The notes under the pieces were generated by a model. The model was not told the DNA's origin. It saw only the letters and a list, made by a program, of their open reading frames with translations, and ran no database searches. A DNA stretch of 64,000 nucleotides from the NCBI GenBank assembly GCA_947165425.1, contig CAMVAJ010000001.1, forward strand, positions 89,663-153,662. The letters run 5' to 3'. Below are positions 1 through 64,000 of the stretch, piece after piece. The position numbers and the translations under genes were made by a program. Numbering within the stretch: the stretch's first letter is position 1; the number at the start of each line of letters is the position of its first letter. Source of the DNA: an uncultured Clostridia bacterium (GTDB taxonomy: Bacteria > Bacillota > Clostridia > Christensenellales > Aristaeellaceae).

Positions 1-1377
1 GACACGGTCGACGCGGCGCCTGACGCCGGCCAGTTGATCGAGATGCTCCCGGAGGGGGAGGATACTGTGCCGGCCTTTGATGAGAGCGATCTGGACGACA
101 CGGTTCCTGCCTCCGATGCGGAGCTGGACGATACCGTGCCGCCGACGGGCGATTCAAAGCTGGAGGATACCGCGGAGGAAGACACGCTGGAGGAGGACAC
201 GGCGGAGGAGGAAGCTCCTGTTTACGAGGAGCACGTCATGCTGGACGATGACCCGGAGCAGGCGCACGGCGTGGCGTTGCTGGACGGAAACGATCAGAGC
301 CAGTATACGCCCTCCTACGGAAGTCCGTACTCCAAACCGGACGAAGGAATCAACTACTGGACCATGCCCATGGATATCACGGACGAGGATGCGGTATGGA
401 ACATGCTTATGCAGCCCATGACCGTACTGGATATCGGCGGCAAAAACGCCCAGCGCGCGCAGATCACTATCCGTTCAGAGCCGCACGAGAGCGCGGAGGG
501 CGTCGGTGTGGTGACCTGTGTCAGCCAGGGCGTGCACGTGCTGGCGCAGCAGGGGGACTGGACGCTGATCGAGTGCTATTCCTCCTCGTTCCATGACAGC
601 AAAGTCAAAGCCTGGAACCGGTTGGTCCAGGGCTGGGTCCCTTCAAAATATCTCAAGACGGTCAAGCCTGACGATAAAATGGGCATTGTCGTGGATAAAC
701 TGACCCAGCGCCTCTATCTGTTCATGGACGGCAAGCTGACTGCGACGCTGCTGGTCTCTACGGGTCTGCCGAACGCCAGACAGCCGTACAACGAGACGCG
801 CTCGGGCGAATTCATGATCGTCTCGGCTGTGGGCACTTTCAACAGCGATAATCTTGTCTGCGGCTATGCGCTGCGCTATAACAGCGGCGACCTTTTGCAC
901 GAGGTGCCCTATATCAAGGGCAGAGACGGAACCAAAAACTACGCCTCCGCGGAGAAAAAGCTCGGCACCCGCGCCAGTCACGGCTGTATCCGTACCCAGC
1001 GCAAAACCTATCCCAACGGGATCAACATGCGCTGGCTGTGGGATAACCGCAGGATGAACACAAAGCTGGTCATATGGGAGGACTGGCAGGGGAGGCAAAT
1101 TCTTCCGCCGTCGGACGACACGCTTCTGTACTACAATCCCAAGGGCGGGAACGCCTACCATTCCCACGAAACCTGCTATTCCGCGAAGGGCAAGACCTTC
1201 GAGCCCTTCACATACGGCGAGCTTGAGGATGAAGAGTTCAGAAAACTGGAGCGGTGCACCTTCTGCACCCCGCCGCTGCGGCTGGACGAGATCGCGGAGA
1301 TCAATCAGAATTACTATCCGGGCGGAGATCATCAGCCGGTCATCACGGAAGCCTGGGCCAAGCTGGGCCTGGATTGA
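1..1377 (+). CDS. L,D-transpeptidase (YkuD family), 5' end cut by window edge
   Basis: The frame is open from base 1, so the listed start at 34 is not the real start; a signal peptide or anchor probably lies upstream. In the numbering from base 34, residues 1-62 are an acidic stretch with loose repeats of the type LDDTVP/LEDT. Residues about 145-210 resemble an SH3-like module, and 215-345 are the YkuD catalytic domain with the SHGCIR motif (catalytic Cys) near residue 317. L,D-transpeptidases make 3-3 cross-links in peptidoglycan outside the membrane. The C-terminal 80 residues carry HSHETC and, 30 residues later, CTFC, which look like a small metal-binding module. The enzyme call is firm; the role of the two flanking regions is not known. 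Confidence 0.85.
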   Translation, partial: DTVDAAPDAGQLIEMLPEGEDTVPAFDESDLDDTVPASDAELDDTVPPTGDSKLEDTAEEDTLEEDTAEEEAPVYEEHVMLDDDPEQAHGVALLDGNDQSQYTPSYGSPYSKPDEGINYWTMPMDITDEDAVWNMLMQPMTVLDIGGKNAQRAQITIRSEPHESAEGVGVVTCVSQGVHVLAQQGDWTLIECYSSSFHDSKVKAWNRLVQGWVPSKYLKTVKPDDKMGIVVDKLTQRLYLFMDGKLTATLLVSTGLPNARQPYNETRSGEFMIVSAVGTFNSDNLVCGYALRYNSGDLLHEVPYIKGRDGTKNYASAEKKLGTRASHGCIRTQRKTYPNGINMRWLWDNRRMNTKLVIWEDWQGRQILPPSDDTLLYYNPKGGNAYHSHETCYSAKGKTFEPFTYGELEDEEFRKLERCTFCTPPLRLDEIAEINQNYYPGGDHQPVITEAWAKLGLD

Positions 1378-1457
1378 GGGCTTGGCTGCGGCCGCGCTTG
1401 CGCGGCAATGTGAGCAAACCCGTTCTGAGCATTGTAAAAAACAGAGATTGAACAGCT

Positions 1458-2165
1458 ATGAACACGGTTGACATTGTAATCCTGATCATTGTAGGGCTGA
1501 GTGTCCTCTTTGGCCTGTACAGAGGATTCGTCTCCTCTGTGTTTTCAACGGGCGGATCGCTGATCGCGTTTGGCGGCTCTTTCTTCCTCTACCCAAAGCT
1601 TGCCGCGCTGATCCAGTCCAACCCGTCGCTTCAGCGGACCCTGCTGAGCTATACGGACGCGGAGCGCCGACTCGGCGATTTGAGCCTGGGCCTGAAAAAG
1701 GTCGCAGACCTGACCCAGGGCGAGATTTCACAGATTGTCGAGCGCGCCAATCTGCCTTCTGTTTTCGGCAAGCTTCTCCGATCCAACCTGGAAAACGAGA
1801 TCTTCACGGGAATCGACAGCGTGACGGACTATGTCAGCGAAACCATCGTTTCCGCGTGCATCAACATTCTCTGCTTTATCGCGGCGTTTGTCATCATCTA
1901 TCTGGCCCTGTCCCTGCTGATGAGTCTGATCCGGGCGATCGTCAAGCTGCCGGTGCTCAAGCAGATGGACGCGGTGCTGGGCGGGCTTTTCGGAATTCTG
2001 CGCGGCGTACTCTTTGTCTATGTGCTCTTCACGCTGGTGCCGATGGTGGAGACGATCGTGCCGTTGGATGCGGTGACGAGGCTGATGGCGGAATCCCATC
2101 TGGCAAATCTGTTTTCCTCCGGCGCGCTGATTACCGCCATCATGAACGGCAGCCTGTTTGGCTGA
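1458..2165 (+). CDS. cvpA: CvpA family membrane protein
   Basis: A 235-residue protein with four predicted membrane segments (about residues 3-22, 30-50, 125-155 and 165-190), starting with the MNTVDIVILIIVG type N-terminus of the CvpA family. CvpA was first linked to colicin V production; its molecular role in Bacillota is not settled. No clear ribosome binding site precedes the ATG (AGAGATTGAACAGCT only). It lies 80 bases after the transpeptidase and 52 bases before the metal sensor, with no terminator seen between them. Confidence 0.8.
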   Translation: MNTVDIVILIIVGLSVLFGLYRGFVSSVFSTGGSLIAFGGSFFLYPKLAALIQSNPSLQRTLLSYTDAERRLGDLSLGLKKVADLTQGEISQIVERANLPSVFGKLLRSNLENEIFTGIDSVTDYVSETIVSACINILCFIAAFVIIYLALSLLMSLIRAIVKLPVLKQMDAVLGGLFGILRGVLFVYVLFTLVPMVETIVPLDAVTRLMAESHLANLFSSGALITAIMNGSLFG

Positions 2166-2217
2166 CTCCTGGAATATGCAAAGCAGTTCGGTTAGATTGG
2201 ACGATGGAGGAGAAGCC

Positions 2218-2625
2218 ATGGCGGACATTCATCGCAAGGCGGTTGAGCAGGTCATCCACGCCAGCCTGGAGGAGGAAGCGGAGGTCTGCGGCTATCTGCA
2301 TGTGCACGAGGACGCGGTGACACGGGTTCAATTGCTTCTGCCCGATGACACGACCCTTTCCAGGCTGAGCGAGCTATTCAAGGTTTTTGGGGATGCCACG
2401 CGGATTCGTATCCTCTATGTGCTGTTTGAGGAGGAGGTCTGCGTCTGCGATATCGCGACGCTGCTGGGCATGACGCAGAGCGCCGTCTCGCATCAGCTGC
2501 GCGTACTCAAGCAGGCGAGACTGATCAAAAGCCGCCGCGAAGGAAAGACCGTTTTCTACTCCCTGTCGGACGACCATGTGCGAACGCTCCTGTCGAACGG
2601 CACGGAGCATATTGAGGAAGAATAG
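2218..2625 (+). CDS. ArsR/SmtB family metal-sensing repressor, CadC-like
   Basis: The ATG at 2218 is chosen over the longer ORF because GGAGGAG precedes it by a normal spacing, giving 135 residues. The winged-helix fold is recognisable: the recognition helix is in the TQSAVSHQLRVLKQARL segment. The N-terminus carries EVCGYLHVHED, similar to the alpha-3N arm of CadC, and the middle has the VCVCD motif of thiolate metal sensors. The last 18 residues match the SmtB alpha-5 zinc site pattern D-x-H-x10-H-x2-E exactly. Such proteins leave their operator when they bind Cd, Pb or Zn. No efflux pump is adjacent, so the target genes are elsewhere or are the neighbours. Confidence 0.88.
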   Translation: MADIHRKAVEQVIHASLEEEAEVCGYLHVHEDAVTRVQLLLPDDTTLSRLSELFKVFGDATRIRILYVLFEEEVCVCDIATLLGMTQSAVSHQLRVLKQARLIKSRREGKTVFYSLSDDHVRTLLSNGTEHIEEE

Positions 2626-2682
2626 TTGATCATCGGGCGCGTTTCACAGAGCGCGGCGGGGACTCAACAGCGTTTCTTTTTT
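2625..2682 (+). terminator. Probable terminator after the metal sensor
   Basis: An outer stem GTTGA/TCAAC encloses an inner stem CGCGTT/AGCGCG and is followed by a T-rich run (TTTCTTTTTT). It is branched rather than a simple hairpin, so confidence is moderate. Confidence 0.4.
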
Positions 2683-2695
2683 GTGACATAAGCCC

Positions 2696-2724
2696 TTTTC
2701 TTTCGAGGGTTTGTGTGATATAAT
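2696..2724 (+). promoter_or_regulatory. Extended -10 promoter for fba
   Basis: TATAAT at 2719-2724 is preceded by TGA, giving an extended -10 (TGATATAAT). The -35 region at the right distance (TTTTCT) is poor, which is common for extended -10 promoters. It lies 35 bases upstream of the aldolase start. Confidence 0.6.
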
Positions 2725-2758
2725 CGTTTCAGTCCCAAAATCGAAGGAGGTAATTCCC

Positions 2759-3724
2759 ATGGCCATCGTCACCACTACCGAGATGTTCCGCAAGGCTTAT
2801 GAGGGCGGTTATGCCATCGGTGCTTTCAATGTCAACAACATGGAGATCGTCCAGGGCATCACCGAGGCCGCCAAAATGGAGAACGCGCCGGTGATCCTGC
2901 AGGTCAGCAAGGGCGCCCGTGCCTATGCCAACCACACCTATCTGGTGAAGCTGGTGGAGGCGGCGGTCATCGAGACAGATCTGCCCATCGCGCTGCACCT
3001 GGATCACGGCCCCGATTTCGAGACCTGCAAGAACTGCATTGACGGCGGTTTCTCCTCTGTCATGATCGACAAGAGCGGTCTGCCCTTCGAGGAGAATGTC
3101 CGGATTACCAAGCAGGTTGTTGAGTACGCGCATGACCACGGCGTGGTCGTCGAGGCTGAGCTGGGAACCCTGGCCGGCGTCGAGGACGATGTGAAGGTCT
3201 CCGCCGAGGATTCCTCCTATACGCATCCGGACGAGGTTGAGGAGTTCGTGACCCGCACGGGCTGCGACTCTCTGGCCATCGCCATCGGCACCTCCCACGG
3301 CGCTTATAAGTTCAAGCCCGAGCAGTGCACCCGCAACGCCGACGGCATCCTGGTGCCCCCGCCGCTGCGCTTCGACGTGCTGGAGGAGGTCTCCAAGCGT
3401 CTGCCCGGCTTCCCGATCGTGCTGCACGGCTCCTCCAGCGTTCCGCAGGAGTTCGTCAAGATCATCAACGAGAACGGCGGCGCGCTGCCGGACGCGGTGG
3501 GCATCCCCGAGGAGCAGCTCCGCAAGGCCGCTTCCATGGCTGTCTGCAAGATTAACATCGACTCCGACCTGCGCCTGGCCTTCACCGCGATGATCCGCAA
3601 GCACTTCAACGAGCATCCGGATCATTTCGATCCCCGTCAGTACCTCACCGAAGCTCGCGCCGCGCTGCGTGACATGGTTCGCCATAAGATCGTGGACGTG
3701 CTGGGCTGCAACGGCAAGGCCTGA
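2759..3724 (+). CDS. fba: Class II fructose-bisphosphate aldolase
   Basis: The start at 2759 follows AAGGAGGT with good spacing and gives 321 residues; the longer ORF start at 2711 sits on the promoter. Metal-ligand motifs of zinc aldolases are visible in order: LHLDHG (near residue 83), VEAELG (near 134), SHGAYKF (near 180) and VLHGSSS (near 222). The enzyme cleaves fructose-1,6-bisphosphate to dihydroxyacetone phosphate and glyceraldehyde-3-phosphate in the cytosol. It stands alone as a transcription unit between a promoter and a hairpin. Codon use is strongly biased (many GGC, CTG, ATC), in keeping with high expression. Confidence 0.95.
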   Translation: MAIVTTTEMFRKAYEGGYAIGAFNVNNMEIVQGITEAAKMENAPVILQVSKGARAYANHTYLVKLVEAAVIETDLPIALHLDHGPDFETCKNCIDGGFSSVMIDKSGLPFEENVRITKQVVEYAHDHGVVVEAELGTLAGVEDDVKVSAEDSSYTHPDEVEEFVTRTGCDSLAIAIGTSHGAYKFKPEQCTRNADGILVPPPLRFDVLEEVSKRLPGFPIVLHGSSSVPQEFVKIINENGGALPDAVGIPEEQLRKAASMAVCKINIDSDLRLAFTAMIRKHFNEHPDHFDPRQYLTEARAALRDMVRHKIVDVLGCNGKA

Positions 3725-3761
3725 TCGCGTTCATCCCGGGATACTTAACAATTGTCCAGAA

Positions 3762-3800
3762 CTGAAAGCCGCACTCTCCGATGGAGGGCGCGGCTTTCAG
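3762..3800 (+). terminator. Hairpin after fba
   Basis: A perfect 11-bp stem CTGAAAGCCGC/GCGGCTTTCAG with an inner CTCC/GGAG pairing. No U-tract follows on either strand, so it may end the fba message by another route or protect its 3' end. Confidence 0.55.
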
Positions 3801-3858
3801 AAAACATACGGCTTCACAGCCTTTGTGGATCAGTTTGCGCTTTGAATGGGGAAGACCG

Positions 3859-4596
3859 ATGAACCGGAATGAATTCTATGATGCCAAGAGCATTACAGCG
3901 CTGGATATCAATCTGGCCTGGGCGACGCTCGAACTGCTGACCGACGATGTGGAGGATATCCAGCTCCTGATCTCCGGAAACGAGGAAGATGTGGACGAGC
4001 TGAAGGTCAGCGTGAACGACGGCAAATTAACCATCGAGCAGCCTGCCTATGGCCTGACGACACATATCACCATGGTGCGGTGGATGCAGGTTATGCTGCG
4101 TCTGCCCAGCGTGTGGAAGGGGGTCATCGAGGCCTCCACGGTCGCGGGCCCGCTGCGCGCCAGAGGCCTGACCGGCTCGGATCTGACCCTGACCACCGTC
4201 TCGGGAGATCTGCTGGCCTCGGATTTGAGCGCGATTGTCATGCACGTCCGAACGGTTACCGGCTGTCTTACGCTGCGCACAGCGGGCGCTGAGACGCTCA
4301 AGGCGCGCACGGTCTCCGGCGATTTCCGCTTAAGCGAGGGCGATTTCCGGAAGATCACCGTCAATGGCGTCAGCTCCGATCTTCGGATCGACCTTGCCAC
4401 GGTTTTTGAGCAGATGGATGCCACGACGGTCGCGGGCGATATTATGATCTACGCGCCCACCCGGGAGGCAAATATCAGCCTCCGAAGCGCAACGGGAAGA
4501 CTTCGCACCAGTGAGGTGTCTATCACAGACGAGGGCCCGGTTTTAAATGTGGTGACGGTGTCCGGGAACCTGACGGTGTCCGGGAAGAACCTGTAA
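3859..4596 (+). CDS. DUF4097 family beta-repeat protein
   Basis: The ATG at 3859 follows GGGGAAG at a fair distance and gives 245 residues; the longer ORF starts inside the fba hairpin. The sequence is built from short beta-strand repeats with recurring T-V-S-G-D/L patterns (for example TVSGDLL, TVSGDFR, TVAGDIM, TVSGNLT), typical of DUF4097, which folds as a right-handed beta helix. There is no signal peptide or membrane segment, so it is likely cytosolic. The family has no established molecular role. Confidence 0.75.
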   Translation: MNRNEFYDAKSITALDINLAWATLELLTDDVEDIQLLISGNEEDVDELKVSVNDGKLTIEQPAYGLTTHITMVRWMQVMLRLPSVWKGVIEASTVAGPLRARGLTGSDLTLTTVSGDLLASDLSAIVMHVRTVTGCLTLRTAGAETLKARTVSGDFRLSEGDFRKITVNGVSSDLRIDLATVFEQMDATTVAGDIMIYAPTREANISLRSATGRLRTSEVSITDEGPVLNVVTVSGNLTVSGKNL

Positions 4597-4634
4597 GAAA
4601 TTAATAATCAAGTCTTTACTTGGAGGTTACAGCG

Positions 4635-4976
4635 ATGGCAAGGCCCAACTTCGGAGGATTCGGCGGAGGCGCCAACATGCAGCAGCTGATGCGACAGGCG
4701 CAGAAGATGCAGCAGCAGATGACGGATATGCAGCAAAAGCTCGAGGAGAAATCCTACGAGGCGGCCAGCGGAGGCGGCATGGTGAAGGTCACGGTCAGCG
4801 GCAAGCGCGAAATCACCGCGGTCAGCATCGATCCGCAGGTAATTGATCCCGACGACAACGAGATGCTTGAGGATCTGATCAAAGCGGCTGTGAATGAAGC
4901 GCTGCGCAAGCTGGACGAGGATCGCGAATCCTCGATGGGGAAGATGCTGCCCACCGGCATGGGAGGTCTTTTCTGA
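4635..4976 (+). CDS. ybaB: YbaB/EbfC family nucleoid-associated protein
   Basis: A 113-residue protein; the start at 4635 follows GGAGG. The N-terminus is rich in Gly and then Met/Gln (QQLMRQAQKMQQQM), followed by the conserved beta-sheet and the IDPQVIDPDD-type segment of the YbaB family. These dimers bind DNA and sit next to recR in most Bacteria, as here (3-base gap). The call is firm from length, sequence and context. Confidence 0.93.
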   Translation: MARPNFGGFGGGANMQQLMRQAQKMQQQMTDMQQKLEEKSYEAASGGGMVKVTVSGKREITAVSIDPQVIDPDDNEMLEDLIKAAVNEALRKLDEDRESSMGKMLPTGMGGLF

Positions 4977-4979
4977 GCC

Positions 4980-5579
4980 ATGGCGGGAAGCATTGAACCC
5001 ATTGCGAATATGACGGCCGCGCTGAGCCACCTGCCCGGCATCGGCCCCAAGAGCGCGCAGCGTCTCGCGTACCATATTGCGACCATGCCGCTGGAAGAGG
5101 TTCGCAATCTTGCGACAACGATTTGGCAGAGCCGCAAGAATATCCGTTTCTGCCAAAAATGCGGCAACTACACCACCGGCGAGCTCTGTGAAATCTGTGC
5201 GGACGATAGGAGAAGCACGGAGCAGATCTGCGTGGTTCGTGATCCGCGCGACGTATCGGCCATCGAACGGATGCATGAATTCCAGGGCGTCTATCACGTC
5301 CTGCAGGGAACGCTCTCGCCGATGGACGGGGTCGGGCCTGAGGATATCCGCATTCGGGAGCTGATGGAACGTCTGCGGGAGAATCACGTTCAGGAGGTCA
5401 TCCTGGCCACCAACCCGGATGTGGAAGGCGAGGCGACGGCAACCTATATCGCCCGGCTGATCAAGCCGATGGGAATCCGGGTGACCCGGATCGCGCACGG
5501 CATTCCGGTGGGCGCGGATCTGGAATACGCAGATGAGGTCACGCTCTCCCGCGCGATGGAGGGCCGGCGTGAGATGTGA
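4980..5579 (+). CDS. recR: Recombination mediator protein RecR
   Basis: 199 residues, the usual RecR length. In order it shows the helix-hairpin-helix [16 protein letters not shown] (residues 19-34), a four-cysteine zinc site CQKCG...CEIC (about 58-72), and a Toprim domain starting near ICVVRDPRD (about residue 83). RecR works with RecF and RecO to load RecA on gapped DNA. It starts 3 bases after ybaB and is certainly translated from the same message. Confidence 0.96.
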
Positions 5580-5605
5580 TGGCCATCAAAAGAAGGGAAT
5601 GACGA

Positions 5606-6859
5606 ATGTCGGAGCGCACGCTTGAGCTGGCTATATTGACAGTGGCGGTTGGCCTGATCGCTGTCGCTTTTATCCTTCTGCTCGTGCTCCTGCGGCGGTA
5701 TGCAGGGCTTTCGGCACAGAATCAGCGGCTGGAAACGCTGATCAATCAGGTTGCTGACGAGCTTCTCGACGCAATGGACGCCAGACAGCAGGAAACCCGC
5801 GAAAGCCTCCGGGACGCGCTCAGCCAGCAGGCTCAGCTCAACCAGGCGGTATCCGCTGAGCTGACTGCCATGATCGAGACGGCGCGACAGCTCGACGCCC
5901 GCATGGAGCAGCTCCGCCAGGGCATGCACGCGATTCGCCAGGAGAACAGCCAGCAGCTGACAGAGATGAGGCAGACGGTGGACGAGAAGCTCTCAGAGTC
6001 TCTGGACCGCCGTCTTACCCAGAGCTTTGACCAGATCAGCAGGCGCCTGGAGGCCGTCTGGCGCGGACTGGGGGAAATGCAGACGCTGGCCGCGGGCGTG
6101 GGCGATTTGAAGAAAATGCTGACCAACGTCAAGACGCGCGGCGTTTGGGGCGAGATTCAGCTTGGCGCGCTGCTCGAGGAGATGCTCTCCCCTGAACAAT
6201 ACACGCTGAACGCCTGTGTGAAGGCCGGCAGCCAGGAGCGCGTTGAGTTTGCGATCCGGCTCCCGGGCCGGGATGGAAGCGAGATCCTGCTGCCGATTGA
6301 CAGCAAATTCCCACAGGAGGATTATCTGCGCCTGCAGGAGGCAGTGGACCGGGGAGATACGGCCGCGGCGGACGCCTGCCGGAAAGCCCTCAGCCAGCGC
6401 ATCCGGAGCGAGGCGAAGCGCATTGCCTCGAAATACATTCTGCCGCCCGCCACAACCGATTTCGCGGTGATGTTTCTTCCGATCGAGGGACTGTATGCGG
6501 AGGCGGTTCGCGAGAGCGGCCTGACTGAGGAGCTTCAGCGAACCTATCGCGTGACGGTCGCCGGTCCGACCACCCTCTCCGCGCTGCTCAACGCGCTGCA
6601 GATGGGATTCCGGACGCTGGCCATCGAGCAGCGCTCCGGGGAGGTTTGGCGCTTGCTCGGAGAGGTCAAGGAGGATTTCGGCCGATTCGCGGAGAACCTG
6701 GAGAAGACAAGGCTGCGGCTGCAGCAGGCGAGCGATTCCATTGACAGCGCGGTCTCGCGGACGCAGTCCATTCGCCGCAGACTCAGCGCGGTTGAGTCAG
6801 AAGCTTTACCCCAAACCTATCCGTCAGATGATGCGCAGAAGGAGACACATGATGCGTGA
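5606..6859 (+). CDS. rmuC: RmuC family protein
   Basis: 417 residues. An N-terminal membrane segment (about residues 10-30) is followed by a long coiled coil (about 40-150, very rich in Gln, Glu and Arg) and then the RmuC domain (about 165-350), with the KTRGVWGEIQL and PIDSKFP motifs. RmuC proteins are predicted to be nuclease-like and limit recombination at inverted repeats. The start follows AGAAGGGA. Its stop overlaps the start of the next gene, so they are co-transcribed. Confidence 0.92.
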   Translation: MSERTLELAILTVAVGLIAVAFILLLVLLRRYAGLSAQNQRLETLINQVADELLDAMDARQQETRESLRDALSQQAQLNQAVSAELTAMIETARQLDARMEQLRQGMHAIRQENSQQLTEMRQTVDEKLSESLDRRLTQSFDQISRRLEAVWRGLGEMQTLAAGVGDLKKMLTNVKTRGVWGEIQLGALLEEMLSPEQYTLNACVKAGSQERVEFAIRLPGRDGSEILLPIDSKFPQEDYLRLQEAVDRGDTAAADACRKALSQRIRSEAKRIASKYILPPATTDFAVMFLPIEGLYAEAVRESGLTEELQRTYRVTVAGPTTLSALLNALQMGFRTLAIEQRSGEVWRLLGEVKEDFGRFAENLEKTRLRLQQASDSIDSAVSRTQSIRRRLSAVESEALPQTYPSDDAQKETHDA

Positions 6860-8312
6860 ATTGCTTTCGCTCATCAATTTCGACAATCAGACCAGCCGAT
6901 CCGTAGCGCGGAAGCTTCGGGCTGAAGGGTATTTTTGCCTCGTCGGCGCGGCGGACTCCTCGGCGGAACAGTCCCTGGACGGTGAGATCAAGGGCCTTGT
7001 GCTGTGCGGAGGATCCACGGGCCAGCCGATTGCGATCCCTAATTTGCCGGATTATCTCTCCTCCGGGCTGCCGCTGCTCGCGCTGGGCGACGCGGCGCTG
7101 ACACTGTGCCGCTACTGGAATGGGGAGACCGCTCCGTTCTCGGACCAGCCCCAGGCCGTGCAGATCGCTTTTGACCGAAACGATCCGCTGGTGGGGAAGA
7201 TTGACCAGAGCGAGCGGTATTTGCCCGCGCCCACCGAAATGCGTCCCGGTTCAAATTGCCGTGTCATCGCCACCTGCAATGATCACGTTCTCGGCATCGC
7301 GTCCGCAGAGTCTCCCGTCTTCGCGCTGGCGTTTCAGGTGGAGAACAACGATCCGGACGGGGCGTACATCCTCGTGCAGTTTGCGGACCAGATCTGCCGC
7401 TGTACGCCCTGGTGGAGCGAGAGCGCCTACATCGATATGGCGGTTGAGGAGATCCGCATGGCGGCCGAGGGTGGAGACGGCTTATGCGCCATTTCGGGCG
7501 GAATTGACAGCGCGGTGTGCGCTGCGCTGGGCGCGAAGGCGTTGGGTGACCGCATGTACTGCCTGTTTGTCGATACCGGTCTTCTCCGGATCGGCGAAGC
7601 CGACGATGCAATCCGGAACATCCAGACCATCCCCGGCCTGCGCGTCCTCCGCGTGGATGCGCGGGAGGAATTCCTGCAGGCGCTGGAGGGCGTCAGTGAT
7701 CCGGCTGAAAAGCAGCTCATTGTCTACTCCCGGCTGCGCGCGCATATGCGGCATCAGGTCAGTCAAATGGAGAATGTCCGGGTCATTCTGCAGGGAACCA
7801 ACTATTCAGATGTGTTTGGCCGCAACATCTCCTTGAAAACAGAGCTGCCCTCGGCGCGTGTGAGGCTCTTGGAGCCGGTGAGGTATCTCTTCAAGGATGA
7901 GATCCGTCGCATCGGGGAAGCGCTTGGACTGCCTGAGAGCTTATGCCATCGCCAGCCTTTTCCCTCGGCGGGTCTTGCGCAGCGCATCTATTCAGCCATC
8001 ACGGCGGAACGTCTGCGGATCCTGGGGGAGGCCGATCAGATCCTTCGCGAGGAGATCGAGGGCGGAGGCTACAATAAAAGGCTGTGGCAGTATTATGCCA
8101 TGATGGCGGATGACCCAATCCCCGGAGACAACGGCTATATCGTGCTGCTGCGCGCGGTGCAGGCCATGGAAAGCGGCGCGGTATCGGCCCGTCTGCCTGC
8201 GGATGTCGTCGAGCGGATCGCCTCGCGCATCCTTAAGAGCGAGCCGCAGGTGCGGCGCGTTCTGTATGACCTGACTCCGTCTCACACCTATGGGCGCGTC
8301 GAATGGGGCTGA
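6849..8312 (+). CDS. GuaA-like protein with inactive glutaminase domain
   Basis: The start at 6849 overlaps the rmuC stop and follows AAGGAGA; 487 residues. The layout is that of GMP synthase: class I amidotransferase domain (1-185), ATP pyrophosphatase domain with SGGIDS (about 216) and FVDTGLLR, and a GuaA-type dimerisation tail. The glutaminase is degenerate: the nucleophile elbow reads LALGDAALT where active enzymes have a Cys, and the His/Glu pair of the QFHPE motif reads QFADQ. The XMP-binding KSHHNVGG loop is also absent, and the usual PPATIEWE end is PSHTYGRVEWG. So it is an ATP-dependent ligase of GuaA ancestry, probably using free ammonia or a different substrate. A purine-type importer follows. 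I doubt it is the housekeeping GMP synthase. Confidence 0.8.
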   Translation: MMRELLSLINFDNQTSRSVARKLRAEGYFCLVGAADSSAEQSLDGEIKGLVLCGGSTGQPIAIPNLPDYLSSGLPLLALGDAALTLCRYWNGETAPFSDQPQAVQIAFDRNDPLVGKIDQSERYLPAPTEMRPGSNCRVIATCNDHVLGIASAESPVFALAFQVENNDPDGAYILVQFADQICRCTPWWSESAYIDMAVEEIRMAAEGGDGLCAISGGIDSAVCAALGAKALGDRMYCLFVDTGLLRIGEADDAIRNIQTIPGLRVLRVDAREEFLQALEGVSDPAEKQLIVYSRLRAHMRHQVSQMENVRVILQGTNYSDVFGRNISLKTELPSARVRLLEPVRYLFKDEIRRIGEALGLPESLCHRQPFPSAGLAQRIYSAITAERLRILGEADQILREEIEGGGYNKRLWQYYAMMADDPIPGDNGYIVLLRAVQAMESGAVSARLPADVVERIASRILKSEPQVRRVLYDLTPSHTYGRVEWG

Positions 8313-8420
8313 CAACGAATTCTTTTGGCGGGGCATCGAAGCAAAAGCAGGAAAAACCAAAAGAAAAGCGAAAGATATTACTCGGCCGGAGAGCCGTGAA
8401 ATAAAACGGAGGTGCAATCA

Positions 8421-9425
8421 ATGAAAAAGCTCATCGTCCTTGTCCTGGCGCTTGCCATGTCTCTGTCGATCTTCTCCGTTCAGGCGGATACGACGACCAA
8501 GACGCCTTCCATCTGCATCGTTGTCGCCGGCACCCTTGGCGACCGCTCCTTCTACGATTCCGCCAACGAGGGCATTGAGAAGCTTGCGGCTGACTTTGGC
8601 ACGGAGACGAACGTGATCGAGTGCAAGGAAGACGGCTCGCTCTATGAGAACGCGCTGTTTGAGGCCGCGGAACGCTATGATATCATCGCGGCGGTCGGCT
8701 GGCAGTTCTTTGATGCGCTGGCGGATGAGAACGGCGTGCTTGCCGCTTACCCGGACAAGAAATTCCTCTTCATCGATAACGCCCTGGATGCGATCCCGGC
8801 GAATCTGATGTGCATCACCTATGCCCAGAACGAGGGCTCCTTCCTGGCCGGCTATGTTGCGGCCTCTCTCTCCAAGACGGGGGCTGTCGGCGTCGTGGGC
8901 GGCGAGAACGCGGCGACGATCAACGACTTCATCGTCGGCTATGAGGCGGGCGCCAAGTACATTAATCCGAACGCGGTTGTGAAGCGTCAGTATGCCAATA
9001 CCTACGAGGACCCCGCGAAGGGCAAGGAGTGCGCGCTGGCTCTGTACAACGATGGGTGCGACGTGGTCTTTGCGGTGGCCGGCAAAACCGGCGAGGGCGT
9101 CTTCGAGGCCGCCAAAGAGGCCGATAAGCTGGCGGTTGGCGTCGACGGCGATCAGAAGTACATCGATCCGGACCGGATCATCTGCTCGATGGTGAAGCGT
9201 GTCGGCCAGTCTATCTACGACGTGGTCGCCAATCCCGACACCTTCTTCAAGGGCGGCGAGGTCTGGAACGCGGATATGGAGACCGGCTATATCGATGTCG
9301 TCTACGGAACAGAGGATATGCCGCAGCAGGTATCCGATGCGCTCAAGGACGAGGTCGAGACCATCAAGGCCAAGATCATCTCCGGCGATATCATCGTCCC
9401 GACAGCCTTTGCAACCGAGGAGTAA
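8421..9425 (+). CDS. BMP family ABC transporter substrate-binding protein
   Basis: 334 residues from the ATG at 8421, behind CGGAGGT. Residues 1-23 are a signal peptide (KK, then a hydrophobic core) ending VQA, a signal-peptidase I type site; there is no lipobox cysteine, although relatives such as PnrA are lipoproteins. The mature part is the Bmp/PnrA fold, with GDRSFYD near the start and a nucleoside-type pocket expected. It is the first gene of an import cluster but is followed by a strong terminator, so the binding protein may be made in excess over the membrane parts. Confidence 0.9.
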   Translation: MKKLIVLVLALAMSLSIFSVQADTTTKTPSICIVVAGTLGDRSFYDSANEGIEKLAADFGTETNVIECKEDGSLYENALFEAAERYDIIAAVGWQFFDALADENGVLAAYPDKKFLFIDNALDAIPANLMCITYAQNEGSFLAGYVAASLSKTGAVGVVGGENAATINDFIVGYEAGAKYINPNAVVKRQYANTYEDPAKGKECALALYNDGCDVVFAVAGKTGEGVFEAAKEADKLAVGVDGDQKYIDPDRIICSMVKRVGQSIYDVVANPDTFFKGGEVWNADMETGYIDVVYGTEDMPQQVSDALKDEVETIKAKIISGDIIVPTAFATEE

Positions 9426-9431
9426 ACCATT

Positions 9432-9480
9432 ACAGGCGTCGCAGCCCCAATTCGTGGCTGCGACGCCTGTGTTTTTTATT
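9432..9480 (+). terminator. Strong intrinsic terminator after the BMP protein gene
   Basis: A perfect 15-bp stem ACAGGCGTCGCAGCC / GGCTGCGACGCCTGT with a 9-base loop and TTTTTT after it. It separates the binding protein from the ATPase and permease genes. Confidence 0.92.
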
Positions 9481-9488
9481 GCCGCCTA

Positions 9489-9517
9489 TGGTCAAAACAG
9501 CCCAAATGTGATAGGAT
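9489..9517 (+). promoter_or_regulatory. Promoter for the ABC ATPase-permease genes
   Basis: TGGTCA (9489-9494), 17 bases, then TAGGAT (9512-9517) preceded by TGA as an extended -10. It restarts transcription just after the terminator. The same TG-n-TAGGAT form is used in front of dprA. Confidence 0.5.
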
Positions 9518-9569
9518 AGGACCATGCAATCAGGATTCCTTTGCTCAGTGTGAGAGGAGTGAGTCAGGC

Positions 9570-11114
9570 TTGTCCGAAATACAGCATCCGCCGATCGTTC
9601 AGTTTTCACATGTCAGCATGCAGTTTCCGGGAGTGCTTGCCAACGACGACGTTACCCTGGACATCCGCCAGGGGGAGGTCTTTGCGCTGGTGGGCGAGAA
9701 TGGCGCCGGCAAATCAACGCTGATGAATATCCTCTATGGTCTGAACACGCCGACCAGCGGGACCGTCAGCGTCAAGGGCAAGCCTGTGGATGAATTCTCG
9801 CCCAGCGCGGCGATCGCGCGCGGCATCGGCATGGTGCATCAGCACTTCATGCTGGTGCCTTCCTTCACGGTCGCGCAGAACATCGTCCTTGGCGACGAGC
9901 CGCGCAAAGGGCTTTTTTATGATTTTGCCAGAACAGATCAGATCGTGGAGGAGCTGGTCCGCGAGTACGGGCTGAAGGTCAACGCCCGGGATCGGGTGGA
10001 GGATATCAGCGTGGGCCTCCAGCAGCGTGTGGAGATCCTCAAAACCCTTCACCGCGGCGCGGATGTGCTGATCCTGGACGAACCGACCGCGGTGCTCACC
10101 CCCCAGGAAACCGATGAGCTTTTTGATGTCATCCGGCGCATCGTCAGGGAAAAGGCTATGACGGTCATCATTATCACGCATAAGCTCTATGAGGTCATGG
10201 CGATCTCTGACCGGGTCGGCGTGATGCGCAGAGGCCAGCTGGTCGGGGTCAGCGAAACAAAGGATGTCAACGAACGGATCCTCGCGTCGATGATGGTGGG
10301 CAAGGATGTCCTGCTGGAGGATCTGGACCGGATCGACGACCACGATGACACGACCGCCATCGAGGTGGAGAACCTGCAGGTTATGGACAATCGGGGTCTT
10401 CCGGCGGTCAGAGGCCTGAGCCTGCACGTCGAGCGCGGCGAAGTACTGGGAATCGCCGGAGTGGAAGGGAACGGACAGAGCGAGCTCATCGAGGCCATTA
10501 CCGGGATGCGCCCGATTCGCGGCGGCACGGTGCGGATCCAGGGCAAGGATATTCGCGGCATGACCACGGGGGAGATTCGGGCGCTCGGCTTGGCCCATGT
10601 GCCTGAAGACCGGCTTTCCACGGGCGTCTCGGCGCAATCGGATATCACAGACAACCTGATCGTGGGCAAGGAGAAGCTGCCGCAATTCTCTCGCGGCAGG
10701 ATCCATCTGCGAAAGCGGAGCATGCGCGCATACGCGCAGCAGCTCTTTGACCGCTACGATATCCGAGGCGCCGGGGTAGACTCGCTGGTCGGCTCGCTCT
10801 CCGGCGGCAATATGCAGAAAGTTGTGCTGGCGCGCGAGTTCTCCTTTGATACGCCTGTGCTCATCATCTCACAGCCGACGCGCGGCGTGGATATCGGCGC
10901 GATGGATTTCATCCATAGACAGATCATGGAGAAACGGAACGCCTCCTGCGCGATCCTGCTGGTCAGCGCCGACCTGGATGAGCTGTACCGCCTGTCCGAC
11001 CGGCTTGTGACCATCTTTGAGGGGAGGATCACGGGAGAGTTTAAGCCCAAGGAAATTGGCAAACAGGAGATCAGCCACTATATGACGGGTGGCGGAAGGG
11101 AGGAGCAGGCATGA
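9570..11114 (+). CDS. Nucleoside/simple-sugar ABC transporter, double ATPase
   Basis: 514 residues with two ABC domains. The first has GENGAGKST (about 46-54), the family signature VGLQQRVE and LILDEPTA; the second has the degenerate P-loop GVEGNGQSE, an intact LSGGNMQK signature and SQPTRGVD in place of a normal Walker B, all usual for the RbsA/NupO-type ATPases. It powers import by the two permeases that follow. The start is TTG at 9570, behind GAGGAG with a 10-base gap; the first strand of the ABC fold begins only 9 residues later, so a later start is unlikely. The stop overlaps the next ATG. Confidence 0.94.
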   Translation: MSEIQHPPIVQFSHVSMQFPGVLANDDVTLDIRQGEVFALVGENGAGKSTLMNILYGLNTPTSGTVSVKGKPVDEFSPSAAIARGIGMVHQHFMLVPSFTVAQNIVLGDEPRKGLFYDFARTDQIVEELVREYGLKVNARDRVEDISVGLQQRVEILKTLHRGADVLILDEPTAVLTPQETDELFDVIRRIVREKAMTVIIITHKLYEVMAISDRVGVMRRGQLVGVSETKDVNERILASMMVGKDVLLEDLDRIDDHDDTTAIEVENLQVMDNRGLPAVRGLSLHVERGEVLGIAGVEGNGQSELIEAITGMRPIRGGTVRIQGKDIRGMTTGEIRALGLAHVPEDRLSTGVSAQSDITDNLIVGKEKLPQFSRGRIHLRKRSMRAYAQQLFDRYDIRGAGVDSLVGSLSGGNMQKVVLAREFSFDTPVLIISQPTRGVDIGAMDFIHRQIMEKRNASCAILLVSADLDELYRLSDRLVTIFEGRITGEFKPKEIGKQEISHYMTGGGREEQA

Positions 11115-12175
11115 AAAGCAAAGAGCGGCAGCAGTATCTGCTCTCGCTTGCGATCAGCGTGATCCTTGCGCTGATGGTCGGCGCGTTGATCATGCTCGCC
11201 ACCGGCCACAATCCGCTGGAGGGGTACGGAGCGCTCGTCAAAGGTGCTTTCGGCACCCGACGCGCCTGGGGCAACACGCTGTACAAATCCTTCCAGCTCT
11301 GCATCACCGGCCTGGCGACGGCCATCGCTTCGAGCGCGGGGATCTTTAACGTCGGCGGCGAGGGCCAAATGTATCTCGGCGCTTTGGCTTCATGCTATCT
11401 GGGCGCCCGCCTCACGGGCGTGTCCCCGTGGCTGGCGCTGCCGGTCTGCTTCCTGGCGGCCATCCTCTCCGGCGCGGTTTATGCGTGGATCCCGGCGGTG
11501 CTGAAGGTCAAGCTCAAGATCAACGAAGTGATCACCACCATCCTGATGAACTCCATCGCGATCTATTTCTGCTCGTATATGGCAAACGGCCCGCTGAAGA
11601 CGATGGAGCGCGGCGTGAATACGGGAACGGACGCCATCGACAAGCTGTTCCGGTTCAACCGGCTGATTCCTGGCTCGAACCTTTCGGAAACCGTATTCTG
11701 GATCGCTGGGATCTCCCTCCTGGTCTGGTATTTGATGAGCGCCACCACCACAGGATATGAAATGCGCCTGACGGGCCAGAATGAACGCTTCGCGCGCTTT
11801 GTCGGCCTGAAGGCGGATCGCCTGGGCATTGCGGGCATGCTCATCTCCGGCGCGATGTGCGGCGCGCTGGGCATGTTTGAGTGCTTCGCACTGCAGAATC
11901 GCTTTAAGCCAGACTTCTCCAGCGAGTTCTACTTCGACGGCATGCTGGTCGCGATGATCATGCGCTACAAGCCCTTTGGCATTATCCTGATGAGCTTCTT
12001 CTTCGGCGCGCTGAAGATGGGCGCAACCGGGATGCAGTCCCAGACCGGGATCTCCTCCGAGCTGATTTTGATCGTGCAGTCGATCATTATCTTCTTCATG
12101 GCGGCTGAGCAGGGGGTCGTCGCCCGCCTTCAGCTGCGAAAGACGCGGCGCGAGCCGATCTCAAAGGGGGGCTGA
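11111..12175 (+). CDS. Nucleoside-type ABC transporter permease (NupP-like)
   Basis: 354 residues with about 9-10 membrane segments. The GIFNVGGEGQMYLGAL motif is diagnostic for the BPD_transp_2 permeases of nucleoside and simple-sugar importers. Its ATG overlaps the stop of the ATPase (ATGA). It forms the membrane channel together with the next gene. Confidence 0.93.
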   Translation: MKSKERQQYLLSLAISVILALMVGALIMLATGHNPLEGYGALVKGAFGTRRAWGNTLYKSFQLCITGLATAIASSAGIFNVGGEGQMYLGALASCYLGARLTGVSPWLALPVCFLAAILSGAVYAWIPAVLKVKLKINEVITTILMNSIAIYFCSYMANGPLKTMERGVNTGTDAIDKLFRFNRLIPGSNLSETVFWIAGISLLVWYLMSATTTGYEMRLTGQNERFARFVGLKADRLGIAGMLISGAMCGALGMFECFALQNRFKPDFSSEFYFDGMLVAMIMRYKPFGIILMSFFFGALKMGATGMQSQTGISSELILIVQSIIIFFMAAEQGVVARLQLRKTRREPISKGG

Positions 12176-12177
12176 AT

Positions 12178-13080
12178 ATGGACTGGAGCAGTGTTTTCAA
12201 CGCCGGCACCCTGATGAACACCTTCAATACGGCGACGATTGTCATTCTGGCCGGCCTCGGATGTCTCATGACCGAGCAGGCCGGCATGATGAACATCGGC
12301 ATTGACGGGATGATGACGGTGGGCGCCTTTGTCGCCGCGGTTGCCTCCTGGGCCTTTAACTCCTGGGTGATAGGGCTGCTCTGTGCCGTGCTGGCAGGCT
12401 TGCTCACGGGGCTCTTCTATGGCGTCATGGTCGTCCGATATCACAGCGACGAGTTCATTATCGGCGTCGCGTTCAATATTTTCGCCGTTGCGCTGACCAC
12501 CTTTCTTCTCCGCACCGTTCTGTCCCAGAGCGGCTCCTTCCATCCCGCATCGGGCACGGTGCAGAATCTGCCGTATCTGTCCTTCGGCAAAATCGGCGGC
12601 AGTGATATCAACATCTCGCTGATGGTTCCACTGAGCTGGCTGCTGGTGGTGATCGCGCAGGTGTTTATCTACAAGACGCCGGCCGGATTCTGGCTCCATG
12701 CGTCCGGAGAGCATCCGGAGTCTCTGCGCTCGGTCGGACGGAATCCTGAAAAAATGAAGTACATCGGCTCGGTGATCTGCGGTGTGCTGTGCGGCCTTTC
12801 GGGCGCCTATCTGTCGATCGGATACCTCTCCACCTTTACGGAGGGCATGTCCGCGGAGCGCGGCTATGTGGCGGTGGCATGCGTCATCTTTGGCCGCTCC
12901 AACCCGGTGCGCGTATTTCTCGCGGCGCTGCTGTTCGGCTTCATTGACGCGGCGGGCATGCGTATGCAGGGCGTGATCCCGCCGACGCTCACAGCGACCT
13001 TCCCGTATGTCGGGACCATTCTGATGATGGTGCTGCTCGCGCTTCGCAACCAGGCCAAAAAACGCGGAAAGCGCGTTTAA
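12178..13080 (+). CDS. Nucleoside-type ABC transporter permease (NupQ-like)
   Basis: 300 residues, about 8 membrane segments, with the paired family motif AGMMNIGIDGMM. It starts 2 bases after the first permease, so the two are translated together as a heterodimer. A terminator follows directly. The pairing of a BMP-type binding protein with these permeases points to a nucleoside cargo; the exact substrate cannot be read from sequence. Confidence 0.93.
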   Translation: MDWSSVFNAGTLMNTFNTATIVILAGLGCLMTEQAGMMNIGIDGMMTVGAFVAAVASWAFNSWVIGLLCAVLAGLLTGLFYGVMVVRYHSDEFIIGVAFNIFAVALTTFLLRTVLSQSGSFHPASGTVQNLPYLSFGKIGGSDINISLMVPLSWLLVVIAQVFIYKTPAGFWLHASGEHPESLRSVGRNPEKMKYIGSVICGVLCGLSGAYLSIGYLSTFTEGMSAERGYVAVACVIFGRSNPVRVFLAALLFGFIDAAGMRMQGVIPPTLTATFPYVGTILMMVLLALRNQAKKRGKRV

Positions 13081-13097
13081 ACGTTTGCTAATCAGTC

Positions 13098-13137
13098 ACT
13101 GTATGCTGGCATGATCCCCGCAGCATACAGTGTTTTT
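13098..13137 (+). terminator. Intrinsic terminator of the importer operon
   Basis: Perfect 11-bp stem ACTGTATGCTG/CAGCATACAGT followed by GTTTTTA. Confidence 0.88.
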
Positions 13138-13184
13138 ATGTCATGGAATATGCCAATCCTGAGGACAAAAGCATGATGCCGCGC

Positions 13185-13213
13185 TTGACGAAAGAATGCT
13201 TCTGTGGTAGGAT
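13185..13213 (+). promoter_or_regulatory. Promoter for dprA-topA region
   Basis: TTGACG (13185-13190), 17 bases, TAGGAT (13208-13213) with TGG before it as an extended -10. One of the best promoter matches in the window. Confidence 0.75.
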
Positions 13214-13280
13214 ACCGCCGGTGTCTTGAAGCTGTTTTTCTTAAGGAAAACACAAACGTTCAGAATGGAGCGTGGATGCT

Positions 13281-14387
13281 TTGCTGTACAGCCGTGAGGA
13301 CGCCTGCCGCGCCTGGCTGATGTATGCCCGGTGTAGAACGGAGCATCTGACAAGACTCCTGTCGGACTTTGAATCGACAGAGGAGATCTACGACCGGACC
13401 TGCCGCGACGGTGGAAAGACGATCAGCGCTTATCTGCCGCCTGCAGCCGTGAAGCGTCTGGTTCAATTCGCGTCGAGGGATCAGATGCATCAGATGCTGC
13501 TCACCATGCGCAAGCTGGATATGGGCATTCTCTCCTCACAGGACGCGGCCTATTCAGACGCCCTTCGCTCCATCAACGATCCACCGCCGTTTCTGTTCTA
13601 CCGCGGCGAAACCGCGCTGATGTCAGGCAAATGTCTGACGGTGATTGGATCGCGGAAAGCGTCGCCCAAGGGAATCGCCTACTGCGAACAGCTCTGCGAG
13701 GAACTCAGCAATTGCGGCATTGTGATTGTCAGCGGCCTGGCCGTCGGCATTGATACCGCGGCGCACGAGGGAAGCCTGCGGGGAAGAACCCCCTGCATCG
13801 GCGTGATGGCGTGCGGCATGGATCTGGACTATCCAACCGCCTCCGCCCAATTGCGAGAGGATATCCTGCGTTCCGGCGGGCTTCTGCTGAGCGAGATGCC
13901 GCCGGGACAGGGGATATTCCGGGGAAGCTTTCAGTCGAGAAACCGGATTCTTTCAGGGCTGAGCCGCGGCGTGGTCATGATAGAGGCCCGCATCCGCTCT
14001 GGCAGTATGATGACGGTCCACCATGCGCTCGATCAGGGGCGAGAGGTATTCGCCTTCCCCGGCGAGCCGGGAACCACATGGTCGGAGGGCGCGCACCAGC
14101 TGATACGCGAGGGCGCGCGCTACTTTGTCAGCGCGTCGGATCTGCTGGAGGATTTGGGTTGGGAAAAGCCCGAGTCGGAAGAAGCTTTGACGCCGGAAAC
14201 GGAAAAACCAGGGATATCACCGGAAATGCACAGCATTCTGACGGTGCTTCACCGGGGCGAGAAAGGATTTGACGAGCTCGCGCTGGAAACCGGTCTCGAT
14301 ATTCCCGTGCTGACAGCCTCGCTCTCGATGCTGCAGATGTTTGGCTATATCAGAGCCCTGCCCGGCAAGAGCTACTGCGTGATTTAA
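13281..14387 (+). CDS. dprA: DNA processing protein DprA
   Basis: The TTG at 13281 is preferred: GGAG lies 10 bases before it, while the alternative GTG at 13272 has that GGAG only one base away. This gives 368 residues. An N-terminal helical SAM-like region is followed by the Rossmann-like DprA core with the GSRKAS motif (about residue 121), GLAVGIDTAAH and SGTxxT-like features (RIRSGSMMTVHHAL), then a winged-helix DML1-like tail (300-368). DprA protects incoming single-stranded DNA and loads RecA during natural transformation. It sits directly before topA, as in many Bacillota. Confidence 0.93.
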   Translation: MLYSREDACRAWLMYARCRTEHLTRLLSDFESTEEIYDRTCRDGGKTISAYLPPAAVKRLVQFASRDQMHQMLLTMRKLDMGILSSQDAAYSDALRSINDPPPFLFYRGETALMSGKCLTVIGSRKASPKGIAYCEQLCEELSNCGIVIVSGLAVGIDTAAHEGSLRGRTPCIGVMACGMDLDYPTASAQLREDILRSGGLLLSEMPPGQGIFRGSFQSRNRILSGLSRGVVMIEARIRSGSMMTVHHALDQGREVFAFPGEPGTTWSEGAHQLIREGARYFVSASDLLEDLGWEKPESEEALTPETEKPGISPEMHSILTVLHRGEKGFDELALETGLDIPVLTASLSMLQMFGYIRALPGKSYCVI

Positions 14388-14478
14388 AAACGACGGAATC
14401 TCATGATCTGAGTGTATCATATCATATCCTGTATTTCAGACATGCAATCGATGTCAATCTTCGGAGGATAGAAAGCAA

Positions 14479-16626
14479 ATGCCAGCATCATCCAAGCAAA
14501 AACTGATTATCGTGGAGTCCCCCGCCAAAGCACGGGCAATCAGCCGCTTCCTCGGGAGCGGATACAAGGTCGAGGCCTCCCAGGGCCATGTTTGCGATCT
14601 GCCCAAATCGCAAATCGGGGTGGATATCGAACATGATTTTGAGCCGAAATATATCACCATTCGGGGACGCGGCGAAATTCTGGCCAGGATCCGCAAGGAG
14701 GCCAAAAATGCCGCGAAAATCTATCTCGCGACAGACCCTGACCGTGAAGGCGAGGCGATCTCATGGCATCTCGCGCATGCGCTCTCGATTCCGGAGAACG
14801 CGGTGTGCCGCGTCGAGTTCCATGAGGTGACCAAAAACGCGGTCAAGAACGCTGTGAAATCGCCCCGTCAGATCAATCTCGACCTTGTGGACGCGCAGCA
14901 GGCGAGACGCGTGCTGGACCGTTTGGTAGGCTATAAAATCAGTCCGCTGCTCTGGGCCAAGATCAGCCGCGGACTGTCCGCCGGGCGCGTACAGTCGGTG
15001 GCGACCCGCATGGTGGTGTCGCGCGAGGAGGAGATTGAGGCTTTTATTCCGGAGGAATACTGGGATATTTCCGCCACCGCGCAAGCAAAGGCCGGCAAGG
15101 CGAAGACCGGATTCAAGGTGCGGATGGTCTCGATTGACGACAAGAAGCTTCCGCTCGCCAACGGCGAGGAGGCGGATGCTGCGGTGAAGCGCCTGAAAAG
15201 CGCGGCGCTCAAGGTTTCCGGGATCAAGAAGGGGGAGAAGCGGAAATCGCCCGCGGCTCCGTTTACGACCTCCAGCCTCCAGCAGGAAGCGGGACGCAAG
15301 CTGAATTTTTCCACATCGAAAACGATGCAGATTGTTCAGCAACTGTATGAAGGCATTGACCTGGCAGGGGAGGGGACGCAGGGCCTCGTCACCTACATCC
15401 GTACCGATTCCGTCAGGATTTCAGACGAAGCGATGGCCGCGCTTCGGGAGTACATTCCATCCAACTATGGGCCGGAGCTTCTGTCGGAAACGCCGCAGAT
15501 CTACAAGGGACGATCCAACGCCCAGGATGCGCATGAAGCCATTCGCCCCACAAGCGTGCTGCGGACGCCGGAGCAGATCAAGGACAGCCTCACCAAAGAC
15601 CAGTATAATCTCTACCGTCTGATTTATCTGCGCTTTGTGGCCAGCCAGATGAAGCAGGCGGTATACGAAACGCTGACCGCTGATATCGAGGGCGACGGCA
15701 TTCAGCTCCGTTTCTATGGGGAGCACAAGGTTTTCCCCGGATTCACGCTGGTTTACGAGGAGAGCATGGACGACGTGAGCGACCAGGCTGCGGAATCCAA
15801 ATTCCCGCAGATTAGCGTCGGGGATGAAATCAGCCTCACGGATGTTGCCTCCGAGCAGCATTTTACGCAGCCGCCGCCCCGCTATACTGAGGCGAGTCTG
15901 GTCCGCGCTATGGAGGAGAAGGGAATCGGGCGTCCTTCCACCTATGCGCCGACGATCTCCACCATTATGAACCGAGGCTATGTGATTAAGGAGAAAAAAC
16001 GCCTGATCCCAACGGATCTGGGCCGAATGATCAACGCCCTGATGGAAAAGTACTTCTCGGATATCGTTGATCTCGATTTCACCGCGGATATGGAGAATCA
16101 GCTTGACGAGATTGAGGAGGGCAAGCGCCCCTGGAAAGAGGTCATCCGGGAGTTCTATCCGCATTTTGCCGCGGATCTCGCCGTTGCGGAGAGCGAGATC
16201 GAAAAGGTTGAGATCAGCGACGAGCCAAGCGATATTCCCTGTGATAAATGCGGCGCGATGATGGTTTATAAAAATGGGCGCTTTGGAAAATTCCTGGCCT
16301 GTCCGAATTTCCCGACCTGCCGCAACACGAAACCGGTTGTGAACTATCTGGCTGCGCCCTGCCCGAACTGCGGCGGCAGACTGATGGAGAAGATGTCCCG
16401 CAAATCCAAACGCAGGTTCTTTGGCTGCGAGAACTTCCCGACCTGCAGCTTTGTGAGCTGGGACGAGCCTGTTGCGGAGCGCTGCGAGAAGTGCGGCAGC
16501 TACATGGTCAAAAAGTACGGCCGAAAAGGCGAAATGTGGCGCGTGTGCACCAATGAAACATGCCGAAATCGCGTAGAGATCACGAGCGTGGAGAGAGGGG
16601 AAATCGACGACGATGCCGACGAGTAA
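14479..16626 (+). CDS. topA: DNA topoisomerase I
   Basis: 715 residues, full length for the family. The Toprim domain is at the N-terminus ([20 protein letters not shown] near 85), the catalytic tyrosine is in [10 protein letters not shown] (about residue 306), and the C-terminus has three four-cysteine zinc ribbons starting [16 protein letters not shown] and CEKCGSYM. It relaxes negative supercoils by cutting one strand. The start follows CGGAGGA. The stop overlaps the trmFO start by 14 bases. Confidence 0.97.
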
Positions 16627-17971
16627 GCCCCAGGCGTATGTGATTGGCGCAGGACTGGCCGGCTCGGAGGCGGCATGGCAGCTCGCGCAGCGCGGCGTAT
16701 CGGTCACGCTGTATGAGATGAAACCTCAGACCTATTCTCCGGCCCACCATTCGCCGCTTTTTGCGGAACTCGTCTGCTCCAACTCCCTTCGCTCTGACAG
16801 ATTGACCAATGCGGTCGGCCTGCTGAAGGAGGAAATGCGGCTGTTTGGCTCGCTTGTGATGGCGGCGGCGGATCGTGCGCGCGTCCCCGCGGGCGGAGCA
16901 TTGGCGGTGGACCGCACGCAGTTTTCCGAATACATTACATCGTCTCTGGAACAGCATCCGAATGTCACGATATGCCGCCAGGAGGTCACAGCGATACCGG
17001 ACGGCCCCGTGATTATCGCGACAGGTCCTCTGACCTCTGAGCCCCTGGCGGAGGCCATCGCAGGGCTTCCGGGCCTGGAGACGCTGCACTTCTTTGACGC
17101 GGCCGCGCCGATCGTGACGGCGGATTCCATCGATATGGGGAAGGTTTTCCGCCAGTCGCGTTACGACCGGGGGAGCGATTATCTGAACTGTCCGATGGAC
17201 GAGGAGACCTATCACCGTTTTGTGGATGAACTGCTGAACGCGGAGACGGCTCCGATCCATGGCTTTGAAGAGAACATGGTTTTTGAGGGCTGTATGCCGG
17301 TCGAGTCCATGGCGAGACGGGGGAGGATGTCCCTCGCTTTCGGCCCGCTCAAGCCGGTCGGCTTGATTGACCCCAAGACCGGCAAGGAGCCCTATGCTGT
17401 CGTTCAGCTGCGCCAGGACAACGAGTCCGGTACGCTGTTCAACCTGGTCGGATTCCAAACGAGGCTGAAGTTCCCTGAGCAGAAGCGCGTGTTTGGCATC
17501 ATTCCGGGCCTTGAAAACGCGGAATTTGCCCGATACGGCGTGATGCATCGCAATACCTTTTTGCATTCGCCCGGTTTTTTGAACGCCAACTTTGAAATGA
17601 TATCCCGGCCAATGTGCTACTTCGCGGGTCAAATGACAGGGGTCGAGGGATACGTGGAGAGCGCGGCCAGCGGCCTTGTGGCCGGCATGTCCCTCGCCTC
17701 GCAGCTGACGGGAAGCGCCATGCCCGAACTGTCGGGCATCACAGAGCTCGGCGCAATGGGGCGTTATGTCTCCACGCCCAATCAGCGCTTCCAGCCCATG
17801 AACTGCGCGTTTGGCCTGCTGGATCCGCTGCCGGTGGATAAAGAGCATAAGCGCATACGGAAAAAAGCGGATCGGTATCAGGCAATCAGCGAGCGCTCGC
17901 TGGCCTATCTGAGACAGATTCAACCGTCGCTGGGGATACAAGGTCCGGCGGAATCCGGACAGGAGGAGTGA
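16613..17971 (+). CDS. trmFO: Folate-dependent tRNA U54 methyltransferase TrmFO
   Basis: 452 residues. The FAD-binding Rossmann motif [12 protein letters not shown] is at residues 8-19, and the conserved CSNSLRSD segment and the family glutamates follow. TrmFO makes ribothymidine at position 54 of tRNAs using methylenetetrahydrofolate, as in most Bacillota. The ATG lies inside the end of topA behind GAGAGGGG. Order topA-trmFO-hslV-hslU is conserved in the phylum; the xerC often found between trmFO and hslV is not here. Confidence 0.96.
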
Positions 17972-17974
17972 ATC

Positions 17975-18511
17975 ATGAGTCAATTCAAAGGAACGACCAT
18001 CTGCGCCGTGCGCCGCAACGGTGAAACCGCGATCGCCGGCGACGGTCAGATCACCATGGGGGAGTCTGTGGTATTCAAATCCAACGCGCGCAAGGTTCGC
18101 CGCCTTTATGACGGCAAGGTCGTGATCGGATTTGCGGGAAACGTTTCGGACGCTTTCGCGCTGAGCGAAAAATTCGAGGAAAAGCTGACGAAATGCGGCG
18201 GAAACCTTGAGAGAGCCGCCGTTGAGCTTGCCCAATTATGGCGCAGCGATCACGGGATGCGTCAGCTTGAATCCCTGATGATCGCGGCGGACAAGAGCAC
18301 GCTCCTGATGCTGAGCGGAACCGGCGAGGTAATCGATCCCGACGGCGGCGTGGTGGCGATTGGCTCCGGCGGAAACTACGCCCTGGCCGCCGCCCGGGCG
18401 CTGATGGAGAACACCGATCTGAGCGCGCACGATATTGCGGAAAAGGCGCTGAAGATCGCTTCGTCAATCTGCGTATATACCAATGATCATATCATTGTCG
18501 AGGATGTCTGA
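17975..18511 (+). CDS. hslV: ATP-dependent protease peptidase subunit HslV (ClpQ)
   Basis: 178 residues, starting 3 bases after trmFO behind GGAGGAG. The N-terminus reads [16 protein letters not shown]: the catalytic Thr of HslV proteases corresponds to the first T of TT, so a short six-residue leader must be removed. GDGQITMG and the [13 protein letters not shown] segment are conserved. HslV forms a double hexamer that degrades proteins fed by HslU. Confidence 0.95.
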
Positions 18512-18528
18512 GAAAGGAGCGGTGCAAA

Positions 18529-19896
18529 ATGGCAGAATTGACCCCGAGACAGGTTGTGCGGGAGCTCGACCGCTTCATCATCGGTCAGGACGAGGCGAAG
18601 AAAATGGTCGCTATCGCCCTGCGCAACCGCTATCGCCGCTCCCAGGTGGACGAGACGCTGAGGGACGAGATCAGCCCGAAAAACATTCTGATGATTGGCC
18701 CGACCGGCGTGGGCAAGACTGAGATTGCGCGCAGACTGGCTAAGCTTGCGTCCGCGCCCTTTGTCAAGGTCGAAGCGACAAAGTTCACCGAGGTGGGCTA
18801 TGTGGGCCGGGATGTGGACTCCATCGTCCGCGATCTGGTCGAGAACGCCATCCGCATGGTCCGCGAGGAGCACGGAAAGCGCGTCGAAACACGCGCGAAG
18901 GTGCTGGCGGAAGATAAGCTGGTAACGCTTCTGACCTCGCCCAAGCAGAAGCCGGCCGGCAATCCGCTGGACTTTCTGCTCGGGCGCAAGCAGGCAGAGC
19001 CGGAGCCGAGTGCCGAGGAGCAGAGCCAGATCAGGCTGAAGCGGGAGGAAGTCCGGCAGAAGCTGATGCGCGGAGAGCTGGAGAACCAGGAGCTGGAGGT
19101 CGAGGTTGAGGAGTCGGCTCCGCAGCTTGAGGTCGGCGGGAACGCGATTAATCTCGGCGATGTGATGGGCGGTATGATGCCGCGCCGCACCAAAATGCGC
19201 AAGGTGCGCGTGCACGAAGCCCGAAAGATCCTTGAGCAGCAGGAGAAGGATAAACTGATCGACGAGGACGCTGTCAACGAGGAGGCGCTCCGCAGAGCGG
19301 AACAGAACGGGATCGTATTTATCGACGAGATAGATAAGATTGCGGCGTCTTCCTCCGGGCATGGACCGGATGTCAGCCGGGAGGGTGTTCAACGCGACAT
19401 CCTGCCGATTGTCGAAGGCTCCACCGTCAATACAAAGTATGGTCCGGTGAAGACGGATTACATGCTCTTCATTGCGGCCGGCGCCTTCCATGTCTCAAAG
19501 GTGACGGATTTGATCCCGGAGCTTCAGGGGCGTTTCCCTGTCCGGGTTCAGCTGAACAGCCTGACCAAAGAGGATTTCCAGAAAATCCTGACCCAGCCGG
19601 ACAACGCGCTGACCAGACAGTATCAGGCCCTTCTGGCAGTCGATCGGGTGATGCTTCACTTCGAGGATTCGGCGATCGAGGCGATTGCGGAGGCGGCCTG
19701 GAACGCGAACGAGCACGCCGAGGACATTGGCGCCAGACGGCTTCATGCGATTTTCGAGCAGGTGCTGGAAGACATTTCCTTCAACGCCTGCGATGAGAAC
19801 ATGCCGCCGTTTGAGCTGGTGATCGACCGTGACTATGTGGTCGCACATCTGAGCGGCGAGAACAAACCGACAGATTTCAGAAAATACATAATCTGA
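18529..19896 (+). CDS. hslU: ATP-dependent protease ATPase subunit HslU (ClpY)
   Basis: 455 residues. Walker [12 protein letters not shown] is at about 57-67, the inserted I domain (about 110-240, Glu/Gln rich) is present, Walker B reads [11 protein letters not shown], and sensor motifs follow. HslU unfolds substrates for HslV. It starts 17 bases after hslV behind AAAGGAGCGG. A terminator follows; codY, the usual next gene in Bacilli, is not present. Confidence 0.97.
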
Positions 19897-19898
19897 AT

Positions 19899-19945
19899 AA
19901 CAGCAGCGCTGCACAGGATCAAAGTATGCAGCGCTGCTGTTTAAT
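19899..19945 (+). terminator. Terminator after hslU
   Basis: Perfect 15-bp stem AACAGCAGCGCTGCA / TGCAGCGCTGCTGTT with a 13-base loop. Only a short T-run follows (TTT with the end of the stem), but the stem is very stable. Confidence 0.8.
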
Positions 19946-19955
19946 GACAAAACAC

Positions 19956-19984
19956 TTGATTTTTAGGGAAATATCTGTTACAAT
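19956..19984 (+). promoter_or_regulatory. Strong promoter in gene-free region before the recombinase
   Basis: TTGATT (19956-19961), 17 bases, TACAAT (19979-19984) with TGT before it as an extended -10. It predicts a transcript start near 19991, about 300 bases before the first possible coding start, so it drives a long leader or a separate RNA. Confidence 0.72.
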
Positions 19985-19990
19985 TTTATT

Positions 19991-20214
19991 GCGCAAAGAT
20001 GCGAGCGGGGGAGTCCTATACTCGACTGGTCGTGCGCATGGAAAAAAGGATCAGTGATCAGGCCTTGTCAGCTGTTTCCGCTCGCAGTAACAGAAACGAA
20101 TGATGACAAGCAAATGGATCCGATTAAATGATTTTCTTCAGAAAGCCCTTCCTTCAGATAAGCTCTCACAGCAAGCTGCAGAATGAGTTGAGTGTGCAAG
20201 GGGAAGGGCTTATA
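19991..20214 (+). ncRNA. Candidate structured RNA or long leader, family not recognised
   Basis: This stretch has no ORF. Downstream of a strong promoter it holds several exact complementary segments: TGCGAGCGG (20000-20008) with CCGCTCGCA (20078-20086); CTTGTCA (20064-20070) with TGACAAG (20104-20110), extended inside by CTGTT/AACAG (20072-20076/20089-20093); and AAGCCCTTCC (20143-20152) with GGAAGGGCTT (20202-20211). The first pairing reaches into the loop of the second, so the RNA is either a pseudoknot or switches between two folds. I checked by eye for 6S, tmRNA, RNase P, SRP, T-box and common riboswitch cores and saw none. The call as a structured RNA is moderate; its role is unknown. 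Confidence 0.5.
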
Positions 20215-20224
20215 CATCCAGACA

Positions 20225-20260
20225 CAACTATTCGCTAAACCATAGTTTTACGAATAGTTG
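20225..20260. repeat. 36-bp inverted repeat next to recombinase gene
   Basis: CAACTATTCG and CGAATAGTTG form perfect 10-bp arms. The repeat continues inward with AAAC/GTTT, so 14 of 16 positions in each arm match around a CATA centre. It ends 38 bases before the recombinase ATG. It may be an RNA hairpin in the leader, an operator, or a recombinase core site. Confidence 0.6.
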
Positions 20261-20298
20261 GGCACCCAAAGACAAGGAAAAGGGGCGTCAGAGACTCG

Positions 20299-21621
20299 AT
20301 GACACTTGCTGGCGGCAAATCAGCCTATCGTGTTCAGGTTGATCAGGAACGTATTCTTCAGATTCGAGAAATCAGCAGAGAACTTCCGCAGGCCTGCGGC
20401 GATTTTCTCCGATACATCGCCATCACGACCGGAACCTTTACGCGCTTGGCCTATGCGATCGATCTGAAAACCTTTTTTCAGTTTCTTCACCGGGAGCGCG
20501 TTCATTTTGCGGATAAACCGCCGGTCCTTTTGACAGACGATGATCTGGCCAGGCTCACGGCTTCCGATCTGGTCGCTTTCACGGAGTATCTCACATACTA
20601 TGTCAACGAGGACGAGTCCGGACGCAACGCGGGACGAACCTTCGAGAATCATGAGGTGGCCATCAAACGAAAGCTCTGCTCCATCCGCGCTTTTTACGAG
20701 TATCTCTTTCAGCAGGAGCGCATTCCCGCGAATGTGACGCAGCTTGTGCCCTTGCCGCAGATTCACGAAAAACCGATTCTCAGACTCTCGCGTACCGAGA
20801 TGGAAAAGCTGCTTCATGTGGCGGAGACCGGCGAAAGCCTGACGGACCATCAGCGCGCTTACCAGGCTTTGACGGCGAACCGCGATTATGCGCTGCTGAT
20901 GCTTTTTCTCGGCACGGGAATCCGTGTTTCGGAATGTGTCGCCATCAATCTGACCGATGTGGATTTTGACGAAAAAGCGTTTGTGGTCACTCGCAAGGGC
21001 GGCAATCAAATGATTCTCTATATGCCGGATGAAGTCGTGGACGCGATGCGGATCTACTATGACGAGCGTATCAAAATTGAAACGATGCCGGGTCATGAGG
21101 AGGCGTTTTTTCTCTCGATGCAAAAGCGCCGCCTGACGCAGCGCGCGATTCAAAATCTGGTCAAAAAATACGCAAAAATAGCGGCTCCCTTGAAGAGCCG
21201 CATCAGCCCGCATAAGCTCCGCTCGACCTTCGCCACCAATCTGTACCAGGAGACAAGCGATATCTATCTGGTGGCGAATGTGCTTGGACACGCCTCTGTC
21301 GATACGACAAGAAAGCACTATGCAGACATGACCATTGAGGATCGCAGAAAAGCCGCGAAAAGAGTCCGTTTAACTGAAAGCGCGGAACAGACACTAGAGG
21401 TATCAGACAAGGCGGTATTCAAACAGCGCGTTCCAGCCTCGGCGTTTGAGAATAATCCCTCTGAACAGGTATCGAAAACAGCAAATGAGCCGCCCGCGGC
21501 TAAGATAGAGCCGCAAAACGATGCTGCGGATGGGGCCAAGCCGGATTCGCCGCCGGCAAGACACCGCCGTCTCGGCCGAAAACTGTGGACGGATGAGGAC
21601 ACAAGCGAAACGGAATCCTGA
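20299..21621 (+). CDS. Tyrosine recombinase/integrase (Xer-like)
   Basis: 440 residues. An N-terminal SAM-like core-binding domain (about 25-150) precedes the catalytic domain (about 170-360). The catalytic set is visible in order: Arg in GTGIRVSE (about 216), Lys in TRKGGN (about 234), HKLR (about 305), LGHAS (about 331) and Tyr in HYAD (about 341). It cuts and rejoins DNA at inverted-repeat sites. The tail after residue 365 is unusual, about 75 residues, acidic and Pro/Ala rich, probably disordered. XerC/D are near 300 residues, so this is a longer relative. The ribosome binding site is weak (AAAAGGGG, 13 bases away). No phage or plasmid genes are nearby. Confidence 0.88.
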   Translation: MTLAGGKSAYRVQVDQERILQIREISRELPQACGDFLRYIAITTGTFTRLAYAIDLKTFFQFLHRERVHFADKPPVLLTDDDLARLTASDLVAFTEYLTYYVNEDESGRNAGRTFENHEVAIKRKLCSIRAFYEYLFQQERIPANVTQLVPLPQIHEKPILRLSRTEMEKLLHVAETGESLTDHQRAYQALTANRDYALLMLFLGTGIRVSECVAINLTDVDFDEKAFVVTRKGGNQMILYMPDEVVDAMRIYYDERIKIETMPGHEEAFFLSMQKRRLTQRAIQNLVKKYAKIAAPLKSRISPHKLRSTFATNLYQETSDIYLVANVLGHASVDTTRKHYADMTIEDRRKAAKRVRLTESAEQTLEVSDKAVFKQRVPASAFENNPSEQVSKTANEPPAAKIEPQNDAADGAKPDSPPARHRRLGRKLWTDEDTSETES

Positions 21622-21628
21622 TCGTTTG

Positions 21629-22246
21629 TCACAGGTTGTCCAGATAAGCGCGCACTATGCTGATGCACTGCTCCCAGCTCATGCGCGACGAGTCGATACA
21701 GAGATCATAGTCATCGGCGCACTGCCAGTCCCGGCCTGTGAAATACTTATAGTAGTCTCCCCTGCGCTTGTCGATCTCCTGTATGCGCTTTTCCGCCTCC
21801 TGATTTGTCAGGCCGAACATGCTCATGACGGTTCGGATGCAAACCTTTCTCGGCGCATGGATATAAACCTTCAGCACATGAGGTTCGTCTTTCAGGATAT
21901 AGTTGGCGCACCGGCCGACAATCACGCAATTCTCGCTGGCCGCCAGTCTTCTTATGATCTTGGCCTGATAGCGAAACAGGTTTTCGTTCGAGATAAAGTC
22001 GTCGCGGTCAGGCGGAATCACCTTTCCGTCAAAGACATCCTTTGCGATACGGAACAGGCGGGATTTCCGTGCGGTTTCGTCCGCTTTCGCGAACAGCTCT
22101 TCGCTGATGCCGCTCTCATCCGCCGCGAGCTGCAGCAGATCCCGATCGTAATAGGACCAGCCAAGCTCCTCCGCCAGCATCTTCCCCATGGTTTTTCCGC
22201 CGCTCCCGTATCCTCTTGCGATCGTAATGACATGATGATCTGCCAT
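21629..22246 (-). CDS. Cytidylate kinase-like family protein
   Basis: 205 residues from the ATG at 22246, behind GGGGGAG; the longer ORF start lies in the promoter region. The P-loop region reads ARGYGSGGKTMGK (about 9-21), and the lid/NMP-binding parts (IVGRCANYIL, RDWQCADDYDLCIDSS) fit the cytidylate_kin2 group. True Cmk proteins recognise CMP; members of this group have no proven substrate. It is convergent with the recombinase, with 7 bases between the stops and no terminator seen. Confidence 0.82.
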   Translation of the reverse strand: MADHHVITIARGYGSGGKTMGKMLAEELGWSYYDRDLLQLAADESGISEELFAKADETARKSRLFRIAKDVFDGKVIPPDRDDFISNENLFRYQAKIIRRLAASENCVIVGRCANYILKDEPHVLKVYIHAPRKVCIRTVMSMFGLTNQEAEKRIQEIDKRRGDYYKYFTGRDWQCADDYDLCIDSSRMSWEQCISIVRAYLDNL

Positions 22247-22273
22247 GGTCACTCCCCCATTCTTTGTAAGCTT

Positions 22274-22302
22274 ATTATACACAGATTTGTCGGACTTTTC
22301 AA
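22274..22302 (-). promoter_or_regulatory. Promoter of cytidylate-kinase-like gene, overlapping a DnaA box
   Basis: On the minus strand: TTGAAA (22302-22297), 17 bases, TATAAT (22279-22274). A perfect TTATNCACA DnaA-box match at 22275-22283 covers the -10 element. Confidence 0.72.
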
Positions 22303-22502
22303 CCATAAACTACATATCCACATGGATTCGTGAAAGCATCGGAAAAGCAGCTTACAGAATCCACAGAAAAACGGGCTGAGCAAAACATATTCGTCTTGCT
22401 CAGCCCGCTGTGAATATTCTGGGATATTCGGAAAGAATCTGTGGATAAACCGCCTGTCAACGGTGGACCAGGCGGTTGAATACTGTGGATTGATGTGTAA
22501 AA
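22275..22502. promoter_or_regulatory. Cluster of DnaA-box-like sites
   Basis: Two exact matches to TTATNCACA (22275-22283, plus; 22440-22448, minus strand TTATCCACA) and three sites with one mismatch (22314-22322 ATATCCACA; 22409-22417 minus ATATTCACA; 22494-22502 minus TTTTACACA). Further weaker TGTGGATT/AATCCACA sites lie between them and just inside the end of ftsH. This is far denser than chance in about 230 bases. Confidence 0.55.
22366..22407 (-). terminator. Terminator of ftsH
   Basis: On the minus strand a perfect 12-bp stem CGGGCTGAGCAA/TTGCTCAGCCCG is followed by TTTTTC. A second 9-bp hairpin AACCGCCTG/CAGGCGGTT (22448-22477) lies between it and the ftsH stop. Confidence 0.88.
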
Positions 22503-22521
22503 CCGGCTGAAAGCTGTGGAT

Positions 22522-24414
22522 TCATATGTTGACTTCGTCCACAGTGTCTGAAGGCGTTGCCGACGTTTCTTCCTCCGGTTCCGGGAGAGCTGTGGATTCC
22601 TTCTGCAGGATGTCCATAAACTCCTCGCCCGTGATTGTCTCTTTTTCAAGGAGATAGGATGCCAATTCGTGCAGCTTGGCCTGATCATTCTTCAGGATGC
22701 TTAGCGCTTTTTCGTGGGCATTCTTGATGATCAGCATTACCTCGTTGTCGATGCGGGTCGAGGTCTGCTCGGAGCATGCCAGAGACGTGTCTCCCCCGAG
22801 ATACATGTTGTTGACGGTGGAGAGCGCGATCATTCCAAATTCATCGCTCATGCCGAGGCGCGTGACCATGGTTCTGGCGAGCTTTGTGGCCTGCTCGATA
22901 TCGTTCGCGGCCCCGGAGGTGACCTGGCCGAAGATCAGCTCCTCCGCCGCGCGGCCGGCCGTCAGCGTGGCGATCTTGTTGAGAATCTCATCCCTGGACA
23001 TGAGATAATGCTCGTTCTCGTCCACCTGCATGGTATAGCCGAGCGCGCCGGATGTGCGCGGAATAATGGTAATCTTGTGCACCGGCGCGGAATGGCTCTG
23101 GCGGGCCGCCACCAGCGCGTGGCCGATCTCGTGATAGGATACGACTTTTTTCTCTTCCGGGCTGATGACCGCGTTTTTGCGCTGATAGCCAGCCAGGACC
23201 GTCTCAATAGCCTCCTCCAGATCGCGCTGCTCCACCTTAGCGCGGCCCTCTTTGACCGCCAAGAGCGCGCCCTCATTGATGATGTTGGCCAGTTCAGCGC
23301 CCGACGTGCCGGAGGTTGCCAGGGCGATGGCCCGATAGTCGATGTTCTCGGAGGTGCGCACATCCTTTGCGTGAACGCGCAGGATTGCCTCGCGCCCCGC
23401 CAAATCCGGGAGCTCGACAGGCACCCGGCGGTCGAAGCGGCCAGGCCTCAGAAGCGCCTGATCCAGGCTCTCGGGCCTGTTGGTGGCAGCCAGAATGACA
23501 ACGCCCTTGGAACTGTCAAAGCCGTCCATCTCGGTGAGCAGCTGGTTGAGCGTCTGCTCGCGCTCGTCATTCCCGCCGATCATGGTCCCATCGCGTTTTT
23601 TGCCGATGGCGTCGATCTCGTCAATAAACACGATGCACGGCGCTTTCTCCTGGGCCTGTTTGAAAAGGTCGCGCACGCGGGCCGCGCCCATGCCGACAAA
23701 CATCTCGACAAACTCAGAGCCGGAGATCGAGAAGAACGGCACGTTCGCCTCCCCCGCCACAGCCTGTGCAAGCAGAGTTTTGCCTGTTCCGGGCGTGCCC
23801 ACGAGCAGAGCGCCCTTGGGCAGCTTCGCGCCGATCTGCTTATACTTTTCGGGCTCATGCAGGAAATCCACGATCTCTTTGAGGGCCGCTTTGGCTTCGT
23901 CCTCCCCCGCCACGTCAGCAAAGGTTTTGCCGGTCTGCGCGGCGACATAAACCTTCGCGTTGCTCTTGCCGAAGGACATGGCGCCCGCGCCGCCCATGTT
24001 TTTGGTGAACTGGCGCATCAAAAGCTGACCAATCGCTACAGCCAGCACCAGCGGCAGGATCCAGGAGAGCAGGAACGAAATGAATGGGCTTGCCTCCTGC
24101 GGGATGACCCTGGTAAACTCGATGCCGCTGTTGTAGAGCAGCGCGATCAGATTGGGATCATCCATCATACCGGTCTGGAAGATGCGCGCCTGGCCGCCAA
24201 CTTCCGCTGAGAACGTGATCAGATTGTTCTCAATCTGAACCTGCTTTACAGCCCCGCTCGAGATCATGTTCAAAAAGTCGGAATAGGAGGCTTGCGTGAT
24301 CTGCTGCTGGGAGATCTGAGGAATCAAAAGAAAATTGATAAGCAGAATGACCAACAGCACGATCAGATAGTAAAAGATAAATGGTTTCTTTGGCGGTGTG
24401 ATTTCTGTCTTCAA
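22522..24414 (-). CDS. ftsH: ATP-dependent zinc metalloprotease FtsH
   Basis: 630 residues. Two membrane segments (about 12-32 and 108-126) flank an extracytoplasmic part; then an AAA domain with GTPGTGKT (about 206) and Walker [10 protein letters not shown], the second region of homology, and the zinc motif HEIGH (about 430). FtsH extracts and degrades membrane and some soluble proteins. The start is TTG at 24414 with GGAG 10 bases before it. The tail is acidic and low complexity. It is a single-gene unit with its own promoter and terminator. Confidence 0.97.
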
Positions 24415-24501
24415 ATTCGATCATCTCCGTTCGCTGATCAATGGGGTTACCGTATCGCGGGTATCTGTTATAAACCGTTTTCTAAATGAAAATCCCTTGT
24501 C

Positions 24502-24529
24502 ATTATAGTATAATCAACTGAAATGGCAA
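24502..24529 (-). promoter_or_regulatory. Promoter of ftsH
   Basis: Minus strand: TTGCCA (24529-24524), 16 bases, TATAAT (24507-24502). About 88 bases upstream of the ftsH start. Confidence 0.65.
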
Positions 24530-24558
24530 GGGCGGGCATGTGTCTTTTTTATGAATTA

Positions 24559-25026
24559 TCACAAGATCCGTAGGTTCCAATCAACTGCGGACGTCAGCAC
24601 GCGCGCGAAAGCCTCCAAGCCCTCCTGATCCACTTTACTGAAGCGGTTGAGAATCGGGCTGTCAATATCCATCACGCCAATCAGACGCTGACCGTCCCAA
24701 AGAGGCATGACAATCTCGCTCCTGGACGCGCTGTCACAGGCAATGTGCCCCGGGAAGGCGTGGACATCCTCCACGACAATCGTTGCCTTCCTGGAGACGG
24801 ATGTGCCGCAGACGCCCTTCCCCACCGGGATGACCATGCAGGCGGGCTTCCCCTGGAATGGGCCGAGCAAAAGCTGGCCGCCCTCAAGGAAATAGAAGCC
24901 TGCCCAGTTGATCTGTTCAAGCGAATCCCAGAGAAGGGCTGCTGCGTTCGAGAAGAGCGTCAGGGGGTAGGCACAATCCTCGGCGAGGGAGTCCATTTGT
25001 CTGCAGAGAAGGCCATAATCAGTCAC
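24559..25026 (-). CDS. msrC: Free methionine-(R)-sulfoxide reductase (GAF domain)
   Basis: 155 residues, a single GAF domain. The three conserved cysteines of fRMsr are present: ACMVIPVG, GKGVCGT and HIACDSASRSEI. The enzyme reduces free methionine-R-sulfoxide with thioredoxin. The start is GTG at 25026. It lies 12 bases after lexA on the same strand, so it is probably co-transcribed with it and under SOS control. Confidence 0.9.
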   Translation of the reverse strand: MTDYGLLCRQMDSLAEDCAYPLTLFSNAAALLWDSLEQINWAGFYFLEGGQLLLGPFQGKPACMVIPVGKGVCGTSVSRKATIVVEDVHAFPGHIACDSASRSEIVMPLWDGQRLIGVMDIDSPILNRFSKVDQEGLEAFARVLTSAVDWNLRIL

Positions 25027-25038
25027 GGCGGCTTTTCC

Positions 25039-25644
25039 TCACTTCATCATGCGGTACAGTGAAATCACCTTGCCAAGAATCGTCACTTCAGGGACGATGA
25101 TGGGTTCCATGACCGGGTTCTCCGGCTGCAGGCGGAAATGACCGTTCTCTTTATAGAAACGCTTGACGGTCGCGCTGTCATCAATCATGGCCACGACAAT
25201 CTCCCCGTTGTTGGCCTCCACCTGCTGATGCACAACGATGAAATCTCCGTCCAGGATACCGGCGTTAATCATGCTGTCGCCATGCACCTGGAGGATAAAG
25301 TGCGAGCCCTCCCCTACCATGGCGGTGGGCAGCTGGATGAACTCGTCCAGATTCTCCTCCGCCAGGATCGGAATCCCGGCGGTGACATGACCGATGAGCG
25401 GCACTGAAACGGAGGAATCATTCGGCGTCACGCCGGAAACCTCCATGGCGCGGGGCTTCATGGCGTCCCGATGAATCAGGCCTTTCTTTTCCAGCCGCTG
25501 CAGATGACCGTGTACTGTAGACGTGGATTTCAGGCCGACGGCAGCACCGATTTCGCGTACAGACGGCGGATAGCCCCGGGTCTGAATCACGCTGCGAATA
25601 TAGTCCAAAATACGCTGCTGGTTGTCTCCGCGGGGACGTTGCAT
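25039..25644 (-). CDS. lexA: SOS repressor LexA
   Basis: The ATG at 25644 follows AAGGGTG and gives 201 residues, normal for LexA; the longer ORF covers the operator. The winged helix-turn-helix (1-65) has PPSVREIG and [15 protein letters not shown]. The cleavage site is Ala-Gly in HVTAGIP (about residue 89), the catalytic Ser is in HGDSM (about 123) and Lys in ATVKRF (about 160). It represses DNA-damage genes until RecA triggers self-cleavage. An SOS box covers its own transcript start. Confidence 0.96.
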
Positions 25645-25660
25645 GCGATCACACCCTTTG

Positions 25661-25674
25661 CAAACAATTGTTCG
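25661..25674 (-). promoter_or_regulatory. LexA (SOS) box
   Basis: Minus strand CGAACAATTGTTTG, one base from the Gram-positive consensus CGAAC-N4-GTTCG. It starts 5 bases after the lexA -10 box and so covers the transcript start, as expected for autorepression. Confidence 0.85.
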
Positions 25675-25678
25675 CTTT

Positions 25679-25707
25679 ATTTTAACATAAGTTTGGAAAG
25701 ATTGCAA
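25679..25707 (-). promoter_or_regulatory. Promoter of lexA-msrC
   Basis: Minus strand: TTGCAA (25707-25702), 17 bases, TAAAAT (25684-25679) with TGT before it as an extended -10. Confidence 0.75.
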
Positions 25708-25780
25708 TTGACCGGATGTTAAATGAAACAGTATTCCATAACATGTGGGTATTTATATCATAGAATCATATCCAACGTAT

Positions 25781-25816
25781 TAAAAGCTCTTGCAAATCCA
25801 TTGATCTACAAGAGCT
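25781..25816 (-). terminator. Terminator after tRNA-Arg
   Basis: Minus strand stem AGCTCTTG/CAAGAGCT, then TTTTA. It sits 9 bases after the tRNA 3' end. Confidence 0.75.
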
Positions 25817-25824
25817 CTCTTGTG

Positions 25825-25898
25825 TACGCCCGGCAGGAGTCGAACCTGTGGCCTACAGAGTCGGAGTCTGTCACTCTATCCATCTGAGCTACGGGCGC
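25825..25898 (-). tRNA. tRNA-Arg, anticodon CCG
   Basis: 74 bases forming a full cloverleaf on the minus strand: acceptor GCGCCCG/CGGGCGT, D arm GCTC...GAGT, anticodon stem ACAGA/TCTGT with loop CTCCGAC (anticodon CCG, reads CGG), and T arm with TTCGACT. There is an A-C mismatch at the base of the T stem. The 3' CCA is not encoded (AACA follows), so it must be added. Confidence 0.95.
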
Positions 25899-26117
25899 TC
25901 AACAAATGATAAAATAGCACAAGCAGCGCGGATTGTCAAGGGCTTATGCGTATTTTGAAAATAAAAACCAACCTGACGGCGGCTTGTTTTTTCAGTAAAA
26001 TTCACGAGGAGACACTTGTGTTTTAAAGCAATGTTTGTTATACTTCATTTAGCGTATGAGCTGAAAAGGGGTTCGCGAGGCGATTTCGTTGCGCCCCGCC
26101 GGAGGAGGATTCATCAG
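25899..26117. other. Gene-free leader before the rho-like gene
   Basis: 219 bases between tRNA-Arg and the rho-like start. The first half is A/T rich (AAAATAAAAACC) and probably holds promoters for both directions. The second half, from about 26016, is open in the rho frame but has no start with a good ribosome site until 26118. I see no strong hairpin. Confidence 0.4.
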
Positions 26118-27848
26118 ATGGCTGATTTTAATAGCATGACCGTATTGGAACTGCGAAAATATGCGCGGGAGCACGGCGTCACCATAGGCGCAGGCAAAAG
26201 CAAGGCGGACATTGTCGCGCTTTTAATGGACGCGGAAGGCGTGCAGTCTGCGGAGCCGGCGAATGACAGCCCTGCCGAAGCGGCGCCGGCGCAGGAGCCG
26301 GTCAAACGCGCCGGCGCAAGCTTTATGGCGGCCTGGCACAACCCGGCAGGACGGTATGCCGCTCCCCAGCGTGGCGCAGGCGGGAACCGGCCTCAACGGC
26401 CAACCTTTTCAACCGGGCTGACGGAGCATGCGAATAAGCAGCGTATGCCCGCCTCTCCCCGCTTTGGCCCGGGCGCTTTGGCTGCCAATGAAAACACCAC
26501 CGAGGATACCTATACGCCCGCACCGCGGACGGTACGGAGCTGGGGACCCGACGAGAGCGAGATCGAGTCCCCTCAGATGGGCGTTTCCGCTACTCCGCCG
26601 GTGCTTGAACGAACGACACAGCAGGCGCCTGATCGCTATCCTTCGCCTGTCCGGGGCGACAATGCTCCCCGGCGGGAAGATCAGCAGGATCTATTTACCC
26701 CCGAGGAGCTGAAGGACGGCCTCGGCATCATGGAGATGCACCCGGATGGGTACGCCTTCCTCCGCGTGAATGGGCTTAGTCCCTCGGCCAACGATATCTA
26801 CATTGCCCCTGCGCAGATTAAGCGCTATCAGCTTCGCCCCGGCGATCTGATCAGCGGCAAGGTGCGTCCTCAGCGGGAGGGAGACCGTTTTGCCTCCATG
26901 ATGACGGTTCAGGCGGTCAACCAGATCCCGGTTGAATCGCTGGCGTCCCGCCCCGCGTTTGACAGCATGACGGCAATCTATCCGAATCGTCCCATTAATC
27001 TTACCCCCTCGGACAGCCGTCAGCGCAACACGCGAATTCTGGATATGGTCGCTCCGATCGGCTTCGGCCAGCGCGCGCTGGTGCTCTGCCAGCCTGACAC
27101 GGGCAAGGCGCCTTTCCTGAGAGACTTGGCCAATACGATTGTTGCGAACCATCCCAACACGAAGGTGTTCATTGTGCTCCTGGACGAGAATCCGGAGGAC
27201 GTGACGCTTTTCCGGGATACGGCCCAGTGCCCCATTTACGCCACGACCTTCGACCAGCTGCCTGAAAACCACCTCCGTCTGAGCGAGCTTGCGCTTGAAC
27301 GCGCGGAGCGCCTTGTGGAGGAAGGCAAGGACGTCGTGCTGATGGTGGACAGTCTGACAAGACTGGCCAAGAGCTACTCCATCGCTGCGGCACAGCAGGG
27401 AAAGGCAACGCCGGGCGCAATCAACCCGTCCAGTCTCTACAGAGCACGCCGTCTTTTCGGAGCGGCACGGGCGCTGCGTGAAGGCGGAAGCCTGACCATC
27501 CTGGGATGCATCAATGTGACCGCGCCCGGAAAACAGGATAACAGCATCATCGAGGAATTCCGGGAGGCGGCCAACTGCGTAATCACGCTCGACAGTACGC
27601 TGGCCCGCGCCGGAGTGAGGCCGACCATTTCCTTCCACCAGAGCGGAACCAAACGTTTCGACGGCTTTGTGAGCGATACCCGGAAGGAAGGACTGCGGAT
27701 CCTCCGCAAAGAATTCAGCGGGCTCACAGACGCGGCCGCGATCAAGCAGCTGAACGAGCTGGCAAACCTGGTTCCGGATAACGACACGCTGTTTGACCGG
27801 CTTCCGGAGTGGATGGCGATGCTGGGCGGCGTGAAGGAGACCAACTGA
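26118..27848 (+). CDS. rho: Transcription termination factor Rho, divergent ATPase site
   Basis: The ATG at 26118 follows GGAGGAGG; 576 residues. Domains in order: Rho_N (1-42, LRKYAREHGV), a long disordered insert rich in Ala, Pro and Gln (about 45-195), the cold-shock-like RNA-binding domain (about 197-280, GYAFLRVNG, DIYIAPAQIKRY) and the RecA-like ATPase (about 300-570). RNA-binding residues and Walker B (VVLMVDSLTRLA) are kept. The Walker A reads QPDTGKAP where Rho normally has PPKAGKT, so the Ser/Thr after Lys is Ala. DERPEEV reads DENPEDV, and SGTR reads SGTK. Either a weak or inactive ATPase, or a Rho paralogue with another job. Whether a normal Rho exists elsewhere cannot be seen here. 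Confidence 0.85.
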   Translation: MADFNSMTVLELRKYAREHGVTIGAGKSKADIVALLMDAEGVQSAEPANDSPAEAAPAQEPVKRAGASFMAAWHNPAGRYAAPQRGAGGNRPQRPTFSTGLTEHANKQRMPASPRFGPGALAANENTTEDTYTPAPRTVRSWGPDESEIESPQMGVSATPPVLERTTQQAPDRYPSPVRGDNAPRREDQQDLFTPEELKDGLGIMEMHPDGYAFLRVNGLSPSANDIYIAPAQIKRYQLRPGDLISGKVRPQREGDRFASMMTVQAVNQIPVESLASRPAFDSMTAIYPNRPINLTPSDSRQRNTRILDMVAPIGFGQRALVLCQPDTGKAPFLRDLANTIVANHPNTKVFIVLLDENPEDVTLFRDTAQCPIYATTFDQLPENHLRLSELALERAERLVEEGKDVVLMVDSLTRLAKSYSIAAAQQGKATPGAINPSSLYRARRLFGAARALREGGSLTILGCINVTAPGKQDNSIIEEFREAANCVITLDSTLARAGVRPTISFHQSGTKRFDGFVSDTRKEGLRILRKEFSGLTDAAAIKQLNELANLVPDNDTLFDRLPEWMAMLGGVKETN

Positions 27849-27858
27849 ATCAAACAAG

Positions 27859-27891
27859 ACCCCGTCAGAGCATCATCGACTCTGACGGGGT
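27859..27891. terminator. Bidirectional terminator between rho and khpA
   Basis: Perfect 12-bp stem ACCCCGTCAGAG/CTCTGACGGGGT with a 9-base loop, between two convergent genes. T-rich bases follow on both strands (TTCCTGTTT on plus; CTTGTTTG on minus). Confidence 0.82.
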
Positions 27892-27897
27892 TCCTGT

Positions 27898-28212
27898 TTA
27901 GATTGTGTCGTCCTCTTCATCATCCGGAGCGGAAGCGAAGTCCTCGTCCTCATCCGGATCGGCTCCCATCATGGAATCGATGGGCCTCTGAATCTCCACA
28001 AAAACATGTGCGCCGTCCTTGGGTGTGGCTGCGCGAATCACTGTACGGATCGCTTTCGCGATGCGGCCTTGCTTGCCGATCACTTTGCCCATGTCCTCTT
28101 CAGCGACATTCAGTTCAAGAATGGTGCCCTCGGGACCCTCGGTTTTCTGCACGCGCACCTGTTCGGGGTGATCCACCAAGGACTGTGCCACAAAAGTGAG
28201 CAATTCCTGCAT
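27898..28212 (-). CDS. khpA: KH domain RNA-binding protein KhpA
   Basis: 104 residues from the ATG at 28212, behind AAAGGAGA. The KH motif GKVIGKQGR is at about 46-54. KhpA (YlqC) dimers and KhpA/KhpB pairs bind RNA and affect cell length in Bacillota. Typical family members are near 80 residues; here about 22 extra residues form a strongly acidic tail (DPDEDED...EEDDTI). It is third in the ffh-rpsP-khpA order that is common in the phylum. Confidence 0.9.
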   Translation of the reverse strand: MQELLTFVAQSLVDHPEQVRVQKTEGPEGTILELNVAEEDMGKVIGKQGRIAKAIRTVIRAATPKDGAHVFVEIQRPIDSMMGADPDEDEDFASAPDDEEDDTI

Positions 28213-28248
28213 GGATTCTCCTTTCCGGGTCAAGCCCTGCGCGCGTGA

Positions 28249-28494
28249 TTACTTCTCGATGATACCGGTCTTGCGAAGAAGCACGCGTACAGTCTCGGTG
28301 GGCTGAGCGCCGTTGCCGAGCCAATAGGCGGCACGCTCGCCGTCGATCTTGATCTCAGCCGGCTTCTCCATCGGATTGTAGTAGCCGATCTGCTCGATGA
28401 AGCGGCCGTCACGGGGGCTGCGCTCATCCGCGATGACGACACGGTAGAAAGGCTTTTTCTTCATACCCATTCTCTTCAGACGAATTTTAACCAT
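28249..28494 (-). CDS. rpsP: 30S ribosomal protein S16
   Basis: 81 residues, the standard length, with the [10 protein letters not shown] start and the YYNP motif of S16. GGAGG precedes the start. It lies between ffh and khpA as in many Bacillota. The rimM-trmD-rplS genes that often follow are absent. Confidence 0.97.
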
Positions 28495-28555
28495 GGTAAG
28501 TGTCCTCCTTAAGCTGTTTGCTGTTTTTTTATTGAGACCGCCTTGGCGGGATCAA

Positions 28556-29884
28556 TCATTTTTTCAGGCCGCGCATCATGGCGCGCATCTTTTTGGAGCC
28601 TTTCATGCCCTGCATCTGCTTCATCATCTGCTTCGCCTGATCGAACTGACGAATCAGGACATTGACGTCCTGTACCGACGTGCCGGATCCGGCGGCGATG
28701 CGCTTCCGGCGCGAAGCGTTGAGAATGCCGGGGTTGCGCCGTTCCTTCGGCGTCATGGATCGGATGATGGCTTCGGGCTTTTTCATCGCGTCGTCATCGA
28801 TATCGATATTCTTGCCGGAGAGGCCCGGAATCATATCCATCATCGAACGCAATCCGCCCATTTTTTTCATGGACTGCATCTGATCCAGGAAATCCTCGAG
28901 CGTCAGCTCCGCCGTCTTCGTCTTGTTGGCCAGGGCATCCATGTCCTTCTCGTTGAAGGCTTCCTGGGCCTTGTCAATCAGAGAGAGAACGTCGCCCATG
29001 CCAAGGATGCGGCTTGCCATACGGTCGGGGTAGAAGGGCTCGATATCGGTCAGCTTCTCCCCAACGCCGCTGAACTTAATGGGCTTGCCGGTTACCTGAC
29101 GAACGGAGAGCGCGGCGCCGCCGCGGGTATCGCCATCCAGCTTTGTGAGAATGACGCCGTCGACGGAGAGCTTCTCGTTGAAGGCGGTCGCCACATTGAC
29201 GGCGTCCTGACCCGTCATCGCGTCGACGACCAGCAGAATCTCCTGCGGCTTCAGCGCGGTTTTGATCCGGTCGAGCTCGTCCATCAGCTCCGTATCGATA
29301 TGCAGACGGCCCGCTGTATCGATGATCAGCACATCGCAGCCGAAGTATCTCGCTTGCTGTACCGCTTCCTGGGCGGTTTTGACCGGATCCTGCGTCCCGT
29401 TCTGATAGACCCTTGCGCCGACCTGCTCGCCGACCACCTGCAGCTGCTTGATCGCGGCGGGGCGATAGATATCACAGGCGGCCAGCATGGGCTTTTTACC
29501 CTGTTTAATCAGCCATCCGGCTAATTTGGCGGCCATGGTGGTTTTGCCGGCGCCCTGCAGACCGCAGAGCATATAGATGGTCGGCACAGAGGAAGACCAG
29601 GTCAGCTTTGAGATGCCTCCGCCCATTAAGGCGGTCATCTCTTCGTTGACAATCTTGATCACCTGCTGACCGGGCGTGAGGGAAGACAGAACCTCCTGGC
29701 CGTTGCACTTCTCGGTGACGCGTTTGATAAAGTCTTTTGCAACGGCATAGTTAACGTCGGCTTCCAGAAGCGCCATGCGGACTTCGCGCATGCCTTCCTT
29801 GACATCCTGTTCAGAGAGACGGCCTTTGCCCGTCATTTTTTTCAGCGCGTTCTGCAGTTTTGCGCTCAAGCCTTCAAAGGCCAT
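28556..29884 (-). CDS. ffh: Signal recognition particle protein Ffh
   Basis: 442 residues: N domain (1-90), G domain with GLQGAGKTT (about 106), DTAGR and TKLDGD, and the methionine-rich M domain (about 325-442) ending KKMRAMMRGLKK. It binds 4.5S/SRP RNA and signal peptides on the ribosome and hands them to FtsY. The upstream neighbour ylxM is its usual partner. Confidence 0.97.
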   Translation of the reverse strand: MAFEGLSAKLQNALKKMTGKGRLSEQDVKEGMREVRMALLEADVNYAVAKDFIKRVTEKCNGQEVLSSLTPGQQVIKIVNEEMTALMGGGISKLTWSSSVPTIYMLCGLQGAGKTTMAAKLAGWLIKQGKKPMLAACDIYRPAAIKQLQVVGEQVGARVYQNGTQDPVKTAQEAVQQARYFGCDVLIIDTAGRLHIDTELMDELDRIKTALKPQEILLVVDAMTGQDAVNVATAFNEKLSVDGVILTKLDGDTRGGAALSVRQVTGKPIKFSGVGEKLTDIEPFYPDRMASRILGMGDVLSLIDKAQEAFNEKDMDALANKTKTAELTLEDFLDQMQSMKKMGGLRSMMDMIPGLSGKNIDIDDDAMKKPEAIIRSMTPKERRNPGILNASRRKRIAAGSGTSVQDVNVLIRQFDQAKQMMKQMQGMKGSKKMRAMMRGLKK

Positions 29885-29917
29885 TTTTTCCTCCTGTTCA
29901 CCGCCAGAGTGAAGAAA

Positions 29918-30280
29918 TCATGATGATTCTTCCTGATCCATCGAGGTTTCCCGGGCGATCATTGTATTGATAAGTTCCAGCGCCTGAGTTGTGTCTCCCG
30001 CTTTGAGCGCATTGGCGCACCGGACAAGCTCCATCTCCATATCGCTGAATCGTTTCGCGAGGTGCAGCTTTGCCTCCATGGACCGCATCTTTTCGCCCGA
30101 GCGCGAGATCATTTCATGGATCGCCTGCCGGCTGACGCCCTCCATCGAAGCGATCTCGGTTACGGACAGATCCTCCTCGCAATACTGGGAGAGCTTCTCA
30201 CGCTGTGCATCCGTCAGCAGCGGACCATAGAAGGAACTGAGCCATGCCAGCTCGACCTTCTCATCCAACTCTCTGTGCAT
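29918..30280 (-). CDS. ylxM: YlxM family helix-turn-helix protein
   Basis: The ATG at 30280 is chosen because GGAGG precedes it by 8 bases; the longer ORF start has none. 120 residues with a sigma-70 region-4-like helix-turn-helix (LSVTEIASMEGVSRQAIHEMI). YlxM stimulates the SRP GTPase cycle in some Bacillota and is nearly always upstream of ffh. It lies 33 bases before ffh and shares its promoter. Confidence 0.9.
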   Translation of the reverse strand: MHRELDEKVELAWLSSFYGPLLTDAQREKLSQYCEEDLSVTEIASMEGVSRQAIHEMISRSGEKMRSMEAKLHLAKRFSDMEMELVRCANALKAGDTTQALELINTMIARETSMDQEESS

Positions 30281-30321
30281 TCGTGCGTCCTCCATGTCAA
30301 GCAAAACCGCTTGACGGAGAT

Positions 30322-30349
30322 AGTATACTCATATTCTTGGGCTTGTCAA
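30322..30349 (-). promoter_or_regulatory. Promoter of the ylxM-ffh-rpsP-khpA operon
   Basis: Minus strand: consensus TTGACA (30349-30344), 16 bases, TATACT (30327-30322). The 12-mer TTTTGCTTGACA containing the -35 is repeated exactly 49 bases downstream (minus strand 30306-30295), just before ylxM. Confidence 0.82.
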
Positions 30350-30383
30350 GCAAAAAACCTTGCCTTAAGCGATGAATTCTCAC

Positions 30384-30406
30384 AAAAAGAGACGTGGAAC
30401 CACGCC
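30384..30406 (-). terminator. Terminator after the coiled-coil protein gene
   Basis: Minus strand hairpin GGCGTGG-TT-CCACGTC followed by TCTTTTTG. Confidence 0.65.
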
Positions 30407-30435
30407 CCTTCACAAAGCTATTGGATCACGGCGGA

Positions 30436-31005
30436 TCAATCCAGAGAATGGACCACCTCGTCGATGGCTTTTGCGGCGGCCTCGCCCGCCTCGCTGACGC
30501 GCTGCGTCTGCTCATCGACGATTTGCTGCATCTCGCGCAGCGCTTCTTCCGCGCGCTGCTCCGGGAGCACCAGCGCAGGCGTCTCCTCAGGCTTGTTTCC
30601 CTTCTCCTCGCCGTGAAGCACAAGCTGCGGCTCGGCTTCAGCTGGCTGATCCTCGGCAGAATCCGAGTCGTTAGCCGTCTCAGGCTTCACGTCCAGTTGC
30701 AGGGTCGGCACACTCTCATTGGACGACTGGGCCTTGATCCGGTCGCTGCGCATCTGCTTAAGCTGTTCCGTGATGATGGACACCTGCTTCAGCTGTTCCT
30801 CCAGCTCGGGCGGGAAGGAGGCTCCCTCCTGCCAGAGCTGATAGGCTTTCTGACCAAAGCCGTCCAGGATCTCCTTCCGCTGATTGCTCAGATTCATCTC
30901 AGCGACACGATACTGCGTACTGCTCGCAAGGCTGGATGCTGCGCTGCCAATGGCCTCCATACCCTTCATGACAGCGCTTTTGACCGAGTTCCCAATACCT
31001 GCCAT
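30436..31005 (-). CDS. Hypothetical coiled-coil protein
   Basis: 189 residues with no family I recognise. Residues 1-30 are small and Ala/Ser/Gly rich and could form an amphipathic helix. About 35-95 are helical (EQLKQVSIITEQLKQMRSDRIKAQ), 100-140 are acidic and disordered, and 140-189 are again helical (EEALREMQQIVDEQTQRVSEAGEAAAKAID). No signal peptide. The start follows GGAGGT. It lies between the lipid kinase and its own terminator, so it may be the last gene of the kinase/transketolase strand group. The sequence conveys a structural rather than enzymatic role, but this is only inference. Confidence 0.6.
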   Translation of the reverse strand: MAGIGNSVKSAVMKGMEAIGSAASSLASSTQYRVAEMNLSNQRKEILDGFGQKAYQLWQEGASFPPELEEQLKQVSIITEQLKQMRSDRIKAQSSNESVPTLQLDVKPETANDSDSAEDQPAEAEPQLVLHGEEKGNKPEETPALVLPEQRAEEALREMQQIVDEQTQRVSEAGEAAAKAIDEVVHSLD

Positions 31006-31039
31006 GGGTATCTACCTCCTACAAACCAATTTCTGTTTC

Positions 31040-31912
31040 TTACCATCTGGCGCGAAGCGCGCCGGGAAGAATCTCAAAATCCGCCTCGTCCATCGATACG
31101 ATTTCACCGTCAAGCTGGATTCGCATCCCCTTGGAACGAATGCAGACGTGCCGACAGAGCTGATGCTTTGTAATCTTGAAATCAAGAATTTTCGCTCTCA
31201 TCAGACCGGGAAGATAACGAGGGATTGACCTGCGGTCAACCGCCTCCACCTGAACCAGATCCAGCATGCCGTCCGACATGTCGGCGGCGGGGCAGATGGG
31301 AATTCCACCGCCGATGTATCGGCCGTTGGCGACGGAGAGAATCAGGACTTTCTCGTCATGAAAAGCGCCGCCGTCCACGGAAAGCTGCACTTGAATCGGC
31401 TCGTTCCCGCGGATGGCCGAAATCAGCCCCATCAGGTAGGGCATCAGGCCGCGCATACGCTGCTTGTATCGCTCCGCCTGATCCAGCACGGAGACGTCAA
31501 AGCCGGTTCCGCAGACATTCATGAACAGTCTGTCGTTGACGCGGCCGACATCCATCTTCCTCGGAGGATGATCCAGCAGATGGCGGAGGGCCTTGACGGG
31601 TTCCTTCGGGATGCCCATGGTCTTGATCAGGTCGTTTCCCGTCCCCGCGGGGATCACGCCCATGGCCGTTTCAGTTCCCAGGATGCCTTCCGCAACTTCA
31701 TGGTTGGTCCCGTCTCCGCTGACCGAGATCACCGTTTCCGAGCCGGCCGCAGCGGCCTCCTGCGCAAGCCGCCTCGCGTGCCCCACTTGCTCGGAGTGCA
31801 GAAAGACTGCCGAGAGGTTCAGGCTGTCAACAGCTTCCTTGAGCTTTTGCTCAACCTCGAGTGCGTGCCCGCCGCCTGCGCAGGGATTGACAATAAATGT
31901 ATACTGTGCCAT
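31040..31912 (-). CDS. Diacylglycerol/lipid kinase family protein (YegS/DgkB-like)
   Basis: 290 residues with the lipid-kinase signatures INV-type N-terminus FIVNPCAGGG, SGDGTNHEV (about 66-74) and PAGTGNDLIK (about 86-95). The group phosphorylates diacylglycerol or related lipids at the inner membrane face using ATP. Length and motifs are typical for soluble DgkB-like enzymes. The exact lipid is not evident. Confidence 0.9.
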   Translation of the reverse strand: MAQYTFIVNPCAGGGHALEVEQKLKEAVDSLNLSAVFLHSEQVGHARRLAQEAAAAGSETVISVSGDGTNHEVAEGILGTETAMGVIPAGTGNDLIKTMGIPKEPVKALRHLLDHPPRKMDVGRVNDRLFMNVCGTGFDVSVLDQAERYKQRMRGLMPYLMGLISAIRGNEPIQVQLSVDGGAFHDEKVLILSVANGRYIGGGIPICPAADMSDGMLDLVQVEAVDRRSIPRYLPGLMRAKILDFKITKHQLCRHVCIRSKGMRIQLDGEIVSMDEADFEILPGALRARW

Positions 31913-31927
31913 CTTCCCTCTTCAAAC

Positions 31928-31958
31928 ACCGGCACCCGGCCCAAAGCCGGATGCCGGT
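31928..31958 (-). terminator. Hairpin after the transketolase genes
   Basis: Minus strand stem ACCGGCATCCGG/CCGGGTGCCGGT with one mismatch, followed by GTTTG. It overlaps nothing and lies between transketolase and the lipid kinase. Confidence 0.55.
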
Positions 31959-31969
31959 TTGTGATCAGG

Positions 31970-32914
31970 TCACTTCGCCAGAATCTTGCTGGCAATGGAT
32001 TCTCCATCCAGACCATATTCCTTCAGGAGATCGGCGGGCTTTCCGCTCTGCCCGAAGACATCGTCAATGCCGATCTTCTGGAAGGTGAAGGCACCTTTTC
32101 CGCAGATGGCATCCGCAACGGCGTCGCCCAGGCCGCCGATGACGGAGTGCTCTTCGACAGTGAAGACGTGACCCGTTTTGAGCGCCCAGGCCAGCGCGAG
32201 TTCCTTGTCAAAGGGCTTGATGGTATGGAAGTGTACAAGCGCCGCGTCCACTCCCTGCTCCTGCAGACGCTGGACAGCCTCGAGCGTGTGTTCGAGCATG
32301 ATGCCGCAGGTGAAGATCACGCAATCCTTGCCTTCCTTGATGACCTGTCCCTTGCCGACCTCGAAGGGGCGAGCTTCATAAACAGGCGAGGCCAGGCGCG
32401 CGGTGCGGATGTAGACCGGGCCATCGATCTCGGCGGCGGCCTCAACGCACTGATAGCACTCATTCGCATCGCTGGGCGCGAAGACCGTCATGTTCGGCAA
32501 AACGCGCATCAGCGCCAGGTCTTCGATGGCCTGATGGGAGCCGCCGTCCTCGCCAAGGGTGATGCCCGCGTGGGAGAAGCCGAACTTTACGTTGAACTTC
32601 GGATAGCAGACGCCGTTGCGGATCTGATCATAGCTGCGGCCGGCAAAAACCGCGAACGTGGAGCAAAAGGGAATCAGGCCCATCGTACTCATGCCGGCAG
32701 CTATGTCCACCATATTGGCCTCGGCGATGCCGCAGTCATAATGACGCGCCGGGAAAGCCTTCTGGAAGGCGTTGGTCATCGTCGCCTGCGCCAGATCGGC
32801 GTCCAGCACGACCACCTTCTCGTTCTTCTCCCCCAGCTTGACGAGCGCTTTGCCGTAGGCGACACGGACGGATTCCTTCTCCCCCGTCGGAATTGCTTTG
32901 ATATTGCTAGACAT
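31970..32914 (-). CDS. Transketolase, C-terminal subunit
   Basis: 314 residues covering the pyrimidine-binding and C-terminal domains of transketolase (GIAEANMVDIAAGM, GEDGGSHQAIEDLALMR). It pairs with the next gene upstream, 3 bases away, to make the thiamine-diphosphate enzyme of the non-oxidative pentose phosphate pathway. The two-gene form is common in Clostridia. Confidence 0.94.
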   Translation of the reverse strand: MSSNIKAIPTGEKESVRVAYGKALVKLGEKNEKVVVLDADLAQATMTNAFQKAFPARHYDCGIAEANMVDIAAGMSTMGLIPFCSTFAVFAGRSYDQIRNGVCYPKFNVKFGFSHAGITLGEDGGSHQAIEDLALMRVLPNMTVFAPSDANECYQCVEAAAEIDGPVYIRTARLASPVYEARPFEVGKGQVIKEGKDCVIFTCGIMLEHTLEAVQRLQEQGVDAALVHFHTIKPFDKELALAWALKTGHVFTVEEHSVIGGLGDAVADAICGKGAFTFQKIGIDDVFGQSGKPADLLKEYGLDGESIASKILAK

Positions 32915-32917
32915 GGC

Positions 32918-33733
32918 TCAATCCTCCAATTCTTTCAGCGCCTGCGCGGCCTGCTCGTTGTTCGGGGCCTTTCCGTGCCAGCCAACCTGTCCCTCCATGA
33001 AGGAAACGCCCTTGCCCTTCAGGGTCTGAAGCAGGATAAACCGGGGTTTGCCGGGGCACGCGGGCGCGCGGAGGGCATCCAGCACCTGCTGCATATCGTT
33101 GCCGTCCTTGACCTCGATCATATCGTATCCGAAGGCCTGGAATTTCGCCCAGACATCGCCCAGAGACATGACCTGATCATTCGTGCCGTCGATCTGCATA
33201 CCGTTATGGTCCAGGATGACCGTCAGGTTATCCAGCTTATAGTGCGCGGCAGCCATGGAGGCCTCCCACACCAGACCCTCGTCGCTCTCGCCGTCGCCGA
33301 TCATGGTGTAGACATGACACGGATTCCCGGTGTGCTTGGCGCCCAGCGCCATGCCAACCGCGATGGAGATGCCCTGTCCGAGCGAACCGGTGGAGGCATC
33401 CACACCGGGGCATTTCTTGATGTCCGGATGGCCCTGCAGAATCCCGTGAAGCTGACGGAACTTGTCAAACTCTTCGCGGCCGAAGAACCCGCGCTCGCAG
33501 AGGGTGCCATAGAGCGCCGGAGCGGCGTGACCTTTGGAGAGCACGAAGCGATCCCGATTCGGGTTCTTATCATCAGCCGGATCGACGCCCTTCATCACGT
33601 CAAAATAGAGCGCCACCAGTGCGTCCGTGCAGGATAAAGATCCGCCCGGGTGGCCTGCGCCGGCCTTGTTTGTCATGATGATAATGTCTCGGCGAACCTG
33701 TTTCGCCACCTTTTCCAGTTCACGTACTTCCAT
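32918..33733 (-). CDS. Transketolase, N-terminal subunit
   Basis: 271 residues covering the thiamine-diphosphate binding domain: GHPGGSLS near residue 27, GSLGQGIS, and the ThDP motif GDGESDEGLVWEA followed by HNGMQIDG. The start follows ATAAGGAGG. It has a near-perfect promoter 55 bases upstream, fitting a highly expressed metabolic enzyme. Confidence 0.95.
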   Translation of the reverse strand: MEVRELEKVAKQVRRDIIIMTNKAGAGHPGGSLSCTDALVALYFDVMKGVDPADDKNPNRDRFVLSKGHAAPALYGTLCERGFFGREEFDKFRQLHGILQGHPDIKKCPGVDASTGSLGQGISIAVGMALGAKHTGNPCHVYTMIGDGESDEGLVWEASMAAAHYKLDNLTVILDHNGMQIDGTNDQVMSLGDVWAKFQAFGYDMIEVKDGNDMQQVLDALRAPACPGKPRFILLQTLKGKGVSFMEGQVGWHGKAPNNEQAAQALKELED

Positions 33734-33787
33734 GGGGACAACCTCCTTATTTCACGTTCAGGGTATAACGTCCTGCCACTGAGGTCA

Positions 33788-33816
33788 ATTATAGAATTGG
33801 GAATTCGCTTTGTCAA
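33788..33816 (-). promoter_or_regulatory. Consensus promoter of the transketolase genes
   Basis: Minus strand: TTGACA (33816-33811), 17 bases, TATAAT (33793-33788). All twelve positions match the sigma-70/sigma-A consensus. Confidence 0.92.
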
Positions 33817-33819
33817 GAA

Positions 33820-35070
33820 TCACAGCGAAATTGTGCCGCCTTTTGCCATGTGATCCAGCGCCATCGCGAGCGCGAGTCTGCCGTGCCCATAGGTCAGACT
33901 CCCCTGCATGTAGGCGGTGTACGGCGGACGCATAGGGCCGTCTGCGCTGAGCTCAATCGAAGCACCTGGAACGAAGGTGCCGGCAGCCATGACGACCTGA
34001 TCCTCATAGCCTGGCATGTCCCAGGGCTCGGGGAGCGCCATGGAGTCGACGGGTGAGGCGGACTGGATCCCCTGGCAAAAGCGGACCAGGCGCTCCGGTG
34101 TTTCAAACTGAATAGCCTGAATGATATCAGCCCGCGGCTCTGTCGACGGCGGGATGGTTGGGATTTCCAGATTCTCAAAGACCCTGGCTGTCAGGCAGGC
34201 GGTTTTGAGCGCCTGAGCGACGGTGTGCGGCGTCATGAAAAGACCCTGATAATAGAGCTGATACCCGGCGGCATAGGAGCCGAGCTCACGCCCCAGCCCC
34301 GGCGCGGTGAGCCTCCATGCGACGCGGTCCACAGCCTCCTGTGTTCCGCAGATGTAGCCGCCCGTCGGCGCGAGTCCGCCGCCGGGGTTCTTGATCAGGC
34401 TCCCGACACAGACATCCGCGCCCCAATGGGTGGGCTCCGAGTCGCGGACGAACTCGCCGTAGCAATTGTCAACCATCAGGCGAATGCGAGGATACTTCTC
34501 ATGGAGCAGTTTCGCCAGCGGTGCGAAGGCTTCCGGCATCAGCGAGGGCCGCAGCGCGTAGCCGCGGCTGCGCTGTGCGATCACAAGGCTTGTGTTGGGC
34601 CGGATCGCCCGCTCGACGGCCTCCAGATCAATGGCGCCGTCATCCGAGAGGGGGACCTCGCTGTATTCGACCCCGTATTCCCGCAGCGAGCCGGGCGGCG
34701 GGACCTCCCCCTTGTGTCCCAGAATCCCGATGAGCGTGTCATAGGGCGTGCCGGTGGCGGAGAGGATGTGCTCGCCGGGTTTGGTAAGTCCGAACAATGT
34801 CAGAGACAGCGCTGCGGTACCGCTGGCCACAGAGGGTCGAACCAGCGCCGCCTCCGTCCCAAAGAGATCGGCGTAGATTGCCTCGAGCGTGTCGCGCCCG
34901 ATGTCGTCATAACCATATCCCGCTGTCGGCGCAAAATGACGAACAGCAACGCCGTGATCGCTGAAGGATTTCAGCACTTTTGCGGTCAGACGGTACTCTT
35001 TCTGATCAATGGATGCAAAGAGCGGCTGCAGGTCGTGCTCCGCCTGTTCGATGCGTTCTTTTGACGTCAT
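33820..35070 (-). CDS. ynbB: YnbB-like PLP enzyme (methionine gamma-lyase / aluminium resistance family)
   Basis: 416 residues from the ATG at 35070, behind CGGAGGA; this ATG overlaps the miaA stop. The fold-type I PLP enzyme features are visible: SGTAALSL for the phosphate end and SLIKNPGGGLAP around the lysine that should bind PLP. The family was named for aluminium resistance and is annotated as methionine gamma-lyase-like; its true reaction is not settled. In Bacilli hfq and hflX/ynbA lie between miaA and this gene; both are missing here. Confidence 0.85.
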   Translation of the reverse strand: MTSKERIEQAEHDLQPLFASIDQKEYRLTAKVLKSFSDHGVAVRHFAPTAGYGYDDIGRDTLEAIYADLFGTEAALVRPSVASGTAALSLTLFGLTKPGEHILSATGTPYDTLIGILGHKGEVPPPGSLREYGVEYSEVPLSDDGAIDLEAVERAIRPNTSLVIAQRSRGYALRPSLMPEAFAPLAKLLHEKYPRIRLMVDNCYGEFVRDSEPTHWGADVCVGSLIKNPGGGLAPTGGYICGTQEAVDRVAWRLTAPGLGRELGSYAAGYQLYYQGLFMTPHTVAQALKTACLTARVFENLEIPTIPPSTEPRADIIQAIQFETPERLVRFCQGIQSASPVDSMALPEPWDMPGYEDQVVMAAGTFVPGASIELSADGPMRPPYTAYMQGSLTYGHGRLALAMALDHMAKGGTISL

Positions 35071-35981
35071 GAGGGTTCCTCCGTGAATACTTTGATGGTG
35101 TTCTCCAGCGCGTCCGGCTGATCCGCCTGGATCCAGGTCGTATCTGCCTCTCTCCTGAACCAGGTGAGCTGCCGCTTGGCATAGTGCCTCGATGCCTGCT
35201 TGATGGCGTCCACAGCCGATTCGAGCGGAAAGCCGTCGGTGATACATGGAATCAGTTCTTTATACCCGATCGCCTTCATGGACTGATGGTTCGCGGTCAG
35301 TCCGCGCTGCAGCAGCATGCTGACCTCATCGGGAAGTCCGTCCGCCATCATCTGATCCACGCGCTGATTTACGCGCTGATAGAGGCTTTCCCGGGGCATA
35401 TTCAGCACCACGCACCGGCTCGGGAAGGGCGCGGGCGATGGGCTCTGGGGCTGCCGGGAGAAGGGAACGCCGGTCAAACGGCCGACCTCAAGCGCCCGTA
35501 TGACGCGGCGGCGGTCGTTGACGTGGAGGCGCGCCGCGGTCTCCGGATCCGCCTCAGCCAGCATGGCGTGCAGGCTCTCCGAATCCAGCTGCTCAAGCTC
35601 TCCGCGCAGCGCTTCATCCCCGCTGATCATGCCCATCGACATGGGCTGGCGCAGCGCCCGAAGATAAAAGCCGGTACCGCCAACCAGGAGCGCCCGCTTG
35701 CCGCGGCGCTGGATGCCGCGGATGACCTTGCTGGCATCCTCTACCCATTGCGCGACAGAGTAGGTATCCGACGGGTCGACGATGTCAAGCATGTGATGCG
35801 GGGCGACGGCCCTCTCCTCGGCGGTCGGCTTCGCGGTGCCGATATCCATATCGCGGTAGATCTGCATGGAGTCCATGCAAACGATCTCGGCGTCGAAACG
35901 CCTAGCAATGGCCAGAGACAGCGCTGTTTTTCCGCAGGCGGTCGGCCCTGTCAGTATCCAGATGGTTTTCTGATCGCTCAT
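35067..35981 (-). CDS. miaA: tRNA dimethylallyltransferase MiaA
   Basis: 304 residues from the ATG at 35981 (weak GGATTGAG site), 4 bases after mutL. The P-loop GPTACGKTALS is at about 12-22, DSMQIYRDMDIGTAKP and DIVDPSDTYSVAQW follow. It adds the dimethylallyl group to A37 of tRNAs reading UNN codons; MiaB, encoded in the same run, then methylthiolates it. Confidence 0.96.
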   Translation of the reverse strand: MSDQKTIWILTGPTACGKTALSLAIARRFDAEIVCMDSMQIYRDMDIGTAKPTAEERAVAPHHMLDIVDPSDTYSVAQWVEDASKVIRGIQRRGKRALLVGGTGFYLRALRQPMSMGMISGDEALRGELEQLDSESLHAMLAEADPETAARLHVNDRRRVIRALEVGRLTGVPFSRQPQSPSPAPFPSRCVVLNMPRESLYQRVNQRVDQMMADGLPDEVSMLLQRGLTANHQSMKAIGYKELIPCITDGFPLESAVDAIKQASRHYAKRQLTWFRREADTTWIQADQPDALENTIKVFTEEPS

Positions 35982-35985
35982 ATGC

Positions 35986-37929
35986 TCAATCCTGTATTCG
36001 CTTGAATTTGCGTTCAAGCTCCGTCCTGGAGATGGATACCACCAGCGGACGGCCGTGCGGACAGGTCGGTGTCACTTTTTGCTCGATCATCTGCTCGACC
36101 AGCGAGCGGATGTCCGCTTCGCTGAGGTCTTCGCCGCCCTTCACCGCGTGCTTGCAGGCGGTCTGGAGAATCTGGCTGCGGCGGCGCTCGAGGCTGAACG
36201 AGAGTCGCTCCGAGCTGAGCTGATCCAATACCTCATGAAGATAGGCGGCGGTCTGAGGCTGACCTAAGATCATCGGAATCGCACGGACCGCAAGCTCGTG
36301 CTCGCCGAAAAGCTCGATTTCAAACCCGATTCTTTTCAGAAGCTCCTCGTTCTCGTTCAGTGTCTGGATCTCCCGCTTCGTCACCGGGACAATCAGCGGA
36401 ACCAGAAGCTCCTGCCCGGCCTGCTGCGTGTCGTAGGCCTTCATCATACGCTCATAGAGCAACCGTTCATGGACCGCGTGCTGATCGATGATCATCAAAT
36501 GGTCGGCATACTCAACAAGGATGTAGGTTTTCATTACGACGCCGATGATGCGCATTGGTGGCTTTTCATCTGCGAGAAACGATTGTTCCTGAACGACAGG
36601 AGGCTGAGCGTGGTCTTGCTGCGCCGAATCGCCGGTCTCAGCGCTGGAGGCTGGGTCTTTGGGCGCCGATGGGATCGCCGGCTGTGGAAGTGTCGGCGTC
36701 CGTACAAATGAATCCGCTTGCTGCGTCCTCAGTATCGCGGTGCCGCCGATCGGCGCACGCGGTTCGGAATGCTCAAAAAGTACCGGAGTCGGTTTTGATG
36801 CGGTGCTTTGCTCGCTTTTGACGGCCAAATCCTGCTGCTGACGGGCCAGCGGCTCGGCGGACGCCTCAACGCGAACGGGTATCGACGGCTTGGAAGGCTC
36901 GGAGACAAGCGACATCGGGACCGGGTGCTCAAAGGCATCCCGGTCCTGAAGCGCTTCCCGAATAAGCGTATCAACCGCCTCGGCTACGCCTCGCTCATTC
37001 TGGAAGCGGACCTCCAGCTTGTTCGGATGGACGTTGACGTCGACTGCCTCATACGGCATCGTGAGATGCAGGACGCAAGTGGGAAACTTGCCGATCATCA
37101 CGCGCTCGCGGCAGGCCTCCTCCACCGCGGTGGAGAGCAGTGACGAGCGGGTATAGCGTCCGTTGATAAAGAAGGACTGATTCGCTCGGTTGCCTCGGCC
37201 GCTTTCGCCGATGCCAACGTAACCGTTCAGCAGGATGCCGCCCTGATTGCCCTTCACTTCCCGCATGCTTTTGAGCATCTCGGAACCATAAACCTCGAAT
37301 ACGGCCGACGAGAGCTTTCCGTCTCCCGCAGAGCGGTAGACGGTTTTGCCCTGGTTGATCAGGCGGAAGGAGATATCCGGCCGGGACAGGATCAGGCGCA
37401 TCATCAGATCGGTGACATAGCCGGCTTCTGTCACCGGCTTTTTCAGAAACTTCAATCGGACAGGCACGTTGCTGAAAAGATCCCGAACGATGAATGTGGT
37501 CCCCTGCGCGCAGGCGGACTCATCGATGGATAGGATCTGGCCGCCCTCGTTGACAACCTTGATGCCTGTGTCCTCATCCGCGGTTCTTGTGGTGCAGGTG
37601 ACACGGCTGACCGCGGCGATGGATGCAAGCGCCTCTCCGCGGAAGCCCAGCGTGTCGATCGCGGCCAGATCCTTCTCGCCGCTGATTTTGCTGGTCGCGT
37701 GACGCTCAAACGCCATGCGGATGTCTCGTGTCGGAATTCCAGAGCCGTTATCTGTCACGCGGATATAGGTGATGCCGCCGTCCCGGATCTCCACCGTGAC
37801 AGCGCTCGCGCCTGCGTCCAGACTGTTTTCCACCAGCTCCTTGATCGCGGCGGCCGGTCTCTCCACGACCTCCCCTGCCGCGATCTTGCCGATGATCTCA
37901 TCAGAAAGCTTTCGGATTGCGCTCGGCAT
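35986..37929 (-). CDS. mutL: DNA mismatch repair protein MutL
   Basis: The ATG at 37929 follows AGGTGAT; 647 residues. The GHKL ATPase domain has ENSLDAGA, DNGSGI and TLGFRGEALASI; a long Pro/Ser-rich linker spans about 340-450. The C-terminal domain has the endonuclease motif DQHAVHERLLYE plus ACKHAVK and CPHGRP, so this MutL is a nicking type, as expected for organisms without MutH. It works with MutS, encoded just upstream. Confidence 0.96.
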   Translation of the reverse strand: MPSAIRKLSDEIIGKIAAGEVVERPAAAIKELVENSLDAGASAVTVEIRDGGITYIRVTDNGSGIPTRDIRMAFERHATSKISGEKDLAAIDTLGFRGEALASIAAVSRVTCTTRTADEDTGIKVVNEGGQILSIDESACAQGTTFIVRDLFSNVPVRLKFLKKPVTEAGYVTDLMMRLILSRPDISFRLINQGKTVYRSAGDGKLSSAVFEVYGSEMLKSMREVKGNQGGILLNGYVGIGESGRGNRANQSFFINGRYTRSSLLSTAVEEACRERVMIGKFPTCVLHLTMPYEAVDVNVHPNKLEVRFQNERGVAEAVDTLIREALQDRDAFEHPVPMSLVSEPSKPSIPVRVEASAEPLARQQQDLAVKSEQSTASKPTPVLFEHSEPRAPIGGTAILRTQQADSFVRTPTLPQPAIPSAPKDPASSAETGDSAQQDHAQPPVVQEQSFLADEKPPMRIIGVVMKTYILVEYADHLMIIDQHAVHERLLYERMMKAYDTQQAGQELLVPLIVPVTKREIQTLNENEELLKRIGFEIELFGEHELAVRAIPMILGQPQTAAYLHEVLDQLSSERLSFSLERRRSQILQTACKHAVKGGEDLSEADIRSLVEQMIEQKVTPTCPHGRPLVVSISRTELERKFKRIQD

Positions 37930-37946
37930 CGATTCATCACCTGTTT

Positions 37947-40583
37947 TCACAATTTGCGCGCTTTCTCCCGGAGAAGAAACAACTGATTGATGGCGTCCAT
38001 CGGCGTCAGCGCGTTTACGTCCAGCGCTTTCAGCTCGTCAATTAGCTCGGTCTGCTTATAGCTGAACAAATCCAGCTGCTGGTTTTTCTCATCGGCCTTC
38101 TCCTCGCCGAGAATGCTCTTGCCGATCTGATTCCCGCCGATCTCGCTGACCTCCAGATGCGCCTGGATCTCATGCGCGCGCATCACAACCTCGTTTGGAA
38201 CGCCGGCCAGGCGCGCCACATATACGCCATAGCTCTTGTCCGCACCCCCGCGCTCCACCCGGCGAAGAAAGATCACGCTGTCGCCGTGCTCCTTCACCAG
38301 CACGCGGTAGTTGCGTACGCCCTGCAGATGACCTTCGAGCTCCGAGAGCTCATGATAGTGTGTCGCGAACAGGGTCTTGGCGCCGCAACGGTTGAGCAGA
38401 TACTCTACGACAGCCCACGCGATTGCGAGGCCGTCGAACGTGGAGGTGCCGCGGCCGATCTCATCTAAAATAATCAGAGAATTTGGCGTTGCGCTTCTGA
38501 GAATATTGGCCGTCTCGGACATTTCAACCATGAAGGTTGACTGTCCGCTGGCCAGATCGTCCGATGCGCCGATTCTGGTAAAGATGCGATCCATCACGGG
38601 AAGTTTCGCGGACTGCGCCGGGACAAAGGAACCGATCTGCGCCATCAGCGCGATCAGCGCAACCTGGCGCATGTAGGTCGATTTGCCGGCCATGTTCGGA
38701 CCCGTAAGAATCATCATGCGGGCGTCGGAGGCGTTCATCAATGTGTCGTTAGGCACAAAGCTGTCCTCATTCAGGGAGACCTCCACCACGGGATGCCGCC
38801 CGCCGATGATCTCCAAGGTACCGTCCTCGGAAATCTCTGGCCGTACATAGTGATGCGCGATCGCGGTTTGGGCCAATGACTGCAACGCATCCAGCGTTTT
38901 CAGCTGCTGTGCCGTCTGCTGGATTCTGGCGATTTGGGCCAGGAGCTTTTCCCGGATCTCGCTGAACAGCTGCTGTTCGAGCCGCACAGCCTGCTCCTGC
39001 GCACCGACGATTTTGGTCTCCAGCTCCTTCAGTTCCGGCGTGACATATCGCTCCGCGTTGGCGAGGGTCTGCCTGCGGATATAGCGCTCTGGAACCATGT
39101 CCAAATAGGATTTGGTGACCTCTATATAATACCCGAATACACGGTTGTACTGGATGCGCAGATTTCGTATGCCTGTCTCGTCGCGCTCGCGCTGCTCCAT
39201 CTCGAGAACCCATTTTTTCCCGTCTGTCGCGGCGGAACGGTACTCGTCCAGCTGAGCGGAGTACCCGTCGCGGATGATGCCGCCATCCGTGATGGTGATG
39301 GGCGGTTCTGGATGAATCGCGCTTTCCAGCAGCTGGCAGATATCATGCAGCGGATCCATTTTGCTGCGGATCTCGGCAAGCAGTGCCGCGCTGGCGGATC
39401 CCAGCATGCTTTGGATGCCCGGAATGCGTTCCATGGAGTGCATCAGCGCCAGACAGTCCCGCGCGTTCAGTGTCCGATAGGAGACCTTGCTCAACAGGCG
39501 CTCGATATCATAGACTTCTTTCAGCTCGGTGGCGAGCGTCATGGTCAGAATGTGCTGTCGCGTCAATTCCTCCACGGCGTCCAGCCTGGTCTGAATCGCG
39601 CCCGAATCCAGCAGCGGCTCCTCCAGCCAGCTGCGCAGAAGGCGCCCGCCCATGGCCGTCGAGGTCTGATCAAGCAGCCAGAGCAGGGAGCCCCTTCGGG
39701 TGTGGCCCCGCAGGCTTTCCGTCAGCTCCAGGTTGCGGCGTGTGGCTCGGTCCAGCAGCATGACCTGACGTCCCATGTCCAGGCGCAGCGCGGTGATATG
39801 CTCCAGGGATTGCTTCTGCGTCGTGTTGAGATACTTCATCAGCGCCCCGGCGGCGCAGGCGGCGGCGCGGTAGTCCTCCGCCAGGCCGAGGGCGGTCAGA
39901 TCAGTCAGGTGAAAATGGTCACAGAGGGCCTCTGACGCGTTCTGGAAGCTGAACCATGCCGCCGGCTGCTCGGAGGAGAAGATCGAGGTCTGCCCCGCCG
40001 CGTCGCGCAGCAGGGTCAGATTGTTCGTAATCATCTCCTTGGGGGCGAGGCGTGTGATTTCATCTGGCAGCTTTTGCGGCTCCGCGAGTTCCCGCACGGC
40101 AAACTCGCCGGTTGAGACGTCAACCCATGCAAGACCGGTCAGATTTCCCTTAAAGCAGACGCAGAGAAGATACTGCTGCACCCGTTCGTCGAGCATGCCG
40201 GGGTCGTTGATGGTGCCCGGTGTAAAGATTCGGACAATATCGCGGGCAACGAGCCCTTTGGCGGTAGCCGGATCCTCCATCTGCTCGCAGACCGCCACCT
40301 TGTAGCCCTGAGACAGCAGCCGCTCAAGGTAGGTATTCAGCGCATGGTAGGGAACGCCGCACATCGGTGCGCGCTCCTCCATCCCACAGTCGCGTCCGGT
40401 CAGCGTCAGTTCAAGAACGTGGGACGCGGTGAGCGCGTCCTCAAAAAACATCTCGTAGAAATCACCCAGCCTGTACATCAGGATGCTGTCCTGATGCTCC
40501 GCCTTGATGGTAAGGTACTGCTTCATCATCGGCGTCACCTTGGCCATCAGCTCAGCCAGGTTTTTTCGGGTATCCATCTCCAT
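37947..40583 (-). CDS. mutS: DNA mismatch repair protein MutS
   Basis: 878 residues from the ATG at 40583 (AGGTG ahead). The mismatch-reading motif is in YRLGDFYEMFFEDA near the N-terminus, and the ATPase has GPNMAGKSTYMRQ, DEIGRGTSTFDG and the ATHYHEL switch. It recognises mispairs and recruits MutL. The gene lies 17 bases before mutL. Confidence 0.97.
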   Translation of the reverse strand: MEMDTRKNLAELMAKVTPMMKQYLTIKAEHQDSILMYRLGDFYEMFFEDALTASHVLELTLTGRDCGMEERAPMCGVPYHALNTYLERLLSQGYKVAVCEQMEDPATAKGLVARDIVRIFTPGTINDPGMLDERVQQYLLCVCFKGNLTGLAWVDVSTGEFAVRELAEPQKLPDEITRLAPKEMITNNLTLLRDAAGQTSIFSSEQPAAWFSFQNASEALCDHFHLTDLTALGLAEDYRAAACAAGALMKYLNTTQKQSLEHITALRLDMGRQVMLLDRATRRNLELTESLRGHTRRGSLLWLLDQTSTAMGGRLLRSWLEEPLLDSGAIQTRLDAVEELTRQHILTMTLATELKEVYDIERLLSKVSYRTLNARDCLALMHSMERIPGIQSMLGSASAALLAEIRSKMDPLHDICQLLESAIHPEPPITITDGGIIRDGYSAQLDEYRSAATDGKKWVLEMEQRERDETGIRNLRIQYNRVFGYYIEVTKSYLDMVPERYIRRQTLANAERYVTPELKELETKIVGAQEQAVRLEQQLFSEIREKLLAQIARIQQTAQQLKTLDALQSLAQTAIAHHYVRPEISEDGTLEIIGGRHPVVEVSLNEDSFVPNDTLMNASDARMMILTGPNMAGKSTYMRQVALIALMAQIGSFVPAQSAKLPVMDRIFTRIGASDDLASGQSTFMVEMSETANILRSATPNSLIILDEIGRGTSTFDGLAIAWAVVEYLLNRCGAKTLFATHYHELSELEGHLQGVRNYRVLVKEHGDSVIFLRRVERGGADKSYGVYVARLAGVPNEVVMRAHEIQAHLEVSEIGGNQIGKSILGEEKADEKNQQLDLFSYKQTELIDELKALDVNALTPMDAINQLFLLREKARKL

Positions 40584-40646
40584 CCAAATCACCTCACGCG
40601 GCGGCAAATCCATTTTCCGCCGCACCTGCGCAGTTGATAGGTTTAG

Positions 40647-42050
40647 CTACGCAAGCTGTATACGTTCACCCAACAGCGTGTTGTTTTTCTGCCCCGTGAT
40701 TCGGACGGATACAATCTGCCCGATATCCGTCTCGTCGCCAGTAAAGGTGATCGAAATCCCGTGCTCGCCTTTCCCGGAGACCTGACGGTCAGACCGCTTT
40801 GACAATCCCTCGACCAATACGCGCTCTGTCTGATCCATGAAGCGGGCCATCCTTTCGCGCTGCCTTTTTTCCTGCAGCGCGATCAGGCGCTGGATCCGGG
40901 CTGTGCTGATTTCGCCCGGGATCTGTCCTGGCAGCCCCGCGGCTCTCGTCCCCGTGCGCGGCGAATAGATGAATGTGAAGGCGGAGTCATATCCAACCTC
41001 ATCGACCAGAGACAGCGTATCCTCAAACTGCGCTTCCGTCTCCCCCGGATATCCGACGATGATGTCCGTGGAGAGGCCGATCCCCGGCACCGCCTCGCGG
41101 AGCGATCGGACACGGTTCAGATAGACCTCTCTGGTGTATTGCCGGTTCATCTGTCGAAGGATCTCATTGTTCCCGGACTGTACCGGAAGGTGAAACTGAG
41201 GCAACACATGGCGGCAGTCCGCCATGGCCTGGATCAGCTCGTCCGAGAGATCCTTGGGATGGGAGGTCATGAAGCGGATCCGCTCTATCCCCAGCGCGTC
41301 GATTTCGCGCAGCAGCGTCGGGAAATCGGTTCCGGAGCCCTTTCCGTAGCTGTTGACGTTTTGCCCCAGCAGCATGATCTCCTTCACGCCGCTGTCCTTC
41401 AGGCCCTGAGCCTCGCGGAGAATATCCTCCATGCGCCGGGAGCGCTCTCTGCCTCTGACATAGGGGACAATGCAATAGGAACAGAAGTTGTCACAGCCGT
41501 ACATAATGGTCAGATACGCGGCGTCGCGGCGAAGCCTGCGCACCGGCAGACCCTCCGCGATGCTGTCTTCCTCCTCCACGTCGACCAAAGGCCGCCGCTG
41601 CTCAATCGCACGTGCAAAAAGCTCAGGGAAGCGATACAGATTCGAGGTGCCGAAGGCGAGGTCCACAAAGCGGTATTGCTTCATCAGCTTCTCCGCCATG
41701 CCGGGCTCCTGGACCATGCATCCGCATACGCCGATCATCAGATTGGGGCGCTGCTTGCGCACTTCCTTCAGCCATGTCACATTCCCCAGCGCGCGGCGTT
41801 CCGCGTTGTCCCTGACGCAACAGGTGTTGAAGAGCACAAAATCCGCTTCCTCGCGAGCCTCTGCCGGCTGGAGACCCATTTCCTCGAGCATGCCGGCAAG
41901 CTTTTCACTGTCATGCGCGTTCATCTGACAGCCGTAGGTGACGATGTGGTAGGTGCGTGGACGCTCCTTCATGTCCCGCACCTGCGCCATCCAGCTGCGC
42001 TGTTCTTCGATCTGGACAGGCGTGACCTGCACATTGTTGCGCTCCGCCAT
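40647..42050 (-). CDS. miaB: tRNA-2-methylthio-N6-dimethylallyladenosine synthase MiaB
   Basis: 467 residues from the ATG at 42050, behind GAAGGAG. It has the N-terminal methylthiotransferase domain with three cysteines (YGCQMN, NTCCVR, GCMVQ), the radical-SAM motif CDNFCSYC (about 185) and a C-terminal TRAM domain. It completes the ms2i6A37 modification started by MiaA. Confidence 0.96.
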   Translation of the reverse strand: MAERNNVQVTPVQIEEQRSWMAQVRDMKERPRTYHIVTYGCQMNAHDSEKLAGMLEEMGLQPAEAREEADFVLFNTCCVRDNAERRALGNVTWLKEVRKQRPNLMIGVCGCMVQEPGMAEKLMKQYRFVDLAFGTSNLYRFPELFARAIEQRRPLVDVEEEDSIAEGLPVRRLRRDAAYLTIMYGCDNFCSYCIVPYVRGRERSRRMEDILREAQGLKDSGVKEIMLLGQNVNSYGKGSGTDFPTLLREIDALGIERIRFMTSHPKDLSDELIQAMADCRHVLPQFHLPVQSGNNEILRQMNRQYTREVYLNRVRSLREAVPGIGLSTDIIVGYPGETEAQFEDTLSLVDEVGYDSAFTFIYSPRTGTRAAGLPGQIPGEISTARIQRLIALQEKRQRERMARFMDQTERVLVEGLSKRSDRQVSGKGEHGISITFTGDETDIGQIVSVRITGQKNNTLLGERIQLA

Positions 42051-42063
42051 GGTCTGACTCCTT

Positions 42064-43224
42064 CTATGCTTCAACTTTTGAGCGTTTTTTGCTCTGCTCC
42101 ATCATCTCCCGAAGGGAGATCCGCGTCCGTCTGCGCGTCATTTCGATCAGTCCGAGGCTGGTATAGCCGTGGATCACCGTCTTTTCCCGATCCTGCGCAA
42201 ACGCTTCCCGAAGCGCGGTCAGGACCGCCTCGCGATCCCGCTCCTCCGTCATATCGATCATATCGATGATCAAAATGCCGCCCAGCGCGCGCAGGCGAAC
42301 CTGCCGTGCGATCTCCGCGCAGGCTTCCCGGTTGACCTTTGTCAGGTTTTGCTCCATGCGCTGCTTCCCGGTGAACTTGGCCGTGTTTACGTCGATGACG
42401 GTCAGCGCTTCACACTCGTCGATGACAAGATTTGCGCCGCTTTTCAGCCAAACCCTTCTCTGCATCGCCTCGTGAAGCTTCTCAGGTACGCCTGCGGTCT
42501 GAAGCGGATCGGCTTCAACCAGCCGGACCGGACACATCGATCCAACCGCTTCCACAATGGAGGGATCGTCTGTGATGACGGCGTCCACCCCACGCGGGAG
42601 ATAGTCCTTCATGAGATTCTCCAGCATGGCATCCTTCTCCGACAAGAGAACGGCGCCGACGGGCGCGGCGGAGGCGGCTTTGGAGAGCTGCTGCCAGGTA
42701 TGCTGCAGCTGCGCGATCTCAGCATCGACTGCATCAGACTCCGCGGTTTGACACGCGGTCCGCATCACCAGGCCGAATTGCCCGGCAGCTCTCTCCCGGC
42801 CCCATTGACGCCACCGGTCGGCGCATGGGGCCTCCATTTTCGCCGACGCGCCGACGAAACGGTTCATCGGCATGTACAGGACATATTCGCCCTTGAGCGC
42901 ACAATCGCGGCTCAGAAAGGCGCCCTTCTCGCCGTGCGCCTCCCTTATGATCTGAACAAGCACGCGGTCGCCTGAGCGGAGACGCGCCTCCCCATGAAAG
43001 CTGTCGCTTTTCTCCTTCAGCGGAAGAAACCCATTCCTCTCCTCGCCGATGGAGACGAAGGCGGCATCCATCCCGGAGATGACCCGCTCAACCCGGCCCA
43101 GAACGAGATCTCCGGCACTGCGCACTGTAGAGTCCTTTCCCCGCATATACTCGCAGAGCCGGCCGTTCTCCATCACGGCGATCTCACGGGGCGATGCGCG
43201 GCTGACAAGTATCTCCCGCATCAC
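42064..43224 (-). CDS. rng: Ribonuclease G/E family protein, short form
   Basis: 386 residues. The N-terminal S1-like domain (RVERVISGMDAAFVSIG) and the catalytic core with the two metal-binding aspartates (VIDVNTAKFTG and IIDMIDM) are present. It ends about 30 residues after the second motif and has no CPxCxG zinc-link, so the C-terminal dimer region of RNase E/G is missing. It should cut single-stranded RNA with a 5' monophosphate preference if active. It follows the TIGR03936 gene directly, a common arrangement, but rplU-rpmA, which normally come next, are absent. Confidence 0.88.
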   Translation of the reverse strand: MMREILVSRASPREIAVMENGRLCEYMRGKDSTVRSAGDLVLGRVERVISGMDAAFVSIGEERNGFLPLKEKSDSFHGEARLRSGDRVLVQIIREAHGEKGAFLSRDCALKGEYVLYMPMNRFVGASAKMEAPCADRWRQWGRERAAGQFGLVMRTACQTAESDAVDAEIAQLQHTWQQLSKAASAAPVGAVLLSEKDAMLENLMKDYLPRGVDAVITDDPSIVEAVGSMCPVRLVEADPLQTAGVPEKLHEAMQRRVWLKSGANLVIDECEALTVIDVNTAKFTGKQRMEQNLTKVNREACAEIARQVRLRALGGILIIDMIDMTEERDREAVLTALREAFAQDREKTVIHGYTSLGLIEMTRRRTRISLREMMEQSKKRSKVEA

Positions 43225-43895
43225 AGGTCCTCCAGCGGGACGCGGCGACCGGAAGCGTCGGTCCCCAACAGCGCCGTCCTGATGATCCGGCAGCGGCCCG
43301 GTTCAAGTCCAGCAAAGGCATAGAGCGTTGTCAGGAGCATGGCGGGTTTGCAGCTCTCCCGCTCTGTCAGCGCCAGCTCCGCAAACAGTCCGTCGTCCTC
43401 TACCCTCAGGTCGTAAATCAGCGGACGAATATCACAGGGCTTGATGCCGCTCTTGGTTTTGCGGTCCGTGATGATTTCGGTCTGTTCAAGATAGGCTGAG
43501 AGCTTCTCCTCAATGAGCTTTCTGTCTCCGTCCGGCAGGGCAATATGATACCGCGCCGCGCTTACCATGGACATGGTCGCGGGGTGGGTATCCTCGATCA
43601 GTCTGGCGGAGGTCAGCTGCATCTCGGGCGGGAGCGCCGCGTTGAGTCTGGTCATGAATTCCTCGGGTTCGATCTCGCCTGCCAATGAGACCTCCATGAT
43701 CTCCCGCTGCCCGACCGCGCCCACCGAGAGCGCGGAGGCAAAGGTCAGCAGCATATGGGGGTTGAATCCCTTGGAATAATCCGCCGGGATGCCGCTGCGC
43801 CGCAGGGCGCGCTGCATCGCGCGGAGAATATCGAGATGTCCAATGTGCCGGATGCGTTCATCCTTGCGAAATGTGGCCAGCATCCGCAATGGCAC
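43221..43895 (-). CDS. TIGR03936 family radical-SAM-associated protein (DUF2344)
   Basis: 224 residues. The GTG start at 43895 follows AAGGGGG. The N-terminus RIRHIGHLDILRAMQRALRRS is typical of DUF2344, which is found fused to or beside TIGR03960 radical-SAM proteins. It overlaps the end of that gene by 38 bases and abuts rng. The role is unproven; the link with RNase G/E and ribosomal genes suggests RNA or translation work. Confidence 0.88.
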   Translation of the reverse strand: MPLRMLATFRKDERIRHIGHLDILRAMQRALRRSGIPADYSKGFNPHMLLTFASALSVGAVGQREIMEVSLAGEIEPEEFMTRLNAALPPEMQLTSARLIEDTHPATMSMVSAARYHIALPDGDRKLIEEKLSAYLEQTEIITDRKTKSGIKPCDIRPLIYDLRVEDDGLFAELALTERESCKPAMLLTTLYAFAGLEPGRCRIIRTALLGTDASGRRVPLEDL

Positions 43896-45741
43896 ACACC
43901 CCCTTCCATCTGTTCAGACCGCAGCCGTTGCAGCCTTGACGGCAGTCCCTGGTGGTCTTCTCCTGAAGCGCCTTTTCGTATTCATGCCACAGAAAGCGGC
44001 GGTCGATGCCGCTGTCGATAATCTCCCACGGCAGCCGCTCGTCCTTTTCGCGGCGGCGGTAGGCGTACCACTCCGGATCAAGACCTGCGATTTCAAAGGC
44101 TTTCATCCAGCGCTCAAAGGAGAAGACGTCGCTCCAGCCGTCGAGAATGCAGCCGAGATCCGCCGCGGCCCGAAGGACGCTCCCAATCCGACGGTCTCCG
44201 CGAGAAAAGCACGCCTCGAGATAGCTCAGCTCCGGCGTATGATAGTTGAAATTCACGCCTTTTACGCCGCGAAACTTTTCTTTCAGGTAGGCCTGCTTGG
44301 CCTTCAGCGTCTCCTGCGTATCCTGCGGCTCCCACTGGAACGGGGTGACGGGCTTGGGTACAAAGCTTGAGGCCGAAACGGTGACGCGCAGGCCCTTGGC
44401 CCGCTTGTCTTTCGGAACCGAGAAGTAACAGCGAACGACCTTCTGCGCCAGATCGACGATGCCGTCCAGGTCTTCGTAGGTCTCGGTCGGCAGGCCAATC
44501 ATGAAATAGAGCTTGACAGAGGACCAGCCGCCCATGAAAGCGTCGGTCACCTTCTCGATCAGATCCGCTTCCGTCACGCCCTTGTTGATCACATCGCGCA
44601 GGCGCTGGGTTCCCGCCTCCGGTGCAAAAGTCAGAGAGGTCTTCTTGGCTTTCTGCGTCTCCTCAAGGGACTCTTTCAGCACGCTGTCGATTCTCAGGGA
44701 AGGCAGCGAAATACTCACCCGCTCCTTCGACATGTCGCGCATCAGGGCGCGAATCAGCTCAGGCAGACAGGTATAGTCGCCGGAGGAGAGGCTGGAGAGG
44801 GAGATCTCCTCATAGCCGGTTGCGCGCTCCAAATCCATCGCGAGGCTGCGCAGCGTCTCCAGGCTGCGCTCACGGACCGGCCGGTAAATCATGCCCGCCT
44901 GGCAGAATCGGCATCCGCGCGTACAGCCGCGCATGATTTCCAGCATGATCCGGTCAAATACCACTTCCGTGTACGGAACCGGAAAGCTGCGCGGATAGTA
45001 AGCGCCGTCGAGATCCGTCACAACGCAGCGCGGAACGGAAGCGGGCGCCTCGGGACAATTGGGAACGATCTCTGTCACGGTGCCGTCGTCCGCGTAGCGC
45101 ACGTCGTACAGGCTCGGCACATAGACACCGTGGATGCCGGCCAGTTTTTTAAACAGGGTTTCCCTGGGCTCGCCGCTGGGCTTCCAGTCGCGAACCGCTG
45201 CGGTGACCTCCAGCGTAACCTCCTCGCCGTCTCCGATCATGAACGCGTCGATAAAATCCGCAAGCGGCTCAGGATTGAAAGCACAGGGTCCCCCGGCGAC
45301 CACAATCGGTTCATCCCGCCCGCGTTCGGAGGCCAGCTCCGTGACGTTCCCCAGGCGCAGCATGGCGATGATGTTGGAATAGCTCATCTCATACTGCAGC
45401 GTGAAACCGATCATGTCAAAGTCACACAGCGGCATCCGGCTCTCCATCGAGAAGAGCGGCACGTGCTCTTTCTCCATCAGCTCTTTCATGTCCAGCCAGG
45501 GCATGAAAAAACGCTCGCACAGCTGATCCGGTTCCTGGTTGACAAGGCCGTAGAGAATCTTCATGCCGAGGTGGCTCATGCCGACTTCATAGGTGTCCGG
45601 GAAACAGAAACCATAGTGCAGCCTGACACTGTCCCATGGCTTTCGGATGGCGTTCATCTCGCCGCCCGTATAGCGCGGTGCTTTCTGAACCTGCTCCAGC
45701 ATCGCTTCGATTCTTTCGTTCATCAAACGGTAGTCTGCCAC
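43858..45741 (-). CDS. TIGR03960 family B12-binding/radical SAM protein
   Basis: 627 residues from the GTG at 45741, behind AAGGAGAT; the longer ORF overlaps era. The N-terminal part resembles a B12-binding domain, and the radical-SAM CxxxCxxC is in RGCTRGCRFCQAG (about 285). The C-terminus has extra cysteines (DCRQGCNGCGL) that could hold a second cluster. Substrate unknown; it always travels with the DUF2344 partner. Confidence 0.88.
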   Translation of the reverse strand: MADYRLMNERIEAMLEQVQKAPRYTGGEMNAIRKPWDSVRLHYGFCFPDTYEVGMSHLGMKILYGLVNQEPDQLCERFFMPWLDMKELMEKEHVPLFSMESRMPLCDFDMIGFTLQYEMSYSNIIAMLRLGNVTELASERGRDEPIVVAGGPCAFNPEPLADFIDAFMIGDGEEVTLEVTAAVRDWKPSGEPRETLFKKLAGIHGVYVPSLYDVRYADDGTVTEIVPNCPEAPASVPRCVVTDLDGAYYPRSFPVPYTEVVFDRIMLEIMRGCTRGCRFCQAGMIYRPVRERSLETLRSLAMDLERATGYEEISLSSLSSGDYTCLPELIRALMRDMSKERVSISLPSLRIDSVLKESLEETQKAKKTSLTFAPEAGTQRLRDVINKGVTEADLIEKVTDAFMGGWSSVKLYFMIGLPTETYEDLDGIVDLAQKVVRCYFSVPKDKRAKGLRVTVSASSFVPKPVTPFQWEPQDTQETLKAKQAYLKEKFRGVKGVNFNYHTPELSYLEACFSRGDRRIGSVLRAAADLGCILDGWSDVFSFERWMKAFEIAGLDPEWYAYRRREKDERLPWEIIDSGIDRRFLWHEYEKALQEKTTRDCRQGCNGCGLNRWKGVCAIADAGHISQG

Positions 45742-45784
45742 GTTTGTATCTCCTTGCGGTTTTGCTGCCCAAACGATCCGAGGA

Positions 45785-46684
45785 TCAGTCATAGCCCAGG
45801 TTCTTGAGATCCTCTTTCCGGTTTCGCCAGTCCGGGCGGACCTTTACCCACAGCTTCAGATTCACGTGCGTGCCGAGTAGCCGCTCGATCTCGCGGCGCG
45901 CGTCGGTTCCGATCTCCCGGAGCATCGCGCCGCCGCGTCCGATGATGATGCCCTTATGCGTGTCCTTCTCGCAGTAGAGGGTCGCATCGATCTCGGTCAG
46001 CCCTTCGCGGGCATCCTGAATCCGCATCATTTCCACGCCGATGCCATGGGGCACCTCGTCGCGCAGGTGCCGCAGCGCCTGCTCCCGTATCAGCTCCGCG
46101 CACAGAAGACGCTCGGGCTGATCGGTAATGGCGTCGTCCGGGAAATACTTCGGTCCCTCCGGCAGAACGCGAATCAGCTCGCACTTCAGCTCCTCCAGCC
46201 CGTCGCCGGTTTTCGCGCTGACCGGGATGATGGCGTCGAAGCCCTTTCCGTTGAAGCGGGCCATTTCGGCGAGCAGCGCTTCGCGGGGTTTGAGATCGAT
46301 CTTGTTCAGGACGAGCAGCTTGGGGCCATGCTGCGCGGCCATCTCGTCCGCGATCTTGAGATCGCGCTCGGTCACGTTCGACGCATCCACCAGGACGACC
46401 AGGGCGTCCATCCCGTCCAGCGCGTCCTTGACGGCTTTCATCATATAGTCGCCGAGCTGTGTTCTCGGCTGGTGAATGCCGGGCGTATCCAAAAAAACGA
46501 TCTGGCTGTCATCGCTGGTCAGAATGCCCATCAGGCGGTTGCGGGTTGTCTGAGGACGCGGGGAGACGATGGCGATCTTCTCGCCGATCATGGCGTTCAT
46601 CAGCGTGGACTTTCCGACGTTGGGGCGGCCCACAATGGTCACAAAGCCTGAGTGAAAGGCGGGCTTATTGGGCTGGTTTGTCAT
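45785..46684 (-). CDS. era: GTPase Era
   Basis: 299 residues from the ATG at 46684, with GAGGAG ahead. GTPase motifs GRPNVGKST (about 15), DTPGIHQPR and NKID, then a KH domain (about 200-290, GIIIGRGGAMLREIG). Era binds the 3' end of 16S rRNA during 30S assembly. It follows the ybeY-cdd fusion, the normal neighbourhood. Confidence 0.97.
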   Translation of the reverse strand: MTNQPNKPAFHSGFVTIVGRPNVGKSTLMNAMIGEKIAIVSPRPQTTRNRLMGILTSDDSQIVFLDTPGIHQPRTQLGDYMMKAVKDALDGMDALVVLVDASNVTERDLKIADEMAAQHGPKLLVLNKIDLKPREALLAEMARFNGKGFDAIIPVSAKTGDGLEELKCELIRVLPEGPKYFPDDAITDQPERLLCAELIREQALRHLRDEVPHGIGVEMMRIQDAREGLTEIDATLYCEKDTHKGIIIGRGGAMLREIGTDARREIERLLGTHVNLKLWVKVRPDWRNRKEDLKNLGYD

Positions 46685-46700
46685 GAAGCAGACTCCTCGT

Positions 46701-47600
46701 TCAATGATCTGTTTGCGGTAATTCATTGGGGCCGAATCCATGGGGCAGCAGCGTGGAGAGGGGCGCCTCCTCCACGTGATCCCCCCAGGTCACAAGAACA
46801 CGGATGCCGGGCGCGAACTCGTTCAGCACCTGACGGCATGCACCGCACGGCCACGGCGCGGCGTCATAAGCCGCGATGGCGATGGCTGTAAAAGACGTCG
46901 CGCCTTCGCTGACAGCCTTGAATACCGCGGTTCGCTCCGCGCAGTTTGTCAGACCGTAGGAGGCGTTCTCAATATTGCAGCCGGTGAAGACGCGCCCGTC
47001 ATCGGCCAGGATCGCAGCCCCGACCGCGTAATGAGAATAGGGGCAATAGCTGCGCTTCAGCATCTCTCTGGCCATCTGCAGGAGCGTCTCATCCGGGATC
47101 TGCGTATCATCGCGGCCGATGCCGATTTCAGACAGAATCTTTTCCTCCATCTCACGCATCCTTCTCTTGTCGTCATCCTCGATGTGGTCATAGCCGAAAA
47201 GGTGGCAGAGCCCGTGCACCAGGAGATAGGCTGCCTCCCGCTGAGGACTGTGCCCATATTCCTTCGCCTGCGAGAGAATGTGCTCTGTCGAGATGATTAG
47301 ATCGCCCAGCGCGCAGGCGCCGGTTTCATCGTCGTAATTCATCTGCAGATGCTTTGGCGCGTTTCCTGCCGTCCGGCCCGCAGGATAGGTATTCAGCGGG
47401 AAGGAGAGCACATCCGTCGCTTTGTCGATGCCGCGGTAAGCGCGGTTGATCTCCCGGATCGCCTCGTCGCTGCAGAGCCGGATATCGACAGAGCATGGGA
47501 GCGTAACGCCCTCGCACCTCAATGCGGTATCCGCGGCATGCTGCATCAGGGACGTCAGCCAGGTATCCGCGGCGCTGTCAAGCTGCCAGTTCAGGATCAT
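46701..47600 (-). CDS. Fusion of endoribonuclease YbeY and cytidine deaminase
   Basis: 299 residues in one uninterrupted frame. Residues 1-160 are YbeY, with the zinc motif HGLCHLFGYDH (about 128-138), needed for 16S rRNA 3' maturation. Residues about 168-295 are a cytidine deaminase with CAERTA and PCGACRQ zinc-site motifs. In Bacilli ybeY, dgkA, cdd and era are separate neighbours; here ybeY and cdd are joined with almost no linker and dgkA is gone. Both active sites look complete. The overlap with the pgpH stop shows co-translation. Confidence 0.93.
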   Translation of the reverse strand: MILNWQLDSAADTWLTSLMQHAADTALRCEGVTLPCSVDIRLCSDEAIREINRAYRGIDKATDVLSFPLNTYPAGRTAGNAPKHLQMNYDDETGACALGDLIISTEHILSQAKEYGHSPQREAAYLLVHGLCHLFGYDHIEDDDKRRMREMEEKILSEIGIGRDDTQIPDETLLQMAREMLKRSYCPYSHYAVGAAILADDGRVFTGCNIENASYGLTNCAERTAVFKAVSEGATSFTAIAIAAYDAAPWPCGACRQVLNEFAPGIRVLVTWGDHVEEAPLSTLLPHGFGPNELPQTDH

Positions 47601-49884
47601 TCCTTTTCCTCCCGTGGAGACGCGCCGCCGTTGTTTTCCTCACTTGGGTGCGCTGCTTCTGGTTCGCTGCCTTCCTCGGCTGCGGGCGACTCGCTGCGCT
47701 CCTCCACCTCGGACATGAAAGCGCCCCGCTTCGGGATTTCTGTCTTGGGATACTCGATCCGCTCGTGGAAAGCGCCGTTGAGAACCTTGTTAAAGGCTTC
47801 GCAGATCCCGTCGATATCGCGAAGACTCAGCGGACAGTTGCTGAGCTGTCCGTCTTCCAGCTTGCCGCGCACAAGCCGCTCGATGGCCTCCTGAATGCTT
47901 TGCGGCGTATGGGTCGGCATGGAGCGAACGGCCGCTTCGATGGTGTCGGCCAGCATGACGATCGCCGCCTCCTTGGTGGAAGGGCGCGGGCCTGCGTAGC
48001 GGAAATCGGCGATGTCGACCGGTTTTCCGTCGGACATCTGCAGCGCCTTGTGATAGAAGAACATGGTCGGGGTATCGCCGTGATGCTCCTGGATGATCTG
48101 CTGGATCTCGATCGGGAGGCGATACTTCTGTGCCAGCTGAACGCCGTCCTTGGTGTGCGAGGTGATGATGGCTGCGGCGACATAGGGGTCCGGCACATCC
48201 AGCGGGTTGTCCCCCACCTGGTTTTCCTTAAAGTACTGGGGCCGCTTGAGCTTTCCGACGTCGTGGAAATAGGCGCCGGTCCGGGCCAGAATCGGGTTTG
48301 CGCCGATCCTCTCCGCAGCCGCCTCTGCCAGATTCGCCACAATGATGGCGTGATGGTACGTGCCAGAAGCCTCCAGCAGGAGCCTGCGCAGAAGCGGATG
48401 GTTCGGATTCGCCAGCTCAAGCAGCTTGCTCGGCGTGGCGAGGTTGAAGACGGACTCGAAGACCGGCTGCAATCCCACCGAGATGATGCCGGCGATGATC
48501 CCGCCCGCGAGCGCATAGAGCGCTTCGGGAGCCAGAACAGAATAGTTGATGGACGTCATCAGACCCAATACGATCAGGCAGACAATATTGATGACGCCAA
48601 CAAGCGCGCCGCAGACCATGGTGCGCAGACGCTGAGGCCGTCCGTGCAGGAAGAAAACGGAGAAGCATCCGCCGATCAGAAGCATCAGCAGTGTGCTGAT
48701 CAGCTGAGCCTGGCTGGTGGCGCTGTCGCCGGCGGCCAGGCCGGTGAGCAGAACGCCCATGGTCACGGTGGCCGGCAGACCTGCCTTCCAGCCTAAAAGC
48801 ACCGTCGCGAGCATGCTTGCCAGAACCAGCGGCGCAAAGTAAACCTGCATCAGCTTAACCGCCACCGCACAGAGCGCCGTGGAGATCGCGATCACCGAGA
48901 CCATGACGGCGGTCTTGCGGGGCTCATGCAGCGCCTCGGGCAGGAGAAGCCGCAGCAGCAGCGCGAGAATCGCAACGGCCATGGCCGTCAGAATCAGGAC
49001 GCCGCCATAGGCGGAGAGATCGACCTTCTCATCCTGCAGCAGGCCCAGCGCCCGGACAACCTCGTATTGGTTCTGCCGGATGATCTCTCCCGTGCGGATG
49101 ATGTTTTGCCCCTGAAGGTAAACGACCGGCTCCACCGCGTCCATGGCGCGCTGGCGGGCTGCGTCCGTCGCGTCCTGATCGATCACTAAGTTTGGCTGAA
49201 GCGCGGCAGTCAGCACCGTTGTAAGCACATTCTGGTTCAGGGAGATATCGACGCGATAGCCGACGATCTGCCGGATCGTGCTGTTCGCCTCGCTGACGCG
49301 TCCCTCGCGGATGCCGGTGTTCAAAGAATTTTGAACGGCCGTTGTGACGGTTGAGATCATGGTCTCAATGTCGGCGGATTCGGCGCGAAGGAGCGTAATG
49401 ATCTGATATCGGCTCAGCGTGATCGTATTGAGCAGCGTCTGAGCGTACTGCAGCTCCTCGTCCGAGAAGGTCCGCGTGCGGACCGAATCGGGCGTGTCGT
49501 CCTCGTTCCGCAGCGTGAGGCCGTACTGCTGCACTTTGCGCAGATCATCGAATATCTGAGAGAGCGTGGTCAGCACCATGTCGGAAACGCCCTCGTTGAG
49601 ACGATAGCTTGGCTCCACGGCGTTGGCGGCCGTTCGCTTGGCGTCCTGCGTGGCGATTTCATCGACCACGTCCTTCGTCGCCGCGATGGTCTGGCGGGAG
49701 ATGCTGCCGACGGTCAGGGCATACCGCTCCGGCGCGCACGCGAGCGAGAGGGTAAGCGAAAGAATGATCCAGCCCAGGAGGAGGATCCAGCAGCATCTCG
49801 CCGAGGCGGTATGAAACCATGATTTCAATCTCGACAGCAAAGCGGTGTTCTTGCCCTTGGCTCGCTTTCCTCGCTCAGGTTTAC

Positions 49885-49888
<4 letters not shown>
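47597..49888 (-). CDS. pgpH: HD-domain membrane phosphodiesterase PgpH (7TMR-HD)
   Basis: 763 residues: one membrane segment at about 32-52, a large extracytoplasmic sensor domain (about 55-290), seven membrane segments (about 295-480) and a cytosolic HD domain with YHHAIIVANLAE (about 514) and HDVGK (about 539). PgpH proteins hydrolyse cyclic di-AMP. The last 45 residues are an acidic Glu/Ala/Ser tail. It lies between phoH and ybeY, its normal place. Confidence 0.94.
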
Positions 49889-50868
<980 letters not shown>

Positions 50869-50947
50869 GTCTCCATCATCTCCCCGTCTCAATGCGCTTT
50901 ATTTGCCTCGCCGGTGAAGGCTCGACAGCGCATTTGATTCCAGATAA

Positions 50948-50975
50948 ATGATAGCAGGAAGTCGGGAAATGTCAA
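50948..50975 (-). promoter_or_regulatory. Promoter of the phoH-pgpH-ybeY/cdd-era run
   Basis: Minus strand: TTGACA (50975-50970), 16 bases, TATCAT (50953-50948) with TGC before it as an extended -10. Confidence 0.75.
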
Positions 50976-51097
50976 GCGTTTCATCATCCGCCAGGGGCAG
51001 CCGCGGACGAGCGGCGGACCTCTTGATAAGGCGGGGACCCATCCTGAGAAAAAGCCAGGATCTACAGACAGAAGAATGCCGGTTTCAATTTTGGTTT

Positions 51098-51131
51098 TCG
51101 GATTGACAATCCGATTTGTCTGCGGTATTCT
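51098..51131 (+). promoter_or_regulatory. Promoter with overlapping palindrome for the solute-binding protein
   Basis: TTGACA (51103-51108), 17 bases, TATTCT (51126-51131). The -35 box lies inside the palindrome TCGGATT-GAC-AATCCGA (51098-51114), so a repressor bound there would block RNA polymerase. The rest of the 330-base gap between phoH and this gene (50869-51205) shows only the phoH promoter and a weak ATCCT/AGGAT hairpin. Confidence 0.68.
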
Positions 51132-51205
51132 TCTCTCTGTTAAAATACTGTGGAATTCATTTTCTCAGATATACGGAATCCAGTACAACAAATGAGGAGG
51201 CACTT

Positions 51206-52714
51206 ATGCTTTCACGTGTAACTGCGCTGCTGCTGATTCTCTGCCTTGCTCTGCTTATTCCCGGGCAGATGACCGCGGCGGAAGGATCTCCTGTGATGGC
51301 CGGATTTGACGAGGCGTCCTCCGGCCACGACTGGAACAATAACCGTTTCTTCCTCATGATGGAGGAAAAGACTGGGCAATCATTTCAATACAGGCAGTTT
51401 AAAGACGCGGCGGAGTATACGCAATGGAAAGCCGGCCTTGCGCCTGGCGCCGACCTGCCTGCCGTCCTGTTCAAGGCGGCGCTCACCGATGCGGAAACCG
51501 TGAGGCTCTATGAAAACGGTGTTCTGATGGATATGAAACCGCTGCTGGCGGAGCACGCGCCGAATCTGTGGGCGCTGCTGCAGGCTAATCCGGCCGTCAT
51601 GCAGGCCGTCACCCTGCCGGACGGGGCCATCGCCGCGCTGCCGATGATCGATCCGATGCCGAGCAATAACCTGATCTGGATCAATCAGAGATGGCTGACG
51701 GTGCTCAATCTGGAGATGCCCACAACCATCGAGGCGCTCACCGACGTGCTTCGCGCATTCAAAACACAGGATCCCAATCGAAACGGCCGGGCGGACGAGA
51801 TTCCGATGACCTTTACCGGCCTGTGGGACCTCAGGTTCCTGCAGCACGCGTTCGGCTTGATCATGAACGACCGATATCTCGGCACGGATGACAGCGGGAC
51901 CTGTGTCTCGCTGCTGACAGACGCCCGAAACCGCGCCTTCCTGACGTGGCTTGCGCAGCTCTGGTCCGAGGAGCTGATCGACCGGAACGGCTTTACCTCC
52001 GGCGATACCCTCCGAAAAATCACAGACACCAACGCGACGGTGCCCTACGGCGTGGTGTTCGGGCCCACCGCGCTCCAGCTCCTCCCCGCCTCGGCGGCAG
52101 ACAGTTTTGTGCCGCTGGAGCCGCTGGCCTTTGAGGGGAAAACGGTCTATCGCTCTCTGCTGGGCCCCATGACCAAGGGAACCTTTGCGATCACGACGGC
52201 CTGTGCGGATCCGGCGGCGATGCTTGAATGGATTGATTTCCTCTACACGGAGGAGGGCTGCTATCTCTCCCGGGCCGGACAAAAGGACATCGATTACGAG
52301 GTCCACGAGGATGGCACCTGGTCCTGGCTGTACAGCGCGGAGGATGTGATGAACATCGTGATGACGGAGGACACCATCGCGGACGGGAGCGCCACACCCG
52401 GCTATGTCTCTCCGAGCTATCAGCTGGCCTTTGACGACGACGCGACCCATCGGCAGCTGGAGCGCATCTATGCGCTGGCGTCCAAATCCGTTGAACCGAT
52501 TCCCCAAATTTATCTCACGGACGAAGAACGAGAGAAATTCGACGCCATCTGGCCGGCGATCTCGGAATACTGCGAGACCCAGATGACCTGGTTCATCACC
52601 GGAGATCAGAAGCTGGATGATGATACCTGGAATGCGTTCTGTCAGAAAGCGCGGGAACTGGGCATCGATGAGATCGCGGCCATCTATCAGAGCGCGCTGC
52701 ATCGTGCGCAATAA
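51206..52714 (+). CDS. Extracellular solute-binding protein (ABC family 1 type)
   Basis: 502 residues from the ATG at 51206, behind GAGGAGG. Residues 1-25 are a signal peptide ending TAA-EG; there is no lipobox cysteine. The mature part has the family features FKTQDPNRNGRADEIPMTF and DPAAMLEWIDFLYTEEG of carbohydrate-type binding proteins. No permease or ATPase gene is adjacent, so it must serve a distant transporter or act as a sensor. The galactokinase-family gene follows 46 bases later and is probably in the same message. Confidence 0.85.
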   Translation: MLSRVTALLLILCLALLIPGQMTAAEGSPVMAGFDEASSGHDWNNNRFFLMMEEKTGQSFQYRQFKDAAEYTQWKAGLAPGADLPAVLFKAALTDAETVRLYENGVLMDMKPLLAEHAPNLWALLQANPAVMQAVTLPDGAIAALPMIDPMPSNNLIWINQRWLTVLNLEMPTTIEALTDVLRAFKTQDPNRNGRADEIPMTFTGLWDLRFLQHAFGLIMNDRYLGTDDSGTCVSLLTDARNRAFLTWLAQLWSEELIDRNGFTSGDTLRKITDTNATVPYGVVFGPTALQLLPASAADSFVPLEPLAFEGKTVYRSLLGPMTKGTFAITTACADPAAMLEWIDFLYTEEGCYLSRAGQKDIDYEVHEDGTWSWLYSAEDVMNIVMTEDTIADGSATPGYVSPSYQLAFDDDATHRQLERIYALASKSVEPIPQIYLTDEEREKFDAIWPAISEYCETQMTWFITGDQKLDDDTWNAFCQKARELGIDEIAAIYQSALHRAQ

Positions 52715-52760
52715 ACCTGTACACCCTGAACATTGAAAGCCTGAATGGGAGGAACTTACC

Positions 52761-54041
52761 GTGAATCAGTACGAAAGCCTGGCCCGGCATATGAAGGACG
52801 CCGACGTGCAGAAGCAGCTTGCCTGGCTGTACGGCGCAGACGAGAAGCAGCTTGTCATGCAGACGGAGCGCTATATCAGCATCCTGAAGCGCCATGAACA
52901 GCGCTACAGCGCCGAGGCCCCGGTCGCGCTGATATCGGCGCCAGGACGCTGCGAAGTCGGCGGAAACCACACCGATCACAATCGCGGGCGCGTATTGGCG
53001 GCTTCGGTCAATCTGGATACGCTGGCGGCGGTCTCCCCTCGCAGCGACATGACGGTCCGCCTGGCCTCGGAGGGCTATCGCCCCATCACGGTCTCCCTCG
53101 ATCACCTCGAAAAAAGGGAAGACGAGACAGGCAGGACGGCCGCGCTGATCCGCGGCGTCGCCTTCCGCATGCGCGAGCTTGGATACGCGATCGGCGGATT
53201 TGACGCGGAAGTCACGTCCACGGTCGCCTCCGGCAGCGGCTTGAGTTCCTCCGCCGCTTTTGAGGTGCTGATCTCGGCGATCTTTGACAAGCTTTATAAC
53301 CGTTTTGATATGACAGGGATCACACGTGCAAAGATCGGTCAGTTTGCGGAGAACGTCTACTTTGGAAAGCCCTCCGGTCTGCTGGACCAATCCGCCTGCG
53401 CCTACGGCGGCCTGGTGGCGGTTGATTTCCGCGAAGACGATCCCGAGGTTCAGCCGCTGTCCTATGATTTCGCGGAAAAGGGATACTCCCTCGTGGTGGT
53501 CTCCGCCGGAGGCAGCCATGCGAACCTGACGGACGATTACGCCGCAATCCCCAAAGAGATGCGGGAAGTCGCCTCTCTGCTGGGCGCGTCGTATTTGCGG
53601 GAGGTTGATCCGCTTGTGTTTGAGGCCTCCATCGGAAAGCTCAGGGGCAAGACAAGCGACCGGGCGATTCTCCGGGCTATTCACTTCTTCGACGAGAACG
53701 ACCGTGTGCCGCGGCAGGTTAAAGCGCTCAAAAACGATGATCTGAAAACCTTCTTCGAGGAGATCATCGCAAGCGGCCGCTCCTCGTATATGTATCTCCA
53801 GAACGTTTACGTCGATGCGACCCAGGAAAACCTCTGTCTGGCGCTGGCGCTCGCGGAGCGAACGCTCAGGGACAAGGGCGCGTGGCGCGTACACGGCGGC
53901 GGCTTCGCCGGCACGACCCTGAATTTTGTGCCCTTCGACCTGCTCCCCCGCTTTGTGTCTGTGATGGAGGACGCATTCGGAGCGTCCTGCTGTCATGTGC
54001 TGAATATTCGGCCGGTCGGAGCCTATGCGCTCGAAGTGTAA
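52761..54041 (+). CDS. Galactokinase family protein (GHMP kinase)
   Basis: 426 residues; the GTG start follows GGGAGGAA. The galactokinase signature reads APGRCEVGGNHTDHN (about 60-74), and the ATP-binding motif is in VASGSGLSSSAA (about 155-166); the C-terminal GGGFAGTT is also present. It phosphorylates galactose or a related sugar at C1. The EVGGNHTDH form is common among Clostridia. No Leloir pathway genes (galE, galT) are nearby, so the substrate is not certain. Confidence 0.87.
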   Translation: MNQYESLARHMKDADVQKQLAWLYGADEKQLVMQTERYISILKRHEQRYSAEAPVALISAPGRCEVGGNHTDHNRGRVLAASVNLDTLAAVSPRSDMTVRLASEGYRPITVSLDHLEKREDETGRTAALIRGVAFRMRELGYAIGGFDAEVTSTVASGSGLSSSAAFEVLISAIFDKLYNRFDMTGITRAKIGQFAENVYFGKPSGLLDQSACAYGGLVAVDFREDDPEVQPLSYDFAEKGYSLVVVSAGGSHANLTDDYAAIPKEMREVASLLGASYLREVDPLVFEASIGKLRGKTSDRAILRAIHFFDENDRVPRQVKALKNDDLKTFFEEIIASGRSSYMYLQNVYVDATQENLCLALALAERTLRDKGAWRVHGGGFAGTTLNFVPFDLLPRFVSVMEDAFGASCCHVLNIRPVGAYALEV

Positions 54042-54097
54042 TCAGAAAAAACGCTCTTTTGTGAAAAAGATCATTCTATTGTTTGGAGATGATGGGC

Positions 54098-55939
54098 ATG
54101 CCGCCAGGAGGAGGTCCGCGCGGGGGCAAATTCCTGACTGATGAAGAACTCGAGAACAAGCCAAAAGTGACGGCTGCGCTGATCAAGCGCGTCCTGAGCT
54201 ACCTCAAACCCTATATCCCTCAACTGTCGCTGGTGCTGCTCTGCATCGTTGTCAGCGCGGTTTGCTCGCTCTTGCCCTCGATCCTGACAGGCCGGATCGT
54301 GGATGTCCTGACCGGCATGGATCTGGGCGGCTGGATCGGAGGCGGTCTGTCCGCGCTGATCAAGCTGATCCTGCTCTCCCTGGGGCTGACGCTGGTGGCC
54401 AGCCTGATCGGGGTTGGCGACAGCTACCTCAACAGCTGGATCGCGCAGCATATCGCCTACGATATGCGCAACCAGATGTACCGCCATCTGCAGAAGATGA
54501 GCCAGCGCTTTTTTACCACGGTCAGCCAGGGCGATATCATCACCCGCATGACCTCAGATATCTCCGGCGTGGAGAGTGTGGTCACCAGCACCTTTTCGCA
54601 GATCCTGTCCAACAGCATCACACTGGTGGTAGCCTTGGTGGCCATGTTCCAGAAGAACTGGATCTTGGCGCTGGTGGGCCTGGTCATCGTCCCCCTGTTC
54701 ACCCTGCCGACGCGGCTCGCGGGGCGGACGCGCTGGAAGCTGGCGCGCGAAGCGCAGGAGTGCAACGACGAGATCAACGGGATTCTGAACGAGACGCTCT
54801 CTGTCTCCGGCCAGCTGCTGGTCAAGCTCTTTGGGCGTGAGAAGGACGAGTTCAGCCGCTACCAGGACGCCAACGGCCGGATGATCCGGCTGAACATCCG
54901 GGAGAGAATGGCGGGCCGCTGGTTCTTTGTGGTTCTCTCCACGTTTACCACCATCGGCCCGATGCTGCTGTATCTGGTCGGCGGCTATCTGATGATGGAG
55001 CGCGGCGCCGCGCTGACGGTCGGCGACATCACCGTGCTTGTGGCGCTGCTCGGGCGGCTCTACGGCCCTGTCAACAGCCTCCTGAACATTCAGGTTGACT
55101 GGATCCGCTCCATGGCCATGTTTACCCGGATCTTTGAGTATTTCGACATGCCTGTCGAGATCGAGGACAAGCCTGATGCCGTCGTGCCCAAGTCCTTCAA
55201 GGGCGAGGTCTCCTTTGAGCATGTCGACTTTGCCTATGAGCCCAGCCGCATGATTCTGAAGGACATCTCCTTCAAGCTCTCGGCGGGCCGTTCCATCGCC
55301 ATCGTGGGGCCGTCCGGCAGCGGAAAATCCACCATCGTCAATCTGATTCCCCGGCTGTGGGACGTCTCCAGCGGCATGGTGCGCTTCGACGGAGTGGATG
55401 TGAGAGACCTGCAGCTGCACGCGCTCAGAGGCGCCGTGGGTGTCGTCACGCAGGAAACCTACCTGTTCAACGGCACGATCCGCGAGAACCTGCGCTATGC
55501 GCGGGAGGATGCCACGGAGGAGGAGATGATCGCCGCCTGCAAGAAGGCCAATATCTATGACTTCATTTGCAGGCAGCCGGACGGGCTGGATACCATGGTC
55601 GGCAACCGCGGCCTGAAGCTCTCCGGCGGCGAAAAGCAGCGCATCTCCATTGCGCGGGTGCTCCTGAAGGATCCGGCGCTCCTGATCTTCGACGAGGCAA
55701 CCTCCGCGCTGGATTCCATCTCAGAGGCGGCCATCCAGGAGGCCATTGATCCGCTGATCGATGAACGCACGTCCATCCTGATTGCGCACCGGCTCTCGAC
55801 GATCCTTGCCGCCGATGAAATCCTGGTGGTCCGGGACGGTCAGATTGTTGAGCGCGGCCAGCATCAGGACCTGGTTCACACCGGAGGAACATACCAGGAG
55901 CTCTACGAGACCCAGTTCAAAAAAGCTTTACCCCAGTAG
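54098..55939 (+). CDS. ABC exporter, fused permease and ATPase
   Basis: 613 residues from the ATG at 54098 (GGAG 9 bases ahead). Six membrane segments (about 35-340) and a C-terminal ATPase with GPSGSGKST (about 406), LSGGEKQRISIARVL and LLIFDEATSALD. This is a half-exporter of the MsbA/LmrA type that should work as a homodimer, or as a heterodimer with a partner encoded elsewhere. The N-terminus is Gly/Pro rich. Cargo unknown. A terminator follows. Confidence 0.92.
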   Translation: MPPGGGPRGGKFLTDEELENKPKVTAALIKRVLSYLKPYIPQLSLVLLCIVVSAVCSLLPSILTGRIVDVLTGMDLGGWIGGGLSALIKLILLSLGLTLVASLIGVGDSYLNSWIAQHIAYDMRNQMYRHLQKMSQRFFTTVSQGDIITRMTSDISGVESVVTSTFSQILSNSITLVVALVAMFQKNWILALVGLVIVPLFTLPTRLAGRTRWKLAREAQECNDEINGILNETLSVSGQLLVKLFGREKDEFSRYQDANGRMIRLNIRERMAGRWFFVVLSTFTTIGPMLLYLVGGYLMMERGAALTVGDITVLVALLGRLYGPVNSLLNIQVDWIRSMAMFTRIFEYFDMPVEIEDKPDAVVPKSFKGEVSFEHVDFAYEPSRMILKDISFKLSAGRSIAIVGPSGSGKSTIVNLIPRLWDVSSGMVRFDGVDVRDLQLHALRGAVGVVTQETYLFNGTIRENLRYAREDATEEEMIAACKKANIYDFICRQPDGLDTMVGNRGLKLSGGEKQRISIARVLLKDPALLIFDEATSALDSISEAAIQEAIDPLIDERTSILIAHRLSTILAADEILVVRDGQIVERGQHQDLVHTGGTYQELYETQFKKALPQ

Positions 55940-55962
55940 ACAATCGATCAGACGCATATGCT

Positions 55963-55997
55963 AAAAGCCCGCGGTTTATGCCGCAGGCTTTTCTTTT
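55963..55997 (+). terminator. Terminator of the ABC exporter gene
   Basis: Stem AAAAGCC-GCGG/CCGC-GGCTTTT with one C-A mismatch, followed by CTTTT. Confidence 0.82.
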
Positions 55998-56120
55998 AGT
56001 GTTTATAATAATTGAACAGCAATTGTGGTGCCAAATTGGTACAAGATGCAGAAAGTACACAAGTTCAGGCATTTGGGAGGGTGGCAGAAGGAGATGAGTA
56101 CAAGATTGGTACAAGCTGTC

Positions 56121-56157
56121 GAAAAGAAAAGGAGTGATCCCTTTCGGAATCACCCCT
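56121..56157 (-). terminator. Terminator left from a broken rubrerythrin copy
   Basis: Minus strand AGGGGTGAT/ATCACTCCT with one mismatch, then TTTTCTTTTC. It lies 16 bases after the stop codon of the rubrerythrin remnant. Confidence 0.72.
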
Positions 56158-56172
56158 TGAAAACGCTTGAAA

Positions 56173-56229
56173 TTACTTCCCGAAATACCGCTTCAGCAGG
56201 CCAGCAAACGCCTTGCCGTGACGGGCTTC
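56173..56229 (-). pseudogene. Remnant of a second rubrerythrin gene (last 18 codons)
   Basis: The minus strand encodes EARHGKAFAGLLKRYFGK and a TAA stop, identical in all 18 residues to the end of the intact rubrerythrin 490 bases away. At DNA level 46 of 57 bases match, and all 11 differences are synonymous. The codon before it is the TGA stop of the membrane protein gene, so no start or upstream part remains. This is the tail of a once complete paralogue, cut off by deletion or recombination. Confidence 0.85.
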
Positions 56230-56613
56230 TCAATTGGTGACTCTGCTTTTTCGCTGTTTCGCCGCAAACCAGATCAGCGATATGAGCAACAGGACTGCTG
56301 TCAATCCCACTCCAATGACGCACTCCAGCCATGCAACAGCACGGCCTTCCACATCATCTGCGATATAGTGGAAATACAGCCAGGATGATTGCTGAAGGGT
56401 ACAAAACGTAACTGCGATGTGCAAAACTCCCAGCGAAATCAGCTGCCACCATCGTTTGCTTGCTCTCATATTCAGCAGGAACAGCAGCATGTGCAATGGA
56501 GGCATTAGCGCCATGATGAGCGGAGCACCGCCACGATACAGCAGGCATACGGAAAGCAGAGCCAGATTTGCGGCGCACGCCAAAGGAAATAACCACTTCT
56601 GCTCCATGTACAT
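56230..56613 (-). CDS. Hypothetical four-helix membrane protein
   Basis: 127 residues from the ATG at 56613 (GGAG 5 bases ahead). Four hydrophobic segments: about 5-26, 32-52, 57-83 and 91-117, ending in a basic tail KQRKSR. No family recognised. It sits between the rubrerythrin terminator and the rubrerythrin remnant, directly joined to the remnant at its stop codon. Base use is more A/T rich than its neighbours, which hints at acquisition or relaxed selection. Confidence 0.55.
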   Translation of the reverse strand: MYMEQKWLFPLACAANLALLSVCLLYRGGAPLIMALMPPLHMLLFLLNMRASKRWWQLISLGVLHIAVTFCTLQQSSWLYFHYIADDVEGRAVAWLECVIGVGLTAVLLLISLIWFAAKQRKSRVTN

Positions 56614-56632
56614 CCACTCTCCAATGGAAATA

Positions 56633-56660
56633 GGGGCAGTGCGCCATAGCATACTGCCCC
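56633..56660 (-). terminator. Hairpin after the rubrerythrin gene
   Basis: Minus strand perfect 8-bp stem GGGGCAGT/ACTGCCCC with a 12-base loop, then TATTTCC. Confidence 0.7.
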
Positions 56661-56666
56661 TTTATC

Positions 56667-57209
56667 TTACTTCCCAAAATACCTCTTCAGCAGTCCCGCA
56701 AAGGCCTTTCCATGCCTCGCCTCGTCGCGCCCAATTTCATGCACGATGTCATGGATGGCGTCGAGGTTCAGGGCCTTGGCCTTCTTGGCCAGGTCGGCGC
56801 GGCCCTGGGTGGCGCCGTATTCGGCGTCCGCGCGGAGCTCAAGGTTCTTCTTGGTGCTGTCCGTCAGCACTTCACCGAGCAGCTCGGCGAAGTGAGCGGC
56901 ATGCCAGGCTTCCTCCATGGCGGCCTTTTCAAAGAAGGCGCCAACCTCGGGATAGCCCTCGCGGATGGCAACCCGGCTCATAGCCAGATACATGCCGACC
57001 TCGCTGCACTCTCCGTTGAACATCTCGCGGAGACCCGCCTTGATGTCCTCCGGCGCATCGCTGGCGACACCGACAACGTGCTCGGCAGCCCATACCTTCT
57101 CGCCTTCCTGCGCCTGGAACTTCGAGGCCGGCGCTTTGCAAACCGGGCACTTTTCCGGGGGCTGCTCGCCCTCATACACATAGCCGCATACACTGCAAAC
57201 CCATTTCAT
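56667..57209 (-). CDS. Reverse rubrerythrin (rubredoxin domain first)
   Basis: 180 residues. A rubredoxin-like iron site is at the N-terminus (CSVCGYVYEG and CPVCKAP), followed by the four-helix di-iron domain with NGECSEVGMY, EEAWHAAHF, ELRADAEYGA and RDEARHGKAF. This order is the reverse of classical rubrerythrin and is typical of anaerobes, where it reduces peroxide and oxygen. The start follows AAAGGAGGA. It has its own promoter region and hairpin. Confidence 0.93.
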   Translation of the reverse strand: MKWVCSVCGYVYEGEQPPEKCPVCKAPASKFQAQEGEKVWAAEHVVGVASDAPEDIKAGLREMFNGECSEVGMYLAMSRVAIREGYPEVGAFFEKAAMEEAWHAAHFAELLGEVLTDSTKKNLELRADAEYGATQGRADLAKKAKALNLDAIHDIVHEIGRDEARHGKAFAGLLKRYFGK

Positions 57210-57232
57210 GGTGATATCCTCCTTTATTTTTC

Positions 57233-57270
57233 GACCGATTGAGATGGATCGGTCCGATGTCTGCAGTATA
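57233..57270 (-). promoter_or_regulatory. Rubrerythrin promoter region with inverted repeat
   Basis: Minus strand -10 TATACT (57270-57265); no good -35 at normal spacing (TTGACT is 22 bases away). The inverted repeat GACCGAT-N8-ATCGGTC (57233-57254) lies just after the expected transcript start, fit for an operator or a leader hairpin. Confidence 0.45.
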
Positions 57271-57380
57271 CATGATTTTCAGCCAAAAGGGAAGTCAAAA
57301 ATGAATTTTCGATTTTCTTTCAGGAGACGAGCGGGAACAGATCTATTTTTCTTTTGCAGACTGGTTTTTCTCTATAAACT

Positions 57381-57430
57381 GTGGTACAATCAGTTCACCG
57401 CATGGAAACAGGCTCGATGCGGTGATTTTT
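57381..57430 (+). promoter_or_regulatory. Promoter followed at once by a terminator-like hairpin
   Basis: Extended -10 TGG-TACAAT (57382-57390) predicts a start near 57397. The message would begin with the perfect stem CACCGCAT/ATGCGGTG (57396-57403/57417-57424) followed by ATTTTTG. It is either a 5' stabilising hairpin or an early attenuator ahead of the PII-like gene. Confidence 0.55.
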
Positions 57431-57451
57431 GTGCAAATTCAAAGGAGGATC

Positions 57452-57799
57452 ATGATGCAGCTGTTTGTACTTGTACTCAACAACACGGAGCAGCTTGAGC
57501 CGTTGTTTGAAAAAATGCTTGAACGCGACTTCCGCGGCGCGACCGTTCTGGATTCCACCGGGATGATGCGGGTTCTGTCGGACGGTGAGAATGTGGATCT
57601 GCCGATGCTGGGCCTGCTCCGGCATATGTATACGCCGGAGCGCAAGGCCTCCAAGACAGTTTTCATCGTTCTGAAGGATGAGCAGGTTTCCGAGCTCTCA
57701 GAATTGATCGACGAGGTGACGGGCGGCCTCGACAAGCCCAATACCGGCATCGCTTTCTCCATGCCGCTCAGCTTCGTGAAGGGATGGGGCAAGAAATGA
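57452..57799 (+). CDS. PII-like small protein linked to antiporter
   Basis: 115 residues from the ATG at 57452, behind AAAGGAGG. The pattern beta-alpha-beta-beta-alpha-beta, the length, and the end NTGIAFSMPLSFVKGWG resemble PII/CutA-type ferredoxin-like trimers; the T-loop region would be about 35-65. The overlap with the antiporter gene (ATGA) means tight co-translation, so it likely binds a nucleotide or similar ligand and controls the transporter. No signal peptide. The PII-like call is by pattern only. Confidence 0.62.
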   Translation: MMQLFVLVLNNTEQLEPLFEKMLERDFRGATVLDSTGMMRVLSDGENVDLPMLGLLRHMYTPERKASKTVFIVLKDEQVSELSELIDEVTGGLDKPNTGIAFSMPLSFVKGWGKK

Positions 57800-58977
57800 G
57801 TCAGTATCCATTGCTCGCGCTTGCCGCCGCGCTGGCGGTCGGCCTGCTGATGAGCCGTATTATCCGCTATCTGCATCTTCCGAATGTGACCGGGTATCTG
57901 ATTGGCGGTCTTCTGCTGGGGCCGGTTCTCGGCGTGCTGGACGTGACGACTACCTCCTCGCTCAACGTGATCAGCGACGTTGCCCTCGGCTTTATCGCCT
58001 ACTCCATCGGCGCGGAATTCAAGCTGAGCTATCTGAAGGATATCGGCGTGAAGCCGGTGGTCATCACATGCTTTGAGAGCGTGTTTGCGTCGCTCTTCGT
58101 ATTCCTGGCGCTATGGGCTATGGGACAGCCGCTGCCGATGTGCCTGATGCTGGGCGCGATTGCCGCGGCCACCGCCCCGGCGGCAACCCTGATGGTAATC
58201 CGCCAGTATCGCGCCGACGGGCCGGTTTGCCGCATGCTGCTTCCGGTCGTCGCGATGGACGACGCGACGGGCCTGATGCTCTACGCAATTCTGTCCAAGC
58301 TGGCCCTCTCCCTGGATAATCCGGAGCTGACCCCGAATCTGGTCAACCTGCTGCTCCTTCCGCTGCTGCAGATCGTGGAATCCCTGGCTGTGGGCGTTGC
58401 CATCGGCTTCCTGCTGTCCTTTGTGCTTCGCTTTTTCCACTCCCGCGGCAACAAGCTCGCGCTCACGCTGACAGCGGTCTTCCTGGGCGTCGGGCTCTCC
58501 AGCGCAAGCCTTCTGAACCTGTCCAGCCTGCTGGTCTGCATGATGATCGGCGCGACGATGGTCAATGTTTATCCCAAATACGAGTCCATGCTGGAGGTTT
58601 CCGACCGGTTTACGCCGCCGCTTTTCATGCTCTTCTTCGTGCTGTCTGGCGCCGCGCTGGATTTCTCGGTGCTGATGACGGTCGGCCTGGCCGGCGTTGC
58701 GTATGTGGTGGTGCGCGTGATTGGCAAAGTCTGCGGTGCGACCCTTGGCGCTGTCATCGAGAAGTGTGACAAGCATATTATCAAGTATTTGGGTCTGACG
58801 CTGGTGCCGCAGGCGGGCGTTGCGATCGGTATGGCGCGGCTGGCGCTCCAGGACCTCCCCGCGTATGGCGCGCAGATCAACGCCATCGTGCTCGCCGGAA
58901 CGCTGATCTACGAGCTCACCGGTCCGGTCATCACCAAGATCGCCCTTACCAAGGCCGGAGAGATCGGCAAAGCCTGA
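57796..58977 (+). CDS. Cation:proton antiporter (CPA family)
   Basis: 393 residues from the ATG at 57796, overlapping the previous stop. About 12 membrane segments, with the antiporter features LHLPNVTGYLIGGLLLGP near the N-terminus, PVVAMDDATGLML (acid pair region, about 155-167) and LVPQAGVAIGMA near the C-terminus. It should exchange Na+ or K+ for protons at the cell membrane. It lacks the cytosolic TrkA-type domain of Kef proteins, which fits with a separate regulatory subunit. Confidence 0.9.
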   Translation: MSQYPLLALAAALAVGLLMSRIIRYLHLPNVTGYLIGGLLLGPVLGVLDVTTTSSLNVISDVALGFIAYSIGAEFKLSYLKDIGVKPVVITCFESVFASLFVFLALWAMGQPLPMCLMLGAIAAATAPAATLMVIRQYRADGPVCRMLLPVVAMDDATGLMLYAILSKLALSLDNPELTPNLVNLLLLPLLQIVESLAVGVAIGFLLSFVLRFFHSRGNKLALTLTAVFLGVGLSSASLLNLSSLLVCMMIGATMVNVYPKYESMLEVSDRFTPPLFMLFFVLSGAALDFSVLMTVGLAGVAYVVVRVIGKVCGATLGAVIEKCDKHIIKYLGLTLVPQAGVAIGMARLALQDLPAYGAQINAIVLAGTLIYELTGPVITKIALTKAGEIGKA

Positions 58978-58988
58978 CGCATTCATGG

Positions 58989-59017
58989 TTGCGGCGCCGC
59001 CATAAAGATGGTATAAT
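58989..59017 (+). promoter_or_regulatory. Promoter of the XRE regulator
   Basis: TTGCGG (58989-58994), 17 bases, TATAAT (59012-59017), 40 bases before the start codon. Confidence 0.65.
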
Positions 59018-59057
59018 TCATCAAGTTGATCCCGATTAGGCGCAAGGAGGAATCATC

Positions 59058-59576
59058 ATGGCAGCAAAGAAAGTCGGAGTCCTGATCAAGGAAGCCCGTA
59101 CAGCAGCCGGCATGACCCAGGAGCAGCTGGCCCGGAAGGTCGCGGGCGTTTCCGCCGCGGATGTCGGACGCGTGGAGCGCGGTGAAGCGGACTTTACGCA
59201 GGCGCAGCTCAAGCTGATCGCCAAAGCGCTCGGCGTCACCCAGGCATCATTGATCAACGCGCCCAAGAACCTCGGCAAAACGGCCTCCGGCGCGAAAAAG
59301 CCAGCTTCTTCAACGGCCGCAAAGAAGCCTGCCGCCGCTTCCGCCTCCCCCAAGACGCCCGCGAACGCCAACAGCACCATGAAGGTGACGGCGGCTGAGC
59401 GCAAGCTTGTCGAGAGCTACCGTGCCGCCTCCTCGGACGCCAAGAAAGCCGCAGCGAAGATTCTCAAGGGCGAGTGCGAGAACCTGCTCGACCAGATCAA
59501 CAACAAGACGCCTGACGTTGCCGACATGGTTTCCGATTTCCTCGGCGGCGCGCTGGGGCAGCTGTTCAACAAATAA
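59058..59576 (+). CDS. XRE family transcriptional regulator
   Basis: 172 residues behind GGAGGAATCATC. The N-terminal helix-turn-helix (about 6-62) reads IKEARTAAGMTQEQLARKV and VGRVERGEADF. A Lys/Ala/Pro linker of about 45 residues follows, then a helical C-terminal part (about 112-172). Target genes unknown; prfC is the nearest downstream gene and no terminator is seen between them. Confidence 0.85.
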   Translation: MAAKKVGVLIKEARTAAGMTQEQLARKVAGVSAADVGRVERGEADFTQAQLKLIAKALGVTQASLINAPKNLGKTASGAKKPASSTAAKKPAAASASPKTPANANSTMKVTAAERKLVESYRAASSDAKKAAAKILKGECENLLDQINNKTPDVADMVSDFLGGALGQLFNK

Positions 59577-59628
59577 GCGAGGCCATTGCACCTAATCAAC
59601 CAAGTAATCGCAATCCGGAGGTATTTTC

Positions 59629-59649
59629 ATGTGGCTTTGTCCCCCGTGA
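59629..59649 (+). CDS. Six-codon leader ORF upstream of prfC
   Basis: ATG-TGG-CTT-TGT-CCC-CCG-TGA encodes MWLCPP. GGAGG (59617-59621) lies 7 bases before the ATG, an ideal distance. The stop is TGA followed by C, the weakest termination context known in bacteria, and two prolines precede it, which also slow release. Seven bases downstream, TTCTCCT (59654-59660) can pair with AGGAGGA (59687-59693), the prfC ribosome site. Too short for the ORF track. Translation is inferred, not shown. Confidence 0.5.
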   Translation: MWLCPP

Positions 59650-59699
59650 CGTATTCTCCTGCTCAGCTTTCAAACCAAGACCAATAAGGAGGAAACGCC

Positions 59700-61325
59700 A
59701 TGTTGCCACAGCAGGGCACTGCTGAATATCAAGCTCTTCTGCATGAAGAGGTGGAGAAACGACGTACCTTTGCCATTATCTCACACCCAGACGCCGGGAA
59801 AACCACATTGACGGAGAAGCTGCTGCTCTACGGCGGCGCGATCCGCTCCGCCGGGAGCGTCAAGGCACGCAAGACCGACAAGCACGCCACATCCGACTGG
59901 ATGGAAATCGAAAAGCAGCGCGGCATTTCGGTCACCTCCTCTGCGATGCAGTTTGAGTATGACGGCTTCAAGATCAACATTCTGGATACGCCCGGACACC
60001 AGGACTTCTCCGAGGACACATACCGCGTGCTCGTGGCGGCGGATGCCGCCGTGATGCTCATTGACGCCGCGAAGGGCGTCGAGGCGCAGACGATCAAGCT
60101 CTTCAAGGTCTGCCGGATGCGGAATATCCCGATCTTTACCTTTGTGAATAAGATGGACCGCGCCGCGAAGGATCCTTTTTCGCTCATGCAGGAGCTGGAG
60201 GATGTGCTGGGGATCCGGTCCTGCCCGATCAACTGGCCGATCGGCATCGACGGAGATTTCCAGGGCGTCTGCCATCTGGACAACCGGACGGTGGAGCTCT
60301 ACGGCGGCGGGGATCACGGCAAGCGCATGGTCGAAAAGACCGTGATTTCACTGGACTCTCCGGAGCTTTCCGCGGTTCTGGCAGAGGGCTACCGTACCCG
60401 GCTGCAGGAGGAGATGGAGCTGCTGGAGGCCGGCGAGCCCTTCAACCTGGAGGCCGTGCGCGCCGGTGAGCTGACGCCGCTCTTCTTCGGCTCGGCGGTG
60501 ACAAATTTCGGCGTGGAACCATTCCTGGAGCGCTTCCTGCGCTACACGCCGCCGCCCCTCCCCCGGCAGAGCGATCAGGGTGAAATCGGCCCCGAGGAGC
60601 CCTATTTCTCCGGCTTTGTCTTTAAGATCCAGGCGAACATGAACCCCGCCCACCGCGATCGTCTCGCCTTCATGCGGATCGTGTCCGGCGCCTTTGAGAA
60701 AGGCATGGAAGTCTGGCACTCCGGCACCAACAAACCCGTCGCGCTCAAGCAGCCGCAGCAGTTCATGGCGGACGAGCGGGAGGCGGTGGAGGAGGCCTTC
60801 GCGGGCGACATCATCGGCCTGTTCGACCCGGGCATCTATCAGCTCGGCGACACCCTGTCCTCCGGGCCCAAGCTTCATTATGAGAACATCCCGGTCTTTG
60901 CGCCGGAATTCTTCAATCGAGTGCGCCCGAAGGATTCCATGAAGCGCAAGCAGTTCCAGAAGGGAATCAACCAGCTGGCCGAGGAGGGCGCGATTCAGAC
61001 GTTCCTGCGCACCGAGACCGGCCGCGAGGAGTTCCTGGTGGGCGTCGTGGGCGTGCTGCAGTTTGAAGTGCTGGAGCACCGTCTCCGCACGGAGTATCAG
61101 GCCGAGCTTGTGATGGAGTCCATGCCGTTCCGGCATGTGCGCTGGGTCGTCTCGACACCCAAGCCGGTGGAGGAGCTCAAGCTCACCTCCACCTCCGGGC
61201 GTGCCAAGGACAGCCGGGGCAGAGATGTCCTTCTCTTTGAGAACGAGTGGTCCATACGGCTGGCGTGCGAGAATAACGAGGGCTTGATCCTCGCCGAGAC
61301 CGCGAGCCGCAAGGTGGACGAATGA
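59700..61325 (+). CDS. prfC: Peptide chain release factor 3
   Basis: 541 residues behind TAAGGAGGAAAC. The translational GTPase domain has SHPDAGKTT (about 28-36), the switch region KQRGISVTSS, DTPGHQDF and NKMD; the RF3-specific domains II and III follow. RF3 uses GTP to recycle RF1/RF2 after peptide release. A short leader ORF lies 50 bases upstream. Confidence 0.96.
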   Translation: MLPQQGTAEYQALLHEEVEKRRTFAIISHPDAGKTTLTEKLLLYGGAIRSAGSVKARKTDKHATSDWMEIEKQRGISVTSSAMQFEYDGFKINILDTPGHQDFSEDTYRVLVAADAAVMLIDAAKGVEAQTIKLFKVCRMRNIPIFTFVNKMDRAAKDPFSLMQELEDVLGIRSCPINWPIGIDGDFQGVCHLDNRTVELYGGGDHGKRMVEKTVISLDSPELSAVLAEGYRTRLQEEMELLEAGEPFNLEAVRAGELTPLFFGSAVTNFGVEPFLERFLRYTPPPLPRQSDQGEIGPEEPYFSGFVFKIQANMNPAHRDRLAFMRIVSGAFEKGMEVWHSGTNKPVALKQPQQFMADEREAVEEAFAGDIIGLFDPGIYQLGDTLSSGPKLHYENIPVFAPEFFNRVRPKDSMKRKQFQKGINQLAEEGAIQTFLRTETGREEFLVGVVGVLQFEVLEHRLRTEYQAELVMESMPFRHVRWVVSTPKPVEELKLTSTSGRAKDSRGRDVLLFENEWSIRLACENNEGLILAETASRKVDE

Positions 61326-61379
61326 GGTTTTTACCGGGTTTATCCTTATCGTAAAGCTTGCTGACGGGAGTGATCGTTT

Positions 61380-63170
61380 TTGAGACAGCAGTTAATCGAC
61401 CTGCGCAAGGCCATGTCCGAGCATCATGTTGACTGGGTGATTGTCCTGACGGATGATTTTCACGCGTCCGAGTATGCGGGAGACCATTTTAAGTGTAGGG
61501 CGTATGTGTCCGGCTTCACCGGAAGCGCTGGCACCCTGCTGGTCGGGCAGGAGTGGGCCGGTCTGTGGACGGACGGCCGCTATTTTCTCCAGGCCGCCCG
61601 CCAGCTGGCAGGTACCGGCATCGACCTGATGAAGATGGCCGAGCCGGGCGTCCCGACCATGAACGAGTATCTCAGCGAGAATCTGAAGTTGGGACAGACG
61701 GTCGCCTTTGACGGACGGACCTTCCCCCAGGCGCGGATGCGGCAGATTGCGAGGATCATTGAAAAGGCCGGCGCCCATCAGCGCGGCGATCTCGACCTTG
61801 TGGGTGAAATCTGGACTGACCGCCCTGCGCTGTCCGCCGAGCCGGTATGGGAGCTGGATGTCAAGTATGCCGGCAAATCCCGCGCCGAGAAGCTGGCGCA
61901 GATCAGGCTTTCGCTACAGGATGCGGATGCCGACTGGCTGATTCTTGGCTCGCTGATGGATGTCTGCTGGCTGACAAACCTGCGCGGTAACGACGTTCAC
62001 TGCACCCCGGTCGTACTGTCCTATTTCGCCCTCTCGCAAAAGGAGGCCGTGCTGTTCGTAAATCCGGCCGTGCTGTCCGATGAAATCAGACACAATCTGA
62101 ATCGGGACGGGGTCCGCGTCCTCCCCTACGACGAGATTACCACCTTTGTTCGCGCACTTCCGCCGGACGCGAAGGTGATGATGGACAGCAATTCGGTCAA
62201 CAGCCTGATCTGGAGCGCTGCGGAGAGCGCGGGCGTGAAGATACTGGATCGCACAGATCCGACTCGCCTTCCCAAGGCTGCGAAAAACGAGGTTGAAGTT
62301 GCCAATTTCCGGGAAGCGCATCTGAAGGACGGCGTCGCGGTCACGCGGCTGATCTACTGGCTGAAGACGCAGGTCGGGCAGATCGAAATGGACGAGCTCT
62401 CCGTGGCGCGCAAGCTGGTTTCCCTCCGCAAGGAGCAGGAAGGCTATCTCGGCGAGAGCTTTGAGCCGATCATCGGGTACGGACCTCACGGCGCAATCAT
62501 CCATTACAGCGCCACGCCGGAGACCAACGTCCCCATCGAGGCAAAGTCCTTCCTCCTGGCCGATACGGGCGGACACTATCTGGAGGGGACCACGGACATT
62601 ACGCGAACCATCGCGATGGGTCCGCTCACCCGGGAGGAGAAGGAGATGTACACCCGCGTTCTGATGGGGCATCTCCGCCTTGGCGCGGCGGTTTTCAAGC
62701 ATGGCGCGACGGGCATGGCCATCGATTATCTCGCGCACTCCGCCCTGTGGGAAATCAATATGGATTACAACCATGGGACCGGTCACGGCGTGGGCTATGT
62801 CCTCAGCGTACATGAAGGCCCTCAGTCTTTCTTCTGGCGCAGCCGGGACGGCAAACCCGGTGCGGTACTGGAACCCGGGATGATCACGAGCGATGAGCCG
62901 GGCGTCTACCTGGAGGGCAAATTCGGCATCCGCCTCGAGAACCTGACCGTCGTATGCGACGGCGTGACAAACGAGTATGGCCGTTTCCTGCACCTGGAGT
63001 ATCTGACCATGGTGCCATTCGATCTGGACGCGGTCGTTCCGGAGCTCATGTCGAGCCGGGATATCCAGCTGCTCAACGCCTATCATCAGCAAGTCCGGGA
63101 GCATATTCTTCCGCGTCTTCGCGATGAAGGGGAGCGGAATTGGCTGACTCAAGCAACGCGGGCTATTTGA
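61380..63170 (+). CDS. Xaa-Pro aminopeptidase (M24 family)
   Basis: 596 residues, of the long three-domain type: two creatinase-like N-terminal domains (about 1-300) and the pitta-bread metallopeptidase (about 310-530) with LADTGGHYLEGTTDITRT (two metal Asp), NHGTGHGVGY (metal His) and ITSDEPGVY (metal Glu). It removes the first residue before proline. The start is TTG at 61380 with GGGAG 12 bases ahead. Confidence 0.93.
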   Translation: MRQQLIDLRKAMSEHHVDWVIVLTDDFHASEYAGDHFKCRAYVSGFTGSAGTLLVGQEWAGLWTDGRYFLQAARQLAGTGIDLMKMAEPGVPTMNEYLSENLKLGQTVAFDGRTFPQARMRQIARIIEKAGAHQRGDLDLVGEIWTDRPALSAEPVWELDVKYAGKSRAEKLAQIRLSLQDADADWLILGSLMDVCWLTNLRGNDVHCTPVVLSYFALSQKEAVLFVNPAVLSDEIRHNLNRDGVRVLPYDEITTFVRALPPDAKVMMDSNSVNSLIWSAAESAGVKILDRTDPTRLPKAAKNEVEVANFREAHLKDGVAVTRLIYWLKTQVGQIEMDELSVARKLVSLRKEQEGYLGESFEPIIGYGPHGAIIHYSATPETNVPIEAKSFLLADTGGHYLEGTTDITRTIAMGPLTREEKEMYTRVLMGHLRLGAAVFKHGATGMAIDYLAHSALWEINMDYNHGTGHGVGYVLSVHEGPQSFFWRSRDGKPGAVLEPGMITSDEPGVYLEGKFGIRLENLTVVCDGVTNEYGRFLHLEYLTMVPFDLDAVVPELMSSRDIQLLNAYHQQVREHILPRLRDEGERNWLTQATRAI

Positions 63171-63193
63171 TCGAAAGCGGGTGACGTGCAAAC

Positions 63194-63910
63194 ATGCGCA
63201 AAGGCGAGGAAACCAGAAATGAATTCCTGCAGATTGCGGAACGCTTGTTCTGCGCGCAGGGTTACGAGGAGACGAGTATCCAGAATATCCTGGACGCGGC
63301 GCATGGCAGCAAAGGCGGATTCTATCATCACTTTGTGAGCAAAGAGGACGTCCTCCGCCAGCTCTGCGAACGCCGCGCGGCGTCCTCCGCGGAGCGTACC
63401 GCGCAGGAGATTGCCGACGGGCAGCTTGCCCCGCTGGATCAGCTGAGCCTGGTGCTTGGCCGCGCAATGCCCATTCACCGCGAAGATCTGAGCTTTATGT
63501 GTATGATGATGCCGATCCTGGATCGCAAGGAAGGCATGACGGTTCGCTTGGCCTTTCAGGAGGCGATGATCGAAGTCTATCTCCCGCTCTTGCAAAAAGC
63601 CGTTCAGAGATGCGTGGATGAGTCGCTCATTTTTCCGGTCTCGTCGGATGTTGAAAAGCCGGTCCTGATCCTTCTTCAATTCTGCTGGGCTGAGGCGGCC
63701 GCGCATCTGATCAGCGACGCGCGCGGAGGAAACCTGACGGACGCGGGCATTCTGCTGGATATTCTGACCGTGTATCGGAAATCTGTCGAAGCGCTTCTGA
63801 ACACACCCTATGGCTTCATCGACCTGATGCCGCTCAGCGACTGGACCGCCTTCGCCGAGGAGGCCTGCCGCAGGATGTTTGTCAGCGCCAAAACCTCGCG
63901 GTGGGGCTGA
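63194..63910 (+). CDS. TetR family transcriptional regulator
   Basis: 238 residues. The N-terminal helix-turn-helix (about 8-55) reads TSIQNILDAAHGSKGGFYHHFVSKEDVL, the classical TetR pattern. The C-terminal ligand domain is not assignable. It follows the aminopeptidase by 23 bases and may share its message. A GGGTGACG sits ahead of the ATG. Confidence 0.9.
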   Translation: MRKGEETRNEFLQIAERLFCAQGYEETSIQNILDAAHGSKGGFYHHFVSKEDVLRQLCERRAASSAERTAQEIADGQLAPLDQLSLVLGRAMPIHREDLSFMCMMMPILDRKEGMTVRLAFQEAMIEVYLPLLQKAVQRCVDESLIFPVSSDVEKPVLILLQFCWAEAAAHLISDARGGNLTDAGILLDILTVYRKSVEALLNTPYGFIDLMPLSDWTAFAEEACRRMFVSAKTSRWG

Positions 63911-63955
63911 GGTTTGCTTCAGAGTAACGTAAAACGCCGGCTGTGTGATATGCTC

Positions 63956-64000
63956 CCCCTGAAGTAGACACTGGAAAAACACAAACCAGTGGACTTCGGG
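63956..64000. repeat. Imperfect inverted repeat at window edge, possible mobile-element end
   Basis: GAAGT-AGA-CACTGG (63961-63974) is followed 11 bases later by CCAGTG-G-ACTTC (63986-63997), with CCC/GGG flanks. Such terminal hairpins with CCCCTGAAGTAGACA-like ends occur at insertion sequence boundaries, but the window stops here, so no transposase can be seen. Confidence 0.35.

Follow-up and report, generated by a model that had tools for sequence, protein, structure and literature searches.

A sole Rho factor with an eroded ATP site in an uncultured clostridial lineage

The closest described relatives of the protein reported here are the canonical Rho (profiles TIGR00767 and NF006886; E. 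coli Rho, T. maritima Rho 3l0o), the Rho of M. tuberculosis (7oqh), which carries a large insert and whose weak enzymology is discussed in the literature, and the short-form paralogue Rho2 (NF041509). A translocation-independent inactivation of RNA polymerase by Rho was proposed by Said et al. 2021, as cited in PMC9908020, and PMC9908020 presents the later steps of E. coli Rho action as still thought to require ring closure and translocation.

The Rho studied here is encoded in a 64,000-nucleotide stretch of DNA (the window) from an uncultured Clostridia bacterium. It resembles canonical Rho in domain order, RNA-binding residues of the OB domain, Q- and R-loops, Walker B motif and fold, but it differs in the ATP pocket (K181, T185, R212, R353, F355 and R366) and it scores 345 bits against the TIGR00767 equivalog, below the cut-off of 509.45; this cut-off was passed in 8 of 12 matching control genomes, some of the 12 matching through other ATPases alone. 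The large insert is shared with M. tuberculosis Rho, and the OB domain plus ATPase core with Rho2; unlike Rho2, however, the window protein reaches 280, below the Rho2 cut-off of 628, and its genome encodes no other Rho. Our literature searches, whose scope excluded the surveys Moreira 2024 and D'Heygere 2013, turned up no description of a naturally occurring Rho with an eroded ATPase. The window protein is a real and surprising variant of the Rho family.

The rho gene of the window and its ATP pocket

The features of the locus are given below, with residue ranges in the numbering of the window protein; substitutions here and throughout follow E. coli Rho numbering, via alignment to E. coli and T. 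maritima Rho.

26101..26109, plus strand: Shine-Dalgarno-like sequence ggaggagga, favouring a start at ATG 26118 over TTG 26016
26118..27848, plus strand: rho gene with eroded ATP site, 576 amino acids, open frame from ATG 26118 to the stop at 27848
26253..26708, plus strand: low-complexity (disordered) insert, residues 46-197, lying between the N-terminus and the OB domain
26724..26933, plus strand: Rho_RNA_bind OB domain, residues 203-272 (PF07497, 85.9 bits)
27093..27113, plus strand: Walker A region PDTGKAP, residues 326-332; K184 kept, K181D and T185A
27183..27203, plus strand: DENPEDV, residues 356-362; catalytic Glu kept, Arg valve R212 replaced by Asn
27348..27362, plus strand: Walker B region DSLTR, residues 411-415, intact
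27402..27416, plus strand: Q-loop region KATPG, residues 429-433, mostly kept
27531..27575, plus strand: R-loop, residues 472-486; K326 and D328 kept, EEFKGTGN changed to EEFREAAN
27612..27620, plus strand: GVR, residues 499-501; R353G and adenine-stacking F355R
27642..27656, plus strand: SGTKR, residues 509-513; arginine finger R366 replaced by Lys
27859..27891, minus strand: intrinsic terminator-like hairpin, separating rho from a convergent minus-strand operon (KH protein, rpsP, ffh)

A tRNA-Arg(CCG) gene (25824-25898, minus strand) sits between lexA and rho.

An earlier note on this DNA had read the Walker A motif as QPDTGKAP, with Ala in place of the Ser/Thr that coordinates magnesium, DERPEEV as DENPEDV, SGTR as SGTK with the arginine finger replaced, and the EEFKGTGN segment as altered, and it had considered the OB-fold RNA-binding residues and Walker B to be normal. 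The alignment confirmed all these readings and added K181D, R353G and F355R, bringing the pocket changes to six (K181D, T185A, R212N, R353G, F355R and R366K); the roles ascribed here to F355, R353 and K181 follow known Rho structures. The Walker A pattern GK[TS] is thus replaced by GKA, and the Arg valve and Arg finger by N358 and K512. The catalytic Glu E211 and the Walker B D265 are present (E357 and D411), D210 and R269 are also kept, and so are the primary RNA-site residues (F62Y, F64, R66, D78, Y80, R102, E108D and Y110F). Conservation extends to the loops of the ring pore and to residues of the fold. The pocket changes exceed what chance would give: 33 canonical Rhos from this family are 100% invariant at K181, K184, T185, E211, R212, D265, R353, F355 and R366. 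The note had described the ATPase residues that it listed as near invariant in active Rho. Judged from these residues, a catalytic loss in the window Rho is likely, even though the retention of the P-loop Lys, the catalytic Glu and the Walker B Asp implies that weak NTP binding or hydrolysis is possible.

The disordered insert, estimated at about 150 residues in the note, measured 152 residues, 84% of them disorder-promoting. As canonical relatives carry similar inserts, and comparable ones occur in about 40% of Rhos (PMC13269538), this trait is ordinary for the group.

Descent and copy number

The assignment to Rho was supported by the NF006886 profile (349 bits, cut-off 315) and by an ATP-synt_ab core (PF00006, 70.7 bits); the Rho_N N-terminal domain gave no match in the window protein at E<0.001 and weak matches in relatives. 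All top Foldseek matches of an AlphaFold model were Rho, the model (pLDDT 59.8, built with 3 sequences) being used solely to confirm the fold. The gene order miaB-hinT-methyltransferase-rho-DUF1385-prmC-prfA, with neighbours named by sequence inspection, was found in the canonical genus g2 and in the degenerate g28 and g38, and partially in g20, g19 and g7; in the window's own genus rho is displaced from this ancestral position. A phage origin was rejected, no relative being present in viral contigs in a search that sees close relatives only, and so was a plasmid origin, since the plasmid matches were ordinary Rhos with <60% identity.

A Rho profile search of the window genome (2.57 Mb, 97.8% complete), which answers the question in the note of whether a canonical Rho is also encoded, found the eroded copy alone; two other matches of about 30 bits each were ATP-synthase-like. 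Eight other genomes of the same genus were likewise devoid of a canonical Rho, each carrying an eroded Rho alone (in G119 as two contig-end fragments). Across the family, 149 of 150 genomes had a Rho match, with no internal stops among the matches listed. Genome G038 holds two different eroded Rhos (L051 and L052), one at the ancestral position and the other elsewhere, and in G144 (L092, 3075-5023) rho is split across two overlapping frames, by a frameshift, an assembly error or a programmed event.

Erosion and selection across relatives

When 55 eroded Rhos from the family were aligned with 33 canonical ones, eroded forms were seen in 14 of 39 sampled genera, the window's included. The changes are a property of a clade, a point that the note had raised as a question. 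Motif loss was mosaic among the eroded proteins, and canonical motifs were invariant in the canonical set. When six catalytic positions were scored (K184, T/S185, E211, R212, D265 and R366), all 33 canonical Rhos reached 6 and the window Rho 3, while the eroded proteins covered the whole range: 0 (3 proteins), 1 (8), 2 (11), 3 (11), 4 (5), 5 (8) and 6 (9). All six residues are kept in relatives from g9, two of g8 and one of g25; however, K181 is retained in 7% of the eroded set, R353 in 2% and F355 in 15%, which implies that even these proteins are usually altered elsewhere in the pocket. In the window's subclade D265 is kept in 28/28 and K184 in 24/28, and R366K is common to 15/28. Within the window's genus the P-loop itself varies (PETPCTD, PETHHRA, PETGKAA and PDTGKAP versus PDSGKTG), as would be expected once ATP turnover is dispensable, and some of these Rhos lack the P-loop Lys or the Glu.

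In an RpoB tree all sampled eroded family members fell in one clade (support 100/99), whose sole canonical genus, g16, is sister to the P-loop-less g30; a Rho tree built without the ATP-site columns again paired g16 and g30 (96/85). The nesting of a canonical genus within the eroded clade implies that the ATP site was lost repeatedly, in parallel. Together with the gene order common to canonical and eroded members, the trees are most simply explained by vertical descent, the ATP site having eroded in parallel at least two or three times within the family. A horizontal gain of canonical Rho by g16 is not favoured, given its position as sister to g30 in both trees and their shared neighbouring genes.

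The reduction goes further elsewhere in the order, in family f26 and in single genomes of f24 and f23. Remnants of 373-435 amino acids without a P-loop were found in f26/f24 (L176:2750-4054, L177:3016-4134, L178:2852-4063 and L179:2480-3619), with a Pfam match to the OB domain in both of the two that were checked, and no Rho was found in the order-survey genomes G158 and G180 (f10) or G171, G191 and G231 (f23, 0.8-0.9 Mb). In a survey of the class, the other Rhos scored at least 548 bits or were absent.

The eroded rho genes are under purifying selection, even after loss of the P-loop. In close pairs, dN/dS was 0.07-0.28, on par with flanking genes, and a pseudogene was rejected on this ground; for the OB domain, the pairs that could be measured gave 0.05-0.16, apart from a single one at 0.34. 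For the ATPase domain of the P-loop-less g30 pair it was 0.06, implying that the ATPase fold is maintained for something beyond ATP turnover. Among 123 alignment columns invariant in canonical relatives, whose retention was measured across eroded Rhos of 14 genera, those of the ATP pocket were 42% retained versus 67% in the rest of the ATPase domain (p=0.0014) and those of the OB domain 88% (p=0.0002), these p-values being descriptive because the site classes were hand-chosen from known Rho structures and the sequences are related. Relative to RpoB, eroded pairs diverged by 2.68 versus 1.45 for canonical pairs (about 1.8x).

Purine content was considered as a further readout, since genes of runaway-transcription species are purine-rich, avoiding Rho, and Rho-less Bacilli show a much weaker bias (PMC13323073); the bias should therefore relax once Rho no longer terminates transcription. 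Purine bias at third positions (R3), measured in 20-kb samples, was 0.443 in eroded-Rho genera versus 0.472 in canonical ones (p=0.003), a small family-wide shift confounded with clade, GC content and replication strand; g16, with its canonical Rho, resembled neighbouring genera, and the P-loop-less f26 did not differ from its canonical neighbour f25 (0.548 vs 0.547). For these reasons purine bias was not used as a readout of Rho activity. Overall gene purine content was about 52% across family f1 (L096-L175) versus about 55% in f25/f26 (L234-L253), whatever the Rho state.

What an eroded Rho might do

We favour the reading, with a probability of roughly 0.6, that the window protein is a single-copy orthologue inherited vertically in a high-GC clostridial lineage, whose Rho gave up its ATP motor and kept the RNA-binding ring. 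As alternatives the earlier note named an antagonist and a second Rho, which beside a canonical Rho would resemble the known logic of inactive paralogues; nevertheless, this proposal fails for want of a canonical partner in the window genome or in its eight congeners, and in sister genera the orthologue sits where rho lay ancestrally, so that we give it almost no weight. It is equally hard to credit that a Rho normal in all other respects has merely become resistant to bicyclomycin through these substitutions: the bicyclomycin pocket adjoins the ATP site (PMC8828861), with K336R and R212N close by, but the Arg finger, the adenine-stacking Phe and T185 are also changed, and resistance needs none of these.

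A more serious, albeit unlikely, alternative is an altered but still ATP-driven Rho, in which K184, E211 and D265 plus a Lys finger are enough to hydrolyse ATP slowly or under certain conditions. The retained K184, E211, D265, R269 and Q- and R-loops would fit such an enzyme, as would the conservation within the subclade of D265, K184 and the R366K exchange, and M. tuberculosis provides the precedent of an active yet slow Rho (PMC8828861). Against it stand the combination of T185A, R212N, K181D, F355R, R353G and R366K, at sites without variation in canonical relatives, and the congeneric Rhos deprived of the P-loop Lys or the Glu. Finally, rho might be on its way out, a relaxed and largely functionless gene whose deletion is yet to come. 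The accelerated divergence relative to RpoB and the Rho-less genomes of the order agree with this idea; however, it is improbable in view of the almost universal presence of Rho matches in the family, free of internal stops among those listed, and of the low dN/dS, including that of an ATPase domain already without its P-loop.

The proposal of the note that ATP hydrolysis was lost or changed thus holds as far as sequence can tell, on the basis of the six pocket changes, their occurrence as a clade property and the purifying selection on P-loop-less relatives. In the eroded lineages Rho is probably no longer a motor, and the sequence data speak for a ring that binds RNA but is moved by ATP little or not at all. 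As an oligomer, the window Rho would bind nascent RNA rich in C/U and would translocate barely or not at all; its action might be static, as an RNA clamp or by pausing or inactivating RNA polymerase through RNAP/NusG binding without helicase action. The role of RNA-binding roadblock suggested in the note is possible. A NusG is present in the window genome, where two NusG-family genes exceeded the nusG cut-off and a third was weak (C96:2620-3114, C73:8497-9003 and C2:25668-26018); the estimated contamination of about 3.8% could account for one of them. The inactivation proposed by Said et al. 2021 is a conceivable route for a non-motor Rho but, as cited in PMC9908020, it was described for the ATPase-competent E. 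coli protein. A tentative and rather doubtful extension of the reading that we favour is that a non-hydrolysing ring brings about termination or pausing, its sole remaining function being to act on RNA polymerase independently of translocation, and that this state was reached repeatedly in parallel.

It has long been debated whether Rho works as a motor pulling RNA out or through binding and allosteric inactivation of RNA polymerase. The natural series contained in this one order, from canonical Rho through eroded pocket, P-loop-less form and remnant to absence, in which the remainder of the protein is conserved, offers material for separating the motor from the other functions of Rho. Furthermore, the statement in genome surveys that an organism encodes rho need not mean that it has Rho-dependent termination.
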